From: Streptomyces fragilis | Lineage (GTDB): Bacteria > Actinomycetota > Actinomycetes > Streptomycetales > Streptomycetaceae | DNA length: 64,000 bases | Direction of reading: 5' to 3' | Assembly (NCBI RefSeq): GCF_003112515.1 | Contig: NZ_BEVZ01000004.1 | Coordinates: 682,001-746,000, forward strand | In this document: positions 1 to 64,000 of the stretch, one piece after another | Position numbering within the stretch: position 1 is the stretch's first letter | Layout of the letters: each line of letters starts with the position of its first letter | Notes under the pieces: generated by a model | What the model was told of the DNA's origin: nothing | The model's database searches: none | What the model saw: the letters and a program-made list of their open reading frames with translations, nothing else | Translations under genes and position numbers: made by a program

Positions 1-1
1 C

Positions 2-94
2 GCCGGCCTGGTGACCGCCCACCGCAACGGCCGCCGGGTCCTCTACGCCCGCACCGCCGTCGCGGACGCCCTGCTGTGCCCCCCGGTAGCCTGA
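2..94 (+). CDS. ArsR-like HTH regulator, C-terminal fragment
   Basis: Only the last 30 codons are inside the window, reading to a TGA at 92-94. The peptide contains AGLVTAHRNGRRVLYAR, the usual wing of an ArsR/SmtB-type winged helix (recognition helix followed by a beta-hairpin rich in Arg and a Tyr-Ala-Arg end). The drug-efflux gene that follows on the same strand fits the common pairing of a small regulator with an MFS exporter. The effector cannot be judged from this fragment. The family call rests on the wing alone. Confidence 0.45.
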   Translation, partial: AGLVTAHRNGRRVLYARTAVADALLCPPVA

Positions 95-284
95 GAGGCC
101 GTCCCGGCCCGTGCCGACCGCCGGACGGGCCGCTGCCCGGCACGTCCCCGCCGTCCGTGACACGCGTCACCCGAGGACGGCTCGAGGAATGCTCGCGTCC
201 CGGCGCGAGTTGGACATCCGGGCACGGCACACGGTCGCCCCGTCACCAGCAGTGCACGCAGCACCCGCAGCACCCGGAGGATCC

Positions 285-1865
285 ATGGAGACCGCGTCCA
301 CCCGCCGCCCGACACCGCCCTCGGCGTCGTCGTCACCCGACATGAACGGGGAGCACGCCCCGCCGAATACGGAGGGCACCTCGGCCGCGCCGGACGCGGC
401 CGGCGCGGAGGCCTCCCCCGCCGCGGCCGCCGCACCCGCCGACGGAAAGCTCCCCCGCAACCACTTCACCGTGATCGCGCTGCTGCTGGTCGCCGCGTTC
501 GTCGTCATCCTCAACGAGACGACCATGGGCGTGGCCCTCCCGCCGATCATGGAGCACTTCGGCGTCTCGGCCGGCGTCGGCCAGTGGCTCACCACCATCT
601 TCATGCTGATGATGGCCGTGGTCATCCCCATGACCGGCTTCCTGCTGCAGCGCCTGGGCACCCGCGGCTCGTTCCTCATAGCCATGGGGCTCTTCACCGC
701 GGGCACCGCCCTCGCCGCACTCGCCCCGACGTTCGGCGTCCTGGTCCTGGCCCGCGTGATCCAGGCCTGCGGCACGGCCGTGATGCTGCCCCTGCTGATG
801 ACCACCGTCATGAACCTGGTCCCGCCGTCCCGCCGCGGACGCTTCATGGGCAACGTCTCGCTCGTCATCGCCGCCGCCCCGGCGCTCGGCCCCACCATGT
901 CGGGTGCGCTGGTCGAGCCGCTCGGCTGGCGCGGCGTCTTCGGCGTCATGCTGCCGATCGCGGCCGTCTCGCTGATCCTCGGCGCGCTGATGGTGAAGGA
1001 CGTCTCCGAGCGCAGCCGGCAGAAGCTCGACCTGCCGTCCGTCCCGCTGAGCGCGCTCGGCTTCGGCGGCCTGGTCTACGGCCTGTCCGCGATGGGCGAG
1101 GGCGGCGGCGCCCCCGTCCACCCCGCGATCCCCATCGGCCTCGGCGCGGTCGTCCTGGCCCTCTTCACGCTCCGCCAGATCCGCCTGCAGCGCACCGACG
1201 ACGCCCTGATGGACATGCGCGCCTTCCGCGCCCCCGGCTTCTCCAGGGCGCTCGCGGCGATGTCCGTCGCCGCCCTCGGCATGTTCGGCGCGCTGATCCT
1301 GCTGCCGCTGGTCCTCCAGGAGGCCATGGACCTGGACCCGCTCTCCACCGGCCTGATCGTGCTCCCCGGCGCGATCTCGATGGGCCTGCTCGGCCCGGTG
1401 GTGGGCGGCTGGTACGACCGCGTCGGTCCCCGCCCCCTGGTCGTCCCGGGCTCGGTCCTCACCGTCCTGTCCATGCTCGGCCTCTCCACCGTCGAGCCGG
1501 ACAGCTCCTGGCTGCTGGTCCTCGCCTCCCACGTCGTGCTCTGCCTGGGCCTGTCCATGATGTTCACCCCCCTCTTCACCACCGCCCTGGCCGGCCTCAC
1601 CCCCGCCCTGTACTCGCACGGCTCGGCGGCCCTGAACACGGTCCAGCAGGTCGCCGGCGCGGCCGGCACCGCCCTGTTCGTCGCCCTCTTCTCCGCCCGC
1701 AGCGAGTCCCTGGCCGAGAAGGGCGTCCCCGCGGCGGAGTCCCTCACGGGCGGCGCGCAGCTGGCCTTCCTGGTCGGCGCGGGCGTCCTCGTCGCCGGCT
1801 TCCTCATCGGCCTCACCCTCCGCCGCCCCGAGGGCGCCGCCCCGGCGGTGACGGGCGGCCACTGA
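285..1865 (+). CDS. MFS efflux transporter, DHA2 (EmrB/QacA-like) type
   Basis: A 526-residue membrane transporter, probably a proton-driven drug or metabolite exporter. The start at 285 is preferred over an in-frame ATG at 111 because CGGAGG lies five bases before it and the upstream part reads as low-complexity Arg/Pro. Residues 1-57 are a hydrophilic Ala/Pro-rich tail, followed by many hydrophobic segments. The loop 2-3 motif A is seen as GFLLQRLGTRGSF (about 118-130). The antiporter motif C is seen as APALGPTMSG in TM5 (about 198-207). The length suits the 12- or 14-segment DHA2 family. The upstream ArsR-like gene may regulate it. The substrate is unknown. Confidence 0.85.
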   Translation: METASTRRPTPPSASSSPDMNGEHAPPNTEGTSAAPDAAGAEASPAAAAAPADGKLPRNHFTVIALLLVAAFVVILNETTMGVALPPIMEHFGVSAGVGQWLTTIFMLMMAVVIPMTGFLLQRLGTRGSFLIAMGLFTAGTALAALAPTFGVLVLARVIQACGTAVMLPLLMTTVMNLVPPSRRGRFMGNVSLVIAAAPALGPTMSGALVEPLGWRGVFGVMLPIAAVSLILGALMVKDVSERSRQKLDLPSVPLSALGFGGLVYGLSAMGEGGGAPVHPAIPIGLGAVVLALFTLRQIRLQRTDDALMDMRAFRAPGFSRALAAMSVAALGMFGALILLPLVLQEAMDLDPLSTGLIVLPGAISMGLLGPVVGGWYDRVGPRPLVVPGSVLTVLSMLGLSTVEPDSSWLLVLASHVVLCLGLSMMFTPLFTTALAGLTPALYSHGSAALNTVQQVAGAAGTALFVALFSARSESLAEKGVPAAESLTGGAQLAFLVGAGVLVAGFLIGLTLRRPEGAAPAVTGGH

Positions 1866-1907
1866 GCCACCGCCTCCCCGCCCTGTCCTCCGGCAGCCGC
1901 CGCCGAA

Positions 1908-1944
1908 GTCCGCCCGTTCCCGACCGTCTTGGGGGCGGGCGGAC
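1908..1944. terminator. Inverted repeat between convergent genes
   Basis: A 9-bp perfect stem (GTCCGCCCG / CGGGCGGAC) with a 19-nt loop lies between the convergent exporter and OmpA-domain genes. It has no T tract, as is common in Streptomyces. It may stop transcription from both sides, but the long loop makes this modest. Confidence 0.4.
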
Positions 1945-1988
1945 CGCGTCCCGCCGTTCCGGTCGCGGTGAGGGTCCGCCCCGGTGGC

Positions 1989-2651
1989 TTACGCGCCCGA
2001 GGAAGGGGCGGATGCGGCGACGTCGGGGGTCGGCGCCTTCTGGAAGGTGACCTCCACGCGGCGGTTCTTGCGGCGGCCCTCCTCCGTGGAGTTGTCGGCG
2101 ATGGGGTAGTCCTCGCTGTAGCCGCGGACCTCGTAGTTCACGTCCGGGCCGAGGCTCGCGGCGAGTTCGCGCTGCACCTGGTCGGCGCGGTCCTTGGACA
2201 GCTTCTCGCCGTGCGCGTAGCTGCCGAGGTTGTCGGTGAACCCGAACACGCGGACGGTGGTGGCCTGCTGGCCCTTGATCTCCTCCGCGATCGCGGCGAT
2301 GCGGGACTTCGCCTCGGGGTTCAGGCGGGAGCTGTTCTTGGGGAACAGGACCTCGGCCTGGAGGGCGAGCGTGACGGTCTGGGGCGTGTCCTCACGGCGC
2401 TCCTCGCCGCCGAGGTCCTCGACGACGGACTTGATGTCCAGCACCTTCGCCGGCGCGAGCTTCGCCCCCGGCTCCAGCCGGAGCCCGGACGCCCCTCCGT
2501 CCACCTCCGGCGGCGCGGCGGAACTCACGGACCCGGGGGGTTCACTGGGTCCGCCGTCGTCGGCCGAGGCGGGGGTTCCGGTGAGGGTGAGGGCGACGAA
2601 CACGGCGAGGGTGGTGACGGCGACGGGGGTGGGGCGGGGGGTGGGTGGCAT
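1989..2651 (-). CDS. Secreted OmpA-domain protein of the Tad locus
   Basis: A 220-residue exported protein. Residues 1-30 are a signal peptide ending TGTPASA. An OmpA C-terminal (peptidoglycan-binding) domain covers about 95-205, with the hallmark FTDNLGS loop, the helix containing KDRADQVQ, and the terminal NRRVEVTF strand. Proteins of this family bind diaminopimelate-type peptidoglycan non-covalently. The gene is the last of the Tad run: its ATG follows the stop of the lipoprotein gene by two bases, so the two are probably translationally coupled. Its job may be to fix the pilus or a secretion apparatus to the cell wall; that is inference from position. The domain call is firm. Confidence 0.85.
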   Translation of the reverse strand: MPPTPRPTPVAVTTLAVFVALTLTGTPASADDGGPSEPPGSVSSAAPPEVDGGASGLRLEPGAKLAPAKVLDIKSVVEDLGGEERREDTPQTVTLALQAEVLFPKNSSRLNPEAKSRIAAIAEEIKGQQATTVRVFGFTDNLGSYAHGEKLSKDRADQVQRELAASLGPDVNYEVRGYSEDYPIADNSTEEGRRKNRRVEVTFQKAPTPDVAASAPSSGA

Positions 2652-2653
2652 GG

Positions 2654-3229
2654 CTACTCCCCTCCGGACAGCGAGAGGGTGGCCGGGGGCAACCCGCCCA
2701 CCTGGAAGTTCACGTCGTTGGTCTCCTCAGGAGGAGCAGGGAACTGGGCGAACCATTCAGTGGTCTGCCCGGCATCGATGCCGCCTGTGAAGCGCGTGCA
2801 CAGGCACTGCCCCTCGGTGTCCCGTAGTACCAGGTACTTCTTTTTGCCGGCGCTGTCGACCAGACTCGCACCCGCCATTGATCCGGCGTTACGGGCCAGC
2901 TCACGCTCGTTGCCGCGCCACTCCCCCATGCCCTTGGCGTCGCTCGAGTTGTTGGTGACGGTTCCTTCCACAGTGACGAAACCACCGCCATCGCGCCTGG
3001 CGGAGGTGATCTTCAAGGTGACACCGTCCCCCTTGACCTCGGCCAGGACCTCTTCGGCGGCTTGGGAGGGAGTCCTTTTGTCATTGCCCTTGGCAGAGGA
3101 GCGGGTGGGGTCTGCAGTCTTGGCCTTGTCATCGCCGCCGTCACTACAAGCCGTGAGGGTGAGCAGCAGAACGGCTGCGACAGAAGTGGCCGACAAGGCG
3201 GCGCGCCCGAAGATGGGGTGCCGATGCAT
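2654..3229 (-). CDS. Putative lipoprotein of the Tad locus
   Basis: A 191-residue lipoprotein of unknown function. The N-terminus has a hydrophobic signal ending in the lipobox LTAC (Cys at about residue 28), then an Asp/Lys-rich linker and a compact domain of about 120 residues. That domain contains a Cys pair in QCLCTRF and resembles no family I can name. An ATG at 3244 overlaps the stop of tadG as ATGA, but AGAGGA lies seven bases before the ATG at 3229, which I chose. Base composition is clearly lower in G+C than in the platform genes. It is probably anchored on the outer face of the membrane as an accessory of the pilus. Confidence 0.75.
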   Translation of the reverse strand: MHRHPIFGRAALSATSVAAVLLLTLTACSDGGDDKAKTADPTRSSAKGNDKRTPSQAAEEVLAEVKGDGVTLKITSARRDGGGFVTVEGTVTNNSSDAKGMGEWRGNERELARNAGSMAGASLVDSAGKKKYLVLRDTEGQCLCTRFTGGIDAGQTTEWFAQFPAPPEETNDVNFQVGGLPPATLSLSGGE

Positions 3230-3240
3230 TACAGGTCCTC

Positions 3241-3849
3241 TCATTCTGCAAGGTATACGGAGAACAGGTCGGACCCGTCCGGGAGATCGTCCGGCTCGAA
3301 ATCCTGGGGATCGATGGTCACGGTCTGCCCGTCACAATCCAGTTCTACGGCTTCGTCAGGCTTCGCATCCGCATCGAACGCGCACCGAGGCTCGATCACT
3401 GCCGTCGCTGTGGCTTTCGCCCGCATTCCTTCCGTGCCCGGGATTACGGAGTCTCCTACGGTTGAGGCCATTTGCACAGCGACCCGAAACGCGGGAAACC
3501 CACGAACGGAAGTGGCCTGAGGACCAGCTGTGACAGTTGCTCCGTTCTCGGCTGCCAGGGCCTGCGCGGCCGACGGGGCACCAACGCCCAGGTCACCATC
3601 ACCGTCAAGCCAGCGGAGCCAGTCGTCTCCGTCCTGGAGAGCCAGCAGGAGACCGTTCACCAGGTCGTCGCGAGCACTCTGCGCCGCACCGAGCGCGGCG
3701 GCGTCAGCAGCGGTCTGGGCGCCGTTTCGCGCCGAAGCAGCCTGAGCGAAGGCAAAGAATGCGAGCCCCGCGAACAGGAGGATGGTCGTCAGCCAGATGT
3801 AGAGCGGGAGAGATTGTCCCGTATCGTCTCCAGCACGGACACATCTCAG
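3241..3849 (-). CDS. TadG-like pseudopilin, start unclear
   Basis: About 200 residues of a pilus-assembly TadG-type protein. The recognisable part begins at DDTGQSLPLYIW, continues through one transmembrane helix (LTTILLFAGLAFFAFAQAA), then ARNGAQTAADAAALGAAQ, the standard post-helix motif of this family, and an acidic extracytoplasmic domain. No ATG, GTG or TTG exists in frame between the pilin stop and this motif. A CTG at 3849 overlapping the pilin TGA is the only close in-frame candidate and is used here. A GTG at 3842 is in another frame and would need a -1 shift. G+C is about 58-60% in two lines I counted, against 72% in one line of tadC. Confidence 0.6.
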   Translation of the reverse strand: MRCVRAGDDTGQSLPLYIWLTTILLFAGLAFFAFAQAASARNGAQTAADAAALGAAQSARDDLVNGLLLALQDGDDWLRWLDGDGDLGVGAPSAAQALAAENGATVTAGPQATSVRGFPAFRVAVQMASTVGDSVIPGTEGMRAKATATAVIEPRCAFDADAKPDEAVELDCDGQTVTIDPQDFEPDDLPDGSDLFSVYLAE

Positions 3850-4046
3850 CCACCGATGACGTCGTTCACCGCGTTCAGTATGGCGTCGGAGATCAGACTG
3901 TCGAGTGCCAGACCGTCGATCAGGACGAAGATCCCCGCCACGATGATCAGCAGCCCCGCGTACTCCACGAAGCTGGCCCCGCGGTCCCGGTCCGGGCCGC
4001 GTAGGCGGGCGAGGGTGGTCAGGGTCCAGGTGTGCAGTCGGGTCAT
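3846..4046 (-). CDS. flp: Flp-type pilin
   Basis: A 66-residue pilin precursor, the likely major subunit of the fibre. A basic leader of 23 residues ends in DRG. Processing is expected after that Gly, giving ASFVEYAGLLIIVAGIFVLI, with Glu at +5 and Tyr at +6 as in Flp pilins, followed by the hydrophobic assembly helix and a short tail. GGAGG lies six bases before the ATG. It lies 54 bp downstream of tadC and overlaps the presumed start of tadG. The prepilin peptidase needed to cut it is not in this window. Confidence 0.85.
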   Translation of the reverse strand: MTRLHTWTLTTLARLRGPDRDRGASFVEYAGLLIIVAGIFVLIDGLALDSLISDAILNAVNDVIGG

Positions 4047-4100
4047 GGCAGTCCTCCAGTTGGTGGCGTCGTGTCACTGCTGATGCCCGGGGTGACGTGG

Positions 4101-5009
4101 TCATTCGCCCCCCAGGATGGAACCGATGCCGGTGGCTGTGCCGAGGAACATTCCCGTGGCGATGAGGATCAATGTCGCCGGGAGCATGAACAGCAGGGTC
4201 ACCAGCGTGGCTTTGGGGATCGTCTTGGCGGCGCGGCGGCGGGCGTTCTGGGCGTCGGTGCGGCGCATGTCCGTGGCGATCTGGATGAGGGTCTCGGCGA
4301 TGGGGGACCCCAGCTCCTCGCCCTGCTGCAGCGCGGAGACGAACTGGGCGACCTGTTCGCTGTCGTTGCGGCGGCGCAGTTCGTCGAAGGCCTGGCGGCG
4401 CGGGACGCCCATGTCCATCTGCCGCAGCGTGATGCGCAGTTCGTCGGCCCAGGGACCCTCGTACCGTTCGGCGACGCGGTCCAGGGCCTGGCGGAAGGCG
4501 AGGCCGGCCGAGACGACGACGGCGAGGACGTCGAGGAAGTCCGGCAGCGTGCGGTCGATGACCTCGCGGCGTTCGCGGACGGCCTGCCAGATCTGCGCGT
4601 CGGCGGCCAAGAGGCCGAAGGCCAGCGACAGGAGGGCCATCGGCCAGGACGCGTTGGTCGCGAAGACGAGGAACATGAAGGCGCCGAAGAGGCCGTACAC
4701 CGCGCGCCGCGCCGCATAGCGCTGCAGCGTCAGTCCACCCGGGTTGCCCGCCATGTCGATGCGGCGCCGCTTGGCGTCGGCGCGGCGGGGGCCCATGAGC
4801 CGCAGGACGGTGGGGGCGAAGCGCATGCCGAGGCGGTCGACGGCGGAGTCACGGCGCCCGACGCGGGTGGAGCCGACCTCGAGGGCGAGGGCCAGGTCGT
4901 CGGGGAGGGCCGCCTCGGAGCGCAGGAGGCGTATGCCCTGGACGACGCCGACGGCGGCGAGGGCCATCAGGAGGGCGAGGCCGAGAGGCAGGAGCGAGGA
5001 CGGCGTCAT
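4101..5009 (-). CDS. tadC: Tad platform protein TadC (T2SF domain)
   Basis: A 302-residue inner-membrane platform protein. It has an N-terminal helix (about 8-26), two adjacent helices around residues 105-135 (AVYGLFGAFMFLVFATNA and following), then a cytoplasmic type II secretion F domain with FRQALDRVAERYEGPW and QGEELGSPIAETL. A closing helix follows (about 265-285). In the Tad system it pairs with TadB to couple ATP hydrolysis to pilin extraction from the membrane. It follows tadB by three bases, so both are almost certainly co-transcribed. The tadB/tadC order and lengths are those usual in actinobacterial loci. Confidence 0.88.
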   Translation of the reverse strand: MTPSSLLPLGLALLMALAAVGVVQGIRLLRSEAALPDDLALALEVGSTRVGRRDSAVDRLGMRFAPTVLRLMGPRRADAKRRRIDMAGNPGGLTLQRYAARRAVYGLFGAFMFLVFATNASWPMALLSLAFGLLAADAQIWQAVRERREVIDRTLPDFLDVLAVVVSAGLAFRQALDRVAERYEGPWADELRITLRQMDMGVPRRQAFDELRRRNDSEQVAQFVSALQQGEELGSPIAETLIQIATDMRRTDAQNARRRAAKTIPKATLVTLLFMLPATLILIATGMFLGTATGIGSILGGE

Positions 5010-5012
5010 CGG

Positions 5013-5954
5013 TCACACCTCGATCTTTCCGAGGCGGCGGATGGCGAGGAAGCCGACGACGTACAGGCCGAGGGCGAGCAGGACGAGGGCCTGGCCGACC
5101 GGGGAGCCGGTGACGCGGGCCAGCGCGCCCTCGTTGGAGGCGTCGACCAGCAGCAGCGAGCCGATGCCGAGCGCGGGGACGGTCAGGGCGGTGGCGTTGA
5201 CCTCGGAGAGCATGGTGCGCACCTCGCGACGGGTCTCCTTGCGCTCCTCGAGGGTCTTGGTGAGGTTGCGCAGGGAGGAGACGACGGAGCCGCCGGCCTT
5301 GTTGGACAGCACCAACGTGGTGACGAGGACGATGAGTTCGCGGGAGGGAAGGCGTTCGGCCAGTTCGCCGAGCGCGTCGTCGATGGAGCGGCCGAGGGTC
5401 AGCTGGTCGGCGACGCGGGCGAGTTCGGAGCCGGCCGGGTCGTCGAGCTCCTCCGCCGCCATGGCCAGGGCGGTGCGCAGGGCGAGACCCGCGGCGGTGG
5501 CGTTGGCGATCAGGCGGGCCACGTCGGGGAGCTGGTTGATGAACGCCTCGATGCGGCGCTGCCGCTGCCAGTTGAGGTAGACGCCCGCGGACCACAGGGC
5601 GACGAAGGCGGCGATGGGCCCGAAGAAGGGGGCGAGGGCGGCGGAGGCGACGAGCCACAGGGCGAGCGCGGCGCCGCACGCGTACGCGGCGAACTCCCCC
5701 ACGGTCACGTCCAGTCCGGTGGCCGCCAGCCGGAGCTGGACGGCGCGGCCCAGCCGGGTGCGGCGCAGGCGGCGGTCGACGGCGGTGAAGCGGCGGGGGC
5801 GGCCGCCGACCAGGCCGACGGCGCCCTGTTCCGCCTCGAGGCGGTCGACGAGGGCCTGCCGCTGCGCGCGGCCGGAGGCGTACACGTGGACGCCGGCCAC
5901 CGCGAGGAGGCAGGCGAGCAGCGCCGCGCCGAGGGCGAGGAGGGACCAGTTCAC
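5013..5954 (-). CDS. tadB: Tad platform protein TadB (T2SF domain)
   Basis: A 313-residue membrane platform protein. There is an N-terminal helix (about 4-26), a hydrophobic block around 90-125, a type II secretion F domain (about 130-255) with ALRTALAMAAEELDDP and TLGRSIDDALGELAERLPS, and a last helix near the C-terminus. It begins inside the end of the ATPase gene (ATGA-type overlap of four bases, 5951-5954), which suggests translational coupling and equal production. With TadC it should form the membrane scaffold on which the ATPase acts. Confidence 0.88.
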   Translation of the reverse strand: MNWSLLALGAALLACLLAVAGVHVYASGRAQRQALVDRLEAEQGAVGLVGGRPRRFTAVDRRLRRTRLGRAVQLRLAATGLDVTVGEFAAYACGAALALWLVASAALAPFFGPIAAFVALWSAGVYLNWQRQRRIEAFINQLPDVARLIANATAAGLALRTALAMAAEELDDPAGSELARVADQLTLGRSIDDALGELAERLPSRELIVLVTTLVLSNKAGGSVVSSLRNLTKTLEERKETRREVRTMLSEVNATALTVPALGIGSLLLVDASNEGALARVTGSPVGQALVLLALGLYVVGFLAIRRLGKIEV

Positions 5955-7333
5955 GTCAGCGCCTCCCGGGTGTTGCGGGAGTCGAGCGCGTCGGTGACGC
6001 CGTAGGCGGGCGGTACGGCCTCGTCGGCGAGGAACAGCTTGTCGGCGGCCTCCCGGGGCAGCGGGAGGTGCTGGTAGTGGCCGCGGACCACGCGGTCGGG
6101 CCCCATCGGCTGGGGCACGAAGCGGGAGACGGTGGCGATGCGGTAGGGCTGGCGTCCGCGGGAGACCAGCAGTGCGATCTCGACGACGCGGCGGGTGCCG
6201 TCGGCCTGCCGGGCGAGCTGGACGACGACGTCGACGGCGGAGTTGATCTGGTCGGTGAGCGCCTCGAAGGGGATGTGCACCTCGGACATGGAGCCGAGGG
6301 TCTGCAGGCGCATCAGGGCGTCCTCGGCGGTGTTGGCGTGCACGGTGGCGAGCGAGCCGTCGTGGCCGGTGGACATGGCCTGCAGCATGTCGAGGGTCTC
6401 GCCGCCGCGGACCTCGCCGACGATGATCCGGTCGGGCCGCATGCGCAGGGAGTTGCGGACCAGGTCGCGGATGGTGACCTGGCCCTTGCCCTCGATGTTG
6501 GCGGGACGGGACTCCAGGCGGATGACGTGGCTCTGCTGGAGCTGCAGTTCGGCGGAGTCCTCGATGGTGATGATGCGCTCGTGGGAGGGGATCAGGCCGG
6601 ACAGCGCGTTGAGCAGGGTGGTCTTGCCGGAGCCGGTGCCGCCGCTGACGATGACGTTGAACCGGGCGCGGACGAAGGCGGCGAGGAGCAGCAGCATCTG
6701 CTCGTCGAGGGAGCCGAGGCCGATCAGCTCGGGGAGCGTGTAGGCGCGCGGGAAGCGGCGGATGGTGAGGGTGGGGCCGGTCAGCGCGAGCGGCGGGATG
6801 ATCACGTTGACGCGTTCGCCGGTGGGCAGGCGGGCGTCGACCATCGGGTTGGACTCGTCGACGCGCCGGTTGACGGTGGAGACGATGCGCTCGATGGTCT
6901 GCATCAGCTGGTCGGCGGAGGCGAAGCGCAGCGGCAGGTGTTCGACGCGGCCGGCCCGCTCGACGAAGACCGAGTCGGGGCCGTTGACCATGATCTCGGT
7001 GATCGACGGGTCGGCGAGGAGGGGTTCGAGCACGCCCAGGCCGAGGGCCTCGTCGACGACGCGGCGGATCAGGCGGGCGCGTTCGGTGGAGGAGAGGACG
7101 GGGCCCTCGCGGCTGATGATGTGGCCCAGGACGCGTTCCAGGCGCGTGCGGCGCTCGGTGGCGTCGAGGGCGGACATCTCGGCGAGGTCGATCTCCTCGA
7201 GGAGCTTGGAGCGGTAGACGGCGACGAGGTGGTTGTCCTCGCGGTGCCCGTCGGCGGCGCCGTTCTGGCCGGGGAGGGCGGACGGGGCGCCGTCGGGGCC
7301 GTTCGCGGCGGCGAGGCGGGATCGCAGGCTCAT
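5951..7333 (-). CDS. tadA: Tad secretion ATPase (CpaF/TadA family)
   Basis: A 460-residue cytoplasmic secretion ATPase that powers pilus assembly. Its N-terminal domain (about 40-200) leads into the RecA-like core. The Walker A is VSGGTGSGKTTLLNAL (about 229-244), the acidic ITIEDSAEL box follows, then the Walker B region RPDRIIVGEVRGGE and the His box STGHDGSLATVHA. All are intact. Length and motifs are standard for the family. It is preceded by the TadE gene with a 23-nt gap and overlaps tadB. The Asp/Gly-rich first 30 residues are variable in this family. Confidence 0.92.
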   Translation of the reverse strand: MSLRSRLAAANGPDGAPSALPGQNGAADGHREDNHLVAVYRSKLLEEIDLAEMSALDATERRTRLERVLGHIISREGPVLSSTERARLIRRVVDEALGLGVLEPLLADPSITEIMVNGPDSVFVERAGRVEHLPLRFASADQLMQTIERIVSTVNRRVDESNPMVDARLPTGERVNVIIPPLALTGPTLTIRRFPRAYTLPELIGLGSLDEQMLLLLAAFVRARFNVIVSGGTGSGKTTLLNALSGLIPSHERIITIEDSAELQLQQSHVIRLESRPANIEGKGQVTIRDLVRNSLRMRPDRIIVGEVRGGETLDMLQAMSTGHDGSLATVHANTAEDALMRLQTLGSMSEVHIPFEALTDQINSAVDVVVQLARQADGTRRVVEIALLVSRGRQPYRIATVSRFVPQPMGPDRVVRGHYQHLPLPREAADKLFLADEAVPPAYGVTDALDSRNTREALT

Positions 7334-7356
7334 GGGGGGCGGGTCTCCTTCCTCGG

Positions 7357-7782
7357 TCAGCCGCCGGACGCGGCGGAGCGGTCGGTGGGCATGGTGGCTT
7401 CGCGGACGATGTCCCAGCCGTCGCCGAGCAGCGGGATGACGGACGGGACGTGCACGGTGACGCGGGCGGTGGTGGTCTCGGCGCCGGGTGCGGTGCTGAC
7501 GGCGGGGTCGAGCCAGGAACTCACGGCGGCGGTGCCCACGGCGGCACCGTCGCCGTCCTGGGAGGCGGAGCGGGCGGCGGCCCGGGCGGCGGTGCCGGCC
7601 TGGTTGGCGCCGTAGCCGACCAGGCCGAGCTGGAGGGCGGCCATGGCGATCACGAGGAGGACGGGGAGGTACCCGGCGAGCTCGAGGGAGGAGACCCCGC
7701 GGTCACCGCGCACGCGCGGCGCCGAGGGGCCGGGGGGCCGGCCCGTCCGTCCGTGCCGTGCCGGCGTCATGGTCCGCGTCAC
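7357..7782 (-). CDS. TadE-like pseudopilin
   Basis: A 141-residue minor pseudopilin. I start it at the GTG at 7782 because it overlaps the TGA of the upstream fusion gene as GTGA, the typical coupled junction; an internal ATG at 7770 is the alternative. A basic leader is followed by RGVSSLELAGYLPVLL, the Glu-containing prepilin-like motif, one transmembrane helix and GANQAGTAARAAARSAS, the signature segment after the helix in TadE proteins. The rest is a small extracytoplasmic domain. It probably sits in or at the tip of the fibre. Confidence 0.8.
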   Translation of the reverse strand: MTRTMTPARHGRTGRPPGPSAPRVRGDRGVSSLELAGYLPVLLVIAMAALQLGLVGYGANQAGTAARAAARSASQDGDGAAVGTAAVSSWLDPAVSTAPGAETTTARVTVHVPSVIPLLGDGWDIVREATMPTDRSAASGG

Positions 7783-9404
7783 CCGAGGTCGCCCCCCTCC
7801 AGCGCCGCACCCGCCGTGCCGTCCACGGACCAGCCCGCGTCGACGCCGGGGAAGAAGAGGGGCACGTCCGCGTGGACCGTGGCGCGCATCAGGTCGCCCT
7901 CGGGGGCGCACCGGATGTCCGCGCCGCTCCAGGCGTCGGGGAGGTGCTTGGTCCCCGCGGCGGAACAGGCACCGGCCCAGTCGCCGTGGACGGCGTGCGC
8001 GGCGGTGGCGGCGCGGGCGGCCTCGTCGGCGGCGTTGCCCGCCAGGGAGAACGTGTAGCCCCACAGCACCGCCTGCCAGAGCAGGCCCATGACGACGAGC
8101 AGGATGGGGAAGATCCCGGCGAACTCCAGCGTGACGGAGCCCCGGTCACCCGCGCCGCGGCGCAGGGCGAGGCCGTTGCCGGGCTTGCGGCGCCGCCCGC
8201 GCGCCCCGGCCTCGTCCTCCGGCGCGGCGGCGACCAGGCCGAGTTCGCCTGCCAGAGTCCACAGGGCGCGCTTGACGGAGGACTTGGCCTCCAGGTCCTG
8301 CAGCCGGCCGGCGTCGACCACGGCGGAGAGTTCCTTGTACGCGGCGGGCACGTGGGTCGCGGCGGTGCGGGTGCCGGTGACCCGCTCGACGAGCTGGGGG
8401 TTGATCTCGGCGCCGCGGGCGTGCCGGTTGACGACGGTGAGGGTGTCCTCGGCCTTGCGGATCTGGAGCCGGTCCCAGAGGCGGACCATGCGCTTGGCGG
8501 CGCGCACCGCGATGACGTCGGGGGTGACGACCAGCAGCGCGTGGTCGGCGGACTCCACCGCGGCGGCGGTGGCGGCGTCCATCCGGGCCCCGCAGTCGAG
8601 GACGACCACGTCGTAGCGGGAGCGCAGCACGGACAGGACCTGGCGGGCGGTGCGGTCGCCGACCTCCTCGCCGCGCTCGCCCTCCGCGGGGGCGAGCAAC
8701 AGGGCGATGCCGGAGTCGTGCGTGTAGATCGCGTCCTGCAGGACGCGCGGGTTGATGTCGTGGATGCCGGCCAGGTCGGCGACGGACCGCCGGTACTGGA
8801 CGTCCAGGTAGGAGGCGACGTCACCGGACTGCAGGTCGAGGTCGACGAGGGCGACGGTGCGGCCGGAGGCGCGCGCGGCCAGGGCCAGGTGGACGGCGGT
8901 GACGGTGGCGCCGACGCCGCCCTTGGCCCCGGTGACGGTGACGACGGTGCCGCCCGAGCCGCGGCCGTACGGGTCGGCGCCCGCGCCGGCGGTGAGGTGG
9001 CGGCGCATCCCGGCGGCCCAGGAGGCCGCGGCGTGCACCCGCTCGGCCAGCCCTTCGGGGCTGAGCGGCAGGGTGACGATGCCGCGGGCGCCGGAGTCCA
9101 TGGCGGCGGTGAGGGTGGTGGAGGAGGAGTCGGCGGTGATCAGCACGACGCCGACCGCCGGGTGGCGCAGCACGATCTCCCGGATCAGCTCCAGCGCCGG
9201 CACCGGGCCGATCCGTTCGTGGACCAGGACCACCTCGGGCAGCTCGTCCACCGACTCGGCGGCGCCCGCGCCGAGGGCGTCGAGCAGGGTGGCCGAGTCG
9301 TGCACGGGCGGGGCCGGCACGACCTCGGGCAGCTGGTCGAGGAGGGCGGCGAGGGCGCGGGCGGAGTCGACGTCTCCCACGGCGGGGAGGATGCGGACGG
9401 TCAT
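7779..9404 (-). CDS. CpaE/TadZ-like ATPase fused to a TadE domain
   Basis: A 541-residue protein with three parts. Residues 1-125 look like the receiver-like domain of CpaE. Residues 150-395 are a MinD/ParA-type ATPase: the P-loop reads GAKGGVGAT, so the first signature Lys is present but the Lys usual before Thr is Ala, and ALVDLDLQSGDVASYL gives the A' motif. Residues 420-541 are a TadE pseudopilin: RGSVTLEFAGIFPILL, a transmembrane helix, then NAADEAARAATAA. CpaE/TadZ proteins place the Tad machine in the cell. Here this function is covalently joined to a membrane pseudopilin. The DNA shows one uninterrupted frame. Confidence 0.85.
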   Translation of the reverse strand: MTVRILPAVGDVDSARALAALLDQLPEVVPAPPVHDSATLLDALGAGAAESVDELPEVVLVHERIGPVPALELIREIVLRHPAVGVVLITADSSSTTLTAAMDSGARGIVTLPLSPEGLAERVHAAASWAAGMRRHLTAGAGADPYGRGSGGTVVTVTGAKGGVGATVTAVHLALAARASGRTVALVDLDLQSGDVASYLDVQYRRSVADLAGIHDINPRVLQDAIYTHDSGIALLLAPAEGERGEEVGDRTARQVLSVLRSRYDVVVLDCGARMDAATAAAVESADHALLVVTPDVIAVRAAKRMVRLWDRLQIRKAEDTLTVVNRHARGAEINPQLVERVTGTRTAATHVPAAYKELSAVVDAGRLQDLEAKSSVKRALWTLAGELGLVAAAPEDEAGARGRRRKPGNGLALRRGAGDRGSVTLEFAGIFPILLVVMGLLWQAVLWGYTFSLAGNAADEAARAATAAHAVHGDWAGACSAAGTKHLPDAWSGADIRCAPEGDLMRATVHADVPLFFPGVDAGWSVDGTAGAALEGGDLG

Positions 9405-9414
9405 CGACGCCCCC

Positions 9415-10137
9415 TCACTGCTTGTCCTGCTCGAGGGTGTACGTCCGGTCGGCTGGCGGCACCGAGGTGTCGTCGCCGCCGGCCACCAGGGCGAGGCGCA
9501 CGTGCTCGGCGAACGACTCGGCGTAGGCGACGCGCTGGGCGTCGGCGGTGGAGAGCGCGAAGGTGATCGGCACGGCCTCGGTGGCGGTGCGGCGGTTCGG
9601 GCCGCTGCCGTCGGGTTCCAGGGCGGTCAGTTTGCCGACGTCGATGACGCGGGCGTTCTGCACGATCAGGCGGGACTGGTCACGGCCGCGGTCCTCGCCC
9701 TCGAAGGTGGCGAAGATGTTCACCCGCGCGCCGGTGGTGATCTTTCCCGCGACGCCGGTGGAGGCGTCGATCATGATGGCGATCTCCTGCTGCCCGCGCT
9801 GGAGTTCGGGGCGGTCGACCACCATGTCGGACTGGAGCAGGGAGCCTTCGCGGAGGGTGGTGACGGCGATCTTCCCGCGGATCTTCGACAGGTCGGTGAC
9901 GGCGGTGCCGGACAGCCAGCGCTTCGGCATGCTGATCTTTTCGAACTGGCCGGGGGTGAGTTCCTGGTACGGGGCGACGTCCGTCTTCAGCCGGTAGGCG
10001 GTCGTCTCGGGGCCGACCTTCGACTTCACGTCCCTGACCACGGCGAGCACTCCGGCGAACGCCGCGATGGCGGCTATCGCCGAGAGGACCAGCAGCAGAA
10101 CGCCGCGGCGCTGGCGGGAGTTCACGGTCTGTTTCAC
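9415..10137 (-). CDS. cpaB: CpaB-like SAF-domain pilus assembly protein
   Basis: A 240-residue protein with a single N-terminal transmembrane helix (about 12-35: VLLLVLSAIAAIAAFAG). A SAF domain follows at about 45-110 (VAPYQELTPGQF ... LREGSLLQSDMV), then the CpaB/RcpC-type domain with VTGARVNIFATFEG-like strands. CpaB proteins are extracytoplasmic parts of Tad pili and are thought to touch the wall. It lies ten bases before the ATPase-TadE fusion gene and belongs to the same run. Confidence 0.85.
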   Translation of the reverse strand: MKQTVNSRQRRGVLLLVLSAIAAIAAFAGVLAVVRDVKSKVGPETTAYRLKTDVAPYQELTPGQFEKISMPKRWLSGTAVTDLSKIRGKIAVTTLREGSLLQSDMVVDRPELQRGQQEIAIMIDASTGVAGKITTGARVNIFATFEGEDRGRDQSRLIVQNARVIDVGKLTALEPDGSGPNRRTATEAVPITFALSTADAQRVAYAESFAEHVRLALVAGGDDTSVPPADRTYTLEQDKQ

Positions 10138-10197
10138 CTCGTGGGTCGGGAACGGTGGTTCGGGTCGGGCGGGGCGGGCCGGCCGGGTGGTGCCCGG

Positions 10198-12588
10198 TCA
10201 GGGCGAACGGGGCGGCGACTGCGGTGGCGGGGGGCCGGGGTGGCGGTCGGGTCGGTGCGGACGGTCGTGCGTGCCGGCATCGGCGCCGGGCATCACCGGT
10301 CCGGTACCCGGGGTGGGCCCGGACGTGCCTGCCGTATCTGCCGTGCCTGCCGTGGTGGTGTCCGGGTCCGGACGTCCGGCACCGTGCCCCGACGGCCGCA
10401 CGGGGTCGGGCTCCTCCCCCGCTGCCGGGCGCGGCCGGACCCCGGGTCCGTCCTGCGGCAACCGCGGCGCGGGCCCGTGCCCGGCACCGTCCCCCTGGAC
10501 GGGCCGGGGCGGCCCGTCGGTCCCCGGGGCACGGCCGGGGTACGGCACGGAACCGGCCGGGGCCTGACCGGGACGCCCCTGGGCGTACCCGTGGCGGGCC
10601 CCCGGCCCTGGGGCACCGGGACGGACACCGGGTGCGGCCAAGGGAGAACCGGGTCCGGAGGCCCCCGGCCCGAAGCGGGCGTCCGGGGCGGAACCACCCG
10701 CACCAGGGCGGGAGTCGGACGAGCCCGTCACGTCACCCGGACCGGGACGCCCGCCGGGCACCCCCGCGGAACCGGGACCGGAGGGAGCACCGAAGCCGGA
10801 GTCGGGCCGCCCAGCCTGCCCGTGACCGGCGTGCGCGCCGGACACCGCCGACGCGGAAGCGGGACCTGAGCCCGGACCGAAACCGGAGCGAGGCACGGTC
10901 GCGGGAGCGCCAGGCCTGGTGCCGGGAACGGGCCGCGAGCCGGGTCCTGTCGGCGCGGCACTAGGCCCGAAGCCGGAGTTGGGCGCCGCCGACGCGGAAC
11001 CCGGACCTGAGCCCGGACCGAAGCGGGCGTCAGGTGCCGTCGGAGCCGGACCCGGGTGCGACCCGGGTACGACCGGGGCAGGCCCGTGACCGGAAGCGGA
11101 GGCCGGGCCGGACCGTGAGCCGGGTACGGCCGGACCAGGACCGGACCGCAGGCCCGGTTCCCCGGAACCAGCCTCCGGCCGAGCACCGGGCACCCCCGGA
11201 CCCTCACCGGCCCGCGCCCCCGGCACACCCGGACCTGCACCAGACCGAGCACCGGCCTCTCCCGGACCCACGCCAGACCGCGCACCGGACCGCGCCCCAG
11301 GCACACCCGGTCCCTCACCGGACCGCGCACCCGGCACACCCGGACCTGCACCAGACCGAGCACCGGCCTCTCCCGGACCCACGCCCGGCCGCGCACCGGA
11401 CCGCGCCCCAGGCACACCCGGTCCCTCACCGGACCGCGCACCCGGCACACCCGGTCCCGTGCCAGGACGCGCCCCCGGCGCACCCGGTCCCGTGCCGGGG
11501 CGCGGAGCCGGTATCGGGCGCAGGCCCTCGGGGCCGGTCGGGCGGGGGCCGCCGCCCGGCCCTATGGCGGCCGCGGGCCCCGGCGGACGCGAGAGCGGCG
11601 CGGTCCCGGCAGCCCCCGGCCGCACCGCACGCGCACCGGCACCCGCTCCCGCACCGACCACCGCGCTCCCCGTCACGCTGTGCGTGCTCGCGGGGAACTC
11701 CGGCGGCGGCGCGAGCGGTGAGGCGCAGAAGGCGCAGCGGTCCCCGATGATCTCCAGCCCGCACCACCGGCACCGGTCCCGCCGCACGGAGGAGACGAGC
11801 TGGTAGAGCACCGACACGTCGGGCAGCCCGGCGGCGAACTCGACGAGCTTGGCCGTCCCCCACCAGGACGCCGACTCCGCCGGCACCGGCACCGTGGAGA
11901 AGTGCTGGACCCGCCAGTCGGGGGCGAGCGTGGAGCCGACCCAGTCGGACGGGGTGCCGCTCCCGAAGCCCGCGCCGGTCGCGGCGACCATCCGCGTGGC
12001 GAACTCGGGCCCCGGCAGCCGGTCCTCGCCGCCGACCCGCACCAGCGCGGGCCGGGGCGTCGCCAGGACCGCGAACTGGGCGCCCGGCAGCCAGGACCTG
12101 GCGTGCGCCGTCATCGTGACCGGCACGTGGTCGAGCCGGGTCACGGAGTTGAGCAGCGCCCCCGACCAGATGTAGTGCGCGAGCAGCCGCGCCGCCGAGG
12201 CGAGCACCCCGGGTCCGAAGTCGCAGACGCTGAGCTGCCGTAACTGCTGGGCGAGTACCGCGACACCGAGCGGCGGGAGGTCGGCGGCGACGATGGCCAC
12301 CCGGTCGGTCTCCAGCAGTGAGCGCGCGGTGTGCAGCCGCCGCACGACGGCCGGGTCGGTGACCGCGGGGTGCACTGCGACGACGTAACCCTGCTGCTCG
12401 ACGAGCGAGTTGAGCTCGTAGACCGTCTCCTCGACGGTCGCCCGCGGCTGGAGAACGGCGGGCGGGGTGTGCCGGTCTCCGGCGGGGAGTACCAGGCCGG
12501 GACCGGACACACTGATGGCAGTCGGCACCGCTCCACCCTCCCCCGTCGCCCCCGTCTTCACGTGCGTGCGCAGCGCTTTCACCAGCAC
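10198..12588 (-). CDS. Large protein with zinc ribbon and Pro/Gly tail
   Basis: A 796-residue protein of unknown function, first gene of the Tad run. GGGGA lies five bases before its GTG start. Residues 1-265 form a folded domain I do not recognise (for example VEETVYELNSLVEQQGYVVA and WWGTAKLVEFAAGLPDVSVLYQL). A zinc ribbon follows (CRWCGLEIIGDRCAFC). From about 310 to the end it is disordered, built of Pro, Gly, Ala, Ser and Arg with GVPGARSGEGP-type repeats. No signal peptide is seen, so it is probably cytoplasmic. A 60-bp gap separates it from cpaB, so joint transcription is likely but not certain. Confidence 0.7.
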   Translation of the reverse strand: MLVKALRTHVKTGATGEGGAVPTAISVSGPGLVLPAGDRHTPPAVLQPRATVEETVYELNSLVEQQGYVVAVHPAVTDPAVVRRLHTARSLLETDRVAIVAADLPPLGVAVLAQQLRQLSVCDFGPGVLASAARLLAHYIWSGALLNSVTRLDHVPVTMTAHARSWLPGAQFAVLATPRPALVRVGGEDRLPGPEFATRMVAATGAGFGSGTPSDWVGSTLAPDWRVQHFSTVPVPAESASWWGTAKLVEFAAGLPDVSVLYQLVSSVRRDRCRWCGLEIIGDRCAFCASPLAPPPEFPASTHSVTGSAVVGAGAGAGARAVRPGAAGTAPLSRPPGPAAAIGPGGGPRPTGPEGLRPIPAPRPGTGPGAPGARPGTGPGVPGARSGEGPGVPGARSGARPGVGPGEAGARSGAGPGVPGARSGEGPGVPGARSGARSGVGPGEAGARSGAGPGVPGARAGEGPGVPGARPEAGSGEPGLRSGPGPAVPGSRSGPASASGHGPAPVVPGSHPGPAPTAPDARFGPGSGPGSASAAPNSGFGPSAAPTGPGSRPVPGTRPGAPATVPRSGFGPGSGPASASAVSGAHAGHGQAGRPDSGFGAPSGPGSAGVPGGRPGPGDVTGSSDSRPGAGGSAPDARFGPGASGPGSPLAAPGVRPGAPGPGARHGYAQGRPGQAPAGSVPYPGRAPGTDGPPRPVQGDGAGHGPAPRLPQDGPGVRPRPAAGEEPDPVRPSGHGAGRPDPDTTTAGTADTAGTSGPTPGTGPVMPGADAGTHDRPHRPDRHPGPPPPQSPPRSP
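11231..11452 (-). repeat. 111-bp tandem duplication in the coding tail
   Basis: Two copies (11231-11341 and 11342-11452) of a 111-bp unit, 37 codons, differ at two bases (A/C and A/G near the middle). Shorter, more diverged copies lie on both sides (about 11190-11230 and 11453-11500). The period is a multiple of three, so copy number changes lengthen or shorten the tail without breaking the frame. Confidence 0.85.
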
Positions 12589-12735
12589 GATATCCCCGGC
12601 TCAGGGCCTGCGACACCTGCTTGGCGGAGATCGTCTCAACCGGGACCTGTCCGGTGATCGCGGCGTGTCGGCATATACGCCAACTCGCATCCACAGGTGT
12701 GAAGTTACGGTGCCGCCGCGACTCTTGACACCAGC

Positions 12736-12766
12736 ATTGGTCTGGACCAAGTTGGTCTAGACCGGC
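12736..12766 (+). promoter_or_regulatory. Two DasR-type operators (dre) at the chitinase promoter
   Basis: Two overlapping 16-mers, ATTGGTCTGGACCAAG (12736-12751) and GTTGGTCTAGACCGGC (12751-12766). Each matches the known DasR core TGGTCTAGACCA at 11 of 12 positions. A TTGACA -35 box lies at 12725-12730, directly upstream, so a bound repressor would cover the promoter. DasR is the GntR-type regulator released by glucosamine-6-phosphate in Streptomyces. Confidence 0.8.
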
Positions 12767-12851
12767 TGGACACGCCGCAGGATCCGGCCACCCCGGCCCG
12801 ATTCCGCTCCGGCGACCCCCCGCACCTCCCCCTCACACGCAGGGAGCCCCC

Positions 12852-14579
12852 ATGAAGCGCACGCGTCCCACCCTCACCTCTCCCCAGGCGAGACCCCGGA
12901 TACTCGCCACCGTCCTGACCTCCGCGCTCGCCCTCGCGGGCACCGCCCTCGCGGCCGGCCCCGCGGCCGCCGCCGACGTGAACAACGTCCGCAACGGCGG
13001 CTTCGAGTCGGGCCTCACCGACTGGACCTGCTCCGCGGCGAGCGGCGCGTCCGTCACCTCCCCGGTGCACGGCGGCTCGCGCGCCCTCAAGGCCACCCCG
13101 GCGGCGCAGGACAACGCCCGCTGCAGCCAGGTGGTCGCGGTGAAGCCCGGCTCCACCTACACGCTGAGCACCTGGGTGCAGGGCGGCTACGCCTACCTGG
13201 GCGTGACCGGCACCGGCACCACGGACGTCTCCACCTGGACCCCGGACTCCGGGGCGTGGAAGGAGCTGCGCACCACCTTCACCACGGGCGCCAACACCAC
13301 CTCGGTGACCGTCTACACCCACGGCTGGTACGGCCAGGCGCCCTACTACGTGGACGACTTCTCCGTCCTCGGCCCCGACGGCGGAGGCGGCGGGGGCGGC
13401 GAGCCGGAGCAGCCGGCGATCCCCGCGGCCCCGGCCGGGCTGACGGTCTCGGGGACGACCTCGTCCTCCGTCTCCCTCACCTGGAACACCGTGCAGGGCG
13501 CGACCGGCTACACCGTGTACCGGAACGGCACCCGGGTGGCGACCGCCACCGGCACCTCGGCGACCGTCACCGGGCTCAGCGCGTCCACCGCGTACTCCTT
13601 CCAGGTGACCGCGACCAACGCGGCGGGCGAGTCCGCGAAGTCCGCCACGGTCAACGCGACCACCCAGCCCACCGGCACCGGTGGCGGCACCGCCCTGCCC
13701 AAGCACGTGGTGACCGGGTACTGGCAGAACTTCAACAACGGCGCCGCCGTGCAGACGCTCGCCCAGGTGCAGAGTCAGTACGACATCATCGCGGTCGCCT
13801 TCGCCGACGCCACCAGCACGCCGGGCGCCGTCGACTTCACCCTCGACTCGGCCGGCCTGAACGGCTACACCGAGGCCCAGTTCAAGGCCGACATCCGCGC
13901 CAAGCAGGCGGCGGGCAAGAAGGTCATCATCTCCGTCGGCGGCGAGCTCGGCGCGGTGCGGGTGGCCGACTCGGCCTCCGCGACCAACTTCGCCAACTCG
14001 GTGTACGCACTGATGCAGGAGTACGGCTTCGACGGCGTCGACATCGACCTGGAGAACGGCCTCAACGCGACCTACATGACGCAGGCGCTGCGCTCCCTGT
14101 CGGCGAAGGCCGGGCCGAACCTGATCATCACCATGGCCCCGCAGACCATCGACATGCAGTCGACCTCGGGCACCTACTTCCAGACGGCGCTCAACATCAA
14201 GGACATCCTGACCGTCGTCAACATGCAGTACTACAACAGCGGTTCCATGCTGGGCTGCGACGGCAAGGTCTACTCGCAGGGCTCGGTGGACTTCCTCACC
14301 GCGCTGGCCTGCATCCAGCTGCAGGGCGGGCTCGCGCCCTCCCAGGTCGGCATCGGCGTCCCGGCCTCCACCCGCGGCGCCGGCAGCGGCTACGTCTCCC
14401 CGACGGTCGTCAACAACGCCCTGGACTGCCTGACCAAGCTCACCAACTGCGGCACCTTCAAGCCCTCCAAGGCCTACCCGGACCTGCGGGGCGCGATGAC
14501 CTGGTCGACCAACTGGGACGCCACCGCCGGCAACGCCTGGTCCAACGCCGTCGGCCCGCACGTCCACGGTCTCGGCTGA
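12852..14579 (+). CDS. chiA: Secreted family 18 chitinase
   Basis: A 575-residue extracellular chitinase that cuts beta-1,4 links in chitin. A signal peptide (1-40, ending AAGPAAA) is followed by a carbohydrate-binding module (about 42-175, starting VNNVRNGGFESGLTDW). Then come a Gly-rich linker, a fibronectin type III domain (about 190-275) and the GH18 barrel (about 285-575). The catalytic motif is DGVDIDLE at 394-401, with Glu401 as the acid, and MQYYN is present near the active-site rim. The start has GCAGGGAG upstream. Expression is probably induced by chitin products through the two DasR sites. The chiA symbol rests on remembered order and domain layout and is less certain than the enzyme call. 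Confidence 0.93.
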   Translation: MKRTRPTLTSPQARPRILATVLTSALALAGTALAAGPAAAADVNNVRNGGFESGLTDWTCSAASGASVTSPVHGGSRALKATPAAQDNARCSQVVAVKPGSTYTLSTWVQGGYAYLGVTGTGTTDVSTWTPDSGAWKELRTTFTTGANTTSVTVYTHGWYGQAPYYVDDFSVLGPDGGGGGGGEPEQPAIPAAPAGLTVSGTTSSSVSLTWNTVQGATGYTVYRNGTRVATATGTSATVTGLSASTAYSFQVTATNAAGESAKSATVNATTQPTGTGGGTALPKHVVTGYWQNFNNGAAVQTLAQVQSQYDIIAVAFADATSTPGAVDFTLDSAGLNGYTEAQFKADIRAKQAAGKKVIISVGGELGAVRVADSASATNFANSVYALMQEYGFDGVDIDLENGLNATYMTQALRSLSAKAGPNLIITMAPQTIDMQSTSGTYFQTALNIKDILTVVNMQYYNSGSMLGCDGKVYSQGSVDFLTALACIQLQGGLAPSQVGIGVPASTRGAGSGYVSPTVVNNALDCLTKLTNCGTFKPSKAYPDLRGAMTWSTNWDATAGNAWSNAVGPHVHGLG

Positions 14580-14598
14580 TCCCCCCACGCCCGAAAAC

Positions 14599-14671
14599 CC
14601 CGCCTCCCTACCTCCCCCCCCGCCAGGAGGCGGGCCCCGCCCCCGCAGCGCGACGCCGTTGCGGGGGCGGG
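14599..14671 (+). terminator. Two hairpins after the chitinase gene
   Basis: A first stem CCCGCCTCC / GGAGGCGGG (14599-14634) is followed by a 12-bp perfect stem CCCGCCCCCGCA / TGCGGGGGCGGG with a 12-nt loop (14636-14671). They start 20 bp after the chitinase stop and probably end its transcript. Confidence 0.65.
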
Positions 14672-14755
14672 TGCGCGCGGAACCCCTCTCCGGCGGACGG
14701 GCGGAGCCTGTGCCGCGCACCGGTGGCCGCCGGGCGGGCGGGTAGCCTGCGGAAC

Positions 14756-15388
14756 ATGACCGACGATCCCCGCTTCACCGCCGGATTCTGGGACGAGCGC
14801 TACTCCTCCGCCGACCGCCTGTGGAGCGGCGACCCCAATCCCGCCCTGGTGGAGGAGGTGTCCGGGCTGACGCCTGGCCGGGCGCTGGAGGCCGGGTGCG
14901 GGGAGGGCGCGGACTCCCTCTGGCTCGCCCGCCAGGGGTGGACGGTCACCGGCACCGACGTCTCGCAGGTCGCCCTGGACCGGGCCGCCGGGCACACCCC
15001 GCCGGAGCTGGCCGGGCAGGTCACCTGGCGGCGGACCGACGTGCTGGACTGGATGCCGGAGACGGCCGCCTACCAGCTGGTGTTCACGACGTTCCTGCAC
15101 CTGCCGTCGCACGTGCGCCGCCAGGTGTTCGCGGGTCTCGCCGAGGCCGTCGCGCCGGGCGGCAGCCTGGTCGTGGTCCTGCACCATCCCCGGGACCTGA
15201 CCGACGGCGCCGTGCCGCGGCCGCCGGAGCCGGACCTGTTCTGCACGGCCGACGAACTGGCCGACGACCTCGTCCCGGCCGGCGGCTGGACCGTGCACAC
15301 CCGGGAGGCCCGGCCGCGGACGGTGACCCACGAGGGCCGCGAGGTCACCGTCCACGACGCGGTGCTGCGCGCCGAGCGCACCGCCTGA
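14756..15388 (+). CDS. Class I SAM-dependent methyltransferase
   Basis: A 210-residue cytoplasmic methyltransferase of unknown substrate. The N-terminal FWDERYSSADRLWSGDPNP is typical of the TPMT/tellurite-resistance-like group. Motif I is ALEAGCGEGADSLWLARQG (about residues 43-61), the acidic end of strand 2 is TGTDVS, and motif IV falls near YQLVFTTFLHL. The start codon at 14756 is chosen because it begins the conserved sequence; no strong Shine-Dalgarno is seen. It converges on the Nramp gene with a ten-base gap and no obvious hairpin. Confidence 0.82.
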   Translation: MTDDPRFTAGFWDERYSSADRLWSGDPNPALVEEVSGLTPGRALEAGCGEGADSLWLARQGWTVTGTDVSQVALDRAAGHTPPELAGQVTWRRTDVLDWMPETAAYQLVFTTFLHLPSHVRRQVFAGLAEAVAPGGSLVVVLHHPRDLTDGAVPRPPEPDLFCTADELADDLVPAGGWTVHTREARPRTVTHEGREVTVHDAVLRAERTA

Positions 15389-15398
15389 CACCTGTCGG

Positions 15399-16688
15399 TC
15401 AGAAGAACTTCGCCCAGTCCTGGTCCCAGACCTGCTTGACGCACAGCACCAGGAAGAGCAGTCCGGCGACCGCCAGCATCACGTTGCTCGCGATCCCGTT
15501 GCGCCACTCGGCGGGCGTGCGGGAGGAGTTGAGGAGCCAGATCAGGGTCAGCGCCAGGAACGGCATGAAGGCCGCGCCCAGCACGCCGTAGAGGATGATC
15601 AGGCGGAACGGCTGGCCCTGGAAGAGCAGCACGATCGGCGGGAAGGTCAGCCAGAGCAGGTAGCCGCGGAAGGCCCAGGACTTCTCACGGCGGCCCTCGG
15701 CGACCTCCTCGCCGGTGGCGGCCCGCTTGGTGCGGTAGCGGGCGACGAAGTCGGCGAACATCAGGCTCACGCCGTGCCAGACGCCGATCAGGGAGGTGAA
15801 GGAGGTGGCGAAGAAGCCGATCAGGAAGAACTTGGCGGTGGCCGCCCCGTACTCCTCCTCCAGGATGTCGCCGAGCTGGATCAGGCCCTTGTCGCCGGAG
15901 GCGATCGCGATGCCCGAGGAGTGCAGCAGCTCGGCGCCCACGATGAGCATGGCCACGACGAAGATGCCGGTGGTGATGTAGGCGACCCGGTTGTCGAGCC
16001 GCATCACCTTCATCCAGCCGGTGTGGGTCCAGCCCTTGGCGTTCACCCAGTAGCCGTAGGCGGCCAGGGTGATGGTGCCGCCGACGCCGCCGATGAGACC
16101 GAGGGTGTTGAGGACGGAGTCCTTCCCGTCCGGGAGGACCGGCAGCAGGCCCGCGAAGAGTCCACCCAGATGGGGGACCACGCGGATCGCCAGGTAGACG
16201 GTGACCAGGAACATGACGCCCACCAGGACGGTCATGACCTTCTCGAACACCGCGTACCGGTTGAACCAGACGAAGACCAGCCCGACCAGGCCGGTGGACA
16301 CCGCCCACCACTCCAGGTCCATCACGCCGGGGAACAGCGCCTGAAGCGGCAGTCCGCTCGACGACATGGCGGCGGCTCCGTAGACGAAGCCCCAGACGAC
16401 CGCGTAGACGACGAAGAAGACGGTGGTCCACGAGCCGAGTGAGGCCCAGCCGTCGAAGAGGGTGCGGCCGGTGGCCAGGTGCCAGCGGCCGGCCGCCTCG
16501 GCGAGGGCGATCTTGACGACGCAGCCGATGACGGCGGCCCACAGCAGCGTGTAGCCGAAGTTGGTCCCGGCCACCAGGGTCGCCACCAGGTCGCCGGCGC
16601 CCACGCCGGTCGCCGCGACGACGATGCCGGGGCCGATGTACTTCCAACTCGATTTCCGGGGTGCGGGGTTACTCGTGTTGTCAGCCAT
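15399..16688 (-). CDS. Nramp-family divalent metal transporter
   Basis: A 429-residue membrane protein with about 11 hydrophobic segments. The first begins at YIGPGIVVAATGVGAGDLVA. In Nramp proteins the metal site sits in TM1 as DPGN; here the equivalent is GAGD, so the canonical motif is not conserved. This is usual for the large actinobacterial branch annotated as Nramp, whose substrate is unsure. The start at MADNTSN is preceded only by AGG at a short distance. The open frame continues far upstream, but that part lies antisense to or outside recognisable sequence. Confidence 0.82.
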   Translation of the reverse strand: MADNTSNPAPRKSSWKYIGPGIVVAATGVGAGDLVATLVAGTNFGYTLLWAAVIGCVVKIALAEAAGRWHLATGRTLFDGWASLGSWTTVFFVVYAVVWGFVYGAAAMSSSGLPLQALFPGVMDLEWWAVSTGLVGLVFVWFNRYAVFEKVMTVLVGVMFLVTVYLAIRVVPHLGGLFAGLLPVLPDGKDSVLNTLGLIGGVGGTITLAAYGYWVNAKGWTHTGWMKVMRLDNRVAYITTGIFVVAMLIVGAELLHSSGIAIASGDKGLIQLGDILEEEYGAATAKFFLIGFFATSFTSLIGVWHGVSLMFADFVARYRTKRAATGEEVAEGRREKSWAFRGYLLWLTFPPIVLLFQGQPFRLIILYGVLGAAFMPFLALTLIWLLNSSRTPAEWRNGIASNVMLAVAGLLFLVLCVKQVWDQDWAKFF

Positions 16689-16770
16689 GGTGATCAACCT
16701 GGCCGACCCCGGCCGACCCGGCAAGGGGCGCGGCAGGACGACGTCCGCCGCTCCCCCGGCCCCGCGCGGG

Positions 16771-17487
16771 CTACGCCTGCGCCGCCCCCGGCTTCCGCCC
16801 GCCGTCCCCGTCGGTCTCCGCGTCGGCCTTGGCCGCAGCCTTCGGGTCGGCCTCGGCGTCGGCGTCGCCGGCCGGCTTCGCGTCGTCCTCGGCGTCGGCA
16901 GCGCCGTCCGCGTCGGCCGCCTCCCCGGCGGCCTCCTCGAAGTACACGTCGAGGACGGCGTCCAGCTCCGTCTCCCAACGAGCGACGTCCGCACGGGACT
17001 TGGCGTCGATCTCGATCCAGTACCACCGGCGTTCCGGGGTGTGCACGACGACCGTGTACCGCTTGCCGAAGCGCGAGGTCGACGTCTCCACGGCGGCGAT
17101 CTCGTCCCAGCGGAACTCGCACTCCTGGTCGTCCAGGCACAGGCGGATGCCGGCGTGGTCGGCGACGAGGCGCGCGCGGAAGTCCTTGGCCTCGAGGACC
17201 GGACCGTCCGGAACGGGCGCGGGCGCCGAGGCGCCCTCGCCCAGGTCCTCGGCGGCCTCGCCGGAGTCGTCGGCGCCACCGGCGGCGGCCGCCCCGGCGG
17301 CGCCCTCCGGCTCCGGCGCGGCGTCCTCCACGACGGCGTCGGCCTCGTCGGACGCCGCGTCGGGCACGGCGGCGTCCTCGGGCGCGCCGTCGGCCGTCAC
17401 CGGGACGGTGAGCCCCGGGATCAGGGCCGGGTCGACGGCGGCGGGCGGGGTCAGGGGCTTGGTGTTCGAACCGATGCGCTGCTCCAC
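16771..17487 (-). CDS. Acidic protein with a PH-like domain
   Basis: A 238-residue protein, rich in Ala, Glu and Asp at both ends, with a compact middle (about 105-190). The middle contains FRARLVADHAGIRLCLDDQE, FRWDEIAAVE and RRWYWIEIDAKSRADVARW, resembling the pleckstrin-like fold of Streptomyces proteins of unknown function. I use the GTG at 17487; a CATACT box ends seven bases before it, so the transcript may be leaderless. An ATG at 17538 is the alternative. The C-terminal tail alternates Ala-Asp and Ala-Glu and is probably disordered. Function unknown. Confidence 0.65.
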   Translation of the reverse strand: MEQRIGSNTKPLTPPAAVDPALIPGLTVPVTADGAPEDAAVPDAASDEADAVVEDAAPEPEGAAGAAAAGGADDSGEAAEDLGEGASAPAPVPDGPVLEAKDFRARLVADHAGIRLCLDDQECEFRWDEIAAVETSTSRFGKRYTVVVHTPERRWYWIEIDAKSRADVARWETELDAVLDVYFEEAAGEAADADGAADAEDDAKPAGDADAEADPKAAAKADAETDGDGGRKPGAAQA

Positions 17488-17572
17488 AGCCCGCAGTATG
17501 GTCCACGACCCCACCCCGCGGAAAACCCGTCGTCGCATCGTTACCGAGGAACCTGGGCCCGGCCCGGGGGAC

Positions 17573-20326
17573 TTACATGGCATCCGAGGCGAAACGGATG
17601 GCCCATTCCCGCGCCTCCTCGGCCGGCAGCGCGGCGCCTTCGGCCCTGGCCGCGCGGTACGCGTCCTCCCCCAGCGCGGCGCGCAGCTCCCGCAGGCACC
17701 GCGCGGTGTCCAGGGCCGCGACCCGGTAGGCCGCGATGCGCGTCTCCTCGACGGGCCAGCGGGCCTCGGAGGCGCCGAGCAGGCGGGCGGCCTCGCGGTG
17801 GCGGCCGAGCAGCCAGGCGCAGTGGGCCAGCGTGTCGTGGCCCAGCGCGAGGGCGCGCGGGTCGGCGAAGTCCCGCTGCGGCTCGAGGATGTCGAGGACG
17901 TGCGCCAGCGCGCCGTCGGACCCGGTGAGGCGCCGTTCGACGATCCGGGTCTTCGCCCGCACCCAGTGCAGGTAGGGACGGTGCCAGCGCTCGTCCTGCT
18001 CCCGGGAGAGGTCGAAGCCGCGCTCCAGGCACCGCACCGCCTCCTCGAGGCGGCCGGTCGAGCACAGGGCGCTGGCCAGGATGCTGAGCGCGTTCTGCTC
18101 GCCGTAGCGGTCGCCGGCGGCCCGCAGGTCGGCCACCGCCGCGCGGAAGGCGTCCAGGCTCTCCTCGACGCCGCCGCCGGTGAGCGTGGCGAGGGCGGTG
18201 ACCGTGGTGGCCCATCCCACCGACGCCTGGTCGCCGTCGGCCCGGGCCCGCGCGGCGGCCTCCGCGGCCTGGCCGGCGGCGGCCTCCAGGTCGGCGGGGA
18301 AGACGGCCAGGAAGGCGCAGGCCCACATGGCCCGGGTCCGGGCGGCCCGCACCGCCGGGTCACCGTCCGCGGGGGCGGTGGCGGCCAGGGCGCGGCGCAG
18401 CCACCCGACGCCCTGTTCGGCGGCGCCGGTGGCGGTCCAGTACCAGACCAGGCCGTGGGCGATGTCCAGGGCGGCGCGCGCCTGCGCCGGCTCCGCGTCC
18501 TCCCGCACCCCGTACTCCAGGGCCTGGCGGAGGTTGGGCAGCTCGCGTCCCAGCTCGCGCAGCCGCCCGGCCTGGCCGGGGCCCGCCCACCGTCCGTAGG
18601 CGTCGCGCACCGTGTCGCGGAACCACAGCAGGTGCCGGGTGCGGGCGTCGTCAAGGTCCCCGCCGCGGGCCAGCCGGTCGCGGCCGTACTCGCGGACCGT
18701 CTCCAGCATGGTGTAGCGGCGGCCGGCGCCGTCACCGGGCTCGGTGAGCAGCAGGGAGTGGTCGATCAGACCGTCGACGGCGTCGAGCAGCTCCTCCGGG
18801 CCCGCGCCCTCGCCGGGGCCGGTCGCCACACCCGAGCCGGTCGCCACACCGGAGTGGGGAGCCACACCAGGGCCGCGAGCCCCGCCGGCACCGAGGGCCA
18901 CACCAGAGCCGGGACCCTCACCGGCACCGAGGGCCACACCGGGGCCGGGAGCCTCACCGGCACCGAGAACCACACCAGGGCCAGGAACCCCGTCGGCACC
19001 GAGGGCCCCATCAGGGCCGGGACCCTCACCGGAGCCGGGGGCCTCGCCCGCGCCGGGGGCCTCCCACACGGCGTGCGCCGCCTCCAGCGATATCGAGCCG
19101 ACGAAGACCGACAGGCGCGCCCACAGCCGCTGTTCGGCGGGGGTGCACAGCTGGTGGCTCCAGTCCAGCATGGCGCGCAGCGAGCGGTGCCGTTCGGGTG
19201 CCACCGGGTCGCCCTTGCTGAGCAGCGGCAGGCGTTCGTCGAGCCGGTCGAGGAGCTGTCCCGGGGAGAGGGCGCGGAGCCGCCGGGCCGCGAACTCGAT
19301 GGCCAGCGGAAGCCCGTCGAGGCGGCGGATGACGGCGCGGGCGTGCTCCACGTCGTCCGGCGACCAGGTGGCGTCGGCCAGCAGGGCGGCGCGGTCGGTG
19401 AGTAAGGCGAGCGAGGCGTCCTCGGGGAGCGGCGGGACGACGTAGAGCCGTTCGGCGGCCGGGCCCAGCGGCAGGCGGCTGGTGGCGAGCAGGCGGACTC
19501 CGGTGGTGGAGGCCAGCAGCAGGTGGGCGAGCCGGGCGCAGGCGGCGGCCAGGTGCTCGCAGTTGTCGAGCACCAGCAGGATCTCGCGGCCGTGCAGGGC
19601 GTCGGCCAGGTGGGCCGTCGGCGTGGTGTGCGGGGGCACCGGCGCCAGGCCGAGTCCCTCGACGACGGCGTAGGGCAGGACGTCGGGGCTGCCGACCTCG
19701 GCGAGTTCCACCCAGCAGGCGCCGTCGCGCAGCAGCAGTCCGGCGGTGCGGGCCGCGCGCTGGGCGAGGCGGGTCTTGCCGACGCCCCCGACGCCGGTGA
19801 GGGTGAGCAGCCGGTGCTCGGCGAGCAGCCGGCACACCTCCTCGACCTCGTGGTCGCGGCCGACGAAGCGGGTGGGCGGGTCGGGCACGCCGCGCGGCGC
19901 GTGCGGAATCCCCTCGGCGGCGGCGCCCGGGCCGTCCTCGTCCGCCGGGTCCGGGCCCCGTGCGGAGGCCGTCGCGGAGCCCGTGAACGGGAAGGAGGGG
20001 GCGGCGGCCCGGCGGGGCGGCGGCCCGGACGGCGTGCGGGAGGCCGGCTCCGCCTCGGGCGCCAGTCCCGCCGCCTGCCGCCAGCGCCGGTGCCACTCGC
20101 CGGTGCCGGTGACCCCGCAGGCCTCCAGGTAGGCGGCGACCACGGGCCAGGCGGGCAGCCGGTGCCCGGAGGCGGCGGCGGAGAGGCTGGACGCCGAGTA
20201 GGGCACCCGGGAGGCGAGTTCGCGGTACGGCACGTTGCCGGTGCGCCGCCGGAGCATGCGGAGGTCGGCCGCGAACTCGGCGGCCTTCCCCTGCCCGGGC
20301 TCGATCGGCTTCTCCCGGCGTCCCAT
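17573..20326 (-). CDS. HTH - NB-ARC-type ATPase - TPR regulator
   Basis: A 917-residue signal-transduction protein. Residues 10-85 form an XRE-like helix-turn-helix (FAADLRMLRRRTGNVPYREL, then ASSLSAAASGHRLP). A Pro-rich linker leads to an NB-ARC-type ATPase beginning at TRFVGRDHEV, with P-loop GVGGVGKT (about 178-185), ILLVLDNCEHL as Walker B and LPLAIEFAARRL as the GxP region. About 420-508 is a Gly/Ala/Pro repeat insert. The rest is helical repeat. The effector domain of the AfsR type is absent. I chose the ATG at 20326, which starts the conserved part. Targets are unknown. Confidence 0.85.
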   Translation of the reverse strand: MGRREKPIEPGQGKAAEFAADLRMLRRRTGNVPYRELASRVPYSASSLSAAASGHRLPAWPVVAAYLEACGVTGTGEWHRRWRQAAGLAPEAEPASRTPSGPPPRRAAAPSFPFTGSATASARGPDPADEDGPGAAAEGIPHAPRGVPDPPTRFVGRDHEVEEVCRLLAEHRLLTLTGVGGVGKTRLAQRAARTAGLLLRDGACWVELAEVGSPDVLPYAVVEGLGLAPVPPHTTPTAHLADALHGREILLVLDNCEHLAAACARLAHLLLASTTGVRLLATSRLPLGPAAERLYVVPPLPEDASLALLTDRAALLADATWSPDDVEHARAVIRRLDGLPLAIEFAARRLRALSPGQLLDRLDERLPLLSKGDPVAPERHRSLRAMLDWSHQLCTPAEQRLWARLSVFVGSISLEAAHAVWEAPGAGEAPGSGEGPGPDGALGADGVPGPGVVLGAGEAPGPGVALGAGEGPGSGVALGAGGARGPGVAPHSGVATGSGVATGPGEGAGPEELLDAVDGLIDHSLLLTEPGDGAGRRYTMLETVREYGRDRLARGGDLDDARTRHLLWFRDTVRDAYGRWAGPGQAGRLRELGRELPNLRQALEYGVREDAEPAQARAALDIAHGLVWYWTATGAAEQGVGWLRRALAATAPADGDPAVRAARTRAMWACAFLAVFPADLEAAAGQAAEAAARARADGDQASVGWATTVTALATLTGGGVEESLDAFRAAVADLRAAGDRYGEQNALSILASALCSTGRLEEAVRCLERGFDLSREQDERWHRPYLHWVRAKTRIVERRLTGSDGALAHVLDILEPQRDFADPRALALGHDTLAHCAWLLGRHREAARLLGASEARWPVEETRIAAYRVAALDTARCLRELRAALGEDAYRAARAEGAALPAEEAREWAIRFASDAM
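18887..19030 (-). repeat. 36-bp tandem repeats inside the regulator gene
   Basis: Four units of 36 bp start at 18887, 18923, 18959 and 18995, each opening GGCACCGAG, with decayed copies on both sides (about 18815-18886 and 19031-19065). They encode 12-residue LGAGEAPGPGVA-like repeats between the ATPase and the helical-repeat region. The period keeps the frame. Confidence 0.85.
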
Positions 20327-20550
20327 GTCCTGTGCGCCCCCCGGCCACTCGGCGATGTTCGCTTTGATCTCACGTTGTCCAGTAATTGTCCAGTGACGCC
20401 TGGGCACGCGTGGTCAACATGACGAGGAGTCAGGATGGCCTTCGCCGCGCTCGCCGGTGATCGGGGGACCGTCGGGCGCCGGTGCTTCTTCGCGGGGAGG
20501 TCCTGGGGAACATGGGGGCCATCATGTGGGCCTCCCTCGCGGAGAAGTCG

Positions 20551-20586
20551 TCTCCGCCGGGCCGCGTCGGCGCGGCCCGGCGGAGA
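20551..20586 (-). terminator. 16-bp perfect hairpin downstream of ridA-like gene
   Basis: The stem TCTCCGCCGGGCCGCG pairs perfectly with 20571-20586 around a TCGG tetraloop. It lies 16 bp past the stop of the RidA gene, on that gene's transcript, and is the strongest terminator candidate in this part of the window. There is no T run. Confidence 0.8.
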
Positions 20587-20602
20587 CCGGCCCGAGCCGG
20601 CG

Positions 20603-21010
20603 TCAGTCCAGGACGGCCAGCGCGTCGATCTCGATCAGCAGGTCGGGCGGCAGGCCCACGTAGACGGTGGTGCGGCAGGCCGGGGGCTGGGTGAGCCGCT
20701 CGCCGAAGTAGTCGTTCCAGATCTGGTTCATCTCCGCGAAGTGGTCCACGTCGGTGAGGTAGACGCGCAGCATCATCACGTCGTCCCAGCCGGAACCGCC
20801 CTCCTTCAGCACCGCCTCGACGTTGGCGAGGGTCTGCAGGGTCTGCTCGCGCAGCGTCGGGCCGGCCGGCGTGGGCGGCCTGCCCTCCTCGGCGGGCAGG
20901 AAGCCGACCTGTCCGGCGACCTGGAGGATGTTCCCCTTGCGCAGCCCGTGCGAGAAAGCCGCGGGCGGGGCGGTGTGGGTACTGGGAGTCAGTGCGGTCT
21001 TCTCGGTCAT
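20603..21010 (-). CDS. RidA-family enamine/imine deaminase
   Basis: A 135-residue RidA (YjgF/YER057c) protein. It hydrolyses reactive enamines and imines released by PLP dehydratases. Conserved features are GNILQVAGQVGFLP in the first half, TLQTLANVEAVLKEGGSGWDD in the middle, and the closing CRTTVYVGLPPDLLIEIDAL containing the key Arg (CRTTV). CGGAGG lies six bases before the ATG at 21010, which rules out the ATG at 21016 sitting directly on it. It is divergent from a PLP enzyme of the D-serine dehydratase group with an 84-bp shared promoter region, so it probably clears the imines made by that enzyme. Confidence 0.92.
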   Translation of the reverse strand: MTEKTALTPSTHTAPPAAFSHGLRKGNILQVAGQVGFLPAEEGRPPTPAGPTLREQTLQTLANVEAVLKEGGSGWDDVMMLRVYLTDVDHFAEMNQIWNDYFGERLTQPPACRTTVYVGLPPDLLIEIDALAVLD

Positions 21011-21094
21011 GGTCATCCTCCGGATGCTCGTGGACGGGGTCCCGATCATGGGAAAGTGAAACAGCCCGGATCCCGCAGCGCACAGGAGGCCCGA

Positions 21095-22369
21095 ATGTCC
21101 GCGGATGCCGTCACCCGTCTTTCCGGGGAGCGGATCGACCACCGGTTCAAGGGTCTGCCGCTCGACGCGGACGGTCTGACCGTGGGCGAACTGGCGGCGC
21201 AGCGGCGGAACCTGTTCACCGGCGGGTTCACCACCCCCGTGCTGACCCTCTCCGCGGAGCGCCTGCGCCACAACCTGCGGCTCATGGAGTCGTACACCGA
21301 GCGCCACGGCCTGGCGTTCGCCCCGCACGGCAAGACGACGATGGCCCCGCGGCTGTTCCGGGAGCAGCTGGAACACGGCGCGTGGGGCATCACGCTGGCC
21401 GTGCCGCACCAGGTGCGGGTGGCGCGGGCCTTCGGGGTGCGGCGGGTCTTCCTGGCCAACGAGCTGGTCGACCCGGCCGCGCTGCGGTGGGTCGCCGCCG
21501 AGCTGACCGCCGACCCGGCGTTCCGCTTCATCTGCTACGCCGACTCGGTGCGCGGCGTCGAACTGATGGACGCGGCCCTGCGGGAGGCGGGCGGGCGGCC
21601 GGTGGACGTGGTGGTGGAGCTGGCCGCCGGGGACGGCGCGCGGACCGGGGCGCGGACCGAGGCCGACTGCCTGGCCGTCGCCGAGGCGGTGGCCGCGGCG
21701 CCGTCGCTGCGGCTGGCGGGCGTGGCGGGCTACGAGGGTGAGGTCCCGGACGCCACCGAGGAGCGGGTGCGGGCCTGGCTGGTGCGGCTGGTGGAGCTGG
21801 CGGCGAGGCTGGACGGGGCGGGGCTGTTCACCGGCACCGGCCTGGAGGAGATCGTGGTCAGCGCGGGCGGCAGCGCCTGGTTCGACACGGTCGCCGAGGT
21901 CTTCGCCCGGCTGCCGGGGCTCAGCCGGCCCGCGCTGAAGCTGCTGCGCTCGGGAGCGTACGTCTCGCACGACGACGGCCACTACCGGTCGATCACGCCG
22001 TTCGTCCGCGTCCCCGAGGAGGGCGCGCTGGAGCCGGCGTTCCGGCTGTGGGCGCAGGTGGTCTCCCGTCCCACCGGCGAGCAGGCGTTCCTCAACGCGG
22101 GCAAGCGGGACGCCGCGTACGACCTGGGCATGCCGGAGGCGCAGGTGGTGCGCCGCGGCGACGCCGAGCGTCCGGCCGAGCAGATCGCCGTCACCAGGCT
22201 GTCCGACCAGCACGCCTGGCTGGAGACCGGGCCCGGCGCGGACCTGGAGGTCGGCGACTGGGTGGGCATGGGGCTGTCGCACCCGTGCACCGTCTTCGAC
22301 AAATGGCAGCTGATCCCTCTGGTCGAGGCGGACGGCACGGTGGTGGACTACATCCGTACGTTCTTCTGA
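21095..22369 (+). CDS. D-serine dehydratase-like PLP enzyme (alanine racemase fold)
   Basis: A 424-residue PLP enzyme with an alanine-racemase-like barrel and a C-terminal D-serine dehydratase-like domain. PLP Lys lies in FAPHGKTTMAP. The C-terminal LSHPCTVFDKW supplies the His and Cys that hold zinc in eukaryotic-type D-serine dehydratases. It probably deaminates D-serine, D-threonine or a related D-amino acid to a 2-oxo acid. CAGGAGG lies six bases before the ATG. The D-aminoacylase gene follows 50 bp downstream on the same strand, so the two form an operon for D-amino acid use. The substrate is inferred. Confidence 0.82.
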   Translation: MSADAVTRLSGERIDHRFKGLPLDADGLTVGELAAQRRNLFTGGFTTPVLTLSAERLRHNLRLMESYTERHGLAFAPHGKTTMAPRLFREQLEHGAWGITLAVPHQVRVARAFGVRRVFLANELVDPAALRWVAAELTADPAFRFICYADSVRGVELMDAALREAGGRPVDVVVELAAGDGARTGARTEADCLAVAEAVAAAPSLRLAGVAGYEGEVPDATEERVRAWLVRLVELAARLDGAGLFTGTGLEEIVVSAGGSAWFDTVAEVFARLPGLSRPALKLLRSGAYVSHDDGHYRSITPFVRVPEEGALEPAFRLWAQVVSRPTGEQAFLNAGKRDAAYDLGMPEAQVVRRGDAERPAEQIAVTRLSDQHAWLETGPGADLEVGDWVGMGLSHPCTVFDKWQLIPLVEADGTVVDYIRTFF

Positions 22370-22419
22370 CGGACGGCGGACGGCCCCGCGGCCGTCCGCC
22401 CGGTGAAGTGGGGACCGCC

Positions 22420-24057
22420 GTGCATCTGGCCGATCTGGTCGTTCAGGACGCCGAGGTGGTGGACGGCACCGGGGGCCCGTCCTACCGGGCCGACGTGGCG
22501 GTCAAGGACGGCCGCATCGTGCAGATCGTCCGTGAGGCGGCCGCGGCCGGGTGCCAGCGCCCCGTCGGCACGCGGATGCTGGACGCGGAGGGCCTGGCCC
22601 TGGCGCCCGGGTTCGTGGACATGCACTCGCACAGCGACCTGGCGCTGCTCACCGACCCGGACCACTCGGCGAAGCTCGCGCAGGGCGTCACCCTGGAGGT
22701 CGTGGGCCAGGACGGGCTCTCCTACGCGCCCGTCGACGACCGCACGCTGGCCGAGGTGCGGCAGGCGGTGGCCGGCTGGAACGGTCCGGGCGAGGACGTC
22801 GACTTCGACTGGCGGTCGGTGGGCGAGTACCTGGACCGGCTGGACCGGGGCGTCGACGGCGAGGGCATCGCGGTGAACGCCGCGTACCTGGTGCCGCAGG
22901 GAAGCGTCCGGATGCTGGCGATGGGCTGGGAGAACCGCCCGCCGACGGAGGCGGAGCTGGAGCGGATGCGCGAGCTGGTGGCGGCCGGGCTCCGCGAGGG
23001 GGCGGTGGGCATGTCGTCCGGGCTCACCTACCCGCCCGGCATGTACGCCGGCCCCGGCGAGCTGACCGAGCTGTGCCGCGTGGTCGCCCGGGCGGGCGGT
23101 TACTGGTGCCCGCACCACCGCTCGTACGGGGCCGGGGCCCTGGCGGCCTACCAGGAGGTGATCGGTGTCGCCCGGGAGGCGGGCTGCGCGCTGCACCTGG
23201 CCCACGCGACGCTCAACTTCGCGGAGAACAAGGGGCGTTCGGGCGAGCTGGAGACCCTGCTGGACGAGGCGCTGGACGCCGGCTGCGACCTGACGCTGGA
23301 CACCTACCCCTACACCCCTGGCGCCACCACGCTGGCCGCGCTGCTGCCCGGCTGGGCGAGCGAGGGCGGTCCCGCCGCCACCCTGGAGCGGCTGCGGGAC
23401 GACGCGGCCGCGGAGCGGATCCGGCACGACCTGGAGGTGTCCGGCTCGGACGGCTGCCACGGCGTGCCGGTGGAGTGGGACACGGTGGAGATCTCCGGGG
23501 TGGTCGACCCCGCGCTCACCGGGCGGGTGGGGCGGACGGTCGCCGAGCTGGCGGCCGGTTCGGGGTCCTCCCCCTGGGAGGAGGCCCGCCGCCTGCTGCT
23601 GGCGGACCGGCTCGGCACGTCCGTCCTCCAGCACGTCGGCCACGAGGAGAACGTCCGGGCGCTGATGCTGCACCGGGCGCACACCGGGGGTTCCGACGGC
23701 ATCCTGCACGGCACCAAGCCGCACCCCCGGGCCTACGGCACCTTCCCCCGTTACCTCGGCACGTACGTGCGGGAGCTGGGCGTGCTGACGCTGGAGGAGT
23801 GCGTCGCGCACCTGACGGGGCGGCCGGCCGCGCGGCTGGGCCTGCCGGACCGGGGCCTGGTCCGCGAGGGCCACCGGGCCGACCTGGTCCTCTTCGACCC
23901 GGCGACCGTCGCCGAGGGCGCCACCTTCGCGGCGCCCCGGACACCGCCGGCCGGCATCCCCTATGTCCTGGTGGACGGCCGCCTCGCGATCGACGACGGC
24001 CGCCGCACGGACGTCCTGGCGGGGCGTTCGGTGCGGCCGGGCCGCCCGCGCGGCTGA
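22420..24057 (+). CDS. N-acyl-D-amino-acid deacylase (D-aminoacylase)
   Basis: A 545-residue amidohydrolase. The N-terminal AEVVDGTGGPSYRADVAVKD and the metal-binding FVDMHSHSDLALL (HxH) are characteristic of D-aminoacylases. Further ligands lie in the CALHLAHATLN and VLQHVGHEENVR segments, and LTGRPAARLGLPDRG closes the family pattern. It should release free D-amino acids from N-acyl forms, feeding the enzyme encoded just upstream. The GTG start at 22420 has GTGGGGA upstream and begins the conserved beta-strand; the frame is open further 5' but inside the preceding gene. Confidence 0.9.
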   Translation: MHLADLVVQDAEVVDGTGGPSYRADVAVKDGRIVQIVREAAAAGCQRPVGTRMLDAEGLALAPGFVDMHSHSDLALLTDPDHSAKLAQGVTLEVVGQDGLSYAPVDDRTLAEVRQAVAGWNGPGEDVDFDWRSVGEYLDRLDRGVDGEGIAVNAAYLVPQGSVRMLAMGWENRPPTEAELERMRELVAAGLREGAVGMSSGLTYPPGMYAGPGELTELCRVVARAGGYWCPHHRSYGAGALAAYQEVIGVAREAGCALHLAHATLNFAENKGRSGELETLLDEALDAGCDLTLDTYPYTPGATTLAALLPGWASEGGPAATLERLRDDAAAERIRHDLEVSGSDGCHGVPVEWDTVEISGVVDPALTGRVGRTVAELAAGSGSSPWEEARRLLLADRLGTSVLQHVGHEENVRALMLHRAHTGGSDGILHGTKPHPRAYGTFPRYLGTYVRELGVLTLEECVAHLTGRPAARLGLPDRGLVREGHRADLVLFDPATVAEGATFAAPRTPPAGIPYVLVDGRLAIDDGRRTDVLAGRSVRPGRPRG

Positions 24058-24106
24058 CGCGGCGGGGCGGGCGGGGCGGGCGCCGCGCGTGACCCGGCGG
24101 GGCGCG

Positions 24107-25045
24107 CTAGCGGGGGCGGCGGGTGCCGTTGCCCCAGCCGTTGCCGCGGCCGCCGTTGCCGTCGTCGTCCTCCGGCCACCCCACCGTGGGCGAGGCGGTC
24201 GGGCTCTCCTCCTTCTCCGGCTCCCCGGTCGGCGTGGGCGACGCCGTCCGGGTGGCCGAGGGGGCCGCGGCCGCCGTTCTCGACGGCGCGGCGCCGGGCG
24301 CGGCCGGAGCGGTGGCCGTGGCCACGGCCGCGGCGGGCGCCTTCGACTCCTCCACGGACGGCAACGACCCGGGGTCGGCCATGTCGCCCACCGAGAACCC
24401 CGGCGCGTTGGGGCCGTTGCCGCCGCGGACCGGCTCCTCGGAACCGGAGGTCAGCGCGAACCCCAGCACCGTCAGCGCCCCGAGCCCGACCACGCCCGCG
24501 CCGCCGGCCAGCAGCATCTGGCGGCTGCGGACGCGGCGGCTGCGCGCCCCCTCCCGCTCCGCGGCCCGGGCGGCCTCCCGCGCCGCGGCCCGGCCCGCCG
24601 GCACCGCCCCCGTCCGCCCGGCCTGCCCGCCGTGACCGGCCTGCCCGGCCTGTCCGCCGTGGCCGCTCCGTTCGGCGGCGGGGCGGTGGGCGCCGTAGGA
24701 CGCGAAGTCGTCGAAGCCGGCGGCGGAGGCCCCGCCGTACGCGGCGGTGTCGCCGTACACGCCGGGGCCCGGGTACGCGTCCGCCCCGCTCCCGGTGCCC
24801 GCACCGGCGTACCCCGCGGGCGGGTACCCGTACGAGGCGGGACCGCCGGGCGTCACCGGAAGCTCACGCGTGGCCCCGTCGTGCTCCCCGTCCGGGCGGC
24901 CGCCCCGCACCGGCGGCAGCTCACGGGTGGCCTCCGGGTCGCCCGCGGCGGGCCACCCGGAGGGGGCGGGTACCTCGGTCGGAGGCATCGCCGGCGGCTC
25001 CTGGGCACCGTGTGCGCCCGGCCCGTGTTCAGGGGTGAGGGACAT
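24107..25045 (-). CDS. Single-pass membrane protein with disordered ends
   Basis: A 312-residue protein of unknown function. Residues 1-160 are Pro/Gly/Ala/Tyr-rich with repeats such as SGHGGQAGQAGHGGQAG. A basic stretch (RRVRSRQ) precedes one transmembrane helix (about 185-208, MLLAGGAGVVGLGALTVLGF), and an Ala/Pro/Thr-rich extracellular tail ends with GNGGRGNGWGNGTRRPR. The start at MSLTPEHGP lacks a clear Shine-Dalgarno, so it may be leaderless. Such proteins are frequent in Streptomyces; no enzymatic domain is visible. Confidence 0.7.
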   Translation of the reverse strand: MSLTPEHGPGAHGAQEPPAMPPTEVPAPSGWPAAGDPEATRELPPVRGGRPDGEHDGATRELPVTPGGPASYGYPPAGYAGAGTGSGADAYPGPGVYGDTAAYGGASAAGFDDFASYGAHRPAAERSGHGGQAGQAGHGGQAGRTGAVPAGRAAAREAARAAEREGARSRRVRSRQMLLAGGAGVVGLGALTVLGFALTSGSEEPVRGGNGPNAPGFSVGDMADPGSLPSVEESKAPAAAVATATAPAAPGAAPSRTAAAAPSATRTASPTPTGEPEKEESPTASPTVGWPEDDDGNGGRGNGWGNGTRRPR

Positions 25046-25239
25046 GGGTGCGAAGTGTAGGGACAGGCGTGGCGCAGGACACACCCGGAGTCCCCCGGCC
25101 CCGCCCGCGCGCGCCGCCGAACGGGCCTCCGCACACCGCGAACGGTGACGAACCGCCCCATCCCGCTCCCCCGCGCCGGGCGTCCGGACGTGTCGGAGAA
25201 CACGAGGCGACCCGGGGCGTATCCCCGTAGGCTCACGTC

Positions 25240-26451
25240 ATGCAGGTGATCCAGTCGTCCAAGCTCGCCAACGTCTGTTACGAGATCCGGGGCCCGGTGC
25301 TCGAGGAGGCGACCCGGCTGGAGGCTGCCGGTCACCGCATCCTCAAGCTGAACACCGGCAACCCGGCCGCCTTCGGGTTCGAGTGCCCGCCGGAGATCCT
25401 CGAGGACATACTGCGCAACGTCGGCTCGGCGCACGGGTACGGCGACGCCAAGGGCCTGCTGGCCGCCCGTCGCGCGGTGGTGATGCACAACCAGACCCTG
25501 GGCATCGAGACGGACGTCGAGCACGTCTTCGTCGGCAACGGCGTGTCCGAGCTGATCGTGATGGCCATGCAGGGGCTGCTGGACAACGGCGACGAGGTGC
25601 TGGTCCCCGCCCCGGACTACCCGCTGTGGACGGCGGCCGTGGCCCTCTCCGGCGGCACCCCGGTCCACTACGTCTGCGACGAGCAGGCCGACTGGATGCC
25701 GGACCTGGCCGACATCGAGGCCAAGATCACCGACCGCACCAAGGCGATCGTGATCATCAACCCGAACAACCCGACGGGCGCCGTCTACAGCGACGACCTG
25801 CTGCGCGGGCTGACGGACATCGCCCGCCGCCACAACCTGCTGGTCTGCTCGGACGAGATCTACGACAAGATCCTCTACGAGGACGCCACCCACACCCCCA
25901 CGGCGGCGATCGCCCCGGACCTGCTGACCCTCACCTTCAACGGCATGTCGAAGTCGTACCGGGTGGCGGGCTACCGGGTGGGCTGGATGTCGATCTCCGG
26001 CCCCAAGGCGCACGCGGACTCCTACATCGAGGGCCTGAACATCCTCGCCAACATGCGTCTGTGCGCCAACATGCCCGGACAGCACGGCGTGGTCGCCGCG
26101 CTCAGCGGCCGGCAGTCGATCCAGGACCTGGTGCTCCCGGGCGGCCGGCTGCGCGAGCAGCGGGACGTCGCCCACGAGCTGCTGACGCGGATCCCGGGCG
26201 TGAGCTGCGTCAAGCCGAAGGGCGCGCTCTACCTCTTCCCGCGACTGGACCCGAAGGTCTACCCGATCAAGGACGACCGGCGGATGGTGCTGGACCTGCT
26301 GCGCCGCGAAAAGATCATGGTCGTGCAGGGCACCGGCTTCAACTGGCCCGACACGGACCACTTCCGGATCGTCACGCTGCCCTCGGTCACCGACCTGCGG
26401 GACGCGATCGGCCGCATCGGACGGTTCCTGGAGACCTACCGCCAGAACTGA
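25240..26451 (+). CDS. PLP-dependent aminotransferase, AlaA-like
   Basis: A 403-residue class I aminotransferase. PNNPTGAVYS and the PLP Lys in GMSKSYRVAGYRVGWM are intact, with SDEIYDKILYED between them holding the Asp and Tyr that contact the cofactor. ILKLNTGNPAAFGF near the start and GTGFNWPDTDHFRIV near the end resemble E. coli AlaA (glutamate-pyruvate aminotransferase). It probably makes alanine from pyruvate and glutamate. A TAGGCT -10 box ends six bases before the ATG, with no Shine-Dalgarno, so the message is probably leaderless. Confidence 0.88.
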   Translation: MQVIQSSKLANVCYEIRGPVLEEATRLEAAGHRILKLNTGNPAAFGFECPPEILEDILRNVGSAHGYGDAKGLLAARRAVVMHNQTLGIETDVEHVFVGNGVSELIVMAMQGLLDNGDEVLVPAPDYPLWTAAVALSGGTPVHYVCDEQADWMPDLADIEAKITDRTKAIVIINPNNPTGAVYSDDLLRGLTDIARRHNLLVCSDEIYDKILYEDATHTPTAAIAPDLLTLTFNGMSKSYRVAGYRVGWMSISGPKAHADSYIEGLNILANMRLCANMPGQHGVVAALSGRQSIQDLVLPGGRLREQRDVAHELLTRIPGVSCVKPKGALYLFPRLDPKVYPIKDDRRMVLDLLRREKIMVVQGTGFNWPDTDHFRIVTLPSVTDLRDAIGRIGRFLETYRQN

Positions 26452-26574
26452 GCGAGCGGCCGCGGACGCGGCCCGCCGCCGTGTCCGGCACGCCGCACCG
26501 AGCCGCGACTCGACACAACTTTAGACTGGTTCCAATGTAGGATGGCTTCCTGTCGAAGCGCAGGAGGCCCTCCC

Positions 26575-27003
26575 ATGTACGAACCGATCCGCAGCAAGTC
26601 GGTCCACACCATGGCCGGCGCCGGCGCGGACGTCCCCCGCAGGTCCCGTGAGGCGGAGCTGGAGTTCCAGCTGGCCGGCCACCTGGGCGCGCTGCTCGCG
26701 GTGACCGACGAGCTCCGGGCCCTGGCGCCGTGCGCCGGCCTGGACGAGGCGGCCGAACAGCTGGCCCAGCAGGTGGCCCGGCTGCGCGGCGGCTCCGCCC
26801 CGGCCCGCGCGGCGTTCCCCGGCCCGTCGGCGCAGGACGGACACCGGGCCCAGGTCACGGCGCTGCACCGCCGGGCGTACGACCTCGCCGGCCGGGCGCT
26901 GGTCGTCGCCGCGTCCCGGGCCGACACCCGGGCGGCCATCCTCGCCGCCCAGCGCATGGAGGCCCACGCCGAGGCCGCCGCGCGCCCCCTCAGCCCCTGC
27001 TGA
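26575..27003 (+). CDS. SCO4983-type small conserved protein
   Basis: A 142-residue, mostly helical cytoplasmic protein of unknown function. The beginning MYEPIRSKSVHTMAG and the later ALVVAASRADTRAAILAAQR match, as I remember it, the Streptomyces family called SCO4983. CAGGAGG sits seven bases before the chosen ATG; an in-frame ATG at 26542 has none. A TAGGAT box at 26538-26543 may be its -10. The upstream 120 bp is noticeably A+T-rich for this genome (for example ACAACTTTAGACTGGTTCC). Confidence 0.75.
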   Translation: MYEPIRSKSVHTMAGAGADVPRRSREAELEFQLAGHLGALLAVTDELRALAPCAGLDEAAEQLAQQVARLRGGSAPARAAFPGPSAQDGHRAQVTALHRRAYDLAGRALVVAASRADTRAAILAAQRMEAHAEAAARPLSPC

Positions 27004-27102
27004 GGCTCCCCCGAGCGGCCCCGGTCCGCGCCTGCCACGAAGCGGCGCGGACCGGGCGCCACGAGACCCGCCACGCGGGACGCCGCGGAAGGCACCGCCG
27101 GG

Positions 27103-28878
27103 TCAGCGGCGCACGCGCACCGTGGCCGAGGCCTCGGCGCCCTCGTGCAGGGCGTCGCCCGCCCAGGTGACCGTGTACGTCACGTCCCCCTTGGAGCGCG
27201 GCGCGTGCCTGACCGTGAACGTCCCGTCGGCCCCGGCCGTCACCGGCGCGAGCCGCACGACGCCGTCGCGGTCGGCGGCGGTCACCGTCAGGGTGGCGGG
27301 AGCGGCGAGCGGCAGCCCCCGGGCGCGCAGGGCGCCGGTGATCTCCACACCCCCCTTGCGGGTCGCCTCGGCCGGCGCGGTGAGCTCCAGCGCGGCGGAC
27401 GCCTTGGCCACGGGCACGGTGACCCGCGCGTCCTCGGCCGCCTTGTGCAGGCCGTCGCCCGCGTAGGAGAACCGGTAGGTGGCCTCGCCCACCAGCTGGG
27501 GCACGTCGCTCACCGTGAAGGCGCCGTCCGCGCCGGCCGTGACGGACTCGAGGGCGTGGGCGCCGTCGGCGTCCTCCCGCACCACCTCGATCCGCGGGGC
27601 GTCGGCGGGTGCGGGTCCGTCCAGCTCGAGGCGGCCGCGCAGCGTCACCCGCTCCCCTGCGGTGGCCCGGGCCGGCTCCTGGCTCGTGCCGTCCGCGAAC
27701 CGGGAGGCGGACAGGCCGTCCGGCGTGGGGATCACGTGGAGCCAGTACCCGGTGCCCGCGGCGTCGGTCGTCACGACGAACAGCGAGCGGCCGTCCGGCG
27801 CGAACTCGACGCCGCGCGGCACCACGCGGTCGCCGCCCTCGCCCTCCAGGACCACCTCGACGGGCGGGCGCGTGTCCGCCGGGTCGGCCGGCCCCAGCAG
27901 CAGGTCGGCGGCGTCGCCGGAGGCCGCCGCGCCCCGCGCGAACCACGTGCCGTCACCGCTGTAGGCGACGGCCGTCGGCTCGGCGCCCTCGGGCAGCGGC
28001 GCGTACGGGTTCTCCCTGGCGGACAGGCCGGGCGGGGTCAGCAGCGCGGTGCCGCGGGCCGGGTCGGCGAACGCGAGGGTGGAGCCGTCCGGCGAGAAGG
28101 CGGCGTCACGGAAGTCCAGACCACCGAGCCCCGTGCCGTCCTCGCTGAGCCAGGTCTCCCCGAGGAAGTCCAGCACGCCGCCGTACTCGTTCTCCTCGAC
28201 GACCCGGTACAGGTTGATGTTCGGGTCGTCGTTCGACGCGCTGCGCTCCGGGACGATCATCAGCATGTCCGTGGGACCGGCCTCGAGATGGCCGCGCTCG
28301 CTCAGGTACATGACGGTCCGCGGCTCCGTCCCGTCGGCCGCCGTGGCGTGGACGGTGGGCATCGCCGTCGCCTCGGCGCAGTCCTGCGGCGAGGCGCCCT
28401 CCTGGCTGGTGAAGAAGAGCAGGTGGCCGGCGTGGAACAGCTCGCGCCCGCAGTCGTCGACCGGGGCCGGGGTGACCCCGAGCGGTGACAGCTCCGCGTC
28501 GAAGGCCTGGATGCCGTCCCGCTGACCGACCAGGACGCGCGCCCCGCCGGGCTCGGCCGCGATGCCGGAGACCCGCCCCTCGGTCTGCCGCTGGGCGCGC
28601 AGGACGCCGTCGAAGTCGTAGCCGAGGATCGTCCCCGGGCCGCGGCCCCCGTCGGCGGTGTTCTCGTCGGCGATCCACACCCGCCGGTTGGCCGCGTCCA
28701 CGGCGAACTGCGAGAAGGAGGAGACGGGCAGCTTCACCACCGTCCCCGCCGTCCCCGCCTCCGGGGCGGTCCCCGCCGCCGCCGGTCCCGCCGTGGCCGT
28801 CAGGCCCGCCCCCGCCATCACGACGGCCAGCAGGGCCGTCCTGACCCTGCCGCCCCCTCGTGCCCCGTAAACGTTCAA
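27103..28878 (-). CDS. Secreted beta-propeller protein with Ig-like repeats
   Basis: A 591-residue exported protein. The only plausible start upstream of the signal peptide is the TTG at 28878, with GGGGGGC before it. The signal peptide ends near residue 35 (TATAGPAAA). Residues 40-390 look like a WD40/YVTN-like propeller ([53 protein letters not shown]). Residues 400-591 hold two Ig-like repeats, each ending in [13 protein letters not shown]- or [13 protein letters not shown]-type strands. It is probably a cell-surface or secreted binding protein. No catalytic motif is visible. Confidence 0.75.
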
Positions 28879-28904
28879 CTGCGCCCCCCACAGGTGTCGT
28901 CGAG

Positions 28905-28928
28905 GCGCGGCATCACGCGATGCCGCGC
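28905..28928. promoter_or_regulatory. 10-bp hairpin in a divergent promoter region
   Basis: GCGCGGCATC and GATGCCGCGC form a perfect stem around ACGC, 27 bp upstream of the TTG start of the secreted protein and 165 bp upstream of the YyaL-type gene. It may be an operator or a leader hairpin. The remainder of 28879-29093 shows nothing else I can name. Confidence 0.4.
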
Positions 28929-29093
28929 GCGGGACACATCGAAGCGCCAGGGCAGGAACGGGCACAAGGGAATTGTGTGACAACCGTGTACCAGGCACCG
29001 GGTAACGGGCGCCGGGGCATGCCGCCCCTGTGCGAAGGGCATGTCCCGCCTGCGCGCCACCCGCCGCCGGACGGCGTGCGCGAGGATGGAGAC

Positions 29094-31139
<2,046 letters not shown>

Positions 31140-31150
31140 GCCGCCGGGGG

Positions 31151-31580
31151 GCCGGCCGGGGCCCTGGGCCCGCGGCGACGCGCCGAACGGGGCCGGGGCC
31201 CGCGGGGGCGCGCCGACGGGGGCCTGGGCCCGCGGGGGCGGGGCGAGCGGGGCCTGGGCCCGCGGCGTCGAGCTGAACGGGGCTTGGGCCCGCGGCGTCG
31301 AGCTGAACGGGGCCTGAACCCGCGGGGGCGGGGCGAGCGGGGCCAGCGCTGGCGGCGCCGGGCTGGCCGGGGCCTGGGCCCGCGGCGACGAGCCGAACGG
31401 GGCCTGAACCCGCGGGGCGGGGCGAGCGGGGCCAGAGCTGGCGGGCATCGAGCCGACAGGGACCTGGGCCTGCGGGGGCAGGGCAAGCCGGGCCAGAGCT
31501 TGCAGCGTCGGGGCCGGCCGGGGCCTGGGCCCCTGACGTCGAGCCGGCCGGGACCCGGGTCGCGGCGTCGGGCCGGCCTG
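31151..31580. repeat. 30-bp minisatellite between convergent genes
   Basis: The gene-free stretch 31140-31724 holds about 14 head-to-tail copies of a degenerate 30-bp unit of the form CGCGGCGTCGAGCTGAACGG + GGCCTGGGCC. The register is kept almost exactly from 31171 to 31500; later copies are diverged and carry single-base indels. Two neighbouring copies (31261-31290 and 31291-31320) are nearly identical. There are no unique spacers, so this is not a CRISPR. On the minus strand it reads as 10-residue Pro/Ala repeats but lacks a credible start. Confidence 0.88.
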
Positions 31581-31724
31581 GAGCGCGGGGGCGAGCCCGC
31601 GGCCCGGGCCCCCGCGAAGGGGGGCCGCGACGGGCGGACCCGCGGGGGCGGGTCACGTGCGGTCGGGACGCACCCGGTGGTGCGGGCGGGGGGGCAGGAC
31701 GCACCCGGTGGTGCGGGTGGGCGG

Positions 31725-32600
31725 TCAGGACGTGCCGGGGCCGTACTCGGCGACGGCGCGGTCGACGATGTCGACCAGCTGCTGGTGGTGCGCGCCCTTC
31801 CAGTACACCCGCCCGCACCCCCCGCACTCGGCGAACACCTCGTAGGACCGCGACGTCCCCGCCTCCAGCCGGTCCGCGACGTCCGCCTTGGTGGCGGACC
31901 GCAGCTCCCCGTTGCACGCCGTGCACCGGGTCCACGGCCGCAGCCGCGGGTCGAACCGGCGCAGGACCTCGCCCAGCTGCTCCTCGGGCCGGGTGCTGTA
32001 GACGTACGCGCCCGCCCAGATCTCCCGCCGCCGCAGCAGCCCCCGGTCCCGGCTGAGCAGCACGCGGCGCTCGGCGGCGGACCGGGCGGCCAGGGCGGGG
32101 TCGCCGATGTCGGTCGACTCGTAGGCGACGTCGACGCCCAGCAGCCGCAGCCGCCGCGCCAGCGTCCCCAGGTGGACGTCGAGCAGGAACCGCAGGGGCA
32201 CCTCCGGCGCCCCCGGGGTGAGCTGCGGCGGCCGCACCGGGCGGACCTCCACGCTCTCCCCGGCCGTCGGGGCGTGCGAGACCGGCACCGTCCGGCCGTC
32301 GACGAGGAGCTCGCCGACCTCGGTCAGCGGCACCCCCAGCGACTCCACGACGTGCCCCAGCGTCGACACCCCGTCGACCCGGGCCGTGGCCTCCCCCGCG
32401 CGCACGAAGAGCCGCAGCTCGGGCGCCACCCGCACGTGGATCCCCGCCACCCCGGCGCCCTTGCCCGCACCGGCCCCCGCGCCTGGCCCGGCCCCGGCAC
32501 CCGCCCCGGAATCCTTGCCCGCCCCGGCGCCCCCGGCGCCCGTTCCCGCCCCCGTGCCCGTGGCACCCGTACCCGCGCCTGTGCTCGCACTGCCGACCAT
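31725..32600 (-). CDS. Ubiquitin-like/Mut7-C RNase domain protein
   Basis: A 291-residue protein. Residues 2-52 are almost entirely Gly, Ala and Thr. A small MoaD/ThiS-like ubiquitin fold follows (about 55-130: RVAPELRLFVRAGEATARV ... VDGRTVPVSHAP). Then comes a Mut7-C PIN-like nuclease domain (FLLDVHLGTLARRLRLLGVD, LLSRDRGLLRRR) and a zinc ribbon with CTAC and CGGC pairs. Proteins with this order are known in actinobacteria and are predicted RNA-processing nucleases; activity is unproved. The start at 32600 has no Shine-Dalgarno. Confidence 0.8.
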   Translation of the reverse strand: MVGSASTGAGTGATGTGAGTGAGGAGAGKDSGAGAGAGPGAGAGAGKGAGVAGIHVRVAPELRLFVRAGEATARVDGVSTLGHVVESLGVPLTEVGELLVDGRTVPVSHAPTAGESVEVRPVRPPQLTPGAPEVPLRFLLDVHLGTLARRLRLLGVDVAYESTDIGDPALAARSAAERRVLLSRDRGLLRRREIWAGAYVYSTRPEEQLGEVLRRFDPRLRPWTRCTACNGELRSATKADVADRLEAGTSRSYEVFAECGGCGRVYWKGAHHQQLVDIVDRAVAEYGPGTS

Positions 32601-32688
32601 GCGGCCAGAATGACACGTGCGCCCGGGCGGACCGGAGAGAATTTCCGCTCCGCCCGGGCGCACGGACGCACCTGCCCGCCCCGGGGCG

Positions 32689-33360
32689 TCACGCCTTCGT
32701 GTAGGCGACCAGCGAGATGCCCACGTAGTGGGCGATGAACGCCGCCAGCGTGAACGCGTGGAAGACCTCGTGGAACCCGAAGTACCGCGGCGACGGGTTC
32801 GGCTTCTTCAGGGCGTAGATCACGCCGCCCACGCTGTAGAGCACCCCGCCGACCACCACGCACACCAGGACGGCGACCCCGCCGGCGCGCAGGAAGTCCG
32901 GCAGGAAGAAGACCGCGGCCCAGCCCATCGCGATGTAGCAGGGCGTGTAGAGCCAGCGGGGCGCACCGACCCAGAAGACCCGGAAGAGGATGCCCGCCAC
33001 CGCGGCGGCCCAGATGCCCCACAGCAGCCACCGGCCCTGGGCGTCCGGCAGCAGCAGGATCGTCAGCGGCGTGTAGGTGCCGGCGATGATCAGGAAGATG
33101 TTGGCGTGGTCCAGTCGGCGCAGTACGCCGTCCATTCGGGGGGACCAGTCACCGCGGTGGTAGAGGGCGCTCACCCCGAAGAGAAGACATGCCGTGAGGG
33201 TGTAGACCCCGCAGGCGACGCGTCCCCGGGCGGAATCGGCGAGAGCGGTCAGGACGAGTCCGGCGATCAGAGCTGCCGGGAACATCCCCAGGTGCAGCCA
33301 GCCGCGCAGCCGGGGCTTGATCTCCCGCGAGATCTGCTCCGGAAGTGAGGGTGCGGTCAT
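32689..33360 (-). CDS. Hemolysin III/PAQR-family membrane protein
   Basis: A 223-residue seven-helix membrane protein of the TrhA/hemolysin III group. It shows the conserved SALYHRGDWSPR after helix 2, RRLDHANIFLIIAGTYTP in helix 3, and FGFHEVFHAFTLAAFIAHY near the C-terminus. The Ser, Asp and His positions correspond to the metal site of PAQR proteins. Despite the name, the role is probably in membrane homeostasis. The start is uncertain: ATG at 33360 (used) or ATG at 33369, neither with a good Shine-Dalgarno. Confidence 0.88.
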   Translation of the reverse strand: MTAPSLPEQISREIKPRLRGWLHLGMFPAALIAGLVLTALADSARGRVACGVYTLTACLLFGVSALYHRGDWSPRMDGVLRRLDHANIFLIIAGTYTPLTILLLPDAQGRWLLWGIWAAAVAGILFRVFWVGAPRWLYTPCYIAMGWAAVFFLPDFLRAGGVAVLVCVVVGGVLYSVGGVIYALKKPNPSPRYFGFHEVFHAFTLAAFIAHYVGISLVAYTKA

Positions 33361-33656
33361 GTCGATCATCGTACCTACGGGACCGTAAGTTACAGGTGAG
33401 TACCCAGGCCACGAAAGGCCCGCGACCAGGCAAGTGTGCCCTTCCCGGCTGCCAAACACCACAACCAGTGAGGTTGCTCACGCCGCTCAGGTGTGCGCCC
33501 CCCTGGACAGATGGGCACCCTTCCTTGAAGATCATATGAGTGAGATCCGCCGCGAATGAGCACCCGTAATCATCCGGGGCGGTCGAAACGCACCAAAAGG
33601 GCACCACCCACGTCCCGGGCAAGAGCACCCGCAGCAACCCTGATTAGGAGCAATTC

Positions 33657-35522
33657 GTGGCGCGCGACATCGAGGCTCCCCCGACCGTCCCCACCGACGC
33701 GACGGAAGAACCCCCCACCAAGCACCGTGAACTGATCTCGTGGGTCGACGAGATCGCCGAACTGACGCAGCCCGACAGGGTGGTCTGGTGCGACGGCTCG
33801 GAGGCCGAGTACGACCGGCTGTGCGAGGAGCTCGTCCGCAAGGGCACCTTCAAGAGGCTGGACCCGGTCAAGCGCCCGAACTCGTACTACGCCGCCTCCG
33901 ACCCCACCGACGTCGCCCGGGTCGAGGACCGCACGTTCATCTGCTCCGAGCGCGAGCAGGACGCCGGTCCCACCAACCACTGGAAGGCCCCCGCCGAGAT
34001 GCGCGAGGTCTTCCGGGGCACGGACGGGCAGGGCGGCATCTTCCGCGGCTCGATGCGCGGCCGGACGATGTACGTCGTCCCCTTCTGCATGGGTCCGCTG
34101 GGCTCCGAGCTCTCCGCCATCGGCGTGGAGATCACCGACTCGGCGTACGTGGCCGTCTCGATGCGCACCATGACCCGGATGGGCCGGCCGGTCCTGGACG
34201 AGCTGGGCGACGACGGCTTCTTCGTGAAGGCCGTCCACACCCTCGGCGCCCCGCTGGAGCCGGGCGAGCAGGACGTGCCGTGGCCGTGCAACTCCACGAA
34301 GTACATCTCGCACTTCCCCGAGAGCCGTGAGATCTGGTCCTACGGCTCGGGCTACGGCGGCAACGCGCTGCTCGGCAAGAAGTGCTACGCCCTGCGGATC
34401 GCCTCCGTGATGGCGCGCGACGAGGGCTGGCTCGCCGAGCACATGCTGATCCTCAAGCTGACGCCGCCGCAGGGCGAGTCGAAGTACGTCGCCGCCGCGT
34501 TCCCGAGCGCCTGCGGCAAGACCAACCTCGCCATGCTGGAGCCCACGGTCCGCGGCTGGACGGTGGAGACCATCGGCGACGACATCGCCTGGATGCGCTT
34601 CGGCGAGGACGGCCGCCTGTACGCCATCAACCCGGAGGCCGGCTTCTTCGGCGTCGCCCCCGGCACCGGCGAGCACACCAACGCCAACGCGATGAAGACC
34701 CTCTGGGGCAACGCGGTCTTCACCAACGTGGCGCTCACCGACGACGGCGACGTCTGGTGGGAGGGCATGACCGAGGAGCCCCCGGCCCACCTCACGGACT
34801 GGAAGGGCAACGACTGGACCCCGGAGTCCGGCACGCCCGCCGCGCACCCCAACGCCCGGTTCACCGTCCCGGCCGCGCAGTGCCCGATCATCGCGCCCGA
34901 GTGGGAGGACCCGAAGGGCGTCCCGATCTCCGCGATCCTCTTCGGCGGCCGCCGCGCCAGCGCGGTGCCGCTGGTCACCGAGTCCTTCGACTGGAACCAC
35001 GGCGTCTTCCTCGGCGCCAACGTGGCCAGCGAGAAGACGGCCGCCGCCGAGGGCAAGGTCGGCGAGCTGCGCCGCGACCCGTTCGCCATGCTGCCGTTCT
35101 GCGGCTACAACATGGGCGACTACATGGCCCACTGGGTCGAGGTCGGCAAGGCCGCCGGCGAGGACGGGCAGGCGAAGCTGCCGAAGATCTACTACGTGAA
35201 CTGGTTCCGCAAGGACGACTCCGGCCGCTTCGTGTGGCCCGGGTTCGGCGAGAACAGCCGGGTGCTGAAGTGGATCGTCGACCGGCTCGACGGCAAGGCG
35301 GAGGGCGTCGAGACGCCCATCGGCATCCTGCCGGCGAAGTCCTCCTTCGACACCGAGGGCCTGGACATGCCGGAGGAGGACCTCGACCTGCTGCTGAGCG
35401 TCGACAAGGACGTCTGGAAGCAGGAGGCCGCCCTGGTGCCCGACCACCTCGACACCTTCGGCGACCACACGCCGAAGGAGCTGTGGGACCAGTACGAGTC
35501 CCTGGTCCGCCGCCTCGGCTGA
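33657..35522 (+). CDS. pckG: Phosphoenolpyruvate carboxykinase (GTP)
   Basis: A 621-residue cytosolic enzyme converting oxaloacetate and GTP to phosphoenolpyruvate and CO2, the first committed step of gluconeogenesis. The kinase loop [14 protein letters not shown] (about 279-292), the metal-binding GDDIAWMRF and the GTP-type YYVNWFRKD segment are intact. Length is standard for the GTP class. The GTG at 33657 follows TAGGAG at a good distance. The 287-bp gap upstream is relatively A+T-rich and must hold its promoter, but I see no clear box pair. Confidence 0.95.
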
Positions 35523-35540
35523 CCCAGCTCCCCGCGTACC

Positions 35541-35599
35541 CCGCGGCCGGCCACTCCCGACGTATGCCCTGACCGCGACGTCGCCCTGGCCGGCCGCGG
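35541..35599. other. Long-range inverted repeat after pckG
   Basis: CCGCGGCCGGCCA (35541-35553) and TGGCCGGCCGCGG (35587-35599) are perfect inverted copies separated by 33 bp, starting 18 bp after the pckG stop. They may form a stem that ends the pckG transcript. Confidence 0.5.
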
Positions 35600-35620
35600 C
35601 ATTTCGCCTTCCGCACGCCT

Positions 35621-35647
35621 GGCCGGCGCCGGCCGCCGGCGCCGGCC
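35621..35647. other. 13-bp palindrome before the AEC carrier gene
   Basis: GGCCGGCGCCGGC and GCCGGCGCCGGCC flank a single C, giving a 27-bp near-continuous palindrome that ends 17 bp before the carrier's start. As RNA it would fold into a very stable hairpin; as DNA it could be an operator. Confidence 0.5.
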
Positions 35648-35664
35648 GACACCTTGGGGTCCGC

Positions 35665-36618
35665 GTGACGGGAGCCGTCGCGGCTCTGGAGAAGCTGCTG
35701 CCGGTGGTGCTCGCGTTCGGCGGCGGGGTCGTCCTCGCCCGGCGCAAGGTGGTGCCGGCCGAGAGTTCCAAGGCCTTCGCGGACTACGCGTTCCTCTTCG
35801 CCGTGCCCTGCTTCCTGTTCGGCGACGTCTACCGCAGCGATCTCGGGGCGCTGTTCGACGTACGGGCCGTCGGCGGCTACGCGGCCGCCGCCGCGACCGC
35901 GGCCCTGCTCGTCGCCGTGGCGGCCCGCGCGTCCGGAGTGACCGATCCGCGCGGAGTGGCTCTGCGCGTCATGGCGGCGGTCCAGGTGAACACCGCCTAT
36001 TTCGCCGTGCCGGTGTTCATCATGCTGTTCGGGGACGCCGCGCCGGTCTTCCCGGTGCTGCTCCTCCAGGTCTGCGTGCTGTCCCTGGTGGTCATCGCGG
36101 TCATGGAGCTGGGGCGGCCGGACCGCTCCGGCGGCCCGGCCCGGCGGCTGGGGTCGGCGGTCACCGCCTCGCTGACGACCCCCGTGGTGCTCGCCTGCAA
36201 CGCCGGCATCCTGTTCAACCTCCTCCCGGTGACCGTGCCGGAGGCCGTCCTCGACGGTTTCGCCTTCGTCGGCGGCAGCGCCTCGCCCGTGGCGTTGTTC
36301 GCCCTCGGACTCCATCTGGGCGGCGTCGGCCTGACGGTGCGCGGCACCACCCGGGAGGAGCTGTGGCTGGTCGCCGCCAAGTGCGTCGCCCTCCCGCTCC
36401 TCGTCCATCTGGTGTGCCGCCACGTGTTCGGCCTCGGGGGCGCGTGGCTCGGCCAACTCGTCCTGATCGCGGCCATGCCCGCGCCGCAGAACCTGTTCGT
36501 CCTCGCCCAGCGCTACGACGTCGGGGTGGGCCTGTCCGCGTCCTTGGTGGTCAAGACCTCGGTCGTCTCGCTGCTCCTGCTCCCCCTGTGGGCGCACTGG
36601 GCCCTGAGCGTCTCCTGA
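35665..36618 (+). CDS. AEC-family (auxin efflux carrier type) transporter
   Basis: A 317-residue membrane carrier with about ten hydrophobic segments in two halves. The N-terminal FAVPCFLFGDVYRSDL and the C-terminal LFALGLHLGGVGLTV and VLIAAMPAPQNLFVLAQRY are family landmarks; AMPxxxN lies in the crossover helix of the second half. Bacterial members move malate, malonate or other carboxylates, which would suit a neighbour of PEP carboxykinase, but the substrate is not shown. The GTG start has TTGGGGT upstream. A second start is not evident. Confidence 0.85.
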   Translation: MTGAVAALEKLLPVVLAFGGGVVLARRKVVPAESSKAFADYAFLFAVPCFLFGDVYRSDLGALFDVRAVGGYAAAAATAALLVAVAARASGVTDPRGVALRVMAAVQVNTAYFAVPVFIMLFGDAAPVFPVLLLQVCVLSLVVIAVMELGRPDRSGGPARRLGSAVTASLTTPVVLACNAGILFNLLPVTVPEAVLDGFAFVGGSASPVALFALGLHLGGVGLTVRGTTREELWLVAAKCVALPLLVHLVCRHVFGLGGAWLGQLVLIAAMPAPQNLFVLAQRYDVGVGLSASLVVKTSVVSLLLLPLWAHWALSVS

Positions 36619-36650
36619 GAAGCCGCGCTCCGCCGCGCGGACGTTCGCCC

Positions 36651-36706
36651 GTCAGCCGTCAGCCGTCAGCCGTCAGCCGTCAGCCGTCAGCCGTCAGCCG
36701 TCAGCC
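36651..36706. repeat. Perfect heptamer repeat, 8 copies
   Basis: GTCAGCC is repeated eight times without error, from 33 bp after the AEC carrier stop into the last two codons of the STAND gene. One copy supplies that gene's TGA stop (TCA on the plus strand at 36701-36703). A gain or loss of a unit leaves the stop intact because the array lies 3' of the stop. Confidence 0.95.
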
Positions 36707-39700
36707 CAGGATCTCGCGGGCGGCGCGGGTCGGGGTGAGGCCCAGGCGCCAGGCCGCCCACGCCTCGCCCGGCGGGAGCCCTCGGCGCAGGTAGAGCTCC
36801 CAGGTGGCCGCGCAGTCGGCCAGCCGCGGGTCCTTCACCGTGGGGAGGAGCTCGGCGAGCTCCCGCTGGGCCACCGCGGCGCCGTCCGCCACGGCGTACG
36901 GCAGCAGCGTGCAGCGCAGGAACCGCGCCCAGCCCTCCGCCCGGACGTCGCCGCAGGCGGCCGCCAGCTCCACCGCCTCGTCGCACAGGGCGAGCGCCCG
37001 CTCCTCGCGGGAGTTGCCCGCGTCGATCACCGCGAGCTCCACGCAGCTCCAGGCCTCCCCGTGCACCACCCCGGCGCGCCGGAAGTCGGCCCGGGCGTCC
37101 ATCAGCAGCTGCCGCGCGAACCCGGAGTTGCGCAGCGACCCGGCCCGCGCGGCGCGCTGGTCGCGGGTCACCCTGGCCAGGTGGTGCCGGGCCCAGCCGA
37201 GCCCGTACACGTCCCGCATCCGGGAGAACAGCGCGCGGGAGCGTTCCAGCTCGCGGCCCGCCTCGTCGAGGTCCCCGGTCTCCTCCAGCGCCTGGCCCAG
37301 GTAGTGCAGCGTCCACGCCTCGCCCCGCAGGTCCTCCACCTCCCGGTGCAGCGCGACCGCCTTGCGCAGGCCCTCGACGGCGGCGGCCGCCTCCCCGTCC
37401 GCCAGCCGGGCGCGCTCCAGCTGGGTGCGGGTCCATGCCTGGCCGCGGGTGTCCCGGGTGCGCCGGTACCCGTCGAGCGCGGCGCGCAGCTCCTGGCGTC
37501 CGCGTTCCACGTCGCCGGTGCGCAGCGCCAGCTGTCCGAACTGGTAGCGCGCCCACGCCTCGCCGTGCACCGCCTCGGCGGCCCGGTGCAGCGCCAGCGA
37601 CTGCCGCAGCAGCTGCCGTGCTTCGGCGAGGTTCCCCCGGTCGCGCTCCACGGCGCCCAGCGCGTGCAGGGTCCACGCCCGGTCGGCGGACAGTTCCGGC
37701 GCGGCCTGCAGGCCGGCCGCCTCCCGCAGCTTGGCGGCGGCCTCCGGGAGGTTGCCCTGGTGGTGGAGCGTGATGCCGAGCGAGCCCATCGCCCGCGCCG
37801 CCTCGGCCTCCTGCTCGGAGGCCCGGTAGTCGTCCACCAGCGACGACAGCGTGCTTCTCGCCTTGTCGAGGTCGCCGATCTGCCGGGCGGCGATGCCGGT
37901 GCGCCAGGTCACCGAGCGGAGCATCAGCCCTTCGTCGACGGAACGGGCCAGCTCGTTGATCTCCCCCAGCCGGTACATGTCGCCGCGCAGCAGGCAGTAG
38001 TCGCAGAGCGCGCCGAGCAGGGCGTGCACGGCCGAACTGTCCACGCCCTCCGCGTGGCGCAGCGCGGCGGTGATGAACGCGGACTCGTCGTCCAGCCAGC
38101 GCAGCGCCTCCTTGAAGGAGGAGAAGCCCTGGGGGGCCGCGCCGGCCGGGGCGGACAGGCCGGTGCGGGTGGAGACGTTGCCGTCGATCAGCCGCAGCAC
38201 CGAGTCGGCGAGAGCGGCGTAGGTGGTGATCAGCCGGGTCTGGGCGGCGGTGCGCTCGGCCGGCGTCTCCTCCTCCTGCAGCCGCTCCTGGGCGAAGGCC
38301 CGGACCACGTCGTGCAGCCGGCAGCGGGTGCCGCGGACCGGCTCGACCAGGCCGGCGCGGGCCAGGGAGGCCAGGTGCCGCCAGGCGTCCCGCTCGTCGG
38401 TGTCCAGCAGCGAGGCGGCGGCCGCCGCGCCGAGCGAGGCCCGGCCGGCCAGCGCGAGCCGGCGCAACAGGCGGCGGGCCTGCTCGGACTGGTCGGAGTA
38501 GCGCAGCCACAGGGCGCGCTGGACGGGGCTGACCGGGCCGTACGCGCCCAGGTCGTCGGCGAGCCGGGCCGCGCCGCGGACGCCGAGGGCGGTGCCGGCG
38601 ACGCGCAGGGCGAGCGGCAGGCCGCCGCACAGCCGGTGCACCCGTTCGGTGGCCTCGTCGTCCTGGACGCGTTCGGCGCCGGGCGGCGTGTAGGCGGCGA
38701 GGGCCTCCCGTGAGGCCTCCACGGGCAGCGGCTGCACGGCCAGCTGGTGGGAGTGGGCGGGCATGTCGCGCAGCAGGGCCAGCGGGGTCCGGGAGGTCAC
38801 CAGCAGCAGGCACTCGGAGCGTTCCGGGAGCAGGGCGCGCACCTGCTCCGGGTCCGAGGCGTCGTCCAGCACGATGATCACCGGCAGTCCGGCCAGGTGG
38901 CGGCGGTAGAGCTCGGTGAGGCGGGTCAGCTGCTGCTCGGGGGTGGAGCCCTCGCGGAACAGGAGCTGCTCCCGGGGCGCGCCCAGGCGGTTCAGCAGGT
39001 GGAGCAGGGCCTGCCGGGTGGGCAGCGGCGGGTCGGAGGGGGAGTCGCCGCGCAGGTCGACCAGGCAGGCGCCGCGGTACTCGTCGCGCAGGTCGTGGGC
39101 GGCGCGGGCGGCCAGCGCGGTGCGGCCGGACCCGGGGGCGCCGTGCAGCACCACCACGGTGGGGCGGCTGTCGGCGTCGGCGCGGGCGGCACGGGCCCAG
39201 CGGCGGATGGCGGCCAGTTCCTCGCGGCGGCCCGCGAAGGGGGCGTCCGCCGGAGGTAACTGCTCGAACGAGCGTTCCAGCACGGCGCGGCGGCGGGCGG
39301 CGGCACCCTTGTCGGTGCCGCGCAGCCGGGGCGGCGCGGTCGGCGTCCTGGGTGGGGCGGCGAGCCGGCGCTGCTGCTCCAGCCAGGGCCGGATGCCGCG
39401 CAATTCCAGCGCCGTGAGCCACTGCAGCCGCAGCGCCTCGTGCCCTCCGGGCTGCAGCACGGCACCGGCGTGGTGGTGTGCGGCGGGCACGTGCGAGACG
39501 GTGACCCGCACAACGGCGGTCGCGGTCGCGGTCAGCCCGACGGAGATCCCCGCGCCGAGGGCCACCGCCCCGCCGGTGCCGAGGGCGAGGTCGGCGACGG
39601 TGGCGGTGGCGGCGGCCACCCCGGCCACCAGGAGGGTGGTGGGGCCGCCGCCCTCGCGGGCGAAGCGCCGGGCGAAGGTGGGGTGCGCGTTGCGGGCCGC

Positions 39701-39874
39701 GTCCAGGGCCCGCAGGTAGGCCTGGTACTCCGGCTCGGCGGCGCGGGCCATGACGTCCAGGGCGGCGCGGGCGCGGGTGAGCAGGACCGCGGGGTCCGCG
39801 CCGCTGCGCCGCGCCTCCTCCTTGACCGTGCGGTCGAGCAGGTTCTCGGCGTCCTGGCGGTGCGGGTCGCGCAT
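36701..39874 (-). CDS. Large STAND NTPase with tetratricopeptide repeats
   Basis: A 1057-residue predicted signalling ATPase. The ATG at 39874 follows GGAGGGGG and is preferred to in-frame starts further out. Residues 1-75 are soluble, with two hydrophobic stretches at about 80-125 (LLVAGVAAATATVADLALG), which may anchor it to the membrane. The P-loop HGAPGSGRTALAA is at about 243-255, Walker B is IIVLDDASDPEQV, and GGLPLALRVAGTALG is the GxP region. From about 550 on there are more than ten TPR units (ALGAVERDRGNLAEARQLLR type). No HTH is seen. The target is unknown. Confidence 0.85.
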   Translation of the reverse strand: MRDPHRQDAENLLDRTVKEEARRSGADPAVLLTRARAALDVMARAAEPEYQAYLRALDAARNAHPTFARRFAREGGGPTTLLVAGVAAATATVADLALGTGGAVALGAGISVGLTATATAVVRVTVSHVPAAHHHAGAVLQPGGHEALRLQWLTALELRGIRPWLEQQRRLAAPPRTPTAPPRLRGTDKGAAARRRAVLERSFEQLPPADAPFAGRREELAAIRRWARAARADADSRPTVVVLHGAPGSGRTALAARAAHDLRDEYRGACLVDLRGDSPSDPPLPTRQALLHLLNRLGAPREQLLFREGSTPEQQLTRLTELYRRHLAGLPVIIVLDDASDPEQVRALLPERSECLLLVTSRTPLALLRDMPAHSHQLAVQPLPVEASREALAAYTPPGAERVQDDEATERVHRLCGGLPLALRVAGTALGVRGAARLADDLGAYGPVSPVQRALWLRYSDQSEQARRLLRRLALAGRASLGAAAAASLLDTDERDAWRHLASLARAGLVEPVRGTRCRLHDVVRAFAQERLQEEETPAERTAAQTRLITTYAALADSVLRLIDGNVSTRTGLSAPAGAAPQGFSSFKEALRWLDDESAFITAALRHAEGVDSSAVHALLGALCDYCLLRGDMYRLGEINELARSVDEGLMLRSVTWRTGIAARQIGDLDKARSTLSSLVDDYRASEQEAEAARAMGSLGITLHHQGNLPEAAAKLREAAGLQAAPELSADRAWTLHALGAVERDRGNLAEARQLLRQSLALHRAAEAVHGEAWARYQFGQLALRTGDVERGRQELRAALDGYRRTRDTRGQAWTRTQLERARLADGEAAAAVEGLRKAVALHREVEDLRGEAWTLHYLGQALEETGDLDEAGRELERSRALFSRMRDVYGLGWARHHLARVTRDQRAARAGSLRNSGFARQLLMDARADFRRAGVVHGEAWSCVELAVIDAGNSREERALALCDEAVELAAACGDVRAEGWARFLRCTLLPYAVADGAAVAQRELAELLPTVKDPRLADCAATWELYLRRGLPPGEAWAAWRLGLTPTRAAREILG

Positions 39875-40172
39875 GTCCGGTCCCCCTCCGGTGGCGATGC
39901 CGTGCGCCTGCGGCGGCCCGGAGGGGTGCTGTTCCGCCCCCGTGCGTCCCCCGAAGCCGCCCAGTGTTCCTCCCCCACCCCCCGGGGGGCCGAAACCGCC
40001 CCTTCCCCCCGAACAGCCCCTTCCCGGCCACCGGCGCACCGGCGGTTCGGCGGTTGGCGCCGGCGAGGCGGCGCGGGCGACCGGGCACGACGGGGCGCGG
40101 GCGGGACGCGGCGCGGGCGTGACGGCGCGTGGGCGGGGCGGGGCCGTGCGCGGGGGCGGCGAACGCGAAAGG
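39875..40172. other. Gene-free stretch upstream of the STAND gene
   Basis: About 300 bp of C/G-rich DNA between the STAND gene start and the terminator of the mca unit. It contains runs of C and G (for example around 39960-40020) and GGGCGCGGGCGGGAC-type words but no convincing gene. The GGAGG ribosome-binding site of the STAND gene is at its left end. Confidence 0.5.
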
Positions 40173-40207
40173 CCGCCCCGCCGCGAGGGGGCGCGGAGGC
40201 GGGGCGG
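40173..40207 (-). terminator. Hairpin after the small membrane protein gene
   Basis: CCGCCCCGCC pairs with GGCGGGGCGG (10 bp) across a 15-nt loop. It lies 58 bp downstream of the stop of the small membrane protein gene on the minus strand and probably ends the mca transcript. Confidence 0.6.
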
Positions 40208-40264
40208 TCGGTGCCGGGTCGCCGTCCGCCCCGCCGCGTCGGGCGGGCCGGGCGGGGCCCTGGA

Positions 40265-40528
40265 CTACTCCTTGGCGGAGGGCGCCGTGGAGGCGGGGGC
40301 GGCGTCGTCGGAGGCGGGGACGTCGGAGGAGGCGTCGGAGGAGGCGGCGGCCTCGTCCTCACGGCCCACCATCTTCGCCCGCTCCATGTGCTTGTTCATG
40401 GACTTCATCAGCCCCCACACCGCCAACGCCATCACGGCGAAGACGATGAACCCCAGCACACCGGGCGTGACCTTGTTCTCGTCGAATTCCTCCGCGGCCA
40501 GAACCAGGAGGCTTGCGCTTGCGCTCAT
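40265..40528 (-). CDS. Small single-pass membrane protein beside mca
   Basis: An 87-residue membrane protein of unknown function. A short hydrophobic N-terminus is followed by one clear helix (VLGFIVFAVMALAVWGLM) and KSMNKHMERAKM, then an acidic Ala/Ser-rich tail. I use the ATG at 40528, ten bases after GGGAG; the ATG at 40537 lies almost on that site. It begins at the stop of mca (overlap of a few bases or none), so it is coupled to mca. The same small gene beside mca is, as I recall, common in Streptomyces. Confidence 0.75.
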   Translation of the reverse strand: MSASASLLVLAAEEFDENKVTPGVLGFIVFAVMALAVWGLMKSMNKHMERAKMVGREDEAAASSDASSDVPASDDAAPASTAPSAKE

Positions 40529-40529
40529 G

Positions 40530-41411
40530 TCAGCCATTCTCCCGGACCCCGGCGAAGAGGTCCGACTCGGGGATGGAGGTCTCCACCAACGACTTCGCGA
40601 GCTCGTAGTCCTCGGTGGGCCAGACCTCCCGCTGCAGGTCCAGCGGGATGCGGAACCAGCCGCCGTCGGGGTCGATCTGCGTGGCGTGCGCGATCAGCGC
40701 CCGGTCCCGCGTCTCGAAGAACTCGCCGCACGGCACGAACGTGGTGAGCGTGCGCTCGACCCGCTCGAACTCGTCCCACCGCTTGAGCCAGTCCCCGTAG
40801 GGGGACTCCAGCCCGCGCGACTCCATGGCCTCGTGCAGCGCGACCGTGCGCGGCCGGTTGAAGCCCTGGTTGTAGTAGAGCTTCACCGGCTGGTAGGCGG
40901 GCCCGTACTCCGACTCCGGGTACTTCTCCAGGTCGCTCGCGCCCTCGAAGGCCACCATCGTGATCTTGTGGGTCATGATGTGGTCGGGATGCGGGTAGCC
41001 GCCGTTCTCGTCGTACGTGGTGACGACCTGCGGGCGGAAGGACCGGATCTGCCGCACCAGCTCGCCGGCCGCCTTGTCGACGTCCTCCAGCGCGAAGCAC
41101 CCGTCGGGAAGCGGCGGCAGCGGGTCGCCCTCGGGCAGGCCGGAGTCGACGAAACCGAGCCACGCCTGCTTGATCCCCAGGATCTCCCGCGCCGCGTCCA
41201 TCTCCTTGCGGCGGACCTCGTGGATGTTCTCCTCGATGTACGGGTCGCCCTGGAGCTTCGGGTTCAGGATCGAACCGCGCTCACCACCGGTGCAGGTCAC
41301 CACGAGGACGTCGACGCCCTCGGACACGTACTTGGCCATGGTGGCGGCGCCCTTGCTCGACTCGTCGTCGGGGTGGGCGTGGACTGCCATCAGTCGCAGC
41401 TGCTCGGTCAA
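40530..41411 (-). CDS. mca: Mycothiol S-conjugate amidase
   Basis: A 293-residue zinc amidase that cleaves mycothiol conjugates of toxic electrophiles, giving a mercapturic acid for export. The LmbE-type zinc site is intact: AVHAHPDDESS near the start and GGYPHPDHIMTH at about 137-148. CTGGERGSILNP and GDWLKRWDEFERV also fit Mca. MshB, the biosynthetic deacetylase, is the other possibility, but the length and the C-terminal region favour Mca. It starts with TTG at 41411 behind TGAGGA. It is divergent from a DUF4307 gene, a pairing also known in mycobacteria. Confidence 0.93.
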   Translation of the reverse strand: MTEQLRLMAVHAHPDDESSKGAATMAKYVSEGVDVLVVTCTGGERGSILNPKLQGDPYIEENIHEVRRKEMDAAREILGIKQAWLGFVDSGLPEGDPLPPLPDGCFALEDVDKAAGELVRQIRSFRPQVVTTYDENGGYPHPDHIMTHKITMVAFEGASDLEKYPESEYGPAYQPVKLYYNQGFNRPRTVALHEAMESRGLESPYGDWLKRWDEFERVERTLTTFVPCGEFFETRDRALIAHATQIDPDGGWFRIPLDLQREVWPTEDYELAKSLVETSIPESDLFAGVRENG

Positions 41412-41577
41412 GGCTCAATCCTCAGAGATCGGTCGGCGCCCGGGCGGCGCACACGCGTGCGCGGGCGGTCCCCGGTGCGGGCGGGTACCATCCGCGCCTT
41501 CTATAGTGACGGAATCGGGGGACGAATGATTCCGGGGTCCGGACACGACGCTCCGCCCCCGCCCGAGAGGACCGATC

Positions 41578-42030
41578 ATGAGCACGGCGAAAGCCCAGCA
41601 GTCCACGGGGCAGTCCGCGGGGCAGCCCACGGGCTCCCGGCCGCCCGCCGGCCGTTACGGCCGCGCCGCGGACGCGGAGGCGGACCGCCGCGCCGACCGC
41701 ACGCTGAAGATCGTGGGCTCGGTCCTCGGCGCCCTGCTGATCGCCGTCGTCGCCTGGTTCGGCTTCTACCACGTCGGCGGCAGCGAGATCAGCGGTCAGA
41801 TGATCACCTTCAGGACCGCCGAGGACTCCGTCCGGGTGGAGCTGGAGGTCTTCAAGGACGAGGGCGTCACGGGCTACTGCACGGTCCGCTCCCAGGCGGA
41901 GAGCGGCGCCGAGGTCGGCCGCGCCGACTTCCGTTTCGACGAGGACTCCACCCGCGTCCACAAGACGGTCACCCTGCGCACCACCAGCCGCGGCACCACC
42001 GCCGAGCTCCTGGGCTGCCACACCGGCTGA
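41578..42030 (+). CDS. DUF4307 membrane protein
   Basis: A 150-residue membrane protein. A Gln/Gly/Ala-rich N-terminus ends in GRYGRAADAEADRRADR, one helix follows (about 42-64, IVGSVLGALLIAVVAWFGFY), then an extracytoplasmic beta domain with VRVELEVFKDEGVTGYCTV and a closing Cys (ELLGCHTG). The two Cys may form a disulfide. The start has GAGAGGA upstream. It is found opposite mca in many actinobacteria, which suggests a shared role in thiol or redox physiology; nothing in the sequence proves that. Confidence 0.85.
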   Translation: MSTAKAQQSTGQSAGQPTGSRPPAGRYGRAADAEADRRADRTLKIVGSVLGALLIAVVAWFGFYHVGGSEISGQMITFRTAEDSVRVELEVFKDEGVTGYCTVRSQAESGAEVGRADFRFDEDSTRVHKTVTLRTTSRGTTAELLGCHTG

Positions 42031-42213
42031 GCTGCCGGGCCTTCGTGCCGTCCGGGCGACTGCGACCGGGCGGCCGCGGCCCGTCGGCCGCCTGGCATTT
42101 CTCCTCCCACTTTCGCGGCGCGATTGTTAGGCTCGTGGTTTCGCCCACCCATGAGGGACCATTCTTCTGGGTAGGGCGTTGCTTTGTATTTCCAGTACGG
42201 ACGAGGAGCACCT

Positions 42214-42711
42214 GTGACCCAGACCAGCGAGAACGTCACCTGGCTCACCCAGGAGGCGTACAACAAGCTCAAGGACGAGCTTGCGTACCTTACTGGTCCT
42301 GCGCGCACCGAAATCGCCGCCAAGATCGCGGCCGCGCGCGAAGAGGGCGATCTGCGGGAGAACGGCGGCTACCACGCCGCCAAGGAGGAGCAGGGCAAGC
42401 AGGAGCTCCGGGTGCGGCAACTCCAGCAGCTGCTGGAGACGGCGCAGGTCGGCGAGGCGCCGGCCGCCGACGGCGAGGTCGCTCCGGGCATGCTCGTCAC
42501 GGTCGCCTTCGACGGCGACGAGGACGACACCCTGACCTTCCTGCTCGCCTCCCGGGAGTACGCCAGCGAGGACATCGAGACGTACTCCCCGCAGTCCCCG
42601 CTCGGCCGCGGCGTGATCGGCCGCACGATCGGTGAGGACGCGGAGTACGAGCTGCCCAACGGCAAGAAGGCCTCCGTGCGCATCCTGAAGGCCGAGCCCT
42701 ACAAGGGCTGA
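42214..42711 (+). CDS. greA: Transcription elongation factor GreA
   Basis: A 165-residue factor that enters the secondary channel of RNA polymerase and stimulates cleavage of backtracked RNA. The N-terminal coiled coil spans about 10-85, with acidic tip REEGDLRENGGYHAAKEEQG, and the FKBP-like C-terminal domain follows (LASREYASEDIETYS, GRGVIGRTIGEDAEY). The GTG at 42214 has GAGGAG six bases upstream; the frame is open from 42184 but without a better site. The upstream 180 bp contains an A+T-rich part that should hold the promoter. Confidence 0.95.
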   Translation: MTQTSENVTWLTQEAYNKLKDELAYLTGPARTEIAAKIAAAREEGDLRENGGYHAAKEEQGKQELRVRQLQQLLETAQVGEAPAADGEVAPGMLVTVAFDGDEDDTLTFLLASREYASEDIETYSPQSPLGRGVIGRTIGEDAEYELPNGKKASVRILKAEPYKG

Positions 42712-42762
42712 GCCGCGCAGGCGTGCCGCGCGGTCCCCGCGCAGGACACGGAACCGAACGAG

Positions 42763-42795
42763 GAGGACCCCCTGGCGCCGAGCCCGGGGGTCCTC
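42763..42795. terminator. Terminator between greA and the ABC permease
   Basis: GAGGACCCCC and GGGGGTCCTC form a perfect 10-bp stem around a 13-nt loop, followed by ACGTTGTG on the greA side. It lies 52 bp after greA and 65 bp after the convergent permease gene, so it can serve both strands. Confidence 0.8.
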
Positions 42796-42859
42796 ACGTT
42801 GTGCGCGCCGTGCGCTCCCTGCCGTGCGCGGGACCACGGAGGGCAGGTCAGGCGGACGG

Positions 42860-43726
42860 TCAGACGGTGGCGGACCGGTACTTGCGCACCGACAGCGTCC
42901 GGAAGAGCACGATGATCGCCACCGAGTAGATCAGCGACGCCCACACCGGGTGCTGCATCGGCCAGGCGTCGGAGGTGGACTGCCCCGGGTTGGCCCACAG
43001 CACCCGGCAGGCCTGCACGATCGCGCTGAACGGGTTCCACTCGGCGATGTGCCGCAGCCAGGGCGTCATGTTGGAAGGGTCGACGAACGCGTTGGAGATG
43101 AAGGTGACCGGGAAGAGCCAGATCAGCCCGCCGTTGGTGGCCGCCTCCGGGCTGCGCACCGAGAGGCCGATCAGCGCGCCGATCCAGGTGAACGCGTAGC
43201 CGCAGAGCAGCAGCAGCCCGAACCCGGCGGCCACCCGCAGCGGGTCGGTGCTCCCGTTCGTGCCGACCCGCCAGCCCAGCAGCAGGGCGACCGCGACCAG
43301 GATCAGCACCGTGAGCGCGGTCTGCACCAGGTCGGCCAGCGTCCGCCCGGTGAGCACCGCCCCGCGCGCCATCGGCAGGGCGCGGAACCGGTCGATCAGC
43401 CCCTTGTGCATGTCCTCGGCGATGCCCGCGCCCGCGCCGGCGGTGGAGAAGGTGACGGTCTGCGCGAAGATGCCGGCCATCAGGAAGTTCTTGTAGGCCT
43501 CGGAACTCGTCGAGCCGCCGACCTTCAGGGACCCGCCGAACACGTAGGTGAACAGCACCACGAACATGACCGGCTGGATGAGCCCGAACAGCACGATCTC
43601 GGGGATCCTGGTCATCCGGATCAGGTTGCGCTGCGCCACGATCACCGAATCGCGCCACGACTGCCGCACCCGGCCGCCGCGGCTCGTGACGGGCCGGCGT
43701 CCCTCGGCCTGCGTGACGGCGCTCAT
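42860..43726 (-). CDS. ABC-2 type exporter permease (DrrB-like)
   Basis: A 288-residue membrane permease with six hydrophobic segments. The LIQPVMFVVLFTYVFGGSL region and the FLMAGIFAQTVTFSTAGAG and EDMHKGLIDRFRALPMARGAVL segments are those of DrrB-type drug exporters. The start overlaps the stop of the ATP-binding gene as ATGA (43723-43726), so the pair is coupled. The substrate is unknown; relatives export anthracyclines and other lipophilic drugs. Confidence 0.9.
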   Translation of the reverse strand: MSAVTQAEGRRPVTSRGGRVRQSWRDSVIVAQRNLIRMTRIPEIVLFGLIQPVMFVVLFTYVFGGSLKVGGSTSSEAYKNFLMAGIFAQTVTFSTAGAGAGIAEDMHKGLIDRFRALPMARGAVLTGRTLADLVQTALTVLILVAVALLLGWRVGTNGSTDPLRVAAGFGLLLLCGYAFTWIGALIGLSVRSPEAATNGGLIWLFPVTFISNAFVDPSNMTPWLRHIAEWNPFSAIVQACRVLWANPGQSTSDAWPMQHPVWASLIYSVAIIVLFRTLSVRKYRSATV

Positions 43727-44691
43727 CCGGTTGCCTCCTCGGTAAGGGCCGCCTCGGCCATGTGGCCGGTGAGCGAGAGGAACACGTCGTCCAGCGTCGG
43801 GCGCCGCAGCCCGACGTCGTCCAGCTCGATGCCGCGCGCGTCGAGCTCGCGGATCACCTCGGCCAGCAGCTTGGGGCCGCCGCTCACCGGGACCGTCAGC
43901 TTGCGGGTGTGGTCCTCGACGGCGAGTTCGCCGAGCCCGTACGCGCTCAGCACCGTGGCGGCCTCCGGCATCAGCTCCCTGGCGCGGACGATGACCTCGA
44001 TGCGCTCCCCGCCGGTGCGGGACTTCAGCTCGTCGGAGGTGCCGCGGGCGATCACCCGGCCGTGATCGACCACCGCGATGTCGTGGGCGAGGTGGTCCGC
44101 CTCCTCCAGGTACTGGGTGGTCAGCAGCAGCGTCGTGCCGCCGGAGACCAGATCCTTGATCACGTCCCAGAGCTGGAGCCGGTTGCGGGGGTCCAGGCCG
44201 GTGGTCGGCTCGTCCATGAACATCACCGGCGGACGCACCACCAGCGCCGCGGCCAGGTCGAGGCGGCGGCGCATGCCGCCGGAGTAGTTCTTGGTGATCC
44301 GGTCCGCGGCGTCGGTGAGGTGGAACTGCTCCAGCAGCTCGTCCGCGCGGGCCTTCGCCGCGCGGCGGCCCATCTGGTAGAGCCGCCCCACCATCACCAG
44401 GTTCTCCCGCCCGGTGAGGTACTCGTCCACGGCGGCGAACTGACCCGACAGGCCGATGTTGTGCCGCACCGCGTCGGGGTCCTTCAGCACGTCGATCCCG
44501 GCGACGACGGCGTGCCCGGCGTCCGGGCGCAGCAACGTCGTCAGGCACCGCACGGCAGTCGTCTTCCCCGCGCCGTTGGGGCCGAGCAGCCCCAGCACGG
44601 TCCCCTGGGGAACGTCCAGGTCGACGCCGTCCAGCGCCCGCACGTCCCCGAAGGTCTTGACCAGCCCTTCCGCCCGAATGGCCCCCGGCAT
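43723..44691 (-). CDS. ABC exporter ATP-binding protein (DrrA-like)
   Basis: A 322-residue ATPase subunit. Walker A is LLGPNGAGKTTAVRCL (about 32-47), the Q loop is IGLSGQFAAVDEYLTG, the signature is NYSGGMRRRLDLAAALV, Walker B is PVMFMDEPTTGLDP and the switch His is in TTQYLEEADHLAHD. The C-terminal extension (about 225-322) ending in RPTLDDVFLSLTGH is typical of DrrA. GGAGG lies four bases before the ATG at 44691; the longer frame to 44943 is low-complexity. Confidence 0.92.
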   Translation of the reverse strand: MPGAIRAEGLVKTFGDVRALDGVDLDVPQGTVLGLLGPNGAGKTTAVRCLTTLLRPDAGHAVVAGIDVLKDPDAVRHNIGLSGQFAAVDEYLTGRENLVMVGRLYQMGRRAAKARADELLEQFHLTDAADRITKNYSGGMRRRLDLAAALVVRPPVMFMDEPTTGLDPRNRLQLWDVIKDLVSGGTTLLLTTQYLEEADHLAHDIAVVDHGRVIARGTSDELKSRTGGERIEVIVRARELMPEAATVLSAYGLGELAVEDHTRKLTVPVSGGPKLLAEVIRELDARGIELDDVGLRRPTLDDVFLSLTGHMAEAALTEEATG

Positions 44692-44985
44692 ACCGCCTCC
44701 GGCCCCGCTCGACGACAGTCGTCCGCCTCCGAGCGTAGGTGCGCCCGCCCGCTGCCGCGCGCCGGACGGGGCGGCACGGGTGGGCCGGGGGCGGCACGGG
44801 TGGGCCGTCCCTCGCGTGGGGCGTTCCGTGCCGTGGCGCGCGCCTCGGCCGGCGGCATCCTGCGCCGGCCCGCCCGCCGCCGGGGCGGGCCCGAGCAGCG
44901 GGCCGTGGCGCGCGCATCGTCCGGCGGCCCCACACGCCGTCACCGCGACGAGGTCTTCGCCCGTGACCCGTTACGCTCGGTGCAC

Positions 44986-46140
44986 ATGAGTGACACCCAC
45001 TTCAGCGAGCACTTCGAGACGCTGGCGATCCACGCGGGCAACACCGCCGATCCCCTGACCGGCGCCGTCGTTCCGCCCATCTATCAGGTCTCCACGTACA
45101 AGCAGGACGGCGTCGGCGGCCTCCGCGGCGGCTACGAGTACAGCCGCAGCGCCAACCCCACCCGCACCGCCCTAGAGGAGAACCTCGCCGCGCTCGAGGG
45201 CGGCCGCCGAGGTCTCGCCTTCGCCTCCGGCCTCGCCGCCGAGGACTGCCTGCTGCGTACCCTGCTCGCGCCGGGCGACCACGTGGTCATCCCGAACGAC
45301 GCCTACGGCGGCACGTTCCGCCTGTTCGCCAAGGTCGTCTCCCGCTGGGGCGTGGAGTGGTCGGTGGCCGACAGCAGCGACCCGGACGCCCTGCGCGCCG
45401 CGATGACCCCGAAGACCAAGGCCGTCTGGGTGGAGACCCCCTCCAACCCGCTCCTCGGCATCACCGACATCGCCGCCGCCGCGCAGATCGCCCACGACGG
45501 CGGGGCCCGCCTGGTGGTCGACAACACCTTCGCCACGCCGTACCTCCAGCAGCCGCTGGCGCTCGGCGCGGACGTGGTGGTGCACTCGCTCACCAAGTAC
45601 ATGGGCGGCCACTCCGACGTGGTCGGCGGCGCGCTGATCACCGCCGACCAGGAGCTGGGCGAGGAGCTGGCCTACCACCAGAACGCCATGGGCGCGGTGG
45701 CCGGCCCGTTCGACTCCTGGCTGGTGCTGCGCGGCACGAAGACGCTGGCCGTCCGCATGGACCGCCACTCGGAGAACGCCGCGAAGGTCGTCGACATGCT
45801 GAGCCGTCACCCCAAGGTGACGAAGGTCCTGTACCCGGGGCTGGCGGAGCACCCTGGGCACGAGGTCGCCGCCAAGCAGATGCGGGCGTTCGGCGGCATG
45901 GTGTCCTTCCAGGTCGCCGGTGGCGAGGAGGCCGCGGTGGCGGTCTGCGACCGCGCCAAGGTCTTCACCCTGGGCGAGTCCCTGGGCGGTGTGGAGTCGC
46001 TGATCGAGCACCCGGGGCGCATGACCCACGCCTCCGCCGCGGGGTCCGCCCTCGAGGTCCCCGCGGACCTCGTGCGCCTCTCCGTCGGCATCGAGAACGC
46101 CGAGGACCTCGTGGAGGACCTCCGCCAGGCCCTGGGCTAG
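44986..46140 (+). CDS. metB: Cystathionine gamma-synthase
   Basis: A 384-residue PLP enzyme of the Cys/Met metabolism family. The PLP Lys is K204 in SLTKYMGGHSDVVGG; YEYSRSANPTR, GLAFASGLAAEDCLL and LGESLGGVESLIEHPGRMTHAS are conserved. It joins an activated homoserine to cysteine to give cystathionine. Cystathionine gamma-lyase activity cannot be excluded by sequence alone, but ELVESLGG-type and PPIYQVSTYKQD segments suit the synthase annotation. A TACGCT -10 box ends eight bases before the ATG without a Shine-Dalgarno, so it may be leaderless. Confidence 0.88.
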   Translation: MSDTHFSEHFETLAIHAGNTADPLTGAVVPPIYQVSTYKQDGVGGLRGGYEYSRSANPTRTALEENLAALEGGRRGLAFASGLAAEDCLLRTLLAPGDHVVIPNDAYGGTFRLFAKVVSRWGVEWSVADSSDPDALRAAMTPKTKAVWVETPSNPLLGITDIAAAAQIAHDGGARLVVDNTFATPYLQQPLALGADVVVHSLTKYMGGHSDVVGGALITADQELGEELAYHQNAMGAVAGPFDSWLVLRGTKTLAVRMDRHSENAAKVVDMLSRHPKVTKVLYPGLAEHPGHEVAAKQMRAFGGMVSFQVAGGEEAAVAVCDRAKVFTLGESLGGVESLIEHPGRMTHASAAGSALEVPADLVRLSVGIENAEDLVEDLRQALG

Positions 46141-46360
46141 GCCTCGCCGGGGCGCGAGGGCCGAGCCAGGTCCTCGCCGGGCCGTGAGGCCTAGCCGGAC
46201 CAGGTCTTCGCGGGGCCGCGGGGCCTGAGCCGGGCCAGGTCCTCGCCGGGCCGTGAGGCCTAGCCGGACCAGGTCTTCGCGGGGCCGCGGGACCTAGCCG
46301 GACCAGGTCTTCGCGGGTCCGCGGGGCTCGGGCCGAGCCAGGTCCTCACCCGGCCGCGGG
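46141..46360. repeat. 34-35 bp tandem repeats after metB
   Basis: The stretch 46141-46628 has no gene. Its first part holds about six units opening CCTCGCCGGG or CTTCGCGGGG and closing CCAGGT, with a 69-bp higher-order period: 46165-46222 and 46234-46291 are identical over 58 bp. The array begins at the metB stop. Confidence 0.88.
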
Positions 46361-46495
46361 GCCCGGGCCGGGGGAACCGACGGTGCTTGCCCACCGGGTT
46401 CACCTGCCCCGCGCGGCTCCCGCACACGAGTCCACCGGGCCCGTCTCCCTCCGGGGGGCGGGCCCGTCGGGCTCAGGGGCACGGGGGCTCGGAAT

Positions 46496-46584
46496 CGCCG
46501 GGGTCGGACCCCGGAGGCTCAAGGCCGCCGGGCTCAGGCCCCGGAGGCTCAAAGCCCGCCGGGCTCAGGCCCCGGAGGCTCAAC
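46496..46584. repeat. 30-31 bp direct repeats upstream of the sigma-like gene's end
   Basis: Three units start at 46496, 46526 and 46557, each carrying CGCCGGG and ending CCCCGGAGGCTCAA; the second and third are nearly identical over 29 bp. They differ in sequence from the array at 46141-46360. The remaining bases between the arrays (46361-46495) are G+C-rich and show nothing I can name. Confidence 0.8.
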
Positions 46585-46628
46585 GGGGCGGCCGGGCGGC
46601 TCCCGGTGAAGACCGGCCCCGTGCCCCG

Positions 46629-47351
46629 CTACCCCCAGGCCCCCTGCCCGCGGAGGGCCACCGCGACGAGCACCCCCACCCCGAGCAGCACAGCCACCAC
46701 CCCCGCTCCCCGCACCACCCGCGACCGCCTCCGCAGCCGCCGGCCCTCCGCGAGGGCCCGCTCCGGCAGCCCCACCGGCGTCGCGGGCAACCGCACCGCT
46801 CCCAGAGCCCGCCGCGCCGCTGCCTCGCACTGCGGTCCGGTCCCGGCCGCGAACCCACTGGCCGCCCGTGTGGTCAGGGCCTCCACCCGACCCGGCGTGA
46901 GCCCCAGCAGCACCCCCGCGCGCTCGGGGTCGATCTCCTCGTGGAGCCGCAGCACCAGCACCAACCGGGCCAACGGCCGCAGCTCCGCCAACGGCGCGAG
47001 GTCACCGGCCGAACCGGGTGGGACAGCACCGCTCCGGTCGCCCCGGTCACGCCCGCTGCCCTGGCCACGCCACCCGTCCCGGACGCCCCGCCGGAAGCGA
47101 ATGCGCCGCAGGTACCCCCGCGTGAGCTCGGCCCGCGCCAGGTCGTACGGGTCCTCCCCGTCCATCCTCCGACCCCACCGGGCACAGGTCCGCGCCAGCG
47201 CCTCCGCCAGCAGCCGTCGCGCCGACGGGCAGTCCCGCGGATCCTCGGCGGTGAACAACGTGGCCGTGCGCAGCAGCCGTCCGCCGGACGCCGCGGCGAA
47301 GACCCGGAACTCCTCCTGGCCCCACCCTCCACCGACTCCGAGAGCCGTCAC
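46629..47351 (-). CDS. Sigma-factor-like protein with C-terminal membrane helix
   Basis: A 240-residue protein. Residues 10-80 resemble the start of SigE-type sigma factors (EEFRVFAAASGGRLLRTATL). Residues 120-170 resemble region 4 (LRPLARLVLVLRLHEEIDPERAGVLLGLTPGRVEAL), with a helix-turn-helix. Between them the region-2 DNA- and core-binding sequence is weak. A transmembrane helix closes the protein (about 213-234, VVRGAGVVAVLLGVGVLVAVAL). It may be a degenerate, membrane-tethered sigma or an anti-sigma-like regulator; I cannot decide. Very Arg-rich. Confidence 0.6.
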   Translation of the reverse strand: MTALGVGGGWGQEEFRVFAAASGGRLLRTATLFTAEDPRDCPSARRLLAEALARTCARWGRRMDGEDPYDLARAELTRGYLRRIRFRRGVRDGWRGQGSGRDRGDRSGAVPPGSAGDLAPLAELRPLARLVLVLRLHEEIDPERAGVLLGLTPGRVEALTTRAASGFAAGTGPQCEAAARRALGAVRLPATPVGLPERALAEGRRLRRRSRVVRGAGVVAVLLGVGVLVAVALRGQGAWG

Positions 47352-47445
47352 ATCCGCCCCCTCCCCCGGTCACCCGCCCCTCAGGCACCGCCCGTCCGCC
47401 CCCGCGGAGCCGCGGCCTCCGGGACCGCCGGGGCCCGCGGGGACC

Positions 47446-47997
47446 TCAGGACCCGGAAGGCTCCGCCGGCCCGCGCGCGCCGCCGAGGCCGCCCCCCGCC
47501 TGGCCCGCCATCCGTTCCGACAGCGCGTCGTTCATCCGCGTCAGCAGCCCGCAGAAGGAGTGCCGCTCCTCCTCCGACCAGTCCTCGGTCAGCTCCGCCA
47601 TCAGCTGCCGCCGGGACGCACGGACCTCCTCCAGCCGCGCCCGCCCGCGGGGCGACAGGTCGAGCACCACGGCGCGGCCGTCCTCCGGGTGCGAGGTCCG
47701 CCGGACCAGGCCGGCCTCGACCAGGGGCGCCACCTGGCGGGTGACCGTGGAGGAGTCGATGCCCATCCCGGCGGCCAGCGCCTTGACCCCCATCGGGCCT
47801 TCCTGTTCGAGACGGTTGAGAAGCAGGTACGCCGCACGGTCCATGGAGTCGCGCAGCCGTCCGACTGCCCCCAGCCGGGTCTGCTCGGCGCGGCGCGCGA
47901 ACAGGGCCATCTGGTACTGGAGCGACTCGAGGAGACCGTCGTCGTCGGTGGTCGTCACGTCCATCGACTCCATCGAGATGTCGGGTGCAGTGGGCAT
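47446..47997 (-). CDS. MarR-family transcriptional regulator
   Basis: A 183-residue winged-helix dimer. LTAYLL-type dimer helices, then GVKALAAGMGIDSSTVTRQVAPLVEAGLV as the recognition unit and HPEDGRAVVLDLSPRGRARLE as the wing are all present, with an acidic C-terminal helix (TEDWSEEERHSFCGLLTRMN). The start at 47997 has only a weak upstream GTGAG; ATGs at codons 9 and 12 are alternatives. It is divergent from ilvA; the inverted repeat at 48071-48134 lies between them. The ligand is unknown. Confidence 0.88.
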   Translation of the reverse strand: MPTAPDISMESMDVTTTDDDGLLESLQYQMALFARRAEQTRLGAVGRLRDSMDRAAYLLLNRLEQEGPMGVKALAAGMGIDSSTVTRQVAPLVEAGLVRRTSHPEDGRAVVLDLSPRGRARLEEVRASRRQLMAELTEDWSEEERHSFCGLLTRMNDALSERMAGQAGGGLGGARGPAEPSGS

Positions 47998-48070
47998 GGC
48001 CGGAAGCTCACTTCGATCTGGGCCGGTGATGGGGGACAGGCTACGCGGACTCGCACCGGTGCGTAATGAG

Positions 48071-48134
48071 CCTGTGGAAAACCTGTCCCCGCAGCGTCAG
48101 GCCCTGGGCACGACCGGCCACGGTTTTCCACAGG
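48071..48134. promoter_or_regulatory. 13-bp inverted repeat with two DnaA-box-like words
   Basis: CCTGTGGAAAACC (48071-48083) and GGTTTTCCACAGG (48122-48134) are perfect inverted copies 38 bp apart, in the marR-ilvA divergent region. Each contains TTTTCCACA, one mismatch from the classical DnaA box TTATCCACA. The right copy is 38 bp before the ilvA start. Confidence 0.6.
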
Positions 48135-48172
48135 GCAGGTGGCGCTCGAGTTCTCCCTGCGAGACTGGCCCC

Positions 48173-49402
48173 ATGAATCACCGCACATCCGCGGCTCCGT
48201 CCCCCGTCACGCTCGACGACGTACGCGGCGCCCAGAAGATGCTCTCCGGCATCGCGCGGGTCACCGGCCTGGAGGGCAGCAGGTACCTGTCCCGGCTGGT
48301 GGGCGCCCCGGTGCACCTGAAGTGCGAGAACCTGCAGCGCACCGGGTCGTTCAAGCTCCGCGGCGCCTACATCCGGATCGCCGGCCTGCTCCCCGAGGAG
48401 CGCGCGGCCGGCGTGGTGGCCGCCAGCGCGGGCAACCACGCGCAGGGCGTCGCCCTGGCCGCCTCGCTGCTCGGCGTGAAGGCGACGGTCTTCATGCCGA
48501 AGGGCGCCCCGCTGCCCAAGATCAGCGCGACCAGGGAGTACGGCGCGGAGGTCATACTCCACGGCCAGGTGGTCGACGAGACCATGGCCGCGGCGATCGC
48601 CCACGCCGAGGAGACCGGTGCGGTCTTCATCCACCCCTTCGACCACCCCGACGTGATCACGGGGCAGGGCACGGTCGGGCTGGAGATCCTCGAACAGTGC
48701 CCCGAGGTCCGCACCATCGTGGTGGGTGTCGGCGGCGGCGGTCTGGCCGCCGGGATCGCGGTCGCGGTGAAGTCCCTGCGCCCGGACGTCAGGATCGTGG
48801 GCGTGCAGGCCGAGGGCGCGGCCGCCTACCCGCCCTCGCTGGCGGCGGGCCACCCGGTGGCGGTGCCCCGGCCGGTGACGATGGCCGACGGCATCAAGGT
48901 GGGCCGGCCGGGCGAGGTGCCGTTCGCCCTGGTCAGCGAGCTCGTCGACGAGGTGCGCACGGTCGGCGAGGATCAGTTGTCGGCTGCGCTGCTGCACTGC
49001 CTGGAGCGCGCGAAGCTGGTGGTGGAGCCGGCCGGCGCCAGCCCGGTCGCGGCCCTGCTGGCCGACCCGCGGTCGTTCCGGGGCCCGGTGGTGGCGGTCC
49101 TGTCCGGCGGCAACGTGGACCCGGTGCTGCTCCAGGGCGTCCTGCGGCACGGCATGACGGTGCAGGGCCGCTACTTCGCGGTCCGCGTCCGCCTCGACGA
49201 CCGTCCGGGCTCCCTCGCCACCCTCCTGTCGGTCCTCTCCGAGATGGACGCCAACGTCCTCGACGTCAGTCACCGCCGGACCGCCCCGCGCCTGGGCCCC
49301 ACCGAGGCGGAGGTGGAGGTCCACCTGGAGACCAAGGGTCCCGAGCACTGCGCCGAGGTGCACCGGGCGCTGCGCGCCGCGGGCTACGCCATAGCGGACT
49401 GA
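48173..49402 (+). CDS. ilvA: Threonine ammonia-lyase
   Basis: A 409-residue PLP enzyme turning threonine into 2-oxobutyrate. PLP Lys61 lies in RTGSFKLRGAY, the phosphate-binding Gly loop is VGVGGGGLAAG, and ASAGNHAQGVALAASLLG is the substrate Asn loop. Residues about 335-405 form an ACT domain (VRLDDRPGSLATLLSVLSEM), as in the shorter, catabolic or CimA-like single-ACT type, so the role may be biosynthetic (isoleucine) or catabolic. The ATG starts the conserved sequence; no good Shine-Dalgarno is present. Confidence 0.92.
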   Translation: MNHRTSAAPSPVTLDDVRGAQKMLSGIARVTGLEGSRYLSRLVGAPVHLKCENLQRTGSFKLRGAYIRIAGLLPEERAAGVVAASAGNHAQGVALAASLLGVKATVFMPKGAPLPKISATREYGAEVILHGQVVDETMAAAIAHAEETGAVFIHPFDHPDVITGQGTVGLEILEQCPEVRTIVVGVGGGGLAAGIAVAVKSLRPDVRIVGVQAEGAAAYPPSLAAGHPVAVPRPVTMADGIKVGRPGEVPFALVSELVDEVRTVGEDQLSAALLHCLERAKLVVEPAGASPVAALLADPRSFRGPVVAVLSGGNVDPVLLQGVLRHGMTVQGRYFAVRVRLDDRPGSLATLLSVLSEMDANVLDVSHRRTAPRLGPTEAEVEVHLETKGPEHCAEVHRALRAAGYAIAD

Positions 49403-49568
49403 CCCGGTCTCCCGGCCCGCGCGGACCGCGCGGCCGGACCGCCCCAACCGCCGGCCTGCCCGCCCGGCCGGACCGACTCGCCCCCGGACCGGGCACCGGG
49501 CGGGCGCCGGGCCGCCCAGGTCACCCCCACATTGGCCCCACCCCCACCCCGTCTGGTTCGCTGGTGGC

Positions 49569-50693
49569 ATGGAATTCATCTGGGTGCTCTTCGCCGTCGC
49601 CTTCCTCGGCTTCGTCGTCGCGTCGATCTACCGCCGCAGGAACGCCGGCGGCATCGCCCTGGCACGCCCGGGCGACCCCGACGCGGCCGACCCGGCGGCG
49701 TACGGGTTCCTCCGCCAGGAGGACCTGGACGTCCGGCTGCCCGGCCCGGACCAGGACCTGACCGACGTCCTGGACCTGGTGCAGCGCACCCAGGACTACC
49801 GGGCCGCGGCCCAGCTGCTGGCCGGTACAGAGAAGGAGGGCGAGGCCCGCTGGCAGCGCGTGCAGGCCTTCGCGGGCGCGGCCTCGCTGGAGCTCGCCCA
49901 CAAGCCGGCCGGCGACCCGTCGCAGACGCCCGGCGGCCAGTGGCTGCGCGTGTGGCGCACCGAGCAGCCCAAGGACGCGGGCGGCGCGGCCGTGCACGCG
50001 GAGTTCCTGGTCCAGCAGGCCTGGCGCACCTCCACGCCCGGCAGCGACGAGTTCCGGATCATCATGGAGGAGGCCAGGGAGGCCTGCGGCCAGGCCGCGC
50101 TGCTCGCCCCCGGCGACCCCGTCCCGTACCTCACCGAGCTGTCGGTGGCCCGCGGGCTCGGCTACTCCCGTGAGGAGTTCGAGCAGCTCTGGCTCAAGGT
50201 CCTGGACCGCGCCCCGCACCACATGGGCGCCCACCTCGCCGCCCTGCACTACTGGTGCGAGAAGTGGTACGGCTCCCGTGAACTGGCCTACTCCTTCGCC
50301 GAATCGGCGGCCGCCCGGGCCCCCGAGGGCTCGCTCCTGTCCGCGCTCCCCCTGTTCGCCGTCTTCGAGCACCTGCAGGAACTGACCCTGGTGGCGAGCC
50401 TGTACGAGAGCGAGGTCGTCACCAAGGCGATGCACGGCGCGCTGTACGCGGCGGGCCGCGCCCGGCCCGACGACGCGGTCCTCCCGCACGTGCGTCACCT
50501 GCTGATCTGGTTCCTGGTGAACGCCTCCCGCTGGTCGGAGGCGATGGGCCAGCTGATCCACGTGGACGGCCACGTGGGCGCGCTGCCCTGGACGCTCAGC
50601 CAGGACCCGGCCGCCGAGTACGCCGTCTACCGTGCCCTCGCCGTGGCCGGCTTCGAGGCCAACGGCGGCACCCCGGCGTCGCTCCTGCACTGA
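49569..50693 (+). CDS. Membrane-anchored protein, paralogue A of the M48 cluster
   Basis: A 374-residue protein of unknown function. One N-terminal helix (about 3-21, FIWVLFAVAFLGFVVASIY) is followed by a cytoplasmic, mostly helical region that resembles TPR-like solenoids. It shares APHHMGAHLAALHYWCEKW and the later VDGHVGALPWT with the protein encoded at 52607-53758 ([19 protein letters not shown] and [11 protein letters not shown]), so the two are paralogues. It lies 270 bp before the M48 protease gene with a hairpin between, so it may be a separate transcript. Confidence 0.75.
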   Translation: MEFIWVLFAVAFLGFVVASIYRRRNAGGIALARPGDPDAADPAAYGFLRQEDLDVRLPGPDQDLTDVLDLVQRTQDYRAAAQLLAGTEKEGEARWQRVQAFAGAASLELAHKPAGDPSQTPGGQWLRVWRTEQPKDAGGAAVHAEFLVQQAWRTSTPGSDEFRIIMEEAREACGQAALLAPGDPVPYLTELSVARGLGYSREEFEQLWLKVLDRAPHHMGAHLAALHYWCEKWYGSRELAYSFAESAAARAPEGSLLSALPLFAVFEHLQELTLVASLYESEVVTKAMHGALYAAGRARPDDAVLPHVRHLLIWFLVNASRWSEAMGQLIHVDGHVGALPWTLSQDPAAEYAVYRALAVAGFEANGGTPASLLH

Positions 50694-50807
50694 CCGCAGC
50701 GCCGCCCCGGGCACTCCGGAGGCACCGGGCCGACCGGCGGTGCCACGGCACCGGCACCCGTCCGTCGCCCAGGTCGCCGTCCGTCGCCCACAGGTTGCCG
50801 TCCACCG

Positions 50808-50844
50808 CCGCCGCCCCGAACACCTTTGCGGTTCGGGGCGGCGG
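50808..50844 (+). terminator. 13-bp hairpin between paralogue A and the protease
   Basis: CCGCCGCCCCGAA pairs perfectly with TTCGGGGCGGCGG around an 11-nt loop, 115 bp after the paralogue A stop. It probably ends that transcript. The right arm follows directly on the -35 box of the next promoter candidate. Confidence 0.7.
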
Positions 50845-50855
50845 TGCGTCATAAT
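50826..50855 (+). promoter_or_regulatory. Promoter candidate for the M48 gene
   Basis: TTGCGG (50826-50831), an 18-bp spacer and CATAAT (50850-50855) fit a vegetative Streptomyces promoter. It would give a leader of about 100 nt before the ATG at 50964. Confidence 0.55.
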
Positions 50856-50963
50856 CCGCATCCCCCACACGGCCCCGGCCGCGCCTTGTCATGCCCTTTT
50901 CCAGCCGCTTTTCCCCTTTGCTCCTCCTCGTTGCCCTCTTCCAGTGATGTGTAGGGAAGCTCC

Positions 50964-52607
50964 ATGAGTTCCACACTGCGGGCCGTCCGCGCCCTGATCC
51001 TGCTCGCGGGATTCCAGTTGCTCAGCCTGGTCCTGCTCGGCGTCCTGGCGGCCATCGACTGGGCGGCGGTCTACGCCCCCAGCAGCGTGACCACCAAGGT
51101 CTGGCTGGTCTCGGTCGTGCTCGCGGTTCCCGTGGTCCGAGGCATGTTCATGCTCCGCCTGCCGGACATCGAGGAACCCCCGGGCGTCCCGCTCACCGAG
51201 GAGGCCGAGCCCCGGCTGTGGGCCATGGTCCGCGAACTGGCCGCCGCCGCCGGGACCCGTGCCCCGGACACCATCATCCTGACCGCCGAGGTCAACGCGT
51301 CCGTGATGGAGCGCCCCCGGCTCGGTGGCCTGCTCCCCGGCCGCCGCAGCCTCCACCTCGGCCTGCCGCTGCTCACCGGCCTGAGCGAGGCCCAGTTCCG
51401 CTCGGTGCTCGCCCACGAGTACGGCCATTACATCGGCGGCGACACCCGCCTCGGCCCGATCGTGGCCCGCGGCCGCCTGCAGATCCGGCGCACCATCGCC
51501 CACTTCCACGAGAAGGCCGACAAGAAGGTCGCCCAGGAGCGCGCCGAGCAGGAGAAGAAGTCCGCCCGCCGGGTCGCCAAGGGCAAGAAGGCCAAGGAGG
51601 TCGACACCACCGGTGCCGGCGCCACCTACCGGGCCATGGCGAAGATCTACACCTGGTACGGCACGTTCTTCCTGCGCGCCTCGCAGTCCACCGCCCGTGC
51701 CGAGGAGTTCGCCGCGGACCGCTCCGCCGCCCGCCTGGCCGGCCGCGACGCCACCGCCTCCGCCCTGCGCGAGATCCCGGTGCTGTCCTCCGCCTACGAC
51801 TTCTACCTCGAGTCGTACGCCACCCTGGGCCTGGACGCCCGCACCATGCCTCCGCACGGCGCCTTCTTCGGCGGCTTCGGCGACCTGCTGACCGCCCGCG
51901 AGCTGCAGCTCGCCGACATGCGCGCCGAGCTTCCCGTGCAGCAGCTCTCCCCGTACGACTCCCACCCGCCGATCGGCGAGCGCGTGCGCGCCGTCGAGGC
52001 CCTGCCGGACGACGGCCGCGCCGACGACGGCCGCGGCTCCGCCCTCGGCCTGTTCACCGACCCGCGCGCCCTGGCCGCCGCGCTGGAGCCCGCCGTCCTC
52101 GCCGAGGAACTCCTGGGCTTCCGCCGCGCCGAGGACTGGCCGGACGTCCTGCGCTCCGGCATGACGGCCCGCCTCGGCGAGCTCGACACCCCGCTGCACC
52201 GGGCCCTCGCCGTCTACACCAAGTCGGCGGCGACCCTGCCCGCCCTCCTCCAGGTGATCGACGAGGGCCACCTCTGGCAGCTGGCCCGTCGCCTCCCCCT
52301 CTCCGAGGAGGCGTCCGCCGCCCAGGGGCGCGCCTTCCGCGAGTTCGTCCGCCCCTCGCTCGAAGGCATCCTGCGCACCTGGGTGATCTCCGAGCTGAGC
52401 AAGCAGGGCCTGCTGGACTGGGAGTTCTCCTGGACGCAGGCGGCCACCGTGGTCCTGCCCGGCGGCGACCCGGAGGCGGCGGGAGAGGCGCTCGACGCCG
52501 CCGTCACCGCCGCGCTCGCCGACGTGCCCGACACCGCGCCGCTGCGCGCCCTGCTCCCCCCGACGCCCGCCGAGACGGGCACCGGCACCGACATCGAAAG
52601 CGTGTGA
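50964..52607 (+). CDS. Membrane M48-family metalloprotease
   Basis: A 547-residue membrane zinc protease. Two helices at about 8-32 and 42-62 anchor it. The zinc motif is HEYGH at 151-155 and the third ligand lies in AEEFAADRSA (Glu248, Asp252). A Lys/Ala-rich coil at about 178-210 sits between them. The C-terminal 250 residues are helical and family-specific. It resembles Ste24/HtpX-type enzymes that cut membrane or misfolded proteins. The gene overlaps the start of paralogue B by one base (TGATG), so the protease and that protein are made together. Substrates are unknown. Confidence 0.88.
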   Translation: MSSTLRAVRALILLAGFQLLSLVLLGVLAAIDWAAVYAPSSVTTKVWLVSVVLAVPVVRGMFMLRLPDIEEPPGVPLTEEAEPRLWAMVRELAAAAGTRAPDTIILTAEVNASVMERPRLGGLLPGRRSLHLGLPLLTGLSEAQFRSVLAHEYGHYIGGDTRLGPIVARGRLQIRRTIAHFHEKADKKVAQERAEQEKKSARRVAKGKKAKEVDTTGAGATYRAMAKIYTWYGTFFLRASQSTARAEEFAADRSAARLAGRDATASALREIPVLSSAYDFYLESYATLGLDARTMPPHGAFFGGFGDLLTARELQLADMRAELPVQQLSPYDSHPPIGERVRAVEALPDDGRADDGRGSALGLFTDPRALAAALEPAVLAEELLGFRRAEDWPDVLRSGMTARLGELDTPLHRALAVYTKSAATLPALLQVIDEGHLWQLARRLPLSEEASAAQGRAFREFVRPSLEGILRTWVISELSKQGLLDWEFSWTQAATVVLPGGDPEAAGEALDAAVTAALADVPDTAPLRALLPPTPAETGTGTDIESV

Positions 52608-53758
52608 TGACCGTACTGCTCTGGATCCTCGGGATCCTCGCCCTGCCCGTGGTCGCCTTCGGCCTCTACCTCGGGTTCGTCTTCGTCAAGACATTCATCA
52701 AGCACGACCCCGACGCGCCCGACGAGAACGCGGGCGCGGAGGCGGCCGCGAAGCTCGGACTGCTCCCCGCCGGCCGCCTCGACCTGGACCGGCCGGGCGC
52801 CGCGGACCCCGCCGCCGAGGCCGTCCTGCAGGCCGTCCGGCGCGGTGACTGGGAGGCCGGTGCCCGGTTCCTGGCCGAGGCGGGCCGGGACTGGGAGGAG
52901 CGCGGCCGACGGGTGAGCATCCTCGGCCACGAGGCCGCCAAGGAGGACGCCTGGCTGCTGGCCTGGCGCGCGGCCCGCCCCGGCGACGCGGACGCCGCGC
53001 TGGTCAACGCGGAGTCGATGATCTACCTGGCCTGGGAGATCCGGGGCAGCATGCAGGCCAAGAACACCACCCGCGAGCAGTTCGACGGCTTCCACCGGGT
53101 GCTCGCCCAGGCCCGGGAGGCCTGCGCGGAGGCCCAGGCGCTGGGCGGGGACGACCCGAACCCGTACGTGGTGGAGATGCCGCTGGCGATGGGCCTCGGC
53201 TACTCCCACAAGGACTTCAACGACCTGTGGGACCAGGCCGTCGAGCGCGCCCCGCACCATCTGGGCGCCCACCAGTCCGCGCTGCAGTACTGGTGCGCCA
53301 AGTGGCGCGGCTCCCACGAGCTGGCCCTCTCCTTCGCCCGCGAGGCCGCGGCCAAGGGCGCCCCCGGCCAGCTGCTGACGCTGGTCCTGCTGGAGGCCCA
53401 CTTCGAGTTCGAGTTCGCCCACAAGGACCTCGACGAGGACGAGTACTACAAGCGCCCCGAGCTGATGAAGGCGGTCGACGCCGCCCTCCTCGACCTCGCC
53501 GCCGCCGCTGCCGAGGCCGGCGACCCGAAGGCCCGGCGTCTGCTGCCGATGCGGCACATGCTGGCGTACATGCTGTACTGGCAGGACCGGTACGAGGCCG
53601 CGATGGAGCAGTTCAAGCTGATCGACGGCCACATCGGCACCGCCCCGTGGACCTACCTGGCCGGCAAGCCGCGCTTCGCCGAGCGGTACACCGCGATCCG
53701 CGACTTCACCGCCGTCCGCGTCCTGGAGGCGGCGGAGGCCCACACCGCCACCGCCTGA
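52607..53758 (+). CDS. Membrane-anchored protein, paralogue B of the M48 cluster
   Basis: A 383-residue protein with one N-terminal helix (about 2-26, [21 protein letters not shown]), then an Ala-rich helical cytoplasmic region resembling TPR-like solenoids. Motifs shared with paralogue A are given under that gene; here [18 protein letters not shown] matches GLGYSREEFEQLWLKVLD as well. Its ATG overlaps the protease stop. This strongly suggests a partner of the protease, such as a regulator or substrate adaptor. Function unknown. Confidence 0.75.
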
Positions 53759-53777
53759 CCCGGCCGCTCCCGCGGCA

Positions 53778-53810
53778 CGGCCCCGTCCTCCACCCCGGCG
53801 GACGGGGCCG
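53778..53810 (+). terminator. Terminator after the M48 cluster
   Basis: CGGCCCCGTCC and GGACGGGGCCG form a perfect 11-bp stem with an 11-nt loop, followed by CGCCGTTTCC. It is 19 bp past the stop of paralogue B. Confidence 0.8.
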
Positions 53811-53922
53811 CGCCGTTTCCAGGGCGGGACGAGGAATCCCCGGCCCGTCCCACGCGTTGTACCGGCGCACCCCTCCGGCGGGCCGCTGGCCCACCGACCC
53901 CCACCCGACCCGGGAGGACCCC

Positions 53923-54606
<684 letters not shown>

Positions 54607-54628
54607 GAGGCGCCGCGTCGCCCCTCCG

Positions 54629-55708
54629 TCACCGTCGTGCCGGCGTCCCAAGGCCCGTCGGCACGGGCGCGGGCACGGCCATGCCCTCGCCCTCACCGGG
54701 GAGACGGGCCTGGTCGGCCCGGGCCAGGCACTCCGGGCACCGTTCCGGATCCGACCCCCGGTAGCCGCGGTCACAGTCCTCGCAGTTGCGCAGCGGGTGC
54801 CGCTCCGGCAGCCGCTCGACGACGGCGGAGGGACGCCGGGGCAGCGGCGGGGGCAGATCGGCGTTCAGCCGGTACGCGACGAAAGCCGCAGGCCGCCGCA
54901 GCCCTTCCTCCGGGAGCCCCGTGAACAGGGCTCGCCGCACCTCCCCGCAGGTGACGTCACGCTCCAGCCAGGCCACCACCCCGGGCGTGAGGTGTTCGAT
55001 CTCGCCCGAGGAGAACCGGAGCTCGGACACGTAGGACCTCAGCCCGGTGAGCAGCTCGACGGCCCGTCGCACCAGGTCCGGTCGGGACAGCCACGGCTGC
55101 GGCACGGGCGGCAAGGGCTTGCGCTCCTTCGCACCGCATTGCCCGGGGGGCGGCACGGTCCGCGACTGCGCGGGCGCGGACGCGGGCTGCGGCTCGGCGG
55201 CACTCGGCCCCCAGACCGGCGGAGCCTCCGCCGTGCCGGTCGCGGCGACCCTCGCATCGGCGGTCGTGGCAGCCTCGACCGCCCGGGGACGGCGCGACGA
55301 CGCGGGCCGGTTCTCCCCCGCCCCCTCCTCGCGGACCTCCGCCCTCTCGCCGCGGGCCGCGGCCTCCGGGTTGTTGCAGAACACGGTCCGCGTGAGGATC
55401 CGGCCTCCCGCGCCACGGATCTTCTCCCGCCGCAGGTAGCCGTGCTCCACCAGCTCCCTCAACGCGGCAGCGATGCGCAGCGCGCCCTCGGGCCAGCGCT
55501 TGGCCAAGGTCTTGATGCCGATGGGCGAACCCGGTGGCAGCGACTGGATGTGCACCGCCAGCCCGACTGCCGTCAACGACAGCGACCGGTGCTGGGCGAC
55601 GTGATTGCCCACGACGGTGAACTGCTTGGCGTGCCGGTGGATCTCCTGCACCACGCCGCCGCACCGGGCGGCGTCAAGAACGCGCCCGCTAAGATGCCCT
55701 TTACCCAT
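54629..55708 (-). CDS. Winged-helix DNA-binding protein with C-terminal zinc motif
   Basis: A 359-residue protein of a type found in several copies in Streptomyces genomes. Residues 1-115 hold the conserved HAKQFTVVGNHVAQH and LSLTAVGLAVHIQSLPPG and a winged helix (IGIKTLAKRWPEGALRIAAAL, then RELVEHGYLRREKIRG). A Pro/Ala-rich linker leads to a helical part and a C-terminal CEDCDRGYRGSDPERCPEC zinc site. It is likely a DNA-binding regulator; its target is unknown. It lies between msrA and a predicted nuclease. Confidence 0.75.
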   Translation of the reverse strand: MGKGHLSGRVLDAARCGGVVQEIHRHAKQFTVVGNHVAQHRSLSLTAVGLAVHIQSLPPGSPIGIKTLAKRWPEGALRIAAALRELVEHGYLRREKIRGAGGRILTRTVFCNNPEAAARGERAEVREEGAGENRPASSRRPRAVEAATTADARVAATGTAEAPPVWGPSAAEPQPASAPAQSRTVPPPGQCGAKERKPLPPVPQPWLSRPDLVRRAVELLTGLRSYVSELRFSSGEIEHLTPGVVAWLERDVTCGEVRRALFTGLPEEGLRRPAAFVAYRLNADLPPPLPRRPSAVVERLPERHPLRNCEDCDRGYRGSDPERCPECLARADQARLPGEGEGMAVPAPVPTGLGTPARR

Positions 55709-56091
55709 CAGGAAGTTCGGCCTTCCTCGGTGGTCAGACCCTCGTCCGGGATTGCCGTCCCGGCGGGGGTCGTCTCATGTCTGCGGTTGTCTGAGCAGAG
55801 CGTAAGCCCGCGATCCACCCAACCCGGCTCCTGGGCGGGCATATTCACTCACCCGTGTGAGCACCGCGCCGGGCCTCGCCGCGCCGGGGAGGCGGGAGGG
55901 GCTTGGCAGGCCTTCTTTCCTCCCAGGTCTTTCGGTAGTTGGAGCATCCCGCACCACCAGAACCCAGCCACCCGGGTCCCGGTTACGTGCGTCCCAGGAG
56001 CGAGGGGGCGCGGAGGCTCCGGCCCGGCGACGGACCCGACGGGTCGTCAACTCGGGCGCAGCCGCAGCCAATGCACTTGTACGCTGCAAGC
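55709..56091. other. 383-bp gene-free stretch before the HNH gene
   Basis: This divergent intergenic stretch has no credible gene. It is lower in G+C than its flanks in parts (for example 55920-55945) and carries a TACGCT -10 box at 56080-56085, six bases before the HNH gene's ATG. No -35 box is convincing. A 6-bp hairpin CCGGGA / TCCCGG lies near 55750. Confidence 0.5.
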
Positions 56092-57069
56092 ATGAGTGGG
56101 GCGGGAGAGCAGGGACGCAGGGCCTGGTCGTTCCTGGTGGCCGGCGAAGCCCGGCAGTTCCAGGGCAACACCGGATACGACGACGTGCTGGAGGAGTCGT
56201 ACAGCTACGACTCGACGGTGGGCAACCACAAGCAGGTGGCCGCAGGTGATCTGGTGGTGGTCCGGGACGGACGGGCAGCCCTCGGGGTGGGTCACCTGGA
56301 GCGCGTGGACGTTCTGGGGCTCGGCGAGAAGGCGCGGCGGCGGTGCAGGAACCCGGACTGCCGGGACACCGGGTTCAAGGAGCGGAAGACCAAGCCCGTC
56401 TCGGAGCGATACCTGTGCAGCCGTTGCGGCTGGGTGTTCGAGGACCCTTGCATCGAACTCCTCGAGGTGACCAACTTCCGTGCCCACTACGGCGCCACGT
56501 GGCAAGCGCTCGAAGGTGGCCTCGGCAAGGACGAACTGGAGCCCCTGTACCTGCACCGGTCCAAGCAGCAGTCGATCCGGGAGATGGACCGGCATGCCAC
56601 GCTGGCGAAGCTGGCTGCGTACGGAATACGGCTCCCCTCCCCCAGCGAGGCAGCCGACCGCCGACGACACCCCGGTCGGCTCCCCGGTGGCCATCGCCGT
56701 GCCGAGGCAGCCGTGCGGCGCGGACAGGACGCCTTCCGGCAGGCGCTGATACGCGAGTACGGCATGATCTGCGCAGTCACCGGCCCCGCGCCGGCCGAGG
56801 CCCTCCAGGCCGCACACCTCCGCCCGTTCGCCGCACACGGGGTCCACCGGGTGGAGGAAGGGCTGATGCTGCGGGCCGACATACACAGCCTGCTCGACAA
56901 CGAACTCCTGGCCATAGGGCCCGATCTGAAGGTTCACGTCGCCCCGAACCTGCTGGGTTACGACGCGTATCGATCACTGCACGGCACGCAGGTGGACATC
57001 CCGGAGAACGCACCGTTGGACATGGAGATCGTCAGGCAGGCCTACGAGAAGGCCACTGCCACCTGGTGA
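56092..57069 (+). CDS. Predicted modification-dependent HNH nuclease
   Basis: A 325-residue predicted restriction enzyme. Residues 10-80 resemble a PUA/EVE-like reader fold (WSFLVAGEARQFQGN, NHKQVAAGDLVVVRDG, GVGHLERV). Residues 85-112 hold a CRNPDC...CSRC zinc site. Residues 224-275 hold an HNH domain (ICAVTG, LQAAHLRPFAAHG, EEGLMLRADIHSLLDNELL), with the His, Asn and His in place. This layout suggests a type IV nuclease that cuts DNA with modified bases; that is inference. The ATG may be leaderless. The gene uses several rare ATA codons and sits among accessory-looking genes, consistent with transfer. Confidence 0.75.
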   Translation: MSGAGEQGRRAWSFLVAGEARQFQGNTGYDDVLEESYSYDSTVGNHKQVAAGDLVVVRDGRAALGVGHLERVDVLGLGEKARRRCRNPDCRDTGFKERKTKPVSERYLCSRCGWVFEDPCIELLEVTNFRAHYGATWQALEGGLGKDELEPLYLHRSKQQSIREMDRHATLAKLAAYGIRLPSPSEAADRRRHPGRLPGGHRRAEAAVRRGQDAFRQALIREYGMICAVTGPAPAEALQAAHLRPFAAHGVHRVEEGLMLRADIHSLLDNELLAIGPDLKVHVAPNLLGYDAYRSLHGTQVDIPENAPLDMEIVRQAYEKATATW

Positions 57070-57075
57070 GCACCG

Positions 57076-57396
57076 TCACGTGCTCTGTGCGGCGTCGCCC
57101 CTCTTCGGCCTGTTGGTCCCAGAGCCCGAGTAGCCGCGTTCGATGTCCTGGACCGTGCCGCTGGACACCCCCAGCAGGGCGGCGATTCTCCGGTACGGCA
57201 CAGCCTGTGCGCGCAGGTCGAGCACGACCTGTCGCCGCATTCCCTTCAGCCGCCTGTTGCGTTCCGCTTGGTCCTTCAGCAGACGGCTGACCACCCTGGC
57301 CCGCGCCAAGGGATCGCTCATCCGCTCGACGGCGTCCAGTGCACTGAAGACGCGTTGCGCCTCCTCCTCGATCGCGTCGACCGAGTCCTCAGGCAT
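57076..57396 (-). CDS. Small HTH protein next to the nuclease
   Basis: A 106-residue protein. Residues 1-60 are helical and charged (AIEEEAQRVFSALDAVERM and RLLKDQAERNRRLKGM). Residues 62-90 form a helix-turn-helix like region 4 of sigma factors (RAQAVPYRRIAALLGVSSGT). GAAGGAA lies seven bases before the ATG; the long open frame upstream is not used. It converges on the HNH gene with a six-base gap, and its own upstream region contains a large palindrome, so it may repress itself and possibly neighbours. It could also be a recombination-directionality-type DNA-binding protein. Confidence 0.7.
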   Translation of the reverse strand: MPEDSVDAIEEEAQRVFSALDAVERMSDPLARARVVSRLLKDQAERNRRLKGMRRQVVLDLRAQAVPYRRIAALLGVSSGTVQDIERGYSGSGTNRPKRGDAAQST

Positions 57397-57425
57397 GCCG
57401 GTTCCTTCGTTCGGGCACGCCGCTT

Positions 57426-57459
57426 GAGCTGAGCGTAAGGGACCCCTTACGTTCAGCTC
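57426..57459. promoter_or_regulatory. Large palindrome upstream of the HTH gene
   Basis: GAGCTGAGCGTAAGG (57426-57440) and CCTTACGTTCAGCTC (57445-57459) are inverted copies with one mismatch around GACC, 29 bp before the HTH gene's ATG. The size, symmetry and place suit an operator for the HTH protein. Confidence 0.6.
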
Positions 57460-57528
57460 CGAGCAGCATGCGCGCTGCCTCGTCACAGCCCCGCTCGTGT
57501 GGACGCACTCCTCCGGGACTGCCAACAC

Positions 57529-57562
57529 CGCGGAGCCTGGTGGTCGCACACCAGGCTCCGCG
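57529..57562. other. 14-bp perfect hairpin in a divergent gap
   Basis: CGCGGAGCCTGGTG and CACCAGGCTCCGCG enclose GTCGCA. A terminator-like hairpin between two genes that point away from each other (starts 57396 and 57631) is unusual. It may be an operator, an attenuator of the plus-strand gene, or mark an unannotated transcript. Confidence 0.6.
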
Positions 57563-57630
57563 CAACCCCGGCTCACGTGGTCGCACACGCCGGCCGGGCT
57601 GCCAGTCCCTGCTACGAACAGGACCTGACC

Positions 57631-58038
57631 ATGGCGCATCTTCCCATCCCCAGCCCCGCCGAAGCGGCCGGGCGCACAAACCCGGGAGCCAGGCGCAGCA
57701 CCCCCGGCGCCCTCCCCCGCGAACGCGTCTCCGCCGTGCACGCGTGGACGCACGTCATGGCCGCGTTGTTGCTGGCCTCACGACCGGACGACGGCTTCGG
57801 CGAGGCCGACCGGGTCGAGCTGGCGCGGCAGTTGACGGGTGGGTGGCCCCCGTACCGTGAGCTGCTGCTCGCCCGGACGCCCGCGCTCGCCGCACCCACC
57901 ACCCGCGCCGCCTACGCGCGGCGGTTGCTGGCGCTGAAGGCCGGACGGCCGGGTGACCCTCCGGTCGCCCGGCCGGCGAGGCCCGCCGCCCGGATCCCCG
58001 GCCCGCGCGCCGAGGCCCGGCGGAACGGGCTCCTGTGA
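57631..58038 (+). CDS. Unrecognised small protein, first of a coupled pair
   Basis: A 135-residue basic protein I do not recognise. AGGAC lies seven bases before the ATG at 57631; the frame is open from 57499 but the extra part is not protein-like. The middle is helical (RERVSAVHAWTHVMAALLLAS, VELARQLTGGWPPYRELLL) and the C-terminus is Ala/Arg/Pro-rich. The stop overlaps the start of the next gene as GTGA, so the two are coupled. Confidence 0.55.
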   Translation: MAHLPIPSPAEAAGRTNPGARRSTPGALPRERVSAVHAWTHVMAALLLASRPDDGFGEADRVELARQLTGGWPPYRELLLARTPALAAPTTRAAYARRLLALKAGRPGDPPVARPARPAARIPGPRAEARRNGLL

Positions 58039-58556
58039 CGGCCCCCGCACGGCCCGGCGCCGCCGTCTCCGTCACCCTCACCGGCCCGCACGTCCGCGCA
58101 GCCCACCTGGCCCTCGCCGCCGAGACCCGGGCGCGTATGGCTGCGGCGGAGGCGGCCGCGGACGCCGCGGAACGGGCCCGGGCAGCGGTCGTGCGGGCGC
58201 GTTCCTCCGTCGCCGACCGCCTCACCGACTGGGCCGGCGGGCGCGCGAGACGTGAGCGCGCCGCGGTCCTCGCCCTGGTCGCGGAGGGCACGGTTCTTGA
58301 ACGGGCGGAGGTGCGGGACCTGTTCGTCGTCCAGGACCCGACGACGGGCACGGCCTCCTGCGACTGGGAGCGGCTGACCCGCTGGCTGTACTACCCCACC
58401 ATCAGCCGTGAGGACCGCGCGTTCCTGTACTGCGTGCTGTCCCTCGCCGGCCGTGCCCCCGTCGTCCTCGGCGCGCTCGTCCCGGAGCTGGGCAAGAGGC
58501 GCGCGGCCATCCTGCTGAGCGCCCTCGGCACCCTCGCCGGGACGTGCGGGACCTGA
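58035..58556 (+). CDS. Unrecognised coiled-coil protein, second of a coupled pair
   Basis: A 173-residue protein with a helical Ala/Arg-rich region (about 24-75, LALAAETRARMAAAEAAADA) likely to form a coiled coil, and a C-terminal helical part (LYYPTISREDRAFLYCVLSL). It begins with the GTG overlapping the upstream stop. It is not a family I can name. The two genes lie between the HTH gene and a zinc-containing unknown, so they belong to the same accessory stretch. Confidence 0.55.
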   Translation: MTAPARPGAAVSVTLTGPHVRAAHLALAAETRARMAAAEAAADAAERARAAVVRARSSVADRLTDWAGGRARRERAAVLALVAEGTVLERAEVRDLFVVQDPTTGTASCDWERLTRWLYYPTISREDRAFLYCVLSLAGRAPVVLGALVPELGKRRAAILLSALGTLAGTCGT

Positions 58557-58572
58557 CGGCAGCGGCCCGGGC

Positions 58573-59622
58573 TCAGCTGTGGCGCAGTGCCTCGCGGTAC
58601 TCCCGCAGCCGGGGAGTGCGGACGGCGGGGAGACGGGCCAGGGTGTCGCGGAAGGCGCCGCCGTGTGCCCTCAGCGGCCACCGAGGGAGCGGTGGCAGCG
58701 GGTAGTCGTCGCGCAGGACGCCCGGCGGGAGGACCCCGCTCGCGGGGAGCGGCGAGGTCTCCCCCGGGAGGGCGAGGTAGGCCCAGACACCGCTGTCCAG
58801 CGGCACCACGGGCCCCTCGTCCCCCGGCGCCCGCCAGGGCTCGCCCGTGAGCGGGTGCCGAGGGACGAGGAGGACGTCGGGACGGGGCTGCGGCATGCCG
58901 GTCCCCGGTCCGGCCAGGCCGACGGAACGGGGAGCCGGCCCGGCCGGGAGGTGCTGGCCGACGGCGTGGTCCAGCAGGTCGGCGACGGGGCCGGCGGGAA
59001 GGGTCACCGGGCGGGCCTCGGTGACCGCCATGAGGTGGGCGAGGGCGACCCCGACCGCCGCCTCCCAGCGGCGGCTCCACGATCCGTCGGGTTCGACGGG
59101 CGGGACGCGGTGCTCGGCATGCAGCAGGTCGTCCCAGCCTGGAGGCGGCACGGCCGGTGATCCCGGCGCGGGGCGGCGGACGACCGCGTCGGGCTCCAGC
59201 CACACCGTCTGCCACATCCCGCAGTCGTCCTCGCGGGTCGCCACGGCACGCCCGCACCCCTCGCACGCCAGGTTGGGCCCGGTCCGGCCGTCCACGCCCC
59301 GGCAGTAGCCGTCGCACTTCTCGGGGATCAACCGCATGCCCCGGGAGTCGCCGGGGGCGATGACGACCCTGTTCCGCGCACCGAAGGAGAGCGAGCACAC
59401 CGGCGCGTACACGCCCTGCCGGGCGGCCTCCTCCTCCCCGACCTCCTCCCACCGTCGCCAGGGCGTCCCCGTGGGCCGCGGGTCGACGGCGTAGGTCGCG
59501 GAATCCATCAGCGGGGGATGGAGTTCCTCCCATGCCCCGCAATAGGTGTGCACGGGGAGGGCGGCCCGGGACACCGGCGCCGTCAGCTCCGCGCCGCACC
59601 CGGCGCACACGAACACGTCCAA
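58573..59622 (-). CDS. Streptomyces protein with CxxC motifs, unknown role
   Basis: A 349-residue protein. The TTG at 59622 follows GAGGGAG at five bases and begins the conserved MDVFVCAGCGAELTAPVSR start, with a CAGC pair. Further Cys clusters are EKCDGYCRG and LACEGCGRA, all probably zinc-binding, followed by Gly/Pro-rich sequence (VAHLMAVTEARPVTLP) and a WxxxLPGETSPLP stretch. I recall similar hypothetical proteins in many Streptomyces genomes, but no function. The frame upstream of 59622 is not protein-like. Confidence 0.65.
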   Translation of the reverse strand: MDVFVCAGCGAELTAPVSRAALPVHTYCGAWEELHPPLMDSATYAVDPRPTGTPWRRWEEVGEEEAARQGVYAPVCSLSFGARNRVVIAPGDSRGMRLIPEKCDGYCRGVDGRTGPNLACEGCGRAVATREDDCGMWQTVWLEPDAVVRRPAPGSPAVPPPGWDDLLHAEHRVPPVEPDGSWSRRWEAAVGVALAHLMAVTEARPVTLPAGPVADLLDHAVGQHLPAGPAPRSVGLAGPGTGMPQPRPDVLLVPRHPLTGEPWRAPGDEGPVVPLDSGVWAYLALPGETSPLPASGVLPPGVLRDDYPLPPLPRWPLRAHGGAFRDTLARLPAVRTPRLREYREALRHS

Positions 59623-59859
59623 CCAGGCTCCCTCTCGCCGCGGCCTGCGGTCCCCGGCGGATTGTGTCCCGCACCCCGGCGCGACTCCACCGGTTTTCGT
59701 GCAGGGCACCGTCGTGCGCGCATGTGTGGCGTGGCGGGGTGAGCCGCGAATGTGTCGCCGTGGCTGCACATGCGGGACTCACCTGGGACACAACCGCCCC
59801 ATCCCGCACCGGGCAGGCGGCCACCGGCTCGGACTCGGCCCCGTACGGCCCGGTGCGGG

Positions 59860-60816
59860 TCAGTAGCCGCGCCCCGTCGGGACCGCCAGGGCGGGGGTCT
59901 GCCCGGTCCGCAGGGTGCGCCAGCAGGAGAGGAGGTCGGTGACGACGTCCTCGTCCGTGGTGGGGCCCGAGGTGTGGGAGGTGACGGTGGTGCGGGGCAG
60001 GTGCCAGACGGGGTGGTCGGGGGTGGCCGGTTCGTCGGGGAGGACGTCGAGGACGGCGGAGCGGACGGCCCCCGACGACAGCGCCGCCTCCAGTGCCGCC
60101 AGGTCGACCGTCGCGCCCCGGCCGATGTTCAGGAACGTCGCGCCGCGCATCGCGTCGAGGCGGCGTGGGCCGAAGAAGCCGCGGGTGGCGGAGGTGAGGG
60201 GGAGGACGTCGACGACCCAGCGGGCGTCGGGGAGGAGGGCGTCCGCGTCGGGGACCGTCGCGCGGCCCGCCTCCACCACGCGGATGCCCGCGCCGCGCAG
60301 GTAGTGGGCGACGCGTGAGCCGATGCGGCCCGCGCCGTAGACGAGGGCCAGTTGGCCGGCGGCGAGTTCGGTGTCGCGGCGGGACCAGTCGGCGCGGTCG
60401 TGGGCGGCGAGGAAGTCGGGGACGCGCTGGCACTCGGACAGGGCCCAGCCGAGGACGTACTGGGCCATGCGGTCGCCCATCCGCCCGACCGTGCGGGTCA
60501 GCAGGACGTCGGCGGGCCAGGCCCTCTGGTCCGCACCGCCCTTCAGCAGCGCGTCCACGCCGGCGTTGACGCTGTGGAACCAGACGACGCGTTCGCCGCC
60601 CTCCGTGAAGGCGGGCCGCCGGGCGCCCACCCGGATCACGGGGGCGTCGGCGGAGGCGGGGCCACGGGTGACGGGGCGGCCCAGGGCCTCGGTGAGCGCC
60701 GCCCGCAGGGGGTCGGAGACCTCGTCCCCGGCGACCACGACCGCCCGGTCCAGTTCCCGCGCGGCCTCCGCCGCGACGACCCCCACGGCCTGATCCGCCG
60801 CCCGTTCCGCACCCAT
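59860..60816 (-). CDS. D-isomer-specific 2-hydroxyacid dehydrogenase family protein
   Basis: A 318-residue NAD(P)-dependent oxidoreductase. GGGAGG lies five bases before the ATG at 60816; in-frame ATGs further upstream (60894 and 60828) have none as good. The dinucleotide motif is VYGAGRIGSRVAHYL (about 140-155). DVLPLTSATRGFFG and LNIGRGATVDLAALEAAL supply the catalytic Arg region, and LDVLPDEPATPDHPVW the Asp/Glu region, with a His near PRTTVTSHTSGP. The substrate is unknown. Confidence 0.85.
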   Translation of the reverse strand: MGAERAADQAVGVVAAEAARELDRAVVVAGDEVSDPLRAALTEALGRPVTRGPASADAPVIRVGARRPAFTEGGERVVWFHSVNAGVDALLKGGADQRAWPADVLLTRTVGRMGDRMAQYVLGWALSECQRVPDFLAAHDRADWSRRDTELAAGQLALVYGAGRIGSRVAHYLRGAGIRVVEAGRATVPDADALLPDARWVVDVLPLTSATRGFFGPRRLDAMRGATFLNIGRGATVDLAALEAALSSGAVRSAVLDVLPDEPATPDHPVWHLPRTTVTSHTSGPTTDEDVVTDLLSCWRTLRTGQTPALAVPTGRGY

Positions 60817-60926
60817 GCGTGCCTCCCACATCGCCCCTTGGCCTTCCGGTGACCCGGCCCCGCCTGCCCTCAGGTCCGCCCGGGCCTCGTCCATGGCCCC
60901 GTGGGGGCCGCCCAGGCCTGGTCCGG

Positions 60927-60975
60927 GGTCCCCAGGGTCCGCTCACGCCTGGGGACATGGGTCCCCAGGGTCCGC
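60927..60975. promoter_or_regulatory. 16-bp direct repeat and hairpin in a divergent promoter
   Basis: GGTCCCCAGGGTCCGC occurs at 60927-60942 and 60960-60975. Within this, CCTGGGGAC / GTCCCCAGG (60948-60969) makes a 9-bp hairpin around ATGG. The block lies between the dehydrogenase and GDPD genes and may bind a regulator of either. Confidence 0.45.
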
Positions 60976-61122
60976 CCCGCGGCACCCGGCGCACTCCCCG
61001 GGTCCCCGCCGCCCCCCCGTGTCACGCCGGTGGAATCCCGGCGTCCGCCCGCCATCCGACCGTCCACGAACGGTCACTTGGCGGTACCGGCGCGTTACCC
61101 AGCGCTCCCTAGCGTCGTGAAC

Positions 61123-62649
61123 ATGACCAGGGAAACCAGGGACACGCGTAGCCGAACCCTCAGGCCCACGACCGTACTGGCGATCAGCGTCGCGCTCACC
61201 GCCGGGGCCTCCGCTCCGTCGGCGGTCGCCGCACAGCACGACACCGCGGCCGGCTCCCCGATCGTCGCAGCAACCGCAGCGACCGCAGCAACCGCAGCCC
61301 CGGCGGCAGCCGCGGCAACCGCAGCCCCCGCTCCCGGCTCCACGGTGGTCAGTCAGACCTTCGGCGGCACCGCCCTGCCCTCCGGCTGGAAGCCGGTCAG
61401 CGGTGCCTGGAAGGTGAGGAACGGCCGCCTCGTCGGCGACGGCGGCACCCGCGCCCGGATCACCTTCGGCACCCCGCTGACCGACTACCGCTTCGAGGCC
61501 ACCGCCCGGTTCCAGGCGGTGGACAACACCTCCCGCTGGTTCGCGCTCGGCCTCGACCTGCCGTCGAGCGGGGCCACCCCGTGGTGGATCGCCACCCTGC
61601 GCTCCCGCTCCACCGCCGCCAACGGCGTGGAGTTCGCCCAGCGGACGACGTCGAACACCTGGAACGTCACCGACACCGCCGCCGCCCCCGCCGCGGCCGG
61701 CACCGGCAAGGACGTGCGGGTGCGGGTGGACGTCCACGGCATGAAGGCGACCTGGTACCTCGACGGACGGAAGGTGCTGAGCACCGACAAGCTGCGGCGC
61801 TCCGCCGACGGCCGCCAGGCGTTGCTGGTGGACGGCGCGACCGTCGCGTTCGACGACGTGAGGGTCACCGCCCTGCCCTCCCTCAACCCCTACCTGCGCG
61901 GCCCGGGCGAACCCGCGCTGGCCGTGGCGCACCGCGGGGCGTCGGCCTCGGCGCCGGAGAACACGCTGGCGGCGCAGGAGCTGGCGCGCCGGGCGGGCGC
62001 GGACCTCATCGAGACGGACGCGCAGATCAGCAAGGACGGCGTCCCGTACGTCATGCACGACGGCACGGTGGACCGCACCACGAACGGGACCGGGGACCTC
62101 ACCGCCCTGACCTCCGCGCAGCTGGACAAGCTGGACGCGGGGTCGTGGTTCTCCTCGGCGTACAAGGGCGAGCGCGTGCCGACGCTGCGGGCGCAGGGCG
62201 CCGACCTGAAGGCGCGGGGCGGGAAGCTGCTGCTGGAGATCAAGCGGGCGGCGTCCAAGGACCAGGTGGCCCGGATGTTCGACGCGCTCCGGGCGGCCGG
62301 GGTCCTCTCGCCGGACCGGGTCTTCGTGCAGAGCTTCAGCAAGCAGCACCTGAGGTGGGCCCGTGAGCTGGCGCCCACGCTGCCCCGCGGCTACCTGACG
62401 TCCACGCTGGACGCCGACCCGGTGGCGGTCGCCCGCGACCTGGGGCTCACCGCGTACAACCCGAAGGCGTCGGCGCTGACCGCGCGGCCGTCCGTGGTGG
62501 GCGACCTGCACCGGTCGGGCGTCGCCACGATGGTGTGGACGGTGGACGAGCCGGCGCAGTGGAAGACGCTGGACGCCCTCGGGGTCGACGCCGTGATCAG
62601 CAACCGTCCCGCGGAGCTGGTCGCCTGGCAGGCCGCCCGACGGGGCTGA
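61123..62649 (+). CDS. Secreted glycerophosphodiester phosphodiesterase
   Basis: A 508-residue exported enzyme. A signal peptide (about 1-37, ALTAGASAPSAVAA) is followed by an Ala/Thr-rich linker encoded by a GCAACCGCA-type repeat (about 61266-61330). Then comes a concanavalin-like or DUF1080-type beta domain (about 70-255, TFGGTALPSGWKPVSGAWKV). The GDPD barrel occupies 265-508: AVAHRGASASAPENTLAA, IETDAQ and VMHDGTVDRTTNGTG carry the catalytic His, Glu and metal ligands. It should release sn-glycerol-3-phosphate from phosphodiesters. A TAGCGT box lies seven bases before the ATG. The N-terminal domain is unusual for this enzyme class. Confidence 0.9.
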   Translation: MTRETRDTRSRTLRPTTVLAISVALTAGASAPSAVAAQHDTAAGSPIVAATAATAATAAPAAAAATAAPAPGSTVVSQTFGGTALPSGWKPVSGAWKVRNGRLVGDGGTRARITFGTPLTDYRFEATARFQAVDNTSRWFALGLDLPSSGATPWWIATLRSRSTAANGVEFAQRTTSNTWNVTDTAAAPAAAGTGKDVRVRVDVHGMKATWYLDGRKVLSTDKLRRSADGRQALLVDGATVAFDDVRVTALPSLNPYLRGPGEPALAVAHRGASASAPENTLAAQELARRAGADLIETDAQISKDGVPYVMHDGTVDRTTNGTGDLTALTSAQLDKLDAGSWFSSAYKGERVPTLRAQGADLKARGGKLLLEIKRAASKDQVARMFDALRAAGVLSPDRVFVQSFSKQHLRWARELAPTLPRGYLTSTLDADPVAVARDLGLTAYNPKASALTARPSVVGDLHRSGVATMVWTVDEPAQWKTLDALGVDAVISNRPAELVAWQAARRG

Positions 62650-62680
62650 GCCCGGGGGCGGAAGACGCAGGAGAGACGGG

Positions 62681-62713
62681 GAAGGGCCCCGGCGTCATCC
62701 GCCGGGGCCCTTC
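62681..62713. terminator. Strong bidirectional terminator
   Basis: GAAGGGCCCCGGCG and CGCCGGGGCCCTTC form a 14-bp perfect stem around TCATC, between the convergent GDPD and alcohol dehydrogenase genes. It is among the best-formed hairpins in the window. Confidence 0.88.
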
Positions 62714-62740
62714 GCGTCGCGTCCCCGCAGGGACGTTTCG

Positions 62741-63781
62741 TCAGATCGTGGCCGTGTCGATGACGAAGCGGTAGCGCACGTCGGAGGCGACGACGCGCTC
62801 GTAGGCCTCGTTGATCCGGTCGGCGGAGATCAGCTCGATCTCGGCGCCCAGCCCGTGCTCGGCGCAGAAGTCCAGCATCTCCTGGGTCTCGGCGATGCCG
62901 CCGATCATGGAGCCGGCCAGGTTCTTGTTGCCGCCGATGAGGGCGAACAGCTGGAGGGAGATCGGGTTCTCCGGGGCGCCGACGTTGACCAGCGTGCCGC
63001 CGGTCTTCAGCAGTCCCAGGTACGCGTTGAAGTCGACGTTGGCGGAGACCGTGGAGACGATCAGGTCGAAGTTTCCGCGCAGCTCCTCGAAGGTGCGGGG
63101 GTCGGCCGTCGCGTAGTAGTGGTCGGCGCCGAGCTTGAGGCCGTCCTCCTTCTTGCGCAGCGACTGCGACAGCACCGTCACCTCGGCGCCCATGGCGTGG
63201 GCGATCTTGACGGCCATGTGGCCGAGGCCGCCCAGGCCGACCACGGCGACCTTCTTGCCGGGGCCCGCGCCGTAGTTCTTCAGCGGGGAGTACGTGGTGA
63301 TGCCGGCGCAGAGCAGCGGGGCGGCGACGTCGAGCGAGAGGCCGTCGGGGATGCGGAGGGTGTAGTTCTCGTCGACGACGATGTGGGTGGAGTAGCCGCC
63401 CTGGGTGATCTCGCCGTCCCGGCCGCGGGAGCCGTAGGTGCCGACGTTGCCCTTGAGGCAGTGCTGCTCGACTCCGCCCCGGCAGTTCTCGCACTCACGG
63501 CAGGAGTCCACCATGCAGCCGACGCCGACGCGGTCGCCGACCTTGAAACGGGTCACGCCGGAGCCGACCTCGGTGACCACACCGGCGATCTCGTGCCCGG
63601 GGGTGAGGGGGAAGTGGGTCTTGCCCCACTCCTCGCGGACGGTGTGGATGTCGGAGTGGCAGATACCGGCGTACTTGATGTCGATCAGGACGTCGTGCTC
63701 ACCGACCTCCCTGCGCTCGACGGTGGTGCGCTCCAGCGGAGCCTTGGCGGCGGGGGCGGCGTAGGCGGCGACAGAAGTCAT
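62741..63781 (-). CDS. Zinc-dependent NAD(P) alcohol dehydrogenase (YahK/CAD-like)
   Basis: A 346-residue medium-chain alcohol dehydrogenase. Catalytic zinc ligands are Cys41 in GICHSDIH and His63-Glu64 in PGHEIAG, with a later Cys in [12 protein letters not shown]. The structural zinc has four Cys in [36 protein letters not shown] is the cofactor fold. It reduces aldehydes or oxidises alcohols of the cinnamyl type. GGAGA is eleven bases before the ATG at 63781. The frame continues upstream to 63997 but that part is low-complexity. Confidence 0.92.
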
Positions 63782-63930
63782 GCCGGGTGGTTCTCCGGTT
63801 TCTTCGGGGTGCTGGGTTGCTTGCGCGTGCGTCGTGGGCGCGCGCGGACGCCCGTGCGCGGTGGCGCGGACGTCCTTGGTGCACAACTGCCCCGCGATCC
63901 GGTTCATTCCGCATGGCGGATCGGAAACAG

Positions 63931-63999
63931 CCGGAACGCGGGGCGGGGCCGAAGCCGGGAACACCCGGAACGCGGGGCGGGCCGAAGCCGGGAACACCC
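63931..63999. repeat. 34-bp direct repeat at the window edge
   Basis: CCGGAACGCGGGGCGGGGCC... recurs from 63965 after 34 bp with one G missing, and a third copy starts at the last bases. The array may continue beyond the window. The rest of 63782-63930 shows no gene. Confidence 0.7.
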
Positions 64000-64000
64000 G

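Follow-up and report, generated by a model that had tools for sequence, protein, structure and literature searches.

Does a protease gene that lies between two paralogous genes for membrane proteins mark a three-part complex, or does the protease belong with one neighbour alone? This question is raised by a locus of Streptomyces fragilis within the 64,000-nucleotide stretch of DNA analysed here (the window), in which gene P, for an M48 protease, is flanked by genes A and C (Table 1). An earlier note on this DNA had proposed a protease with two duplicated, membrane-bound, TPR-like partners. Its gene layout is correct, with the coordinates as given, all three genes in the same direction and C overlapping P by a single base, which is common to the TGA of P (52605–52607) and the ATG of C. 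As to function, we give about an even chance to the reading that P is a membrane M48 protease and C its dedicated membrane-anchored TPR-like adaptor, with A being a paralogue that became fixed in Streptomyces.

Table 1. Features of the locus in the S. fragilis window (positions are those of the window).
Feature	Position	Strand	Remarks
ilvA-type threonine dehydratase	48173..49402	+	PALP + ACT domains; upstream neighbour here
Gene A	49569..50693	+	374 aa; one N-terminal membrane helix and a helical TPR-like domain, predicted cytosolic
Inverted repeat between A and P	50808..50844		perfect, 14 bp, 9-base spacer; also in S. abyssomicinicus (L010)
C-rich segment of the P leader	50857..50872	+	right after a CATAAT box, which was read by eye
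P ribosome-binding region	50945..50960	+	GTGTAGGGAAGC; relatives have GTGGGGGGA
Gene P	50964..52607	+	547 aa; M48 zinc metalloprotease (profile match and motifs)
Gene C	52607..53758	+	383 aa; TPR-like paralogue of A with a single N-terminal membrane helix (BLASTP, hydrophobicity, structure model)
msrA	53923..54606	+	peptide methionine sulfoxide reductase; downstream neighbour in many relatives too

The assignment of P to family M48 holds, as it scores 39.6 bits with Pfam profile PF01435, above the curated cut-off (20.3 bits). The M48 residues are intact, with HEYGH at residues 151–155, EEFAAD at 247–252 and SHP at 333, and HExxH is present in all surveyed P homologues whose match spans the site. 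Two N-terminal hydrophobic helices, with basic residues ahead of the first, precede the catalytic domain, and the active site probably faces the cytosol. The best NCBIfam relatives of P are models of HtpX, a membrane M48 protease with N-terminal helices ahead of HExxH. Unlike HtpX, however, P shows only two hydrophobic peaks and carries an extra C-terminal region of about 190 amino acids, which has no Pfam match, and its scores lie far under the cut-offs. An identity of P as an HtpX orthologue was rejected, since its best HtpX score (26.8 bits against a cut-off of 245) falls below every HtpX cut-off. No TPR family was matched in P by Pfam profiles at E up to 1, and no solved structure was convincingly related by sequence to P or to the A/C family.

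A and C are paralogous, aligning in BLASTP at 33% identity (163 bits, E 3e-51). Both motifs which the earlier note had described as common to them are present, as APHHMGAHLAALHYWCEKW and DGHVGALPWT in A and as separate 19- and 10-residue versions in C, and so is the single N-terminal helix, seen as a hydrophobic stretch at residues 3–21 of A and 2–20 of C and followed by RRR in A. The label “TPR-like” is weakly supported by profile and structure comparisons. TPR profiles gave no match in window A and only TPR_10 at E 0.12 in window C; TPR_12 was matched in 6 of 24 family members (best E 1.6e-4). The structure models are all-helical at poor to middling confidence (mean pLDDT 57 and 70), and the Foldseek matches listed for them are mainly TPR proteins (best E 7.5e-4 for C and 8.3e-3 for A, most about 1e-2), including for C the LapB-LpxC structure 8v24 (E 7.6e-3) and LbcA 7rqf (E 2.3e-2). 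For the C model, the VIA Z was about 12 at an rmsd of 5–10. A and C are predicted to be helical, single-pass proteins of a weakly TPR-like fold. DUF4034 reached 15.8 bits in C, under its cut-off of 21.3 bits, and had no match in A; at E up to 0.1 it was matched in 5 of the 24 members (best 3.6e-4). Only P216, W233, G235, F243, A244, W348 and R365 are invariant across the 24, and a catalytic role of the shared His/Trp/Cys motif was rejected, as these residues appear structural.

The distribution of the genes separates A from C. A was found in 196 of 199 Streptomyces genomes, and an intact P adjoins it in 32 of the 199; A is therefore not tied to P, and in most species this almost universal Streptomyces protein is bound to have a function that does not involve P. 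Across the Streptomycetaceae, A occurs in 156 of 297 genomes and in 3 of 17 genera. A family member other than A lies beside 34 of the 48 Streptomyces P genes, at several separate sites, while the other 14 comprise 10 without such a neighbour, 3 at contig ends and 1 remnant. The same arrangement recurs in 24 loci of a further set of 40, of which 38 come from Streptomycetaceae genera other than Streptomyces. In the 34 Streptomyces cases, this neighbour follows P in the same orientation, with L147 as the exception, where it precedes P. The idea of a protease with paralogous partners thus survives for P and C and fails for A. The earlier note had itself named paralogues widely found without the protease as evidence against its proposal, and this is what was found for A and for many C-type copies, which have no P nearby (L171–L180, L182, L196–L202). 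Two paralogues acting as equal partners of P were accordingly rejected, given that A is nearly universal without P and that P–C occurs without A. P–C is probably the older pair, with A a Streptomyces addition that turned into a core gene while P–C was often lost.

An all-against-all comparison of neighbours at 33 loci revealed no family common to more than five loci besides P and the A/C family, and recurrent extra partners near lone C or lone P copies were rejected on the same comparison. A viral origin of the A/C family was rejected, with no relative confirmed in viral_contigs; eight plasmid records contain A/C relatives, and each of these records comes from Streptomyces, Kitasatospora or Embleya. 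Assignment to a defence system was likewise rejected, as A, P and C match 0 PADLOC families at E up to 0.1.

Linkage of P and C could also be neutral, the two genes having been co-inherited at the ilvA–msrA site without any joint function. Many P–C loci do lie at this single site, and the presence or absence of C clusters phylogenetically: in a tree of 87 P proteins, of which 84 tips were scored for this state, at least 8 changes occurred, so that the state is mostly inherited with the P lineages. C is absent beside 26 of the 84 scored P genes, including one whole P clade, so that P-type proteases can work without it. The histories of window P and window C also differ in tree position, and a constraint that groups window C with the C genes from the lineages nearest to P was rejected (p-AU 0.005, for a grouping named after the tree had been seen), which argues that P and C need not co-evolve tightly. 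Neutral order is nevertheless unlikely in our judgement, since P–C pairs occur at several genomic sites, some with neither A nor ilvA beside them (L158–L162, L253, L256–L260), a pattern not accounted for by hitch-hiking at a single site. Moreover, among the 57 loci with measured spacing, 16 show an overlap of the two genes, of either 1 or 4 bases, and a second, divergent family member also adjoins P in L147 and L152. Very improbable is a single complex of P, A and C with A as its constitutive subunit. Such a complex would agree with the position of A upstream of P in those 32 Streptomyces genomes, but A is kept almost throughout the genus where P is not, P–C occupies the ilvA–msrA site without A in 10 of the 40 further loci, in other Streptomycetaceae genera, and the closeness of A to P is explained by the fixation of A at that site.

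A different relation between the linked proteins would make C (and A) substrates or membrane regulators of P, with P cleaving the anchored helical protein and so freeing its soluble domain, or C keeping P inactive until a signal arrives. The architecture of the A/C family would suit this, as the single-pass anchor is joined to the domain by a short linker in which charged and small residues abound, helix-less soluble paralogues occur (e.g., L009 with 320 aa and L199 with 318 aa), and P and C overlap as the genes of many regulator pairs do. The linkers of C proteins, however, vary widely in length and sequence, and A retains its anchor even where the genome has no P, so that this relation is considered rather unlikely.

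In the preferred reading of C as an adaptor, C would bind P laterally within the membrane and deliver to it, or license for it, substrates that lie in or close to the membrane, much as LapB acts for FtsH. Its paralogue A probably arrived at this site within the Streptomyces lineage. A would now perhaps work for a different protease or complex, and in species that have kept P the two may still cooperate. Escherichia coli LapB (YciM) is reported to bring its substrate LpxC to the membrane protease FtsH. That system resembles the proposed P–C pair in combining a membrane metalloprotease with a single-pass cytosolic TPR protein, and Foldseek lists the TPR domain of LapB as one of its matches to C. 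FtsH, in contrast, is an AAA+ protease and P belongs to M48, and neither A nor C has a Pfam rubredoxin match at E up to 1. The LPS substrate of LapB–FtsH does not apply to Streptomyces. BepA of E. coli is a periplasmic protein with its repeats in the protease chain. It resembles P–C in combining an M48 catalytic domain with TPR-type repeats, but here the repeat-like proteins are separate and membrane-anchored, and P has N-terminal membrane helices. In LbcA–CtpA of Pseudomonas aeruginosa, a protease likewise has a TPR partner attached to the membrane, and this partner, LbcA, is a weak match of C. Unlike P, CtpA is a serine protease of the periplasm, and LbcA, unlike C, is a lipoprotein.

The leader of P, which carries a conserved inverted repeat, offers a possible point of control. 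The perfect 14-bp inverted repeat between A and P is a candidate terminator or operator. The C-rich segment is complementary to the ribosome-binding region in relatives and degraded in the window; the pairs of the resulting candidate RNA hairpin are conserved, with covariation no higher than in shuffles, and the lowest-energy fold of the window leader lacks it. Scans for sigma-70 promoters and terminators returned none above chance. A broader and distinctly doubtful proposal is that the Streptomycetaceae have a protease–adaptor system of their own, built on a family of anchored TPR-like adaptors. C would be the dedicated partner of the membrane M48 protease and A would have been freed as a core protein with other clients, while P synthesis would be gated by a nearly genome-unique inverted repeat located between transcript start and ribosome-binding site.

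The profile libraries and literature searches used gave no function for A. Searches on DUF4034 and on SCO4957, which we take, as a guess, to be the locus tag of A, found no paper, and among the matches listed for M48, Streptomyces and TPR and for HtpX in Streptomyces, no title or abstract beginning concerned the locus. If P and C cooperate, Gram-positive bacteria, and a genus grown for antibiotic production among them, would have an M48 protease whose membrane-anchored TPR-like adaptor is a separate protein. Such cooperation would also open a way to study A, which nearly all Streptomyces retain. The natural presence and absence of P–C beside a constant A supplies ready-made comparisons.

The gene layout described in the earlier note, an M48 metalloprotease gene (P) between two paralogous genes for membrane-anchored proteins (A and C), was confirmed by sequence, BLASTP-type comparison and Pfam, from the three genes and their one-base overlap to the paralogy, the motifs and the M48 assignment. 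The shared base ends the P stop codon and opens the C start codon. A and C are 33% identical (E 3e-51) and both carry the two motifs named at the outset, while P retains HEYGH, EEFAAD and SHP; its identification as HtpX was ruled out by NCBIfam scores. A third paralogue in the genome is shorter (320 aa; C4:951367-952326) and has no evident membrane helix. The window comes from a Streptomyces genome; the single relative found among the genome contigs is Streptomyces abyssomicinicus, in which the C region is 95% identical.

Features of the window around the P locus
Feature	Position	Strand	Remark
metB-marR-ilvA block	44980-49402		orientation opposite to that in most other Streptomyces examined
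A	49569-50693	+	codirectional with P and C
Perfect 14-bp inverted repeat	50808-50844		between A and P
P leader repeat	50857-50960		both arms degraded
P	50964-52607	+	M48 peptidase by Pfam
C	52607-53758	+	paralogue of A
341-aa gene	54629-55654	-	adjoins scr4677; no match in Pfam search
scr4677 Streptomyces sRNA	55709-55964	-	Rfam RF02673, 104 bits
HNH_2 endonuclease-like gene	56071-57069		PF13391, E 8.4e-10

Hydropathy predicts a single helix in A (3-21) and in C (2-20) and two in P (11-29 and 46-64). Under the positive-inside rule, basic residues mark the cytosolic side of a membrane helix. Since RRR follows the helix of A and basic residues precede the first helix of P, the A domain and the P active site would both face the cytosol; for C, this signal is weaker. 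AlphaFold models built from four sequences are all-helical, with mean pLDDT values of 70 (A) and 57 (C). A Foldseek comparison of each model with the PDB returned mostly TPR proteins (best E 7.5e-4 for C, 8.3e-3 for A), and VIA-align placed C against many TPR chains at a Z of about 12, a value which is not decisive for helical repeats. Together with matches of individual family members to TPR_12 (6 of 24, best 1.6e-4) and DUF4034 (5 of 24, best 3.6e-4), this makes a TPR-like nature of the A/C family likely rather than proven.

The proposal that P and both paralogues form one quality-control or signalling complex is partly supported. P and C are linked across loci, which makes C a putative partner, but A occurs independently of P: A is present in 196 of 199 Streptomyces (E up to 1e-60), yet only 32 of these 199 genomes have an intact P directly downstream of it or parted from it by no more than another family member. 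P itself was found in 44 (E up to 1e-30), and its surrounding DNA was read in all of them. In one of the Streptomyces genomes (G151) the contig stops before A would be visible, another (G109) has kept A and C while P is gone, and a third (G016) holds only a P remnant directly after A (residues 432-537; residues 433-533 at L169 6177-6533), which we read as loss in progress. A occurs in 156 of 297 Streptomycetaceae genomes and 3 of 17 genera (E up to 1e-60). Taken as a whole, the A/C family was detected in 30 of the 31 nearest-relative genomes, each giving between 1 and 7 matches. Across the phylum, with scoring limited to the top six candidates in each genome, it was found in just 10 of 296 genomes, nine of them Streptomyces.

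The 44 Streptomyces genomes contain 48 P genes: 34 adjoin a family member that is not A, 10 do not, three are at contig ends and one is a remnant; some P-C pairs have neither A nor ilvA adjoining (L150, L158-L162). From the other Streptomycetaceae genera, 38 P loci were fetched from 33 of 55 genomes, and two more came from outside the family. A C-type neighbour was present in 24 of these 40, a fraction which is not a survey value because the second batch was drawn from weaker P matches. Of 57 loci measured, 16 have P and C genes that share 1 or 4 bases. On a tree of 87 P proteins (84 scored tips), the state with or without C changes at least eight times; one large clade is without C throughout, and most of the remainder has it. 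A and P are separated at L147 and L152 by an extra local copy, a divergent member of the family with 36-38% identity to C.

In 10 of 40 loci (L242, L243, L245, L248-L252, L261, L278), P-C without A lies beyond ilvA, where Streptomyces has A-P-C; marR also precedes the pair except in L249, and msrA follows downstream in six. A forms a well-supported clade of its own (48 rows, SH-aLRT 100) and has changed more slowly than P or C; its mean pairwise identity over 24 loci is 76%, as opposed to 62% (P) and 55% (C). The simplest history, in which the direction of change is unrooted, would be an ancestral P-C pair, the gain and retention of A in the Streptomyces lineage, and later loss of P-C in most Streptomyces. 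The window P clusters with L123-L137 and the window C with L138, L139, L141, L145 and L170. Holding the latter with the C genes of the lineages closest to P was rejected (p-AU 0.0048, for a group named after the tree was seen). It appears that different P lineages have swapped C genes. The usual Streptomyces order upstream is ilvA(-), marR(+), metB-like(-), A(+); an ORF fitting marR(-) ahead of A in S. abyssomicinicus (L010) indicates that the inversion in the window is probably real and clade-specific.

The leader of P contains a conserved inverted repeat, TCCCCCCAC...GTGGGGGGA, seen in L123-L146 and, with degraded arms, in the window, and close to unique in the scanned genomes. In the P leaders of many Streptomyces, TCCCCCCAC lies close to where transcription is presumed to begin and GTGGGGGGA coincides with the ribosome-binding site. 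With the gap set at 20-50 bases, the strict pattern occurs once each in 6 of 16 genomes, in five of them in the P leader. The arms are predicted to pair in many relatives (z-scores from about -5.8 to above 0), and their covariation, counted against shuffles, was no higher than in the shuffles. The G-rich arm is present in other genera too, at P genes that include ones lacking C. The repeat may serve RNA control of translation or as a DNA operator. The 14-bp repeat is also present in S. abyssomicinicus and absent at that length from other A-P gaps.

A membrane protease, an anchored repeat protein, overlapping genes and repeated linkage are together best fitted by a protease with a dedicated adaptor, in which C, as a membrane-anchored repeat protein, would bind P and deliver substrate. 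The sequences show the genes, their linkage, the M48 residues and the independence of A, whereas topology, binding and substrate delivery are inferred. LapB-FtsH and, by its PDB title, LbcA-CtpA are alike in layout only, and P-C belongs to neither family. The main alternatives to this anatomy-based reading are that C is a substrate or inhibitor of P and that the P-C linkage is neutral. The evidence partly supports the interpretation in the earlier note and corrects it, in that P-C is the unit and A a separate core protein.

What the first reader, a model, noticed from the sequence alone, without database searches (positions are those of the whole stretch)
54629..59622. Candidate defence island around a modification-reading HNH nuclease
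The nuclease combines a PUA/EVE-like reader, a zinc site and an HNH domain. It is flanked by a winged-helix protein, a small HTH protein and three unrecognised genes, one pair overlapping by GTGA. The nuclease uses rare ATA codons. Such features suggest an acquired restriction system against modified DNA, possibly with extra parts not yet described.
Basis: partly seen in the sequence, partly recalled or inferred. Interest (0 to 1): 0.6.

Follow-up and report, generated by a model that had tools for sequence, protein, structure and literature searches.

The report
Stand-alone EVE-zinc-HNH restriction nuclease gene
One gene in this Streptomyces genome very probably makes a nuclease that checks DNA for an unusual chemical mark and cuts it; relatives sit beside known anti-phage systems again and again, but here the gene stands alone and its neighbours are unrelated.

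Summary
The sequence features are real. The central gene (56092-57069, +) encodes a 325-aa protein. An AlphaFold model (pLDDT 89.7) shows an N-terminal EVE/YTH-type PUA domain with a four-cysteine zinc ribbon inserted in it, and a C-terminal HNH_2 nuclease. The best whole-chain structural match is the modification-dependent EVE-HNH nuclease VcaM4I; the nuclease half also matches TagI. Catalytic His242, His265 and Asp269 are invariant in 48 relatives. The family is patchy (own genome plus 6 of 90 sampled Streptomyces). Twenty-two of 57 genome loci lie within about 8 kb of DISARM, Mza or C5-methyltransferase genes, gained several times independently and hundreds of times above background. Others lie on plasmids, near integrases, or on a phage. 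So a type IV (modified-DNA) restriction role is likely; the mark read is unknown.

The 'defence island with extra parts' is not supported. None of the flanking genes recurs beside any of 57 relatives. The gene has its own conserved leaderless promoter. The winged-helix neighbour is the ordinary Streptomyces SCO4676-type gene with its scr4677 RNA. No other defence gene was found in the window. Verdict: a new variant of a known kind, without demonstrated activity.

The parts
56092..57069 (+). EVE-like/zinc-ribbon/HNH_2 nuclease gene, 325 aa; the finding proper
   Evidence: Pfam HNH_2 E=8.5e-10; AF2 model pLDDT 89.7, pTM 0.81; Foldseek to VcaM4I 6yex E=7.6e-8; 57 genome loci of relatives
56119..56526 (+). 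EVE/YTH-type PUA reader domain (residues about 10-145); invariant W12, Y29, Y37, D40, V43, N45, with W or Y at 39
   Evidence: VIA-align: EVE proteins 1wmm/2p5d/2hd9/1zce Z 8.8-9.1, DISARM DrmA 7s9w Z 9.8, YTH and THYN1 Z 7-8; conservation
56344..56427 (+). zinc ribbon inserted in the reader domain (C85, C90, C109, C112)
   Evidence: all four Cys invariant in 48 sequences; weak zinc-ribbon Pfam matches in up to 24 members
56710..57066 (+). HNH_2 nuclease domain (residues 207-325), predicted catalytic H242, H265, D269; E256 in place of the moniker Asn
   Evidence: Pfam; TagI 6ghs Z 13.7 over 109 residues; profile match to VcaM4I E=4.4e-12 aligning H224/D250/D254 with H242/H265/D269 (VcaM4I residues from PMC7897488)
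56080..56085 (+). conserved -10 element TACGCT, 6 nt before the ATG: leaderless promoter
   Evidence: a TANNNT hexamer lies at the matching place before the start in 15 of 15 close relatives
55709..55964 (-). scr4677 RNA element (Rfam RF02673), flanking, not part of the nuclease unit
   Evidence: cmscan 104 bits, gathering 41; the same element precedes homologues of the neighbour in 7 of 7 loci tested
54629..55708 (-). SCO4676-type winged-helix/HTH protein, a common Streptomyces gene; flanking, not part of the unit
   Evidence: family in 51 of 90 relatives, several copies per genome; adjacent scr4677
57076..57396 (-). small HTH protein (HTH_23), convergent, 6 bp gap; flanking, not shared with relatives
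   Evidence: Pfam E=7e-7; hits in 5 of 90 genomes, none beside an HNH relative
57631..58556 (+). two small unassigned genes (57631-58038, 58035-58556) overlapping by GTGA; flanking
   Evidence: no Pfam, NCBIfam, PADLOC or PHROG match; second gene in 2 of 90 genomes
58573..59622 (-). unassigned gene of a family common on Streptomyces plasmids and chromosomes; flanking
   Evidence: 24 of 90 relatives; 33 plasmid records; 83-84% DNA identity in other Streptomyces, where only this gene's part of the stretch matched

Best explanation
The gene at 56092-57069 is a single-component, modification-dependent (type IV) restriction nuclease of the EVE-HNH kind. The likely sequence of events: the enzyme dimerises through its HNH domains; the EVE-like domain flips a modified base out of incoming DNA into an aromatic pocket (candidates W12, Y29, Y37, W/Y39); this frees the HNH domain, which cuts with one metal ion using H242, H265 and D269. 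The fold, the residues, the distribution and the promoter are computed here; DNA binding, base flipping, dimerisation and defence are inferred from VcaM4I and from gene neighbourhoods. The mark is unknown. It is unlikely to be 5mC in every context, because relatives lie beside C5-methyltransferases and the own genome encodes one; 5hmC-like marks, or 5mC only in certain sequence contexts, fit better. The gene is cargo by itself, with its own leaderless promoter; its neighbours here play no part.
For: Profile match to VcaM4I HNH at E=4.4e-12, catalytic residues aligned. Invariant catalytic, zinc and aromatic residues in 48 sequences. Distribution: own plus 6 of 90 Streptomyces. Context: DISARM in 8, Mza in about 10 and C5 methyltransferases in about 9 of 57 loci, 22 loci in all; expected about 0.02 for DrmA and for MzaC, observed 8 and 7 (background); control loci none. 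Tree: at least 6 changes for Mza, 4-5 for DISARM, 4 for C5 methyltransferase, so the association arose repeatedly. Plasmid copies beside restriction genes; phage copy; a relative fused to a ScoMcrA-type N-terminal domain. Stand-alone unit.
Against: No activity data. The EVE assignment rests on predicted structure: no EVE profile match by Pfam for this protein, and an HHalign trial against one EVE sequence was not significant. The HNH moniker Asn is Glu or Gly in 47 of 48 relatives, although in VcaM4I it is structural, not catalytic (PMC7897488). Cytosine methyltransferases near relatives and in the own genome argue against a broad 5mC reader. In this window there is no defence neighbour.
Confidence: 0.62

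Rival explanations
1. It is the nuclease of a conventional restriction-modification pair: it cuts unmodified DNA, and a C5-methyltransferase (nearby in relatives, elsewhere in this genome) protects the host. The EVE-like domain would then sense absence of the mark.
For: C5 methyltransferases near about 9 of 57 relatives; R-M genes beside plasmid relatives; one HNH match is to a PADLOC model labelled type II restriction enzyme; the own genome has one C5 methyltransferase.
Against: No methyltransferase lies beside this gene or beside most close relatives; the neighbouring systems differ from locus to locus (DISARM, Mza, R-M, integrase), which fits an independent gene; some neighbouring C5 methyltransferases already have their own restriction enzyme.
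Confidence: 0.14
2. The protein is an accessory part of Mza and DISARM systems (a nuclease that works only with them), and the copy in this window is an orphan with little or no function of its own.
For: Mza and DISARM co-location far above background; a tight run of Mza loci in one clade, with the nuclease gene divergent from and close to MzaB in several; class 1 DrmA is reported to carry an EVE-like domain itself (PMC12458937; DrmA hit).
Against: The majority of loci, including 12 of 15 close relatives, have neither Mza nor DISARM within about 8 kb; gene, start and promoter are kept intact in stand-alone copies.
Confidence: 0.1
3. The reader recognises modified RNA, or the nuclease acts on RNA or in a cell-suicide response, rather than cutting incoming modified DNA.
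For: The nearest reader folds include YTH and EVE domains that bind modified RNA.
Against: The nuclease half is of the DNA-cutting HNH_2 type, closest to TagI and VcaM4I, both DNA enzymes.
Confidence: 0.07
4. One reading: a multi-gene acquired system in which the winged-helix, HTH and unassigned genes are extra parts.
For: Adjacency; lower GC3 in the nuclease and HTH genes.
Against: No neighbour is shared by any of 57 relatives; independent distributions; winged-helix gene plus scr4677 explained as a common Streptomyces module; independent leaderless promoter.
Confidence: 0.04

Closest known systems
VcaM4I (EVE-HNH modification-dependent nuclease; PDB 6YEX; PMC7897488)
   Same: N-terminal EVE-type domain, linker helix, C-terminal HNH; catalytic positions align; best whole-chain fold hit
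TagI and Sco5333 (SRA-HNH)
   Same: HNH half, Z 13.7 over 109 residues; an actinobacterial type IV enzyme kind
ScoMcrA (SBD-SRA-HNH; PDB 5ZMM)
   Same: HNH similarity; one family member (L096) carries a ScoMcrA-type N-terminal domain
   Different: NCBIfam phosphorothioate-restriction model only 27.8 bits against a cut-off of 180, HNH part only
DISARM class 1 DrmA N-terminal EVE-like domain (PMC12458937)
   Same: Reader fold, Z 9.8, 111 residues
   Different: DrmA is a helicase with no HNH; no detectable sequence relation to the DrmA copies next to this family
PHROG phrog_21425, Salmonella phage SEN8 gp02
   Same: Full-length relatives: phrog_21425 E=1.1e-27; SEN8 28% identity over 94%
   Different: Phage-borne; annotated as unknown or putative HNH

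Membership tests
EVE-HNH modification-dependent restriction enzymes (VcaM4I kind) | N-terminal PUA-superfamily EVE-type domain | tested here: met
   Predicted fold only: EVE proteins Z 8.8-9.1, VcaM4I whole chain Foldseek E=7.6e-8
EVE-HNH modification-dependent restriction enzymes (VcaM4I kind) | C-terminal HNH nuclease with catalytic His, metal-ligand His/Asp and Asp | tested here: met
   H242, H265, D269 invariant in 48, aligned with VcaM4I H224/D250/D254
EVE-HNH modification-dependent restriction enzymes (VcaM4I kind) | HNH moniker Asn (structural, not catalytic, per PMC7897488; not a defining feature of function) | tested here: not met
   E256 here; Gly 33, Glu 14, Asn 1 of 48; one reason to call it a variant
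EVE-HNH modification-dependent restriction enzymes (VcaM4I kind) | Cuts DNA only when a base is modified | not testable with these tools
   Needs purified protein or phage/plasmid assays
EVE-HNH modification-dependent restriction enzymes (VcaM4I kind) | Aromatic pocket that holds the flipped base (VcaM4I P24, W82, Y130) | tested here: inconclusive
   Invariant aromatics exist (W12, Y29, Y37, W/Y39) but no residue-level superposition was available
SRA-HNH (TagI kind) | SRA reader domain | tested here: inconclusive
   TagI aligned only over the nuclease half
ScoMcrA-type phosphorothioate-dependent nucleases | NCBIfam PT-DNA_restrict model above cut-off | tested here: not met
   27.8 bits, cut-off 180, residues 209-294 only
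Type II restriction-modification | Cognate methyltransferase encoded next to the nuclease | tested here: not met
   No methyltransferase or other PADLOC match in 31 further window ORFs or in the flanking genes by Pfam, NCBIfam or PHROGs; no shared neighbour in relatives
Defence island (several defence genes together) | Other defence genes in the surroundings | tested here: not met
   No PADLOC match at E<=1e-10 in 31 ORFs of the window; the two small unassigned genes none at E<=0.01. Some relatives do lie in islands
SCO4676/scr4677 module (for the winged-helix flank) | scr4677 RNA directly upstream of the HTH gene | tested here: met
   RF02673 at 55709-55964, 104 bits; same arrangement in 7 of 7 related loci

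The most novel reading that the evidence does not exclude
This is an undescribed family of EVE-zinc-HNH sentinels that guard against phages which escape methyltransferase-based systems by modifying their DNA. It would then be a repeatedly recruited partner of DISARM and Mza, sharing its reader fold with the EVE-like domain of class 1 DrmA, and reading a mark other than the 5mC made by those systems.
Probability: 0.3. Interest if true: 0.6.

Novelty: new variant of a known kind. Interest (0 to 1): 0.4.

Why it matters
If right, Streptomyces and other actinobacteria carry a mobile one-gene restriction enzyme whose reader has a zinc ribbon built in, and which joins DISARM and Mza loci again and again. 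That makes testable which DNA mark it reads, and whether it covers the gap left by methylation-based defences. In practice it could be a barrier to bringing modified plasmid DNA into strains that carry it.

Tried and rejected
Island of co-functional genes: rejected, no shared neighbour in 57 loci and separate distributions. Empty-site comparison at MsrA: no relative keeps the same genes downstream of MsrA in 18 genomes, so no clean insertion boundary could be drawn. Sister-species locus: 393 genus genomes searched with the 6.3-kb DNA; among the matches listed, pieces matched in different genomes and none held the whole locus. Phosphorothioate reader: HNH part only. Relatives in IMG/VR: none confirmed by tblastn. 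The paper of the architecture-guided MDRE screen (Lutz 2019) is not held, so prior description of this subfamily cannot be excluded. First family scans failed on a wrong frame.
Full report
What is there. The window is part of a Streptomyces-type genome (G000, contig C4). Six open reading frames lie in 54629-59622 as described. The central one, 56092-57069 (+), encodes 325 aa with an HNH_2 domain (Pfam E=8.5e-10). Fifteen close relatives (56-60% identity) share a TANNNT hexamer (mostly TATGCT) at the matching place before the start codon. The window has TACGCT at 56080-56085, six bases before ATG 56092. This marks the true start and indicates a leaderless promoter of the gene's own. The gene uses ATA for 4 of 9 isoleucines and has GC3 0.84, unlike core genes around it.

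What the protein is. A 48-member alignment (A2) gave a confident model (pLDDT 89.7, pTM 0.81). Foldseek ranks VcaM4I first (E=7.6e-8) and TagI next (2.6e-4). The second look by VIA-align splits this in two. Residues 207-325 match TagI (Z 13.7, rmsd 2.6, 109 residues). The N-terminal part matches EVE proteins (1wmm, 2p5d, 2hd9, 1zce; Z 8.8-9.1), the N-terminal region of DISARM DrmA (7s9w; Z 9.8, 111 residues), then YTH and THYN1 domains at Z 7-8. Z under 8 alone would mean little; the consistency of one superfamily at the top and the whole-chain VcaM4I hit carry the weight. A published analysis independently reports an EVE-like N-terminal domain in class 1 DrmA (PMC12458937). H242, H265 and D269 are invariant and align with VcaM4I H224, D250 and D254. 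The HNH moniker Asn, structural in VcaM4I, is Glu or Gly in 47 of 48 members.

Where relatives live. Full-length relatives occur in the own genome plus 6 of 90 sampled Streptomyces, in 57 genome loci across actinobacteria and one Lysobacter, on Rhodococcus and Paenarthrobacter plasmids and in Salmonella phage SEN8 between the portal gene and cos. Within about 8 kb of the nuclease gene, 22 of the 57 loci hold DISARM (DrmA in 8), Mza (about 10) or C5-methyltransferase genes (about 9), identified by Pfam and PADLOC representatives and home-made profiles. From 100 genomes (746 Mb) the expected number is about 0.02 each for DrmA and MzaC; 8 and 7 were seen, and 0.33 Mb of control loci had none. The Poisson figures ignore kinship, so a tree was built: the labels need at least 6 (Mza), 4-5 (DISARM) and 4 (C5 methyltransferase) changes, so the association arose repeatedly. 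Plasmid copies lie beside an annotated restriction endonuclease, a GIY-YIG nuclease, and C5 methyltransferase plus type II enzyme pairs. About nine loci also have a phage-type integrase nearby. One relative (L096, Lentzea) carries a ScoMcrA-type N-terminal domain.

What the neighbours are. Of the window ORFs, the nuclease (with its antisense shadows) is the one found in the relatives' loci; one unrelated ORF at 48 kb had a single 37% hit. The winged-helix gene belongs to a family found in 51 of 90 relatives, often several per genome. The gap between it and the nuclease contains the Rfam element scr4677 (55709-55964, minus strand, 104 bits), and the same element precedes its homologues in 7 of 7 loci. 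In S. coelicolor scr4677 lies between SCO4677 and SCO4676 (PMC3896431), so this neighbour is an SCO4676-type gene. In three related loci an ORF that looks like an SCO4677-type anti-sigma factor lies just upstream of the element (recognised by eye, not by a profile); here the nuclease gene lies there instead. The 58573-59622 gene is common on Streptomyces plasmids (33 records) and 83-84% identical at DNA level in other Streptomyces, where only this gene's part of the stretch matched. The small HTH and the GTGA-overlapping pair are rare and unassigned. Thirty-one further ORFs of the window gave no PADLOC match. MsrA is a widespread gene (89 of 121 genomes), but the window's genes downstream of it are absent there in all 18 relatives inspected.

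How it most likely works. By analogy with VcaM4I (PMC7897488): a dimer through HNH, a flipped modified base in the EVE pocket, relief of autoinhibition, one-metal cutting. Shown here: fold (predicted), residues, distribution, promoter, co-location. Inferred: all biochemistry. The mark is open. Relatives sit beside C5 methyltransferases and the own genome has one, so reading of all 5mC would be self-harming; 5hmC-type marks or context-limited 5mC fit better.

Verdict. The nuclease half of the finding stands as a probable type IV enzyme of a distinct zinc-containing EVE-HNH subfamily. The island half does not. Whether the subfamily has been described could not be settled, since the main screening paper is not held.

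Noticed in passing
window 55709-55964 (-): Rfam scr4677 sRNA element directly upstream of the SCO4676-type gene; the SCO4677-like anti-sigma ORF seen next to it in some relatives is absent here.
   Followed up: partly
L102, L114, L115, L085 (relatives of the nuclease): The nuclease gene lies divergent from and close to MzaB in several Mza loci, so it may be an unlisted Mza accessory.
   Followed up: partly
L096:7404-9029 (Lentzea sp. NBRC 105346): A relative with an N-terminal extension matching the ScoMcrA N-terminal domain (PDB 5zmm, E=1.2e-4).
   Followed up: partly
L138 (Salmonella phage SEN8, record 1183-2142): A P2-like phage carries a full-length relative between portal gene and cos, possibly an accessory-gene position.
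   Followed up: no
window 58573-59622 (-): Unassigned gene family with Cys-containing N-terminus, common on Streptomyces plasmids and highly conserved (83-84% DNA) across species.
   Followed up: partly
window 57631-58556 (+): GTGA-overlapping pair of unassigned genes; the second gene has two distant copies in G007, function unknown.
   Followed up: no
G000:C2:958457-959667: Single C5 cytosine methyltransferase locus in the own genome, relevant to which mark the nuclease must ignore.
   Followed up: no
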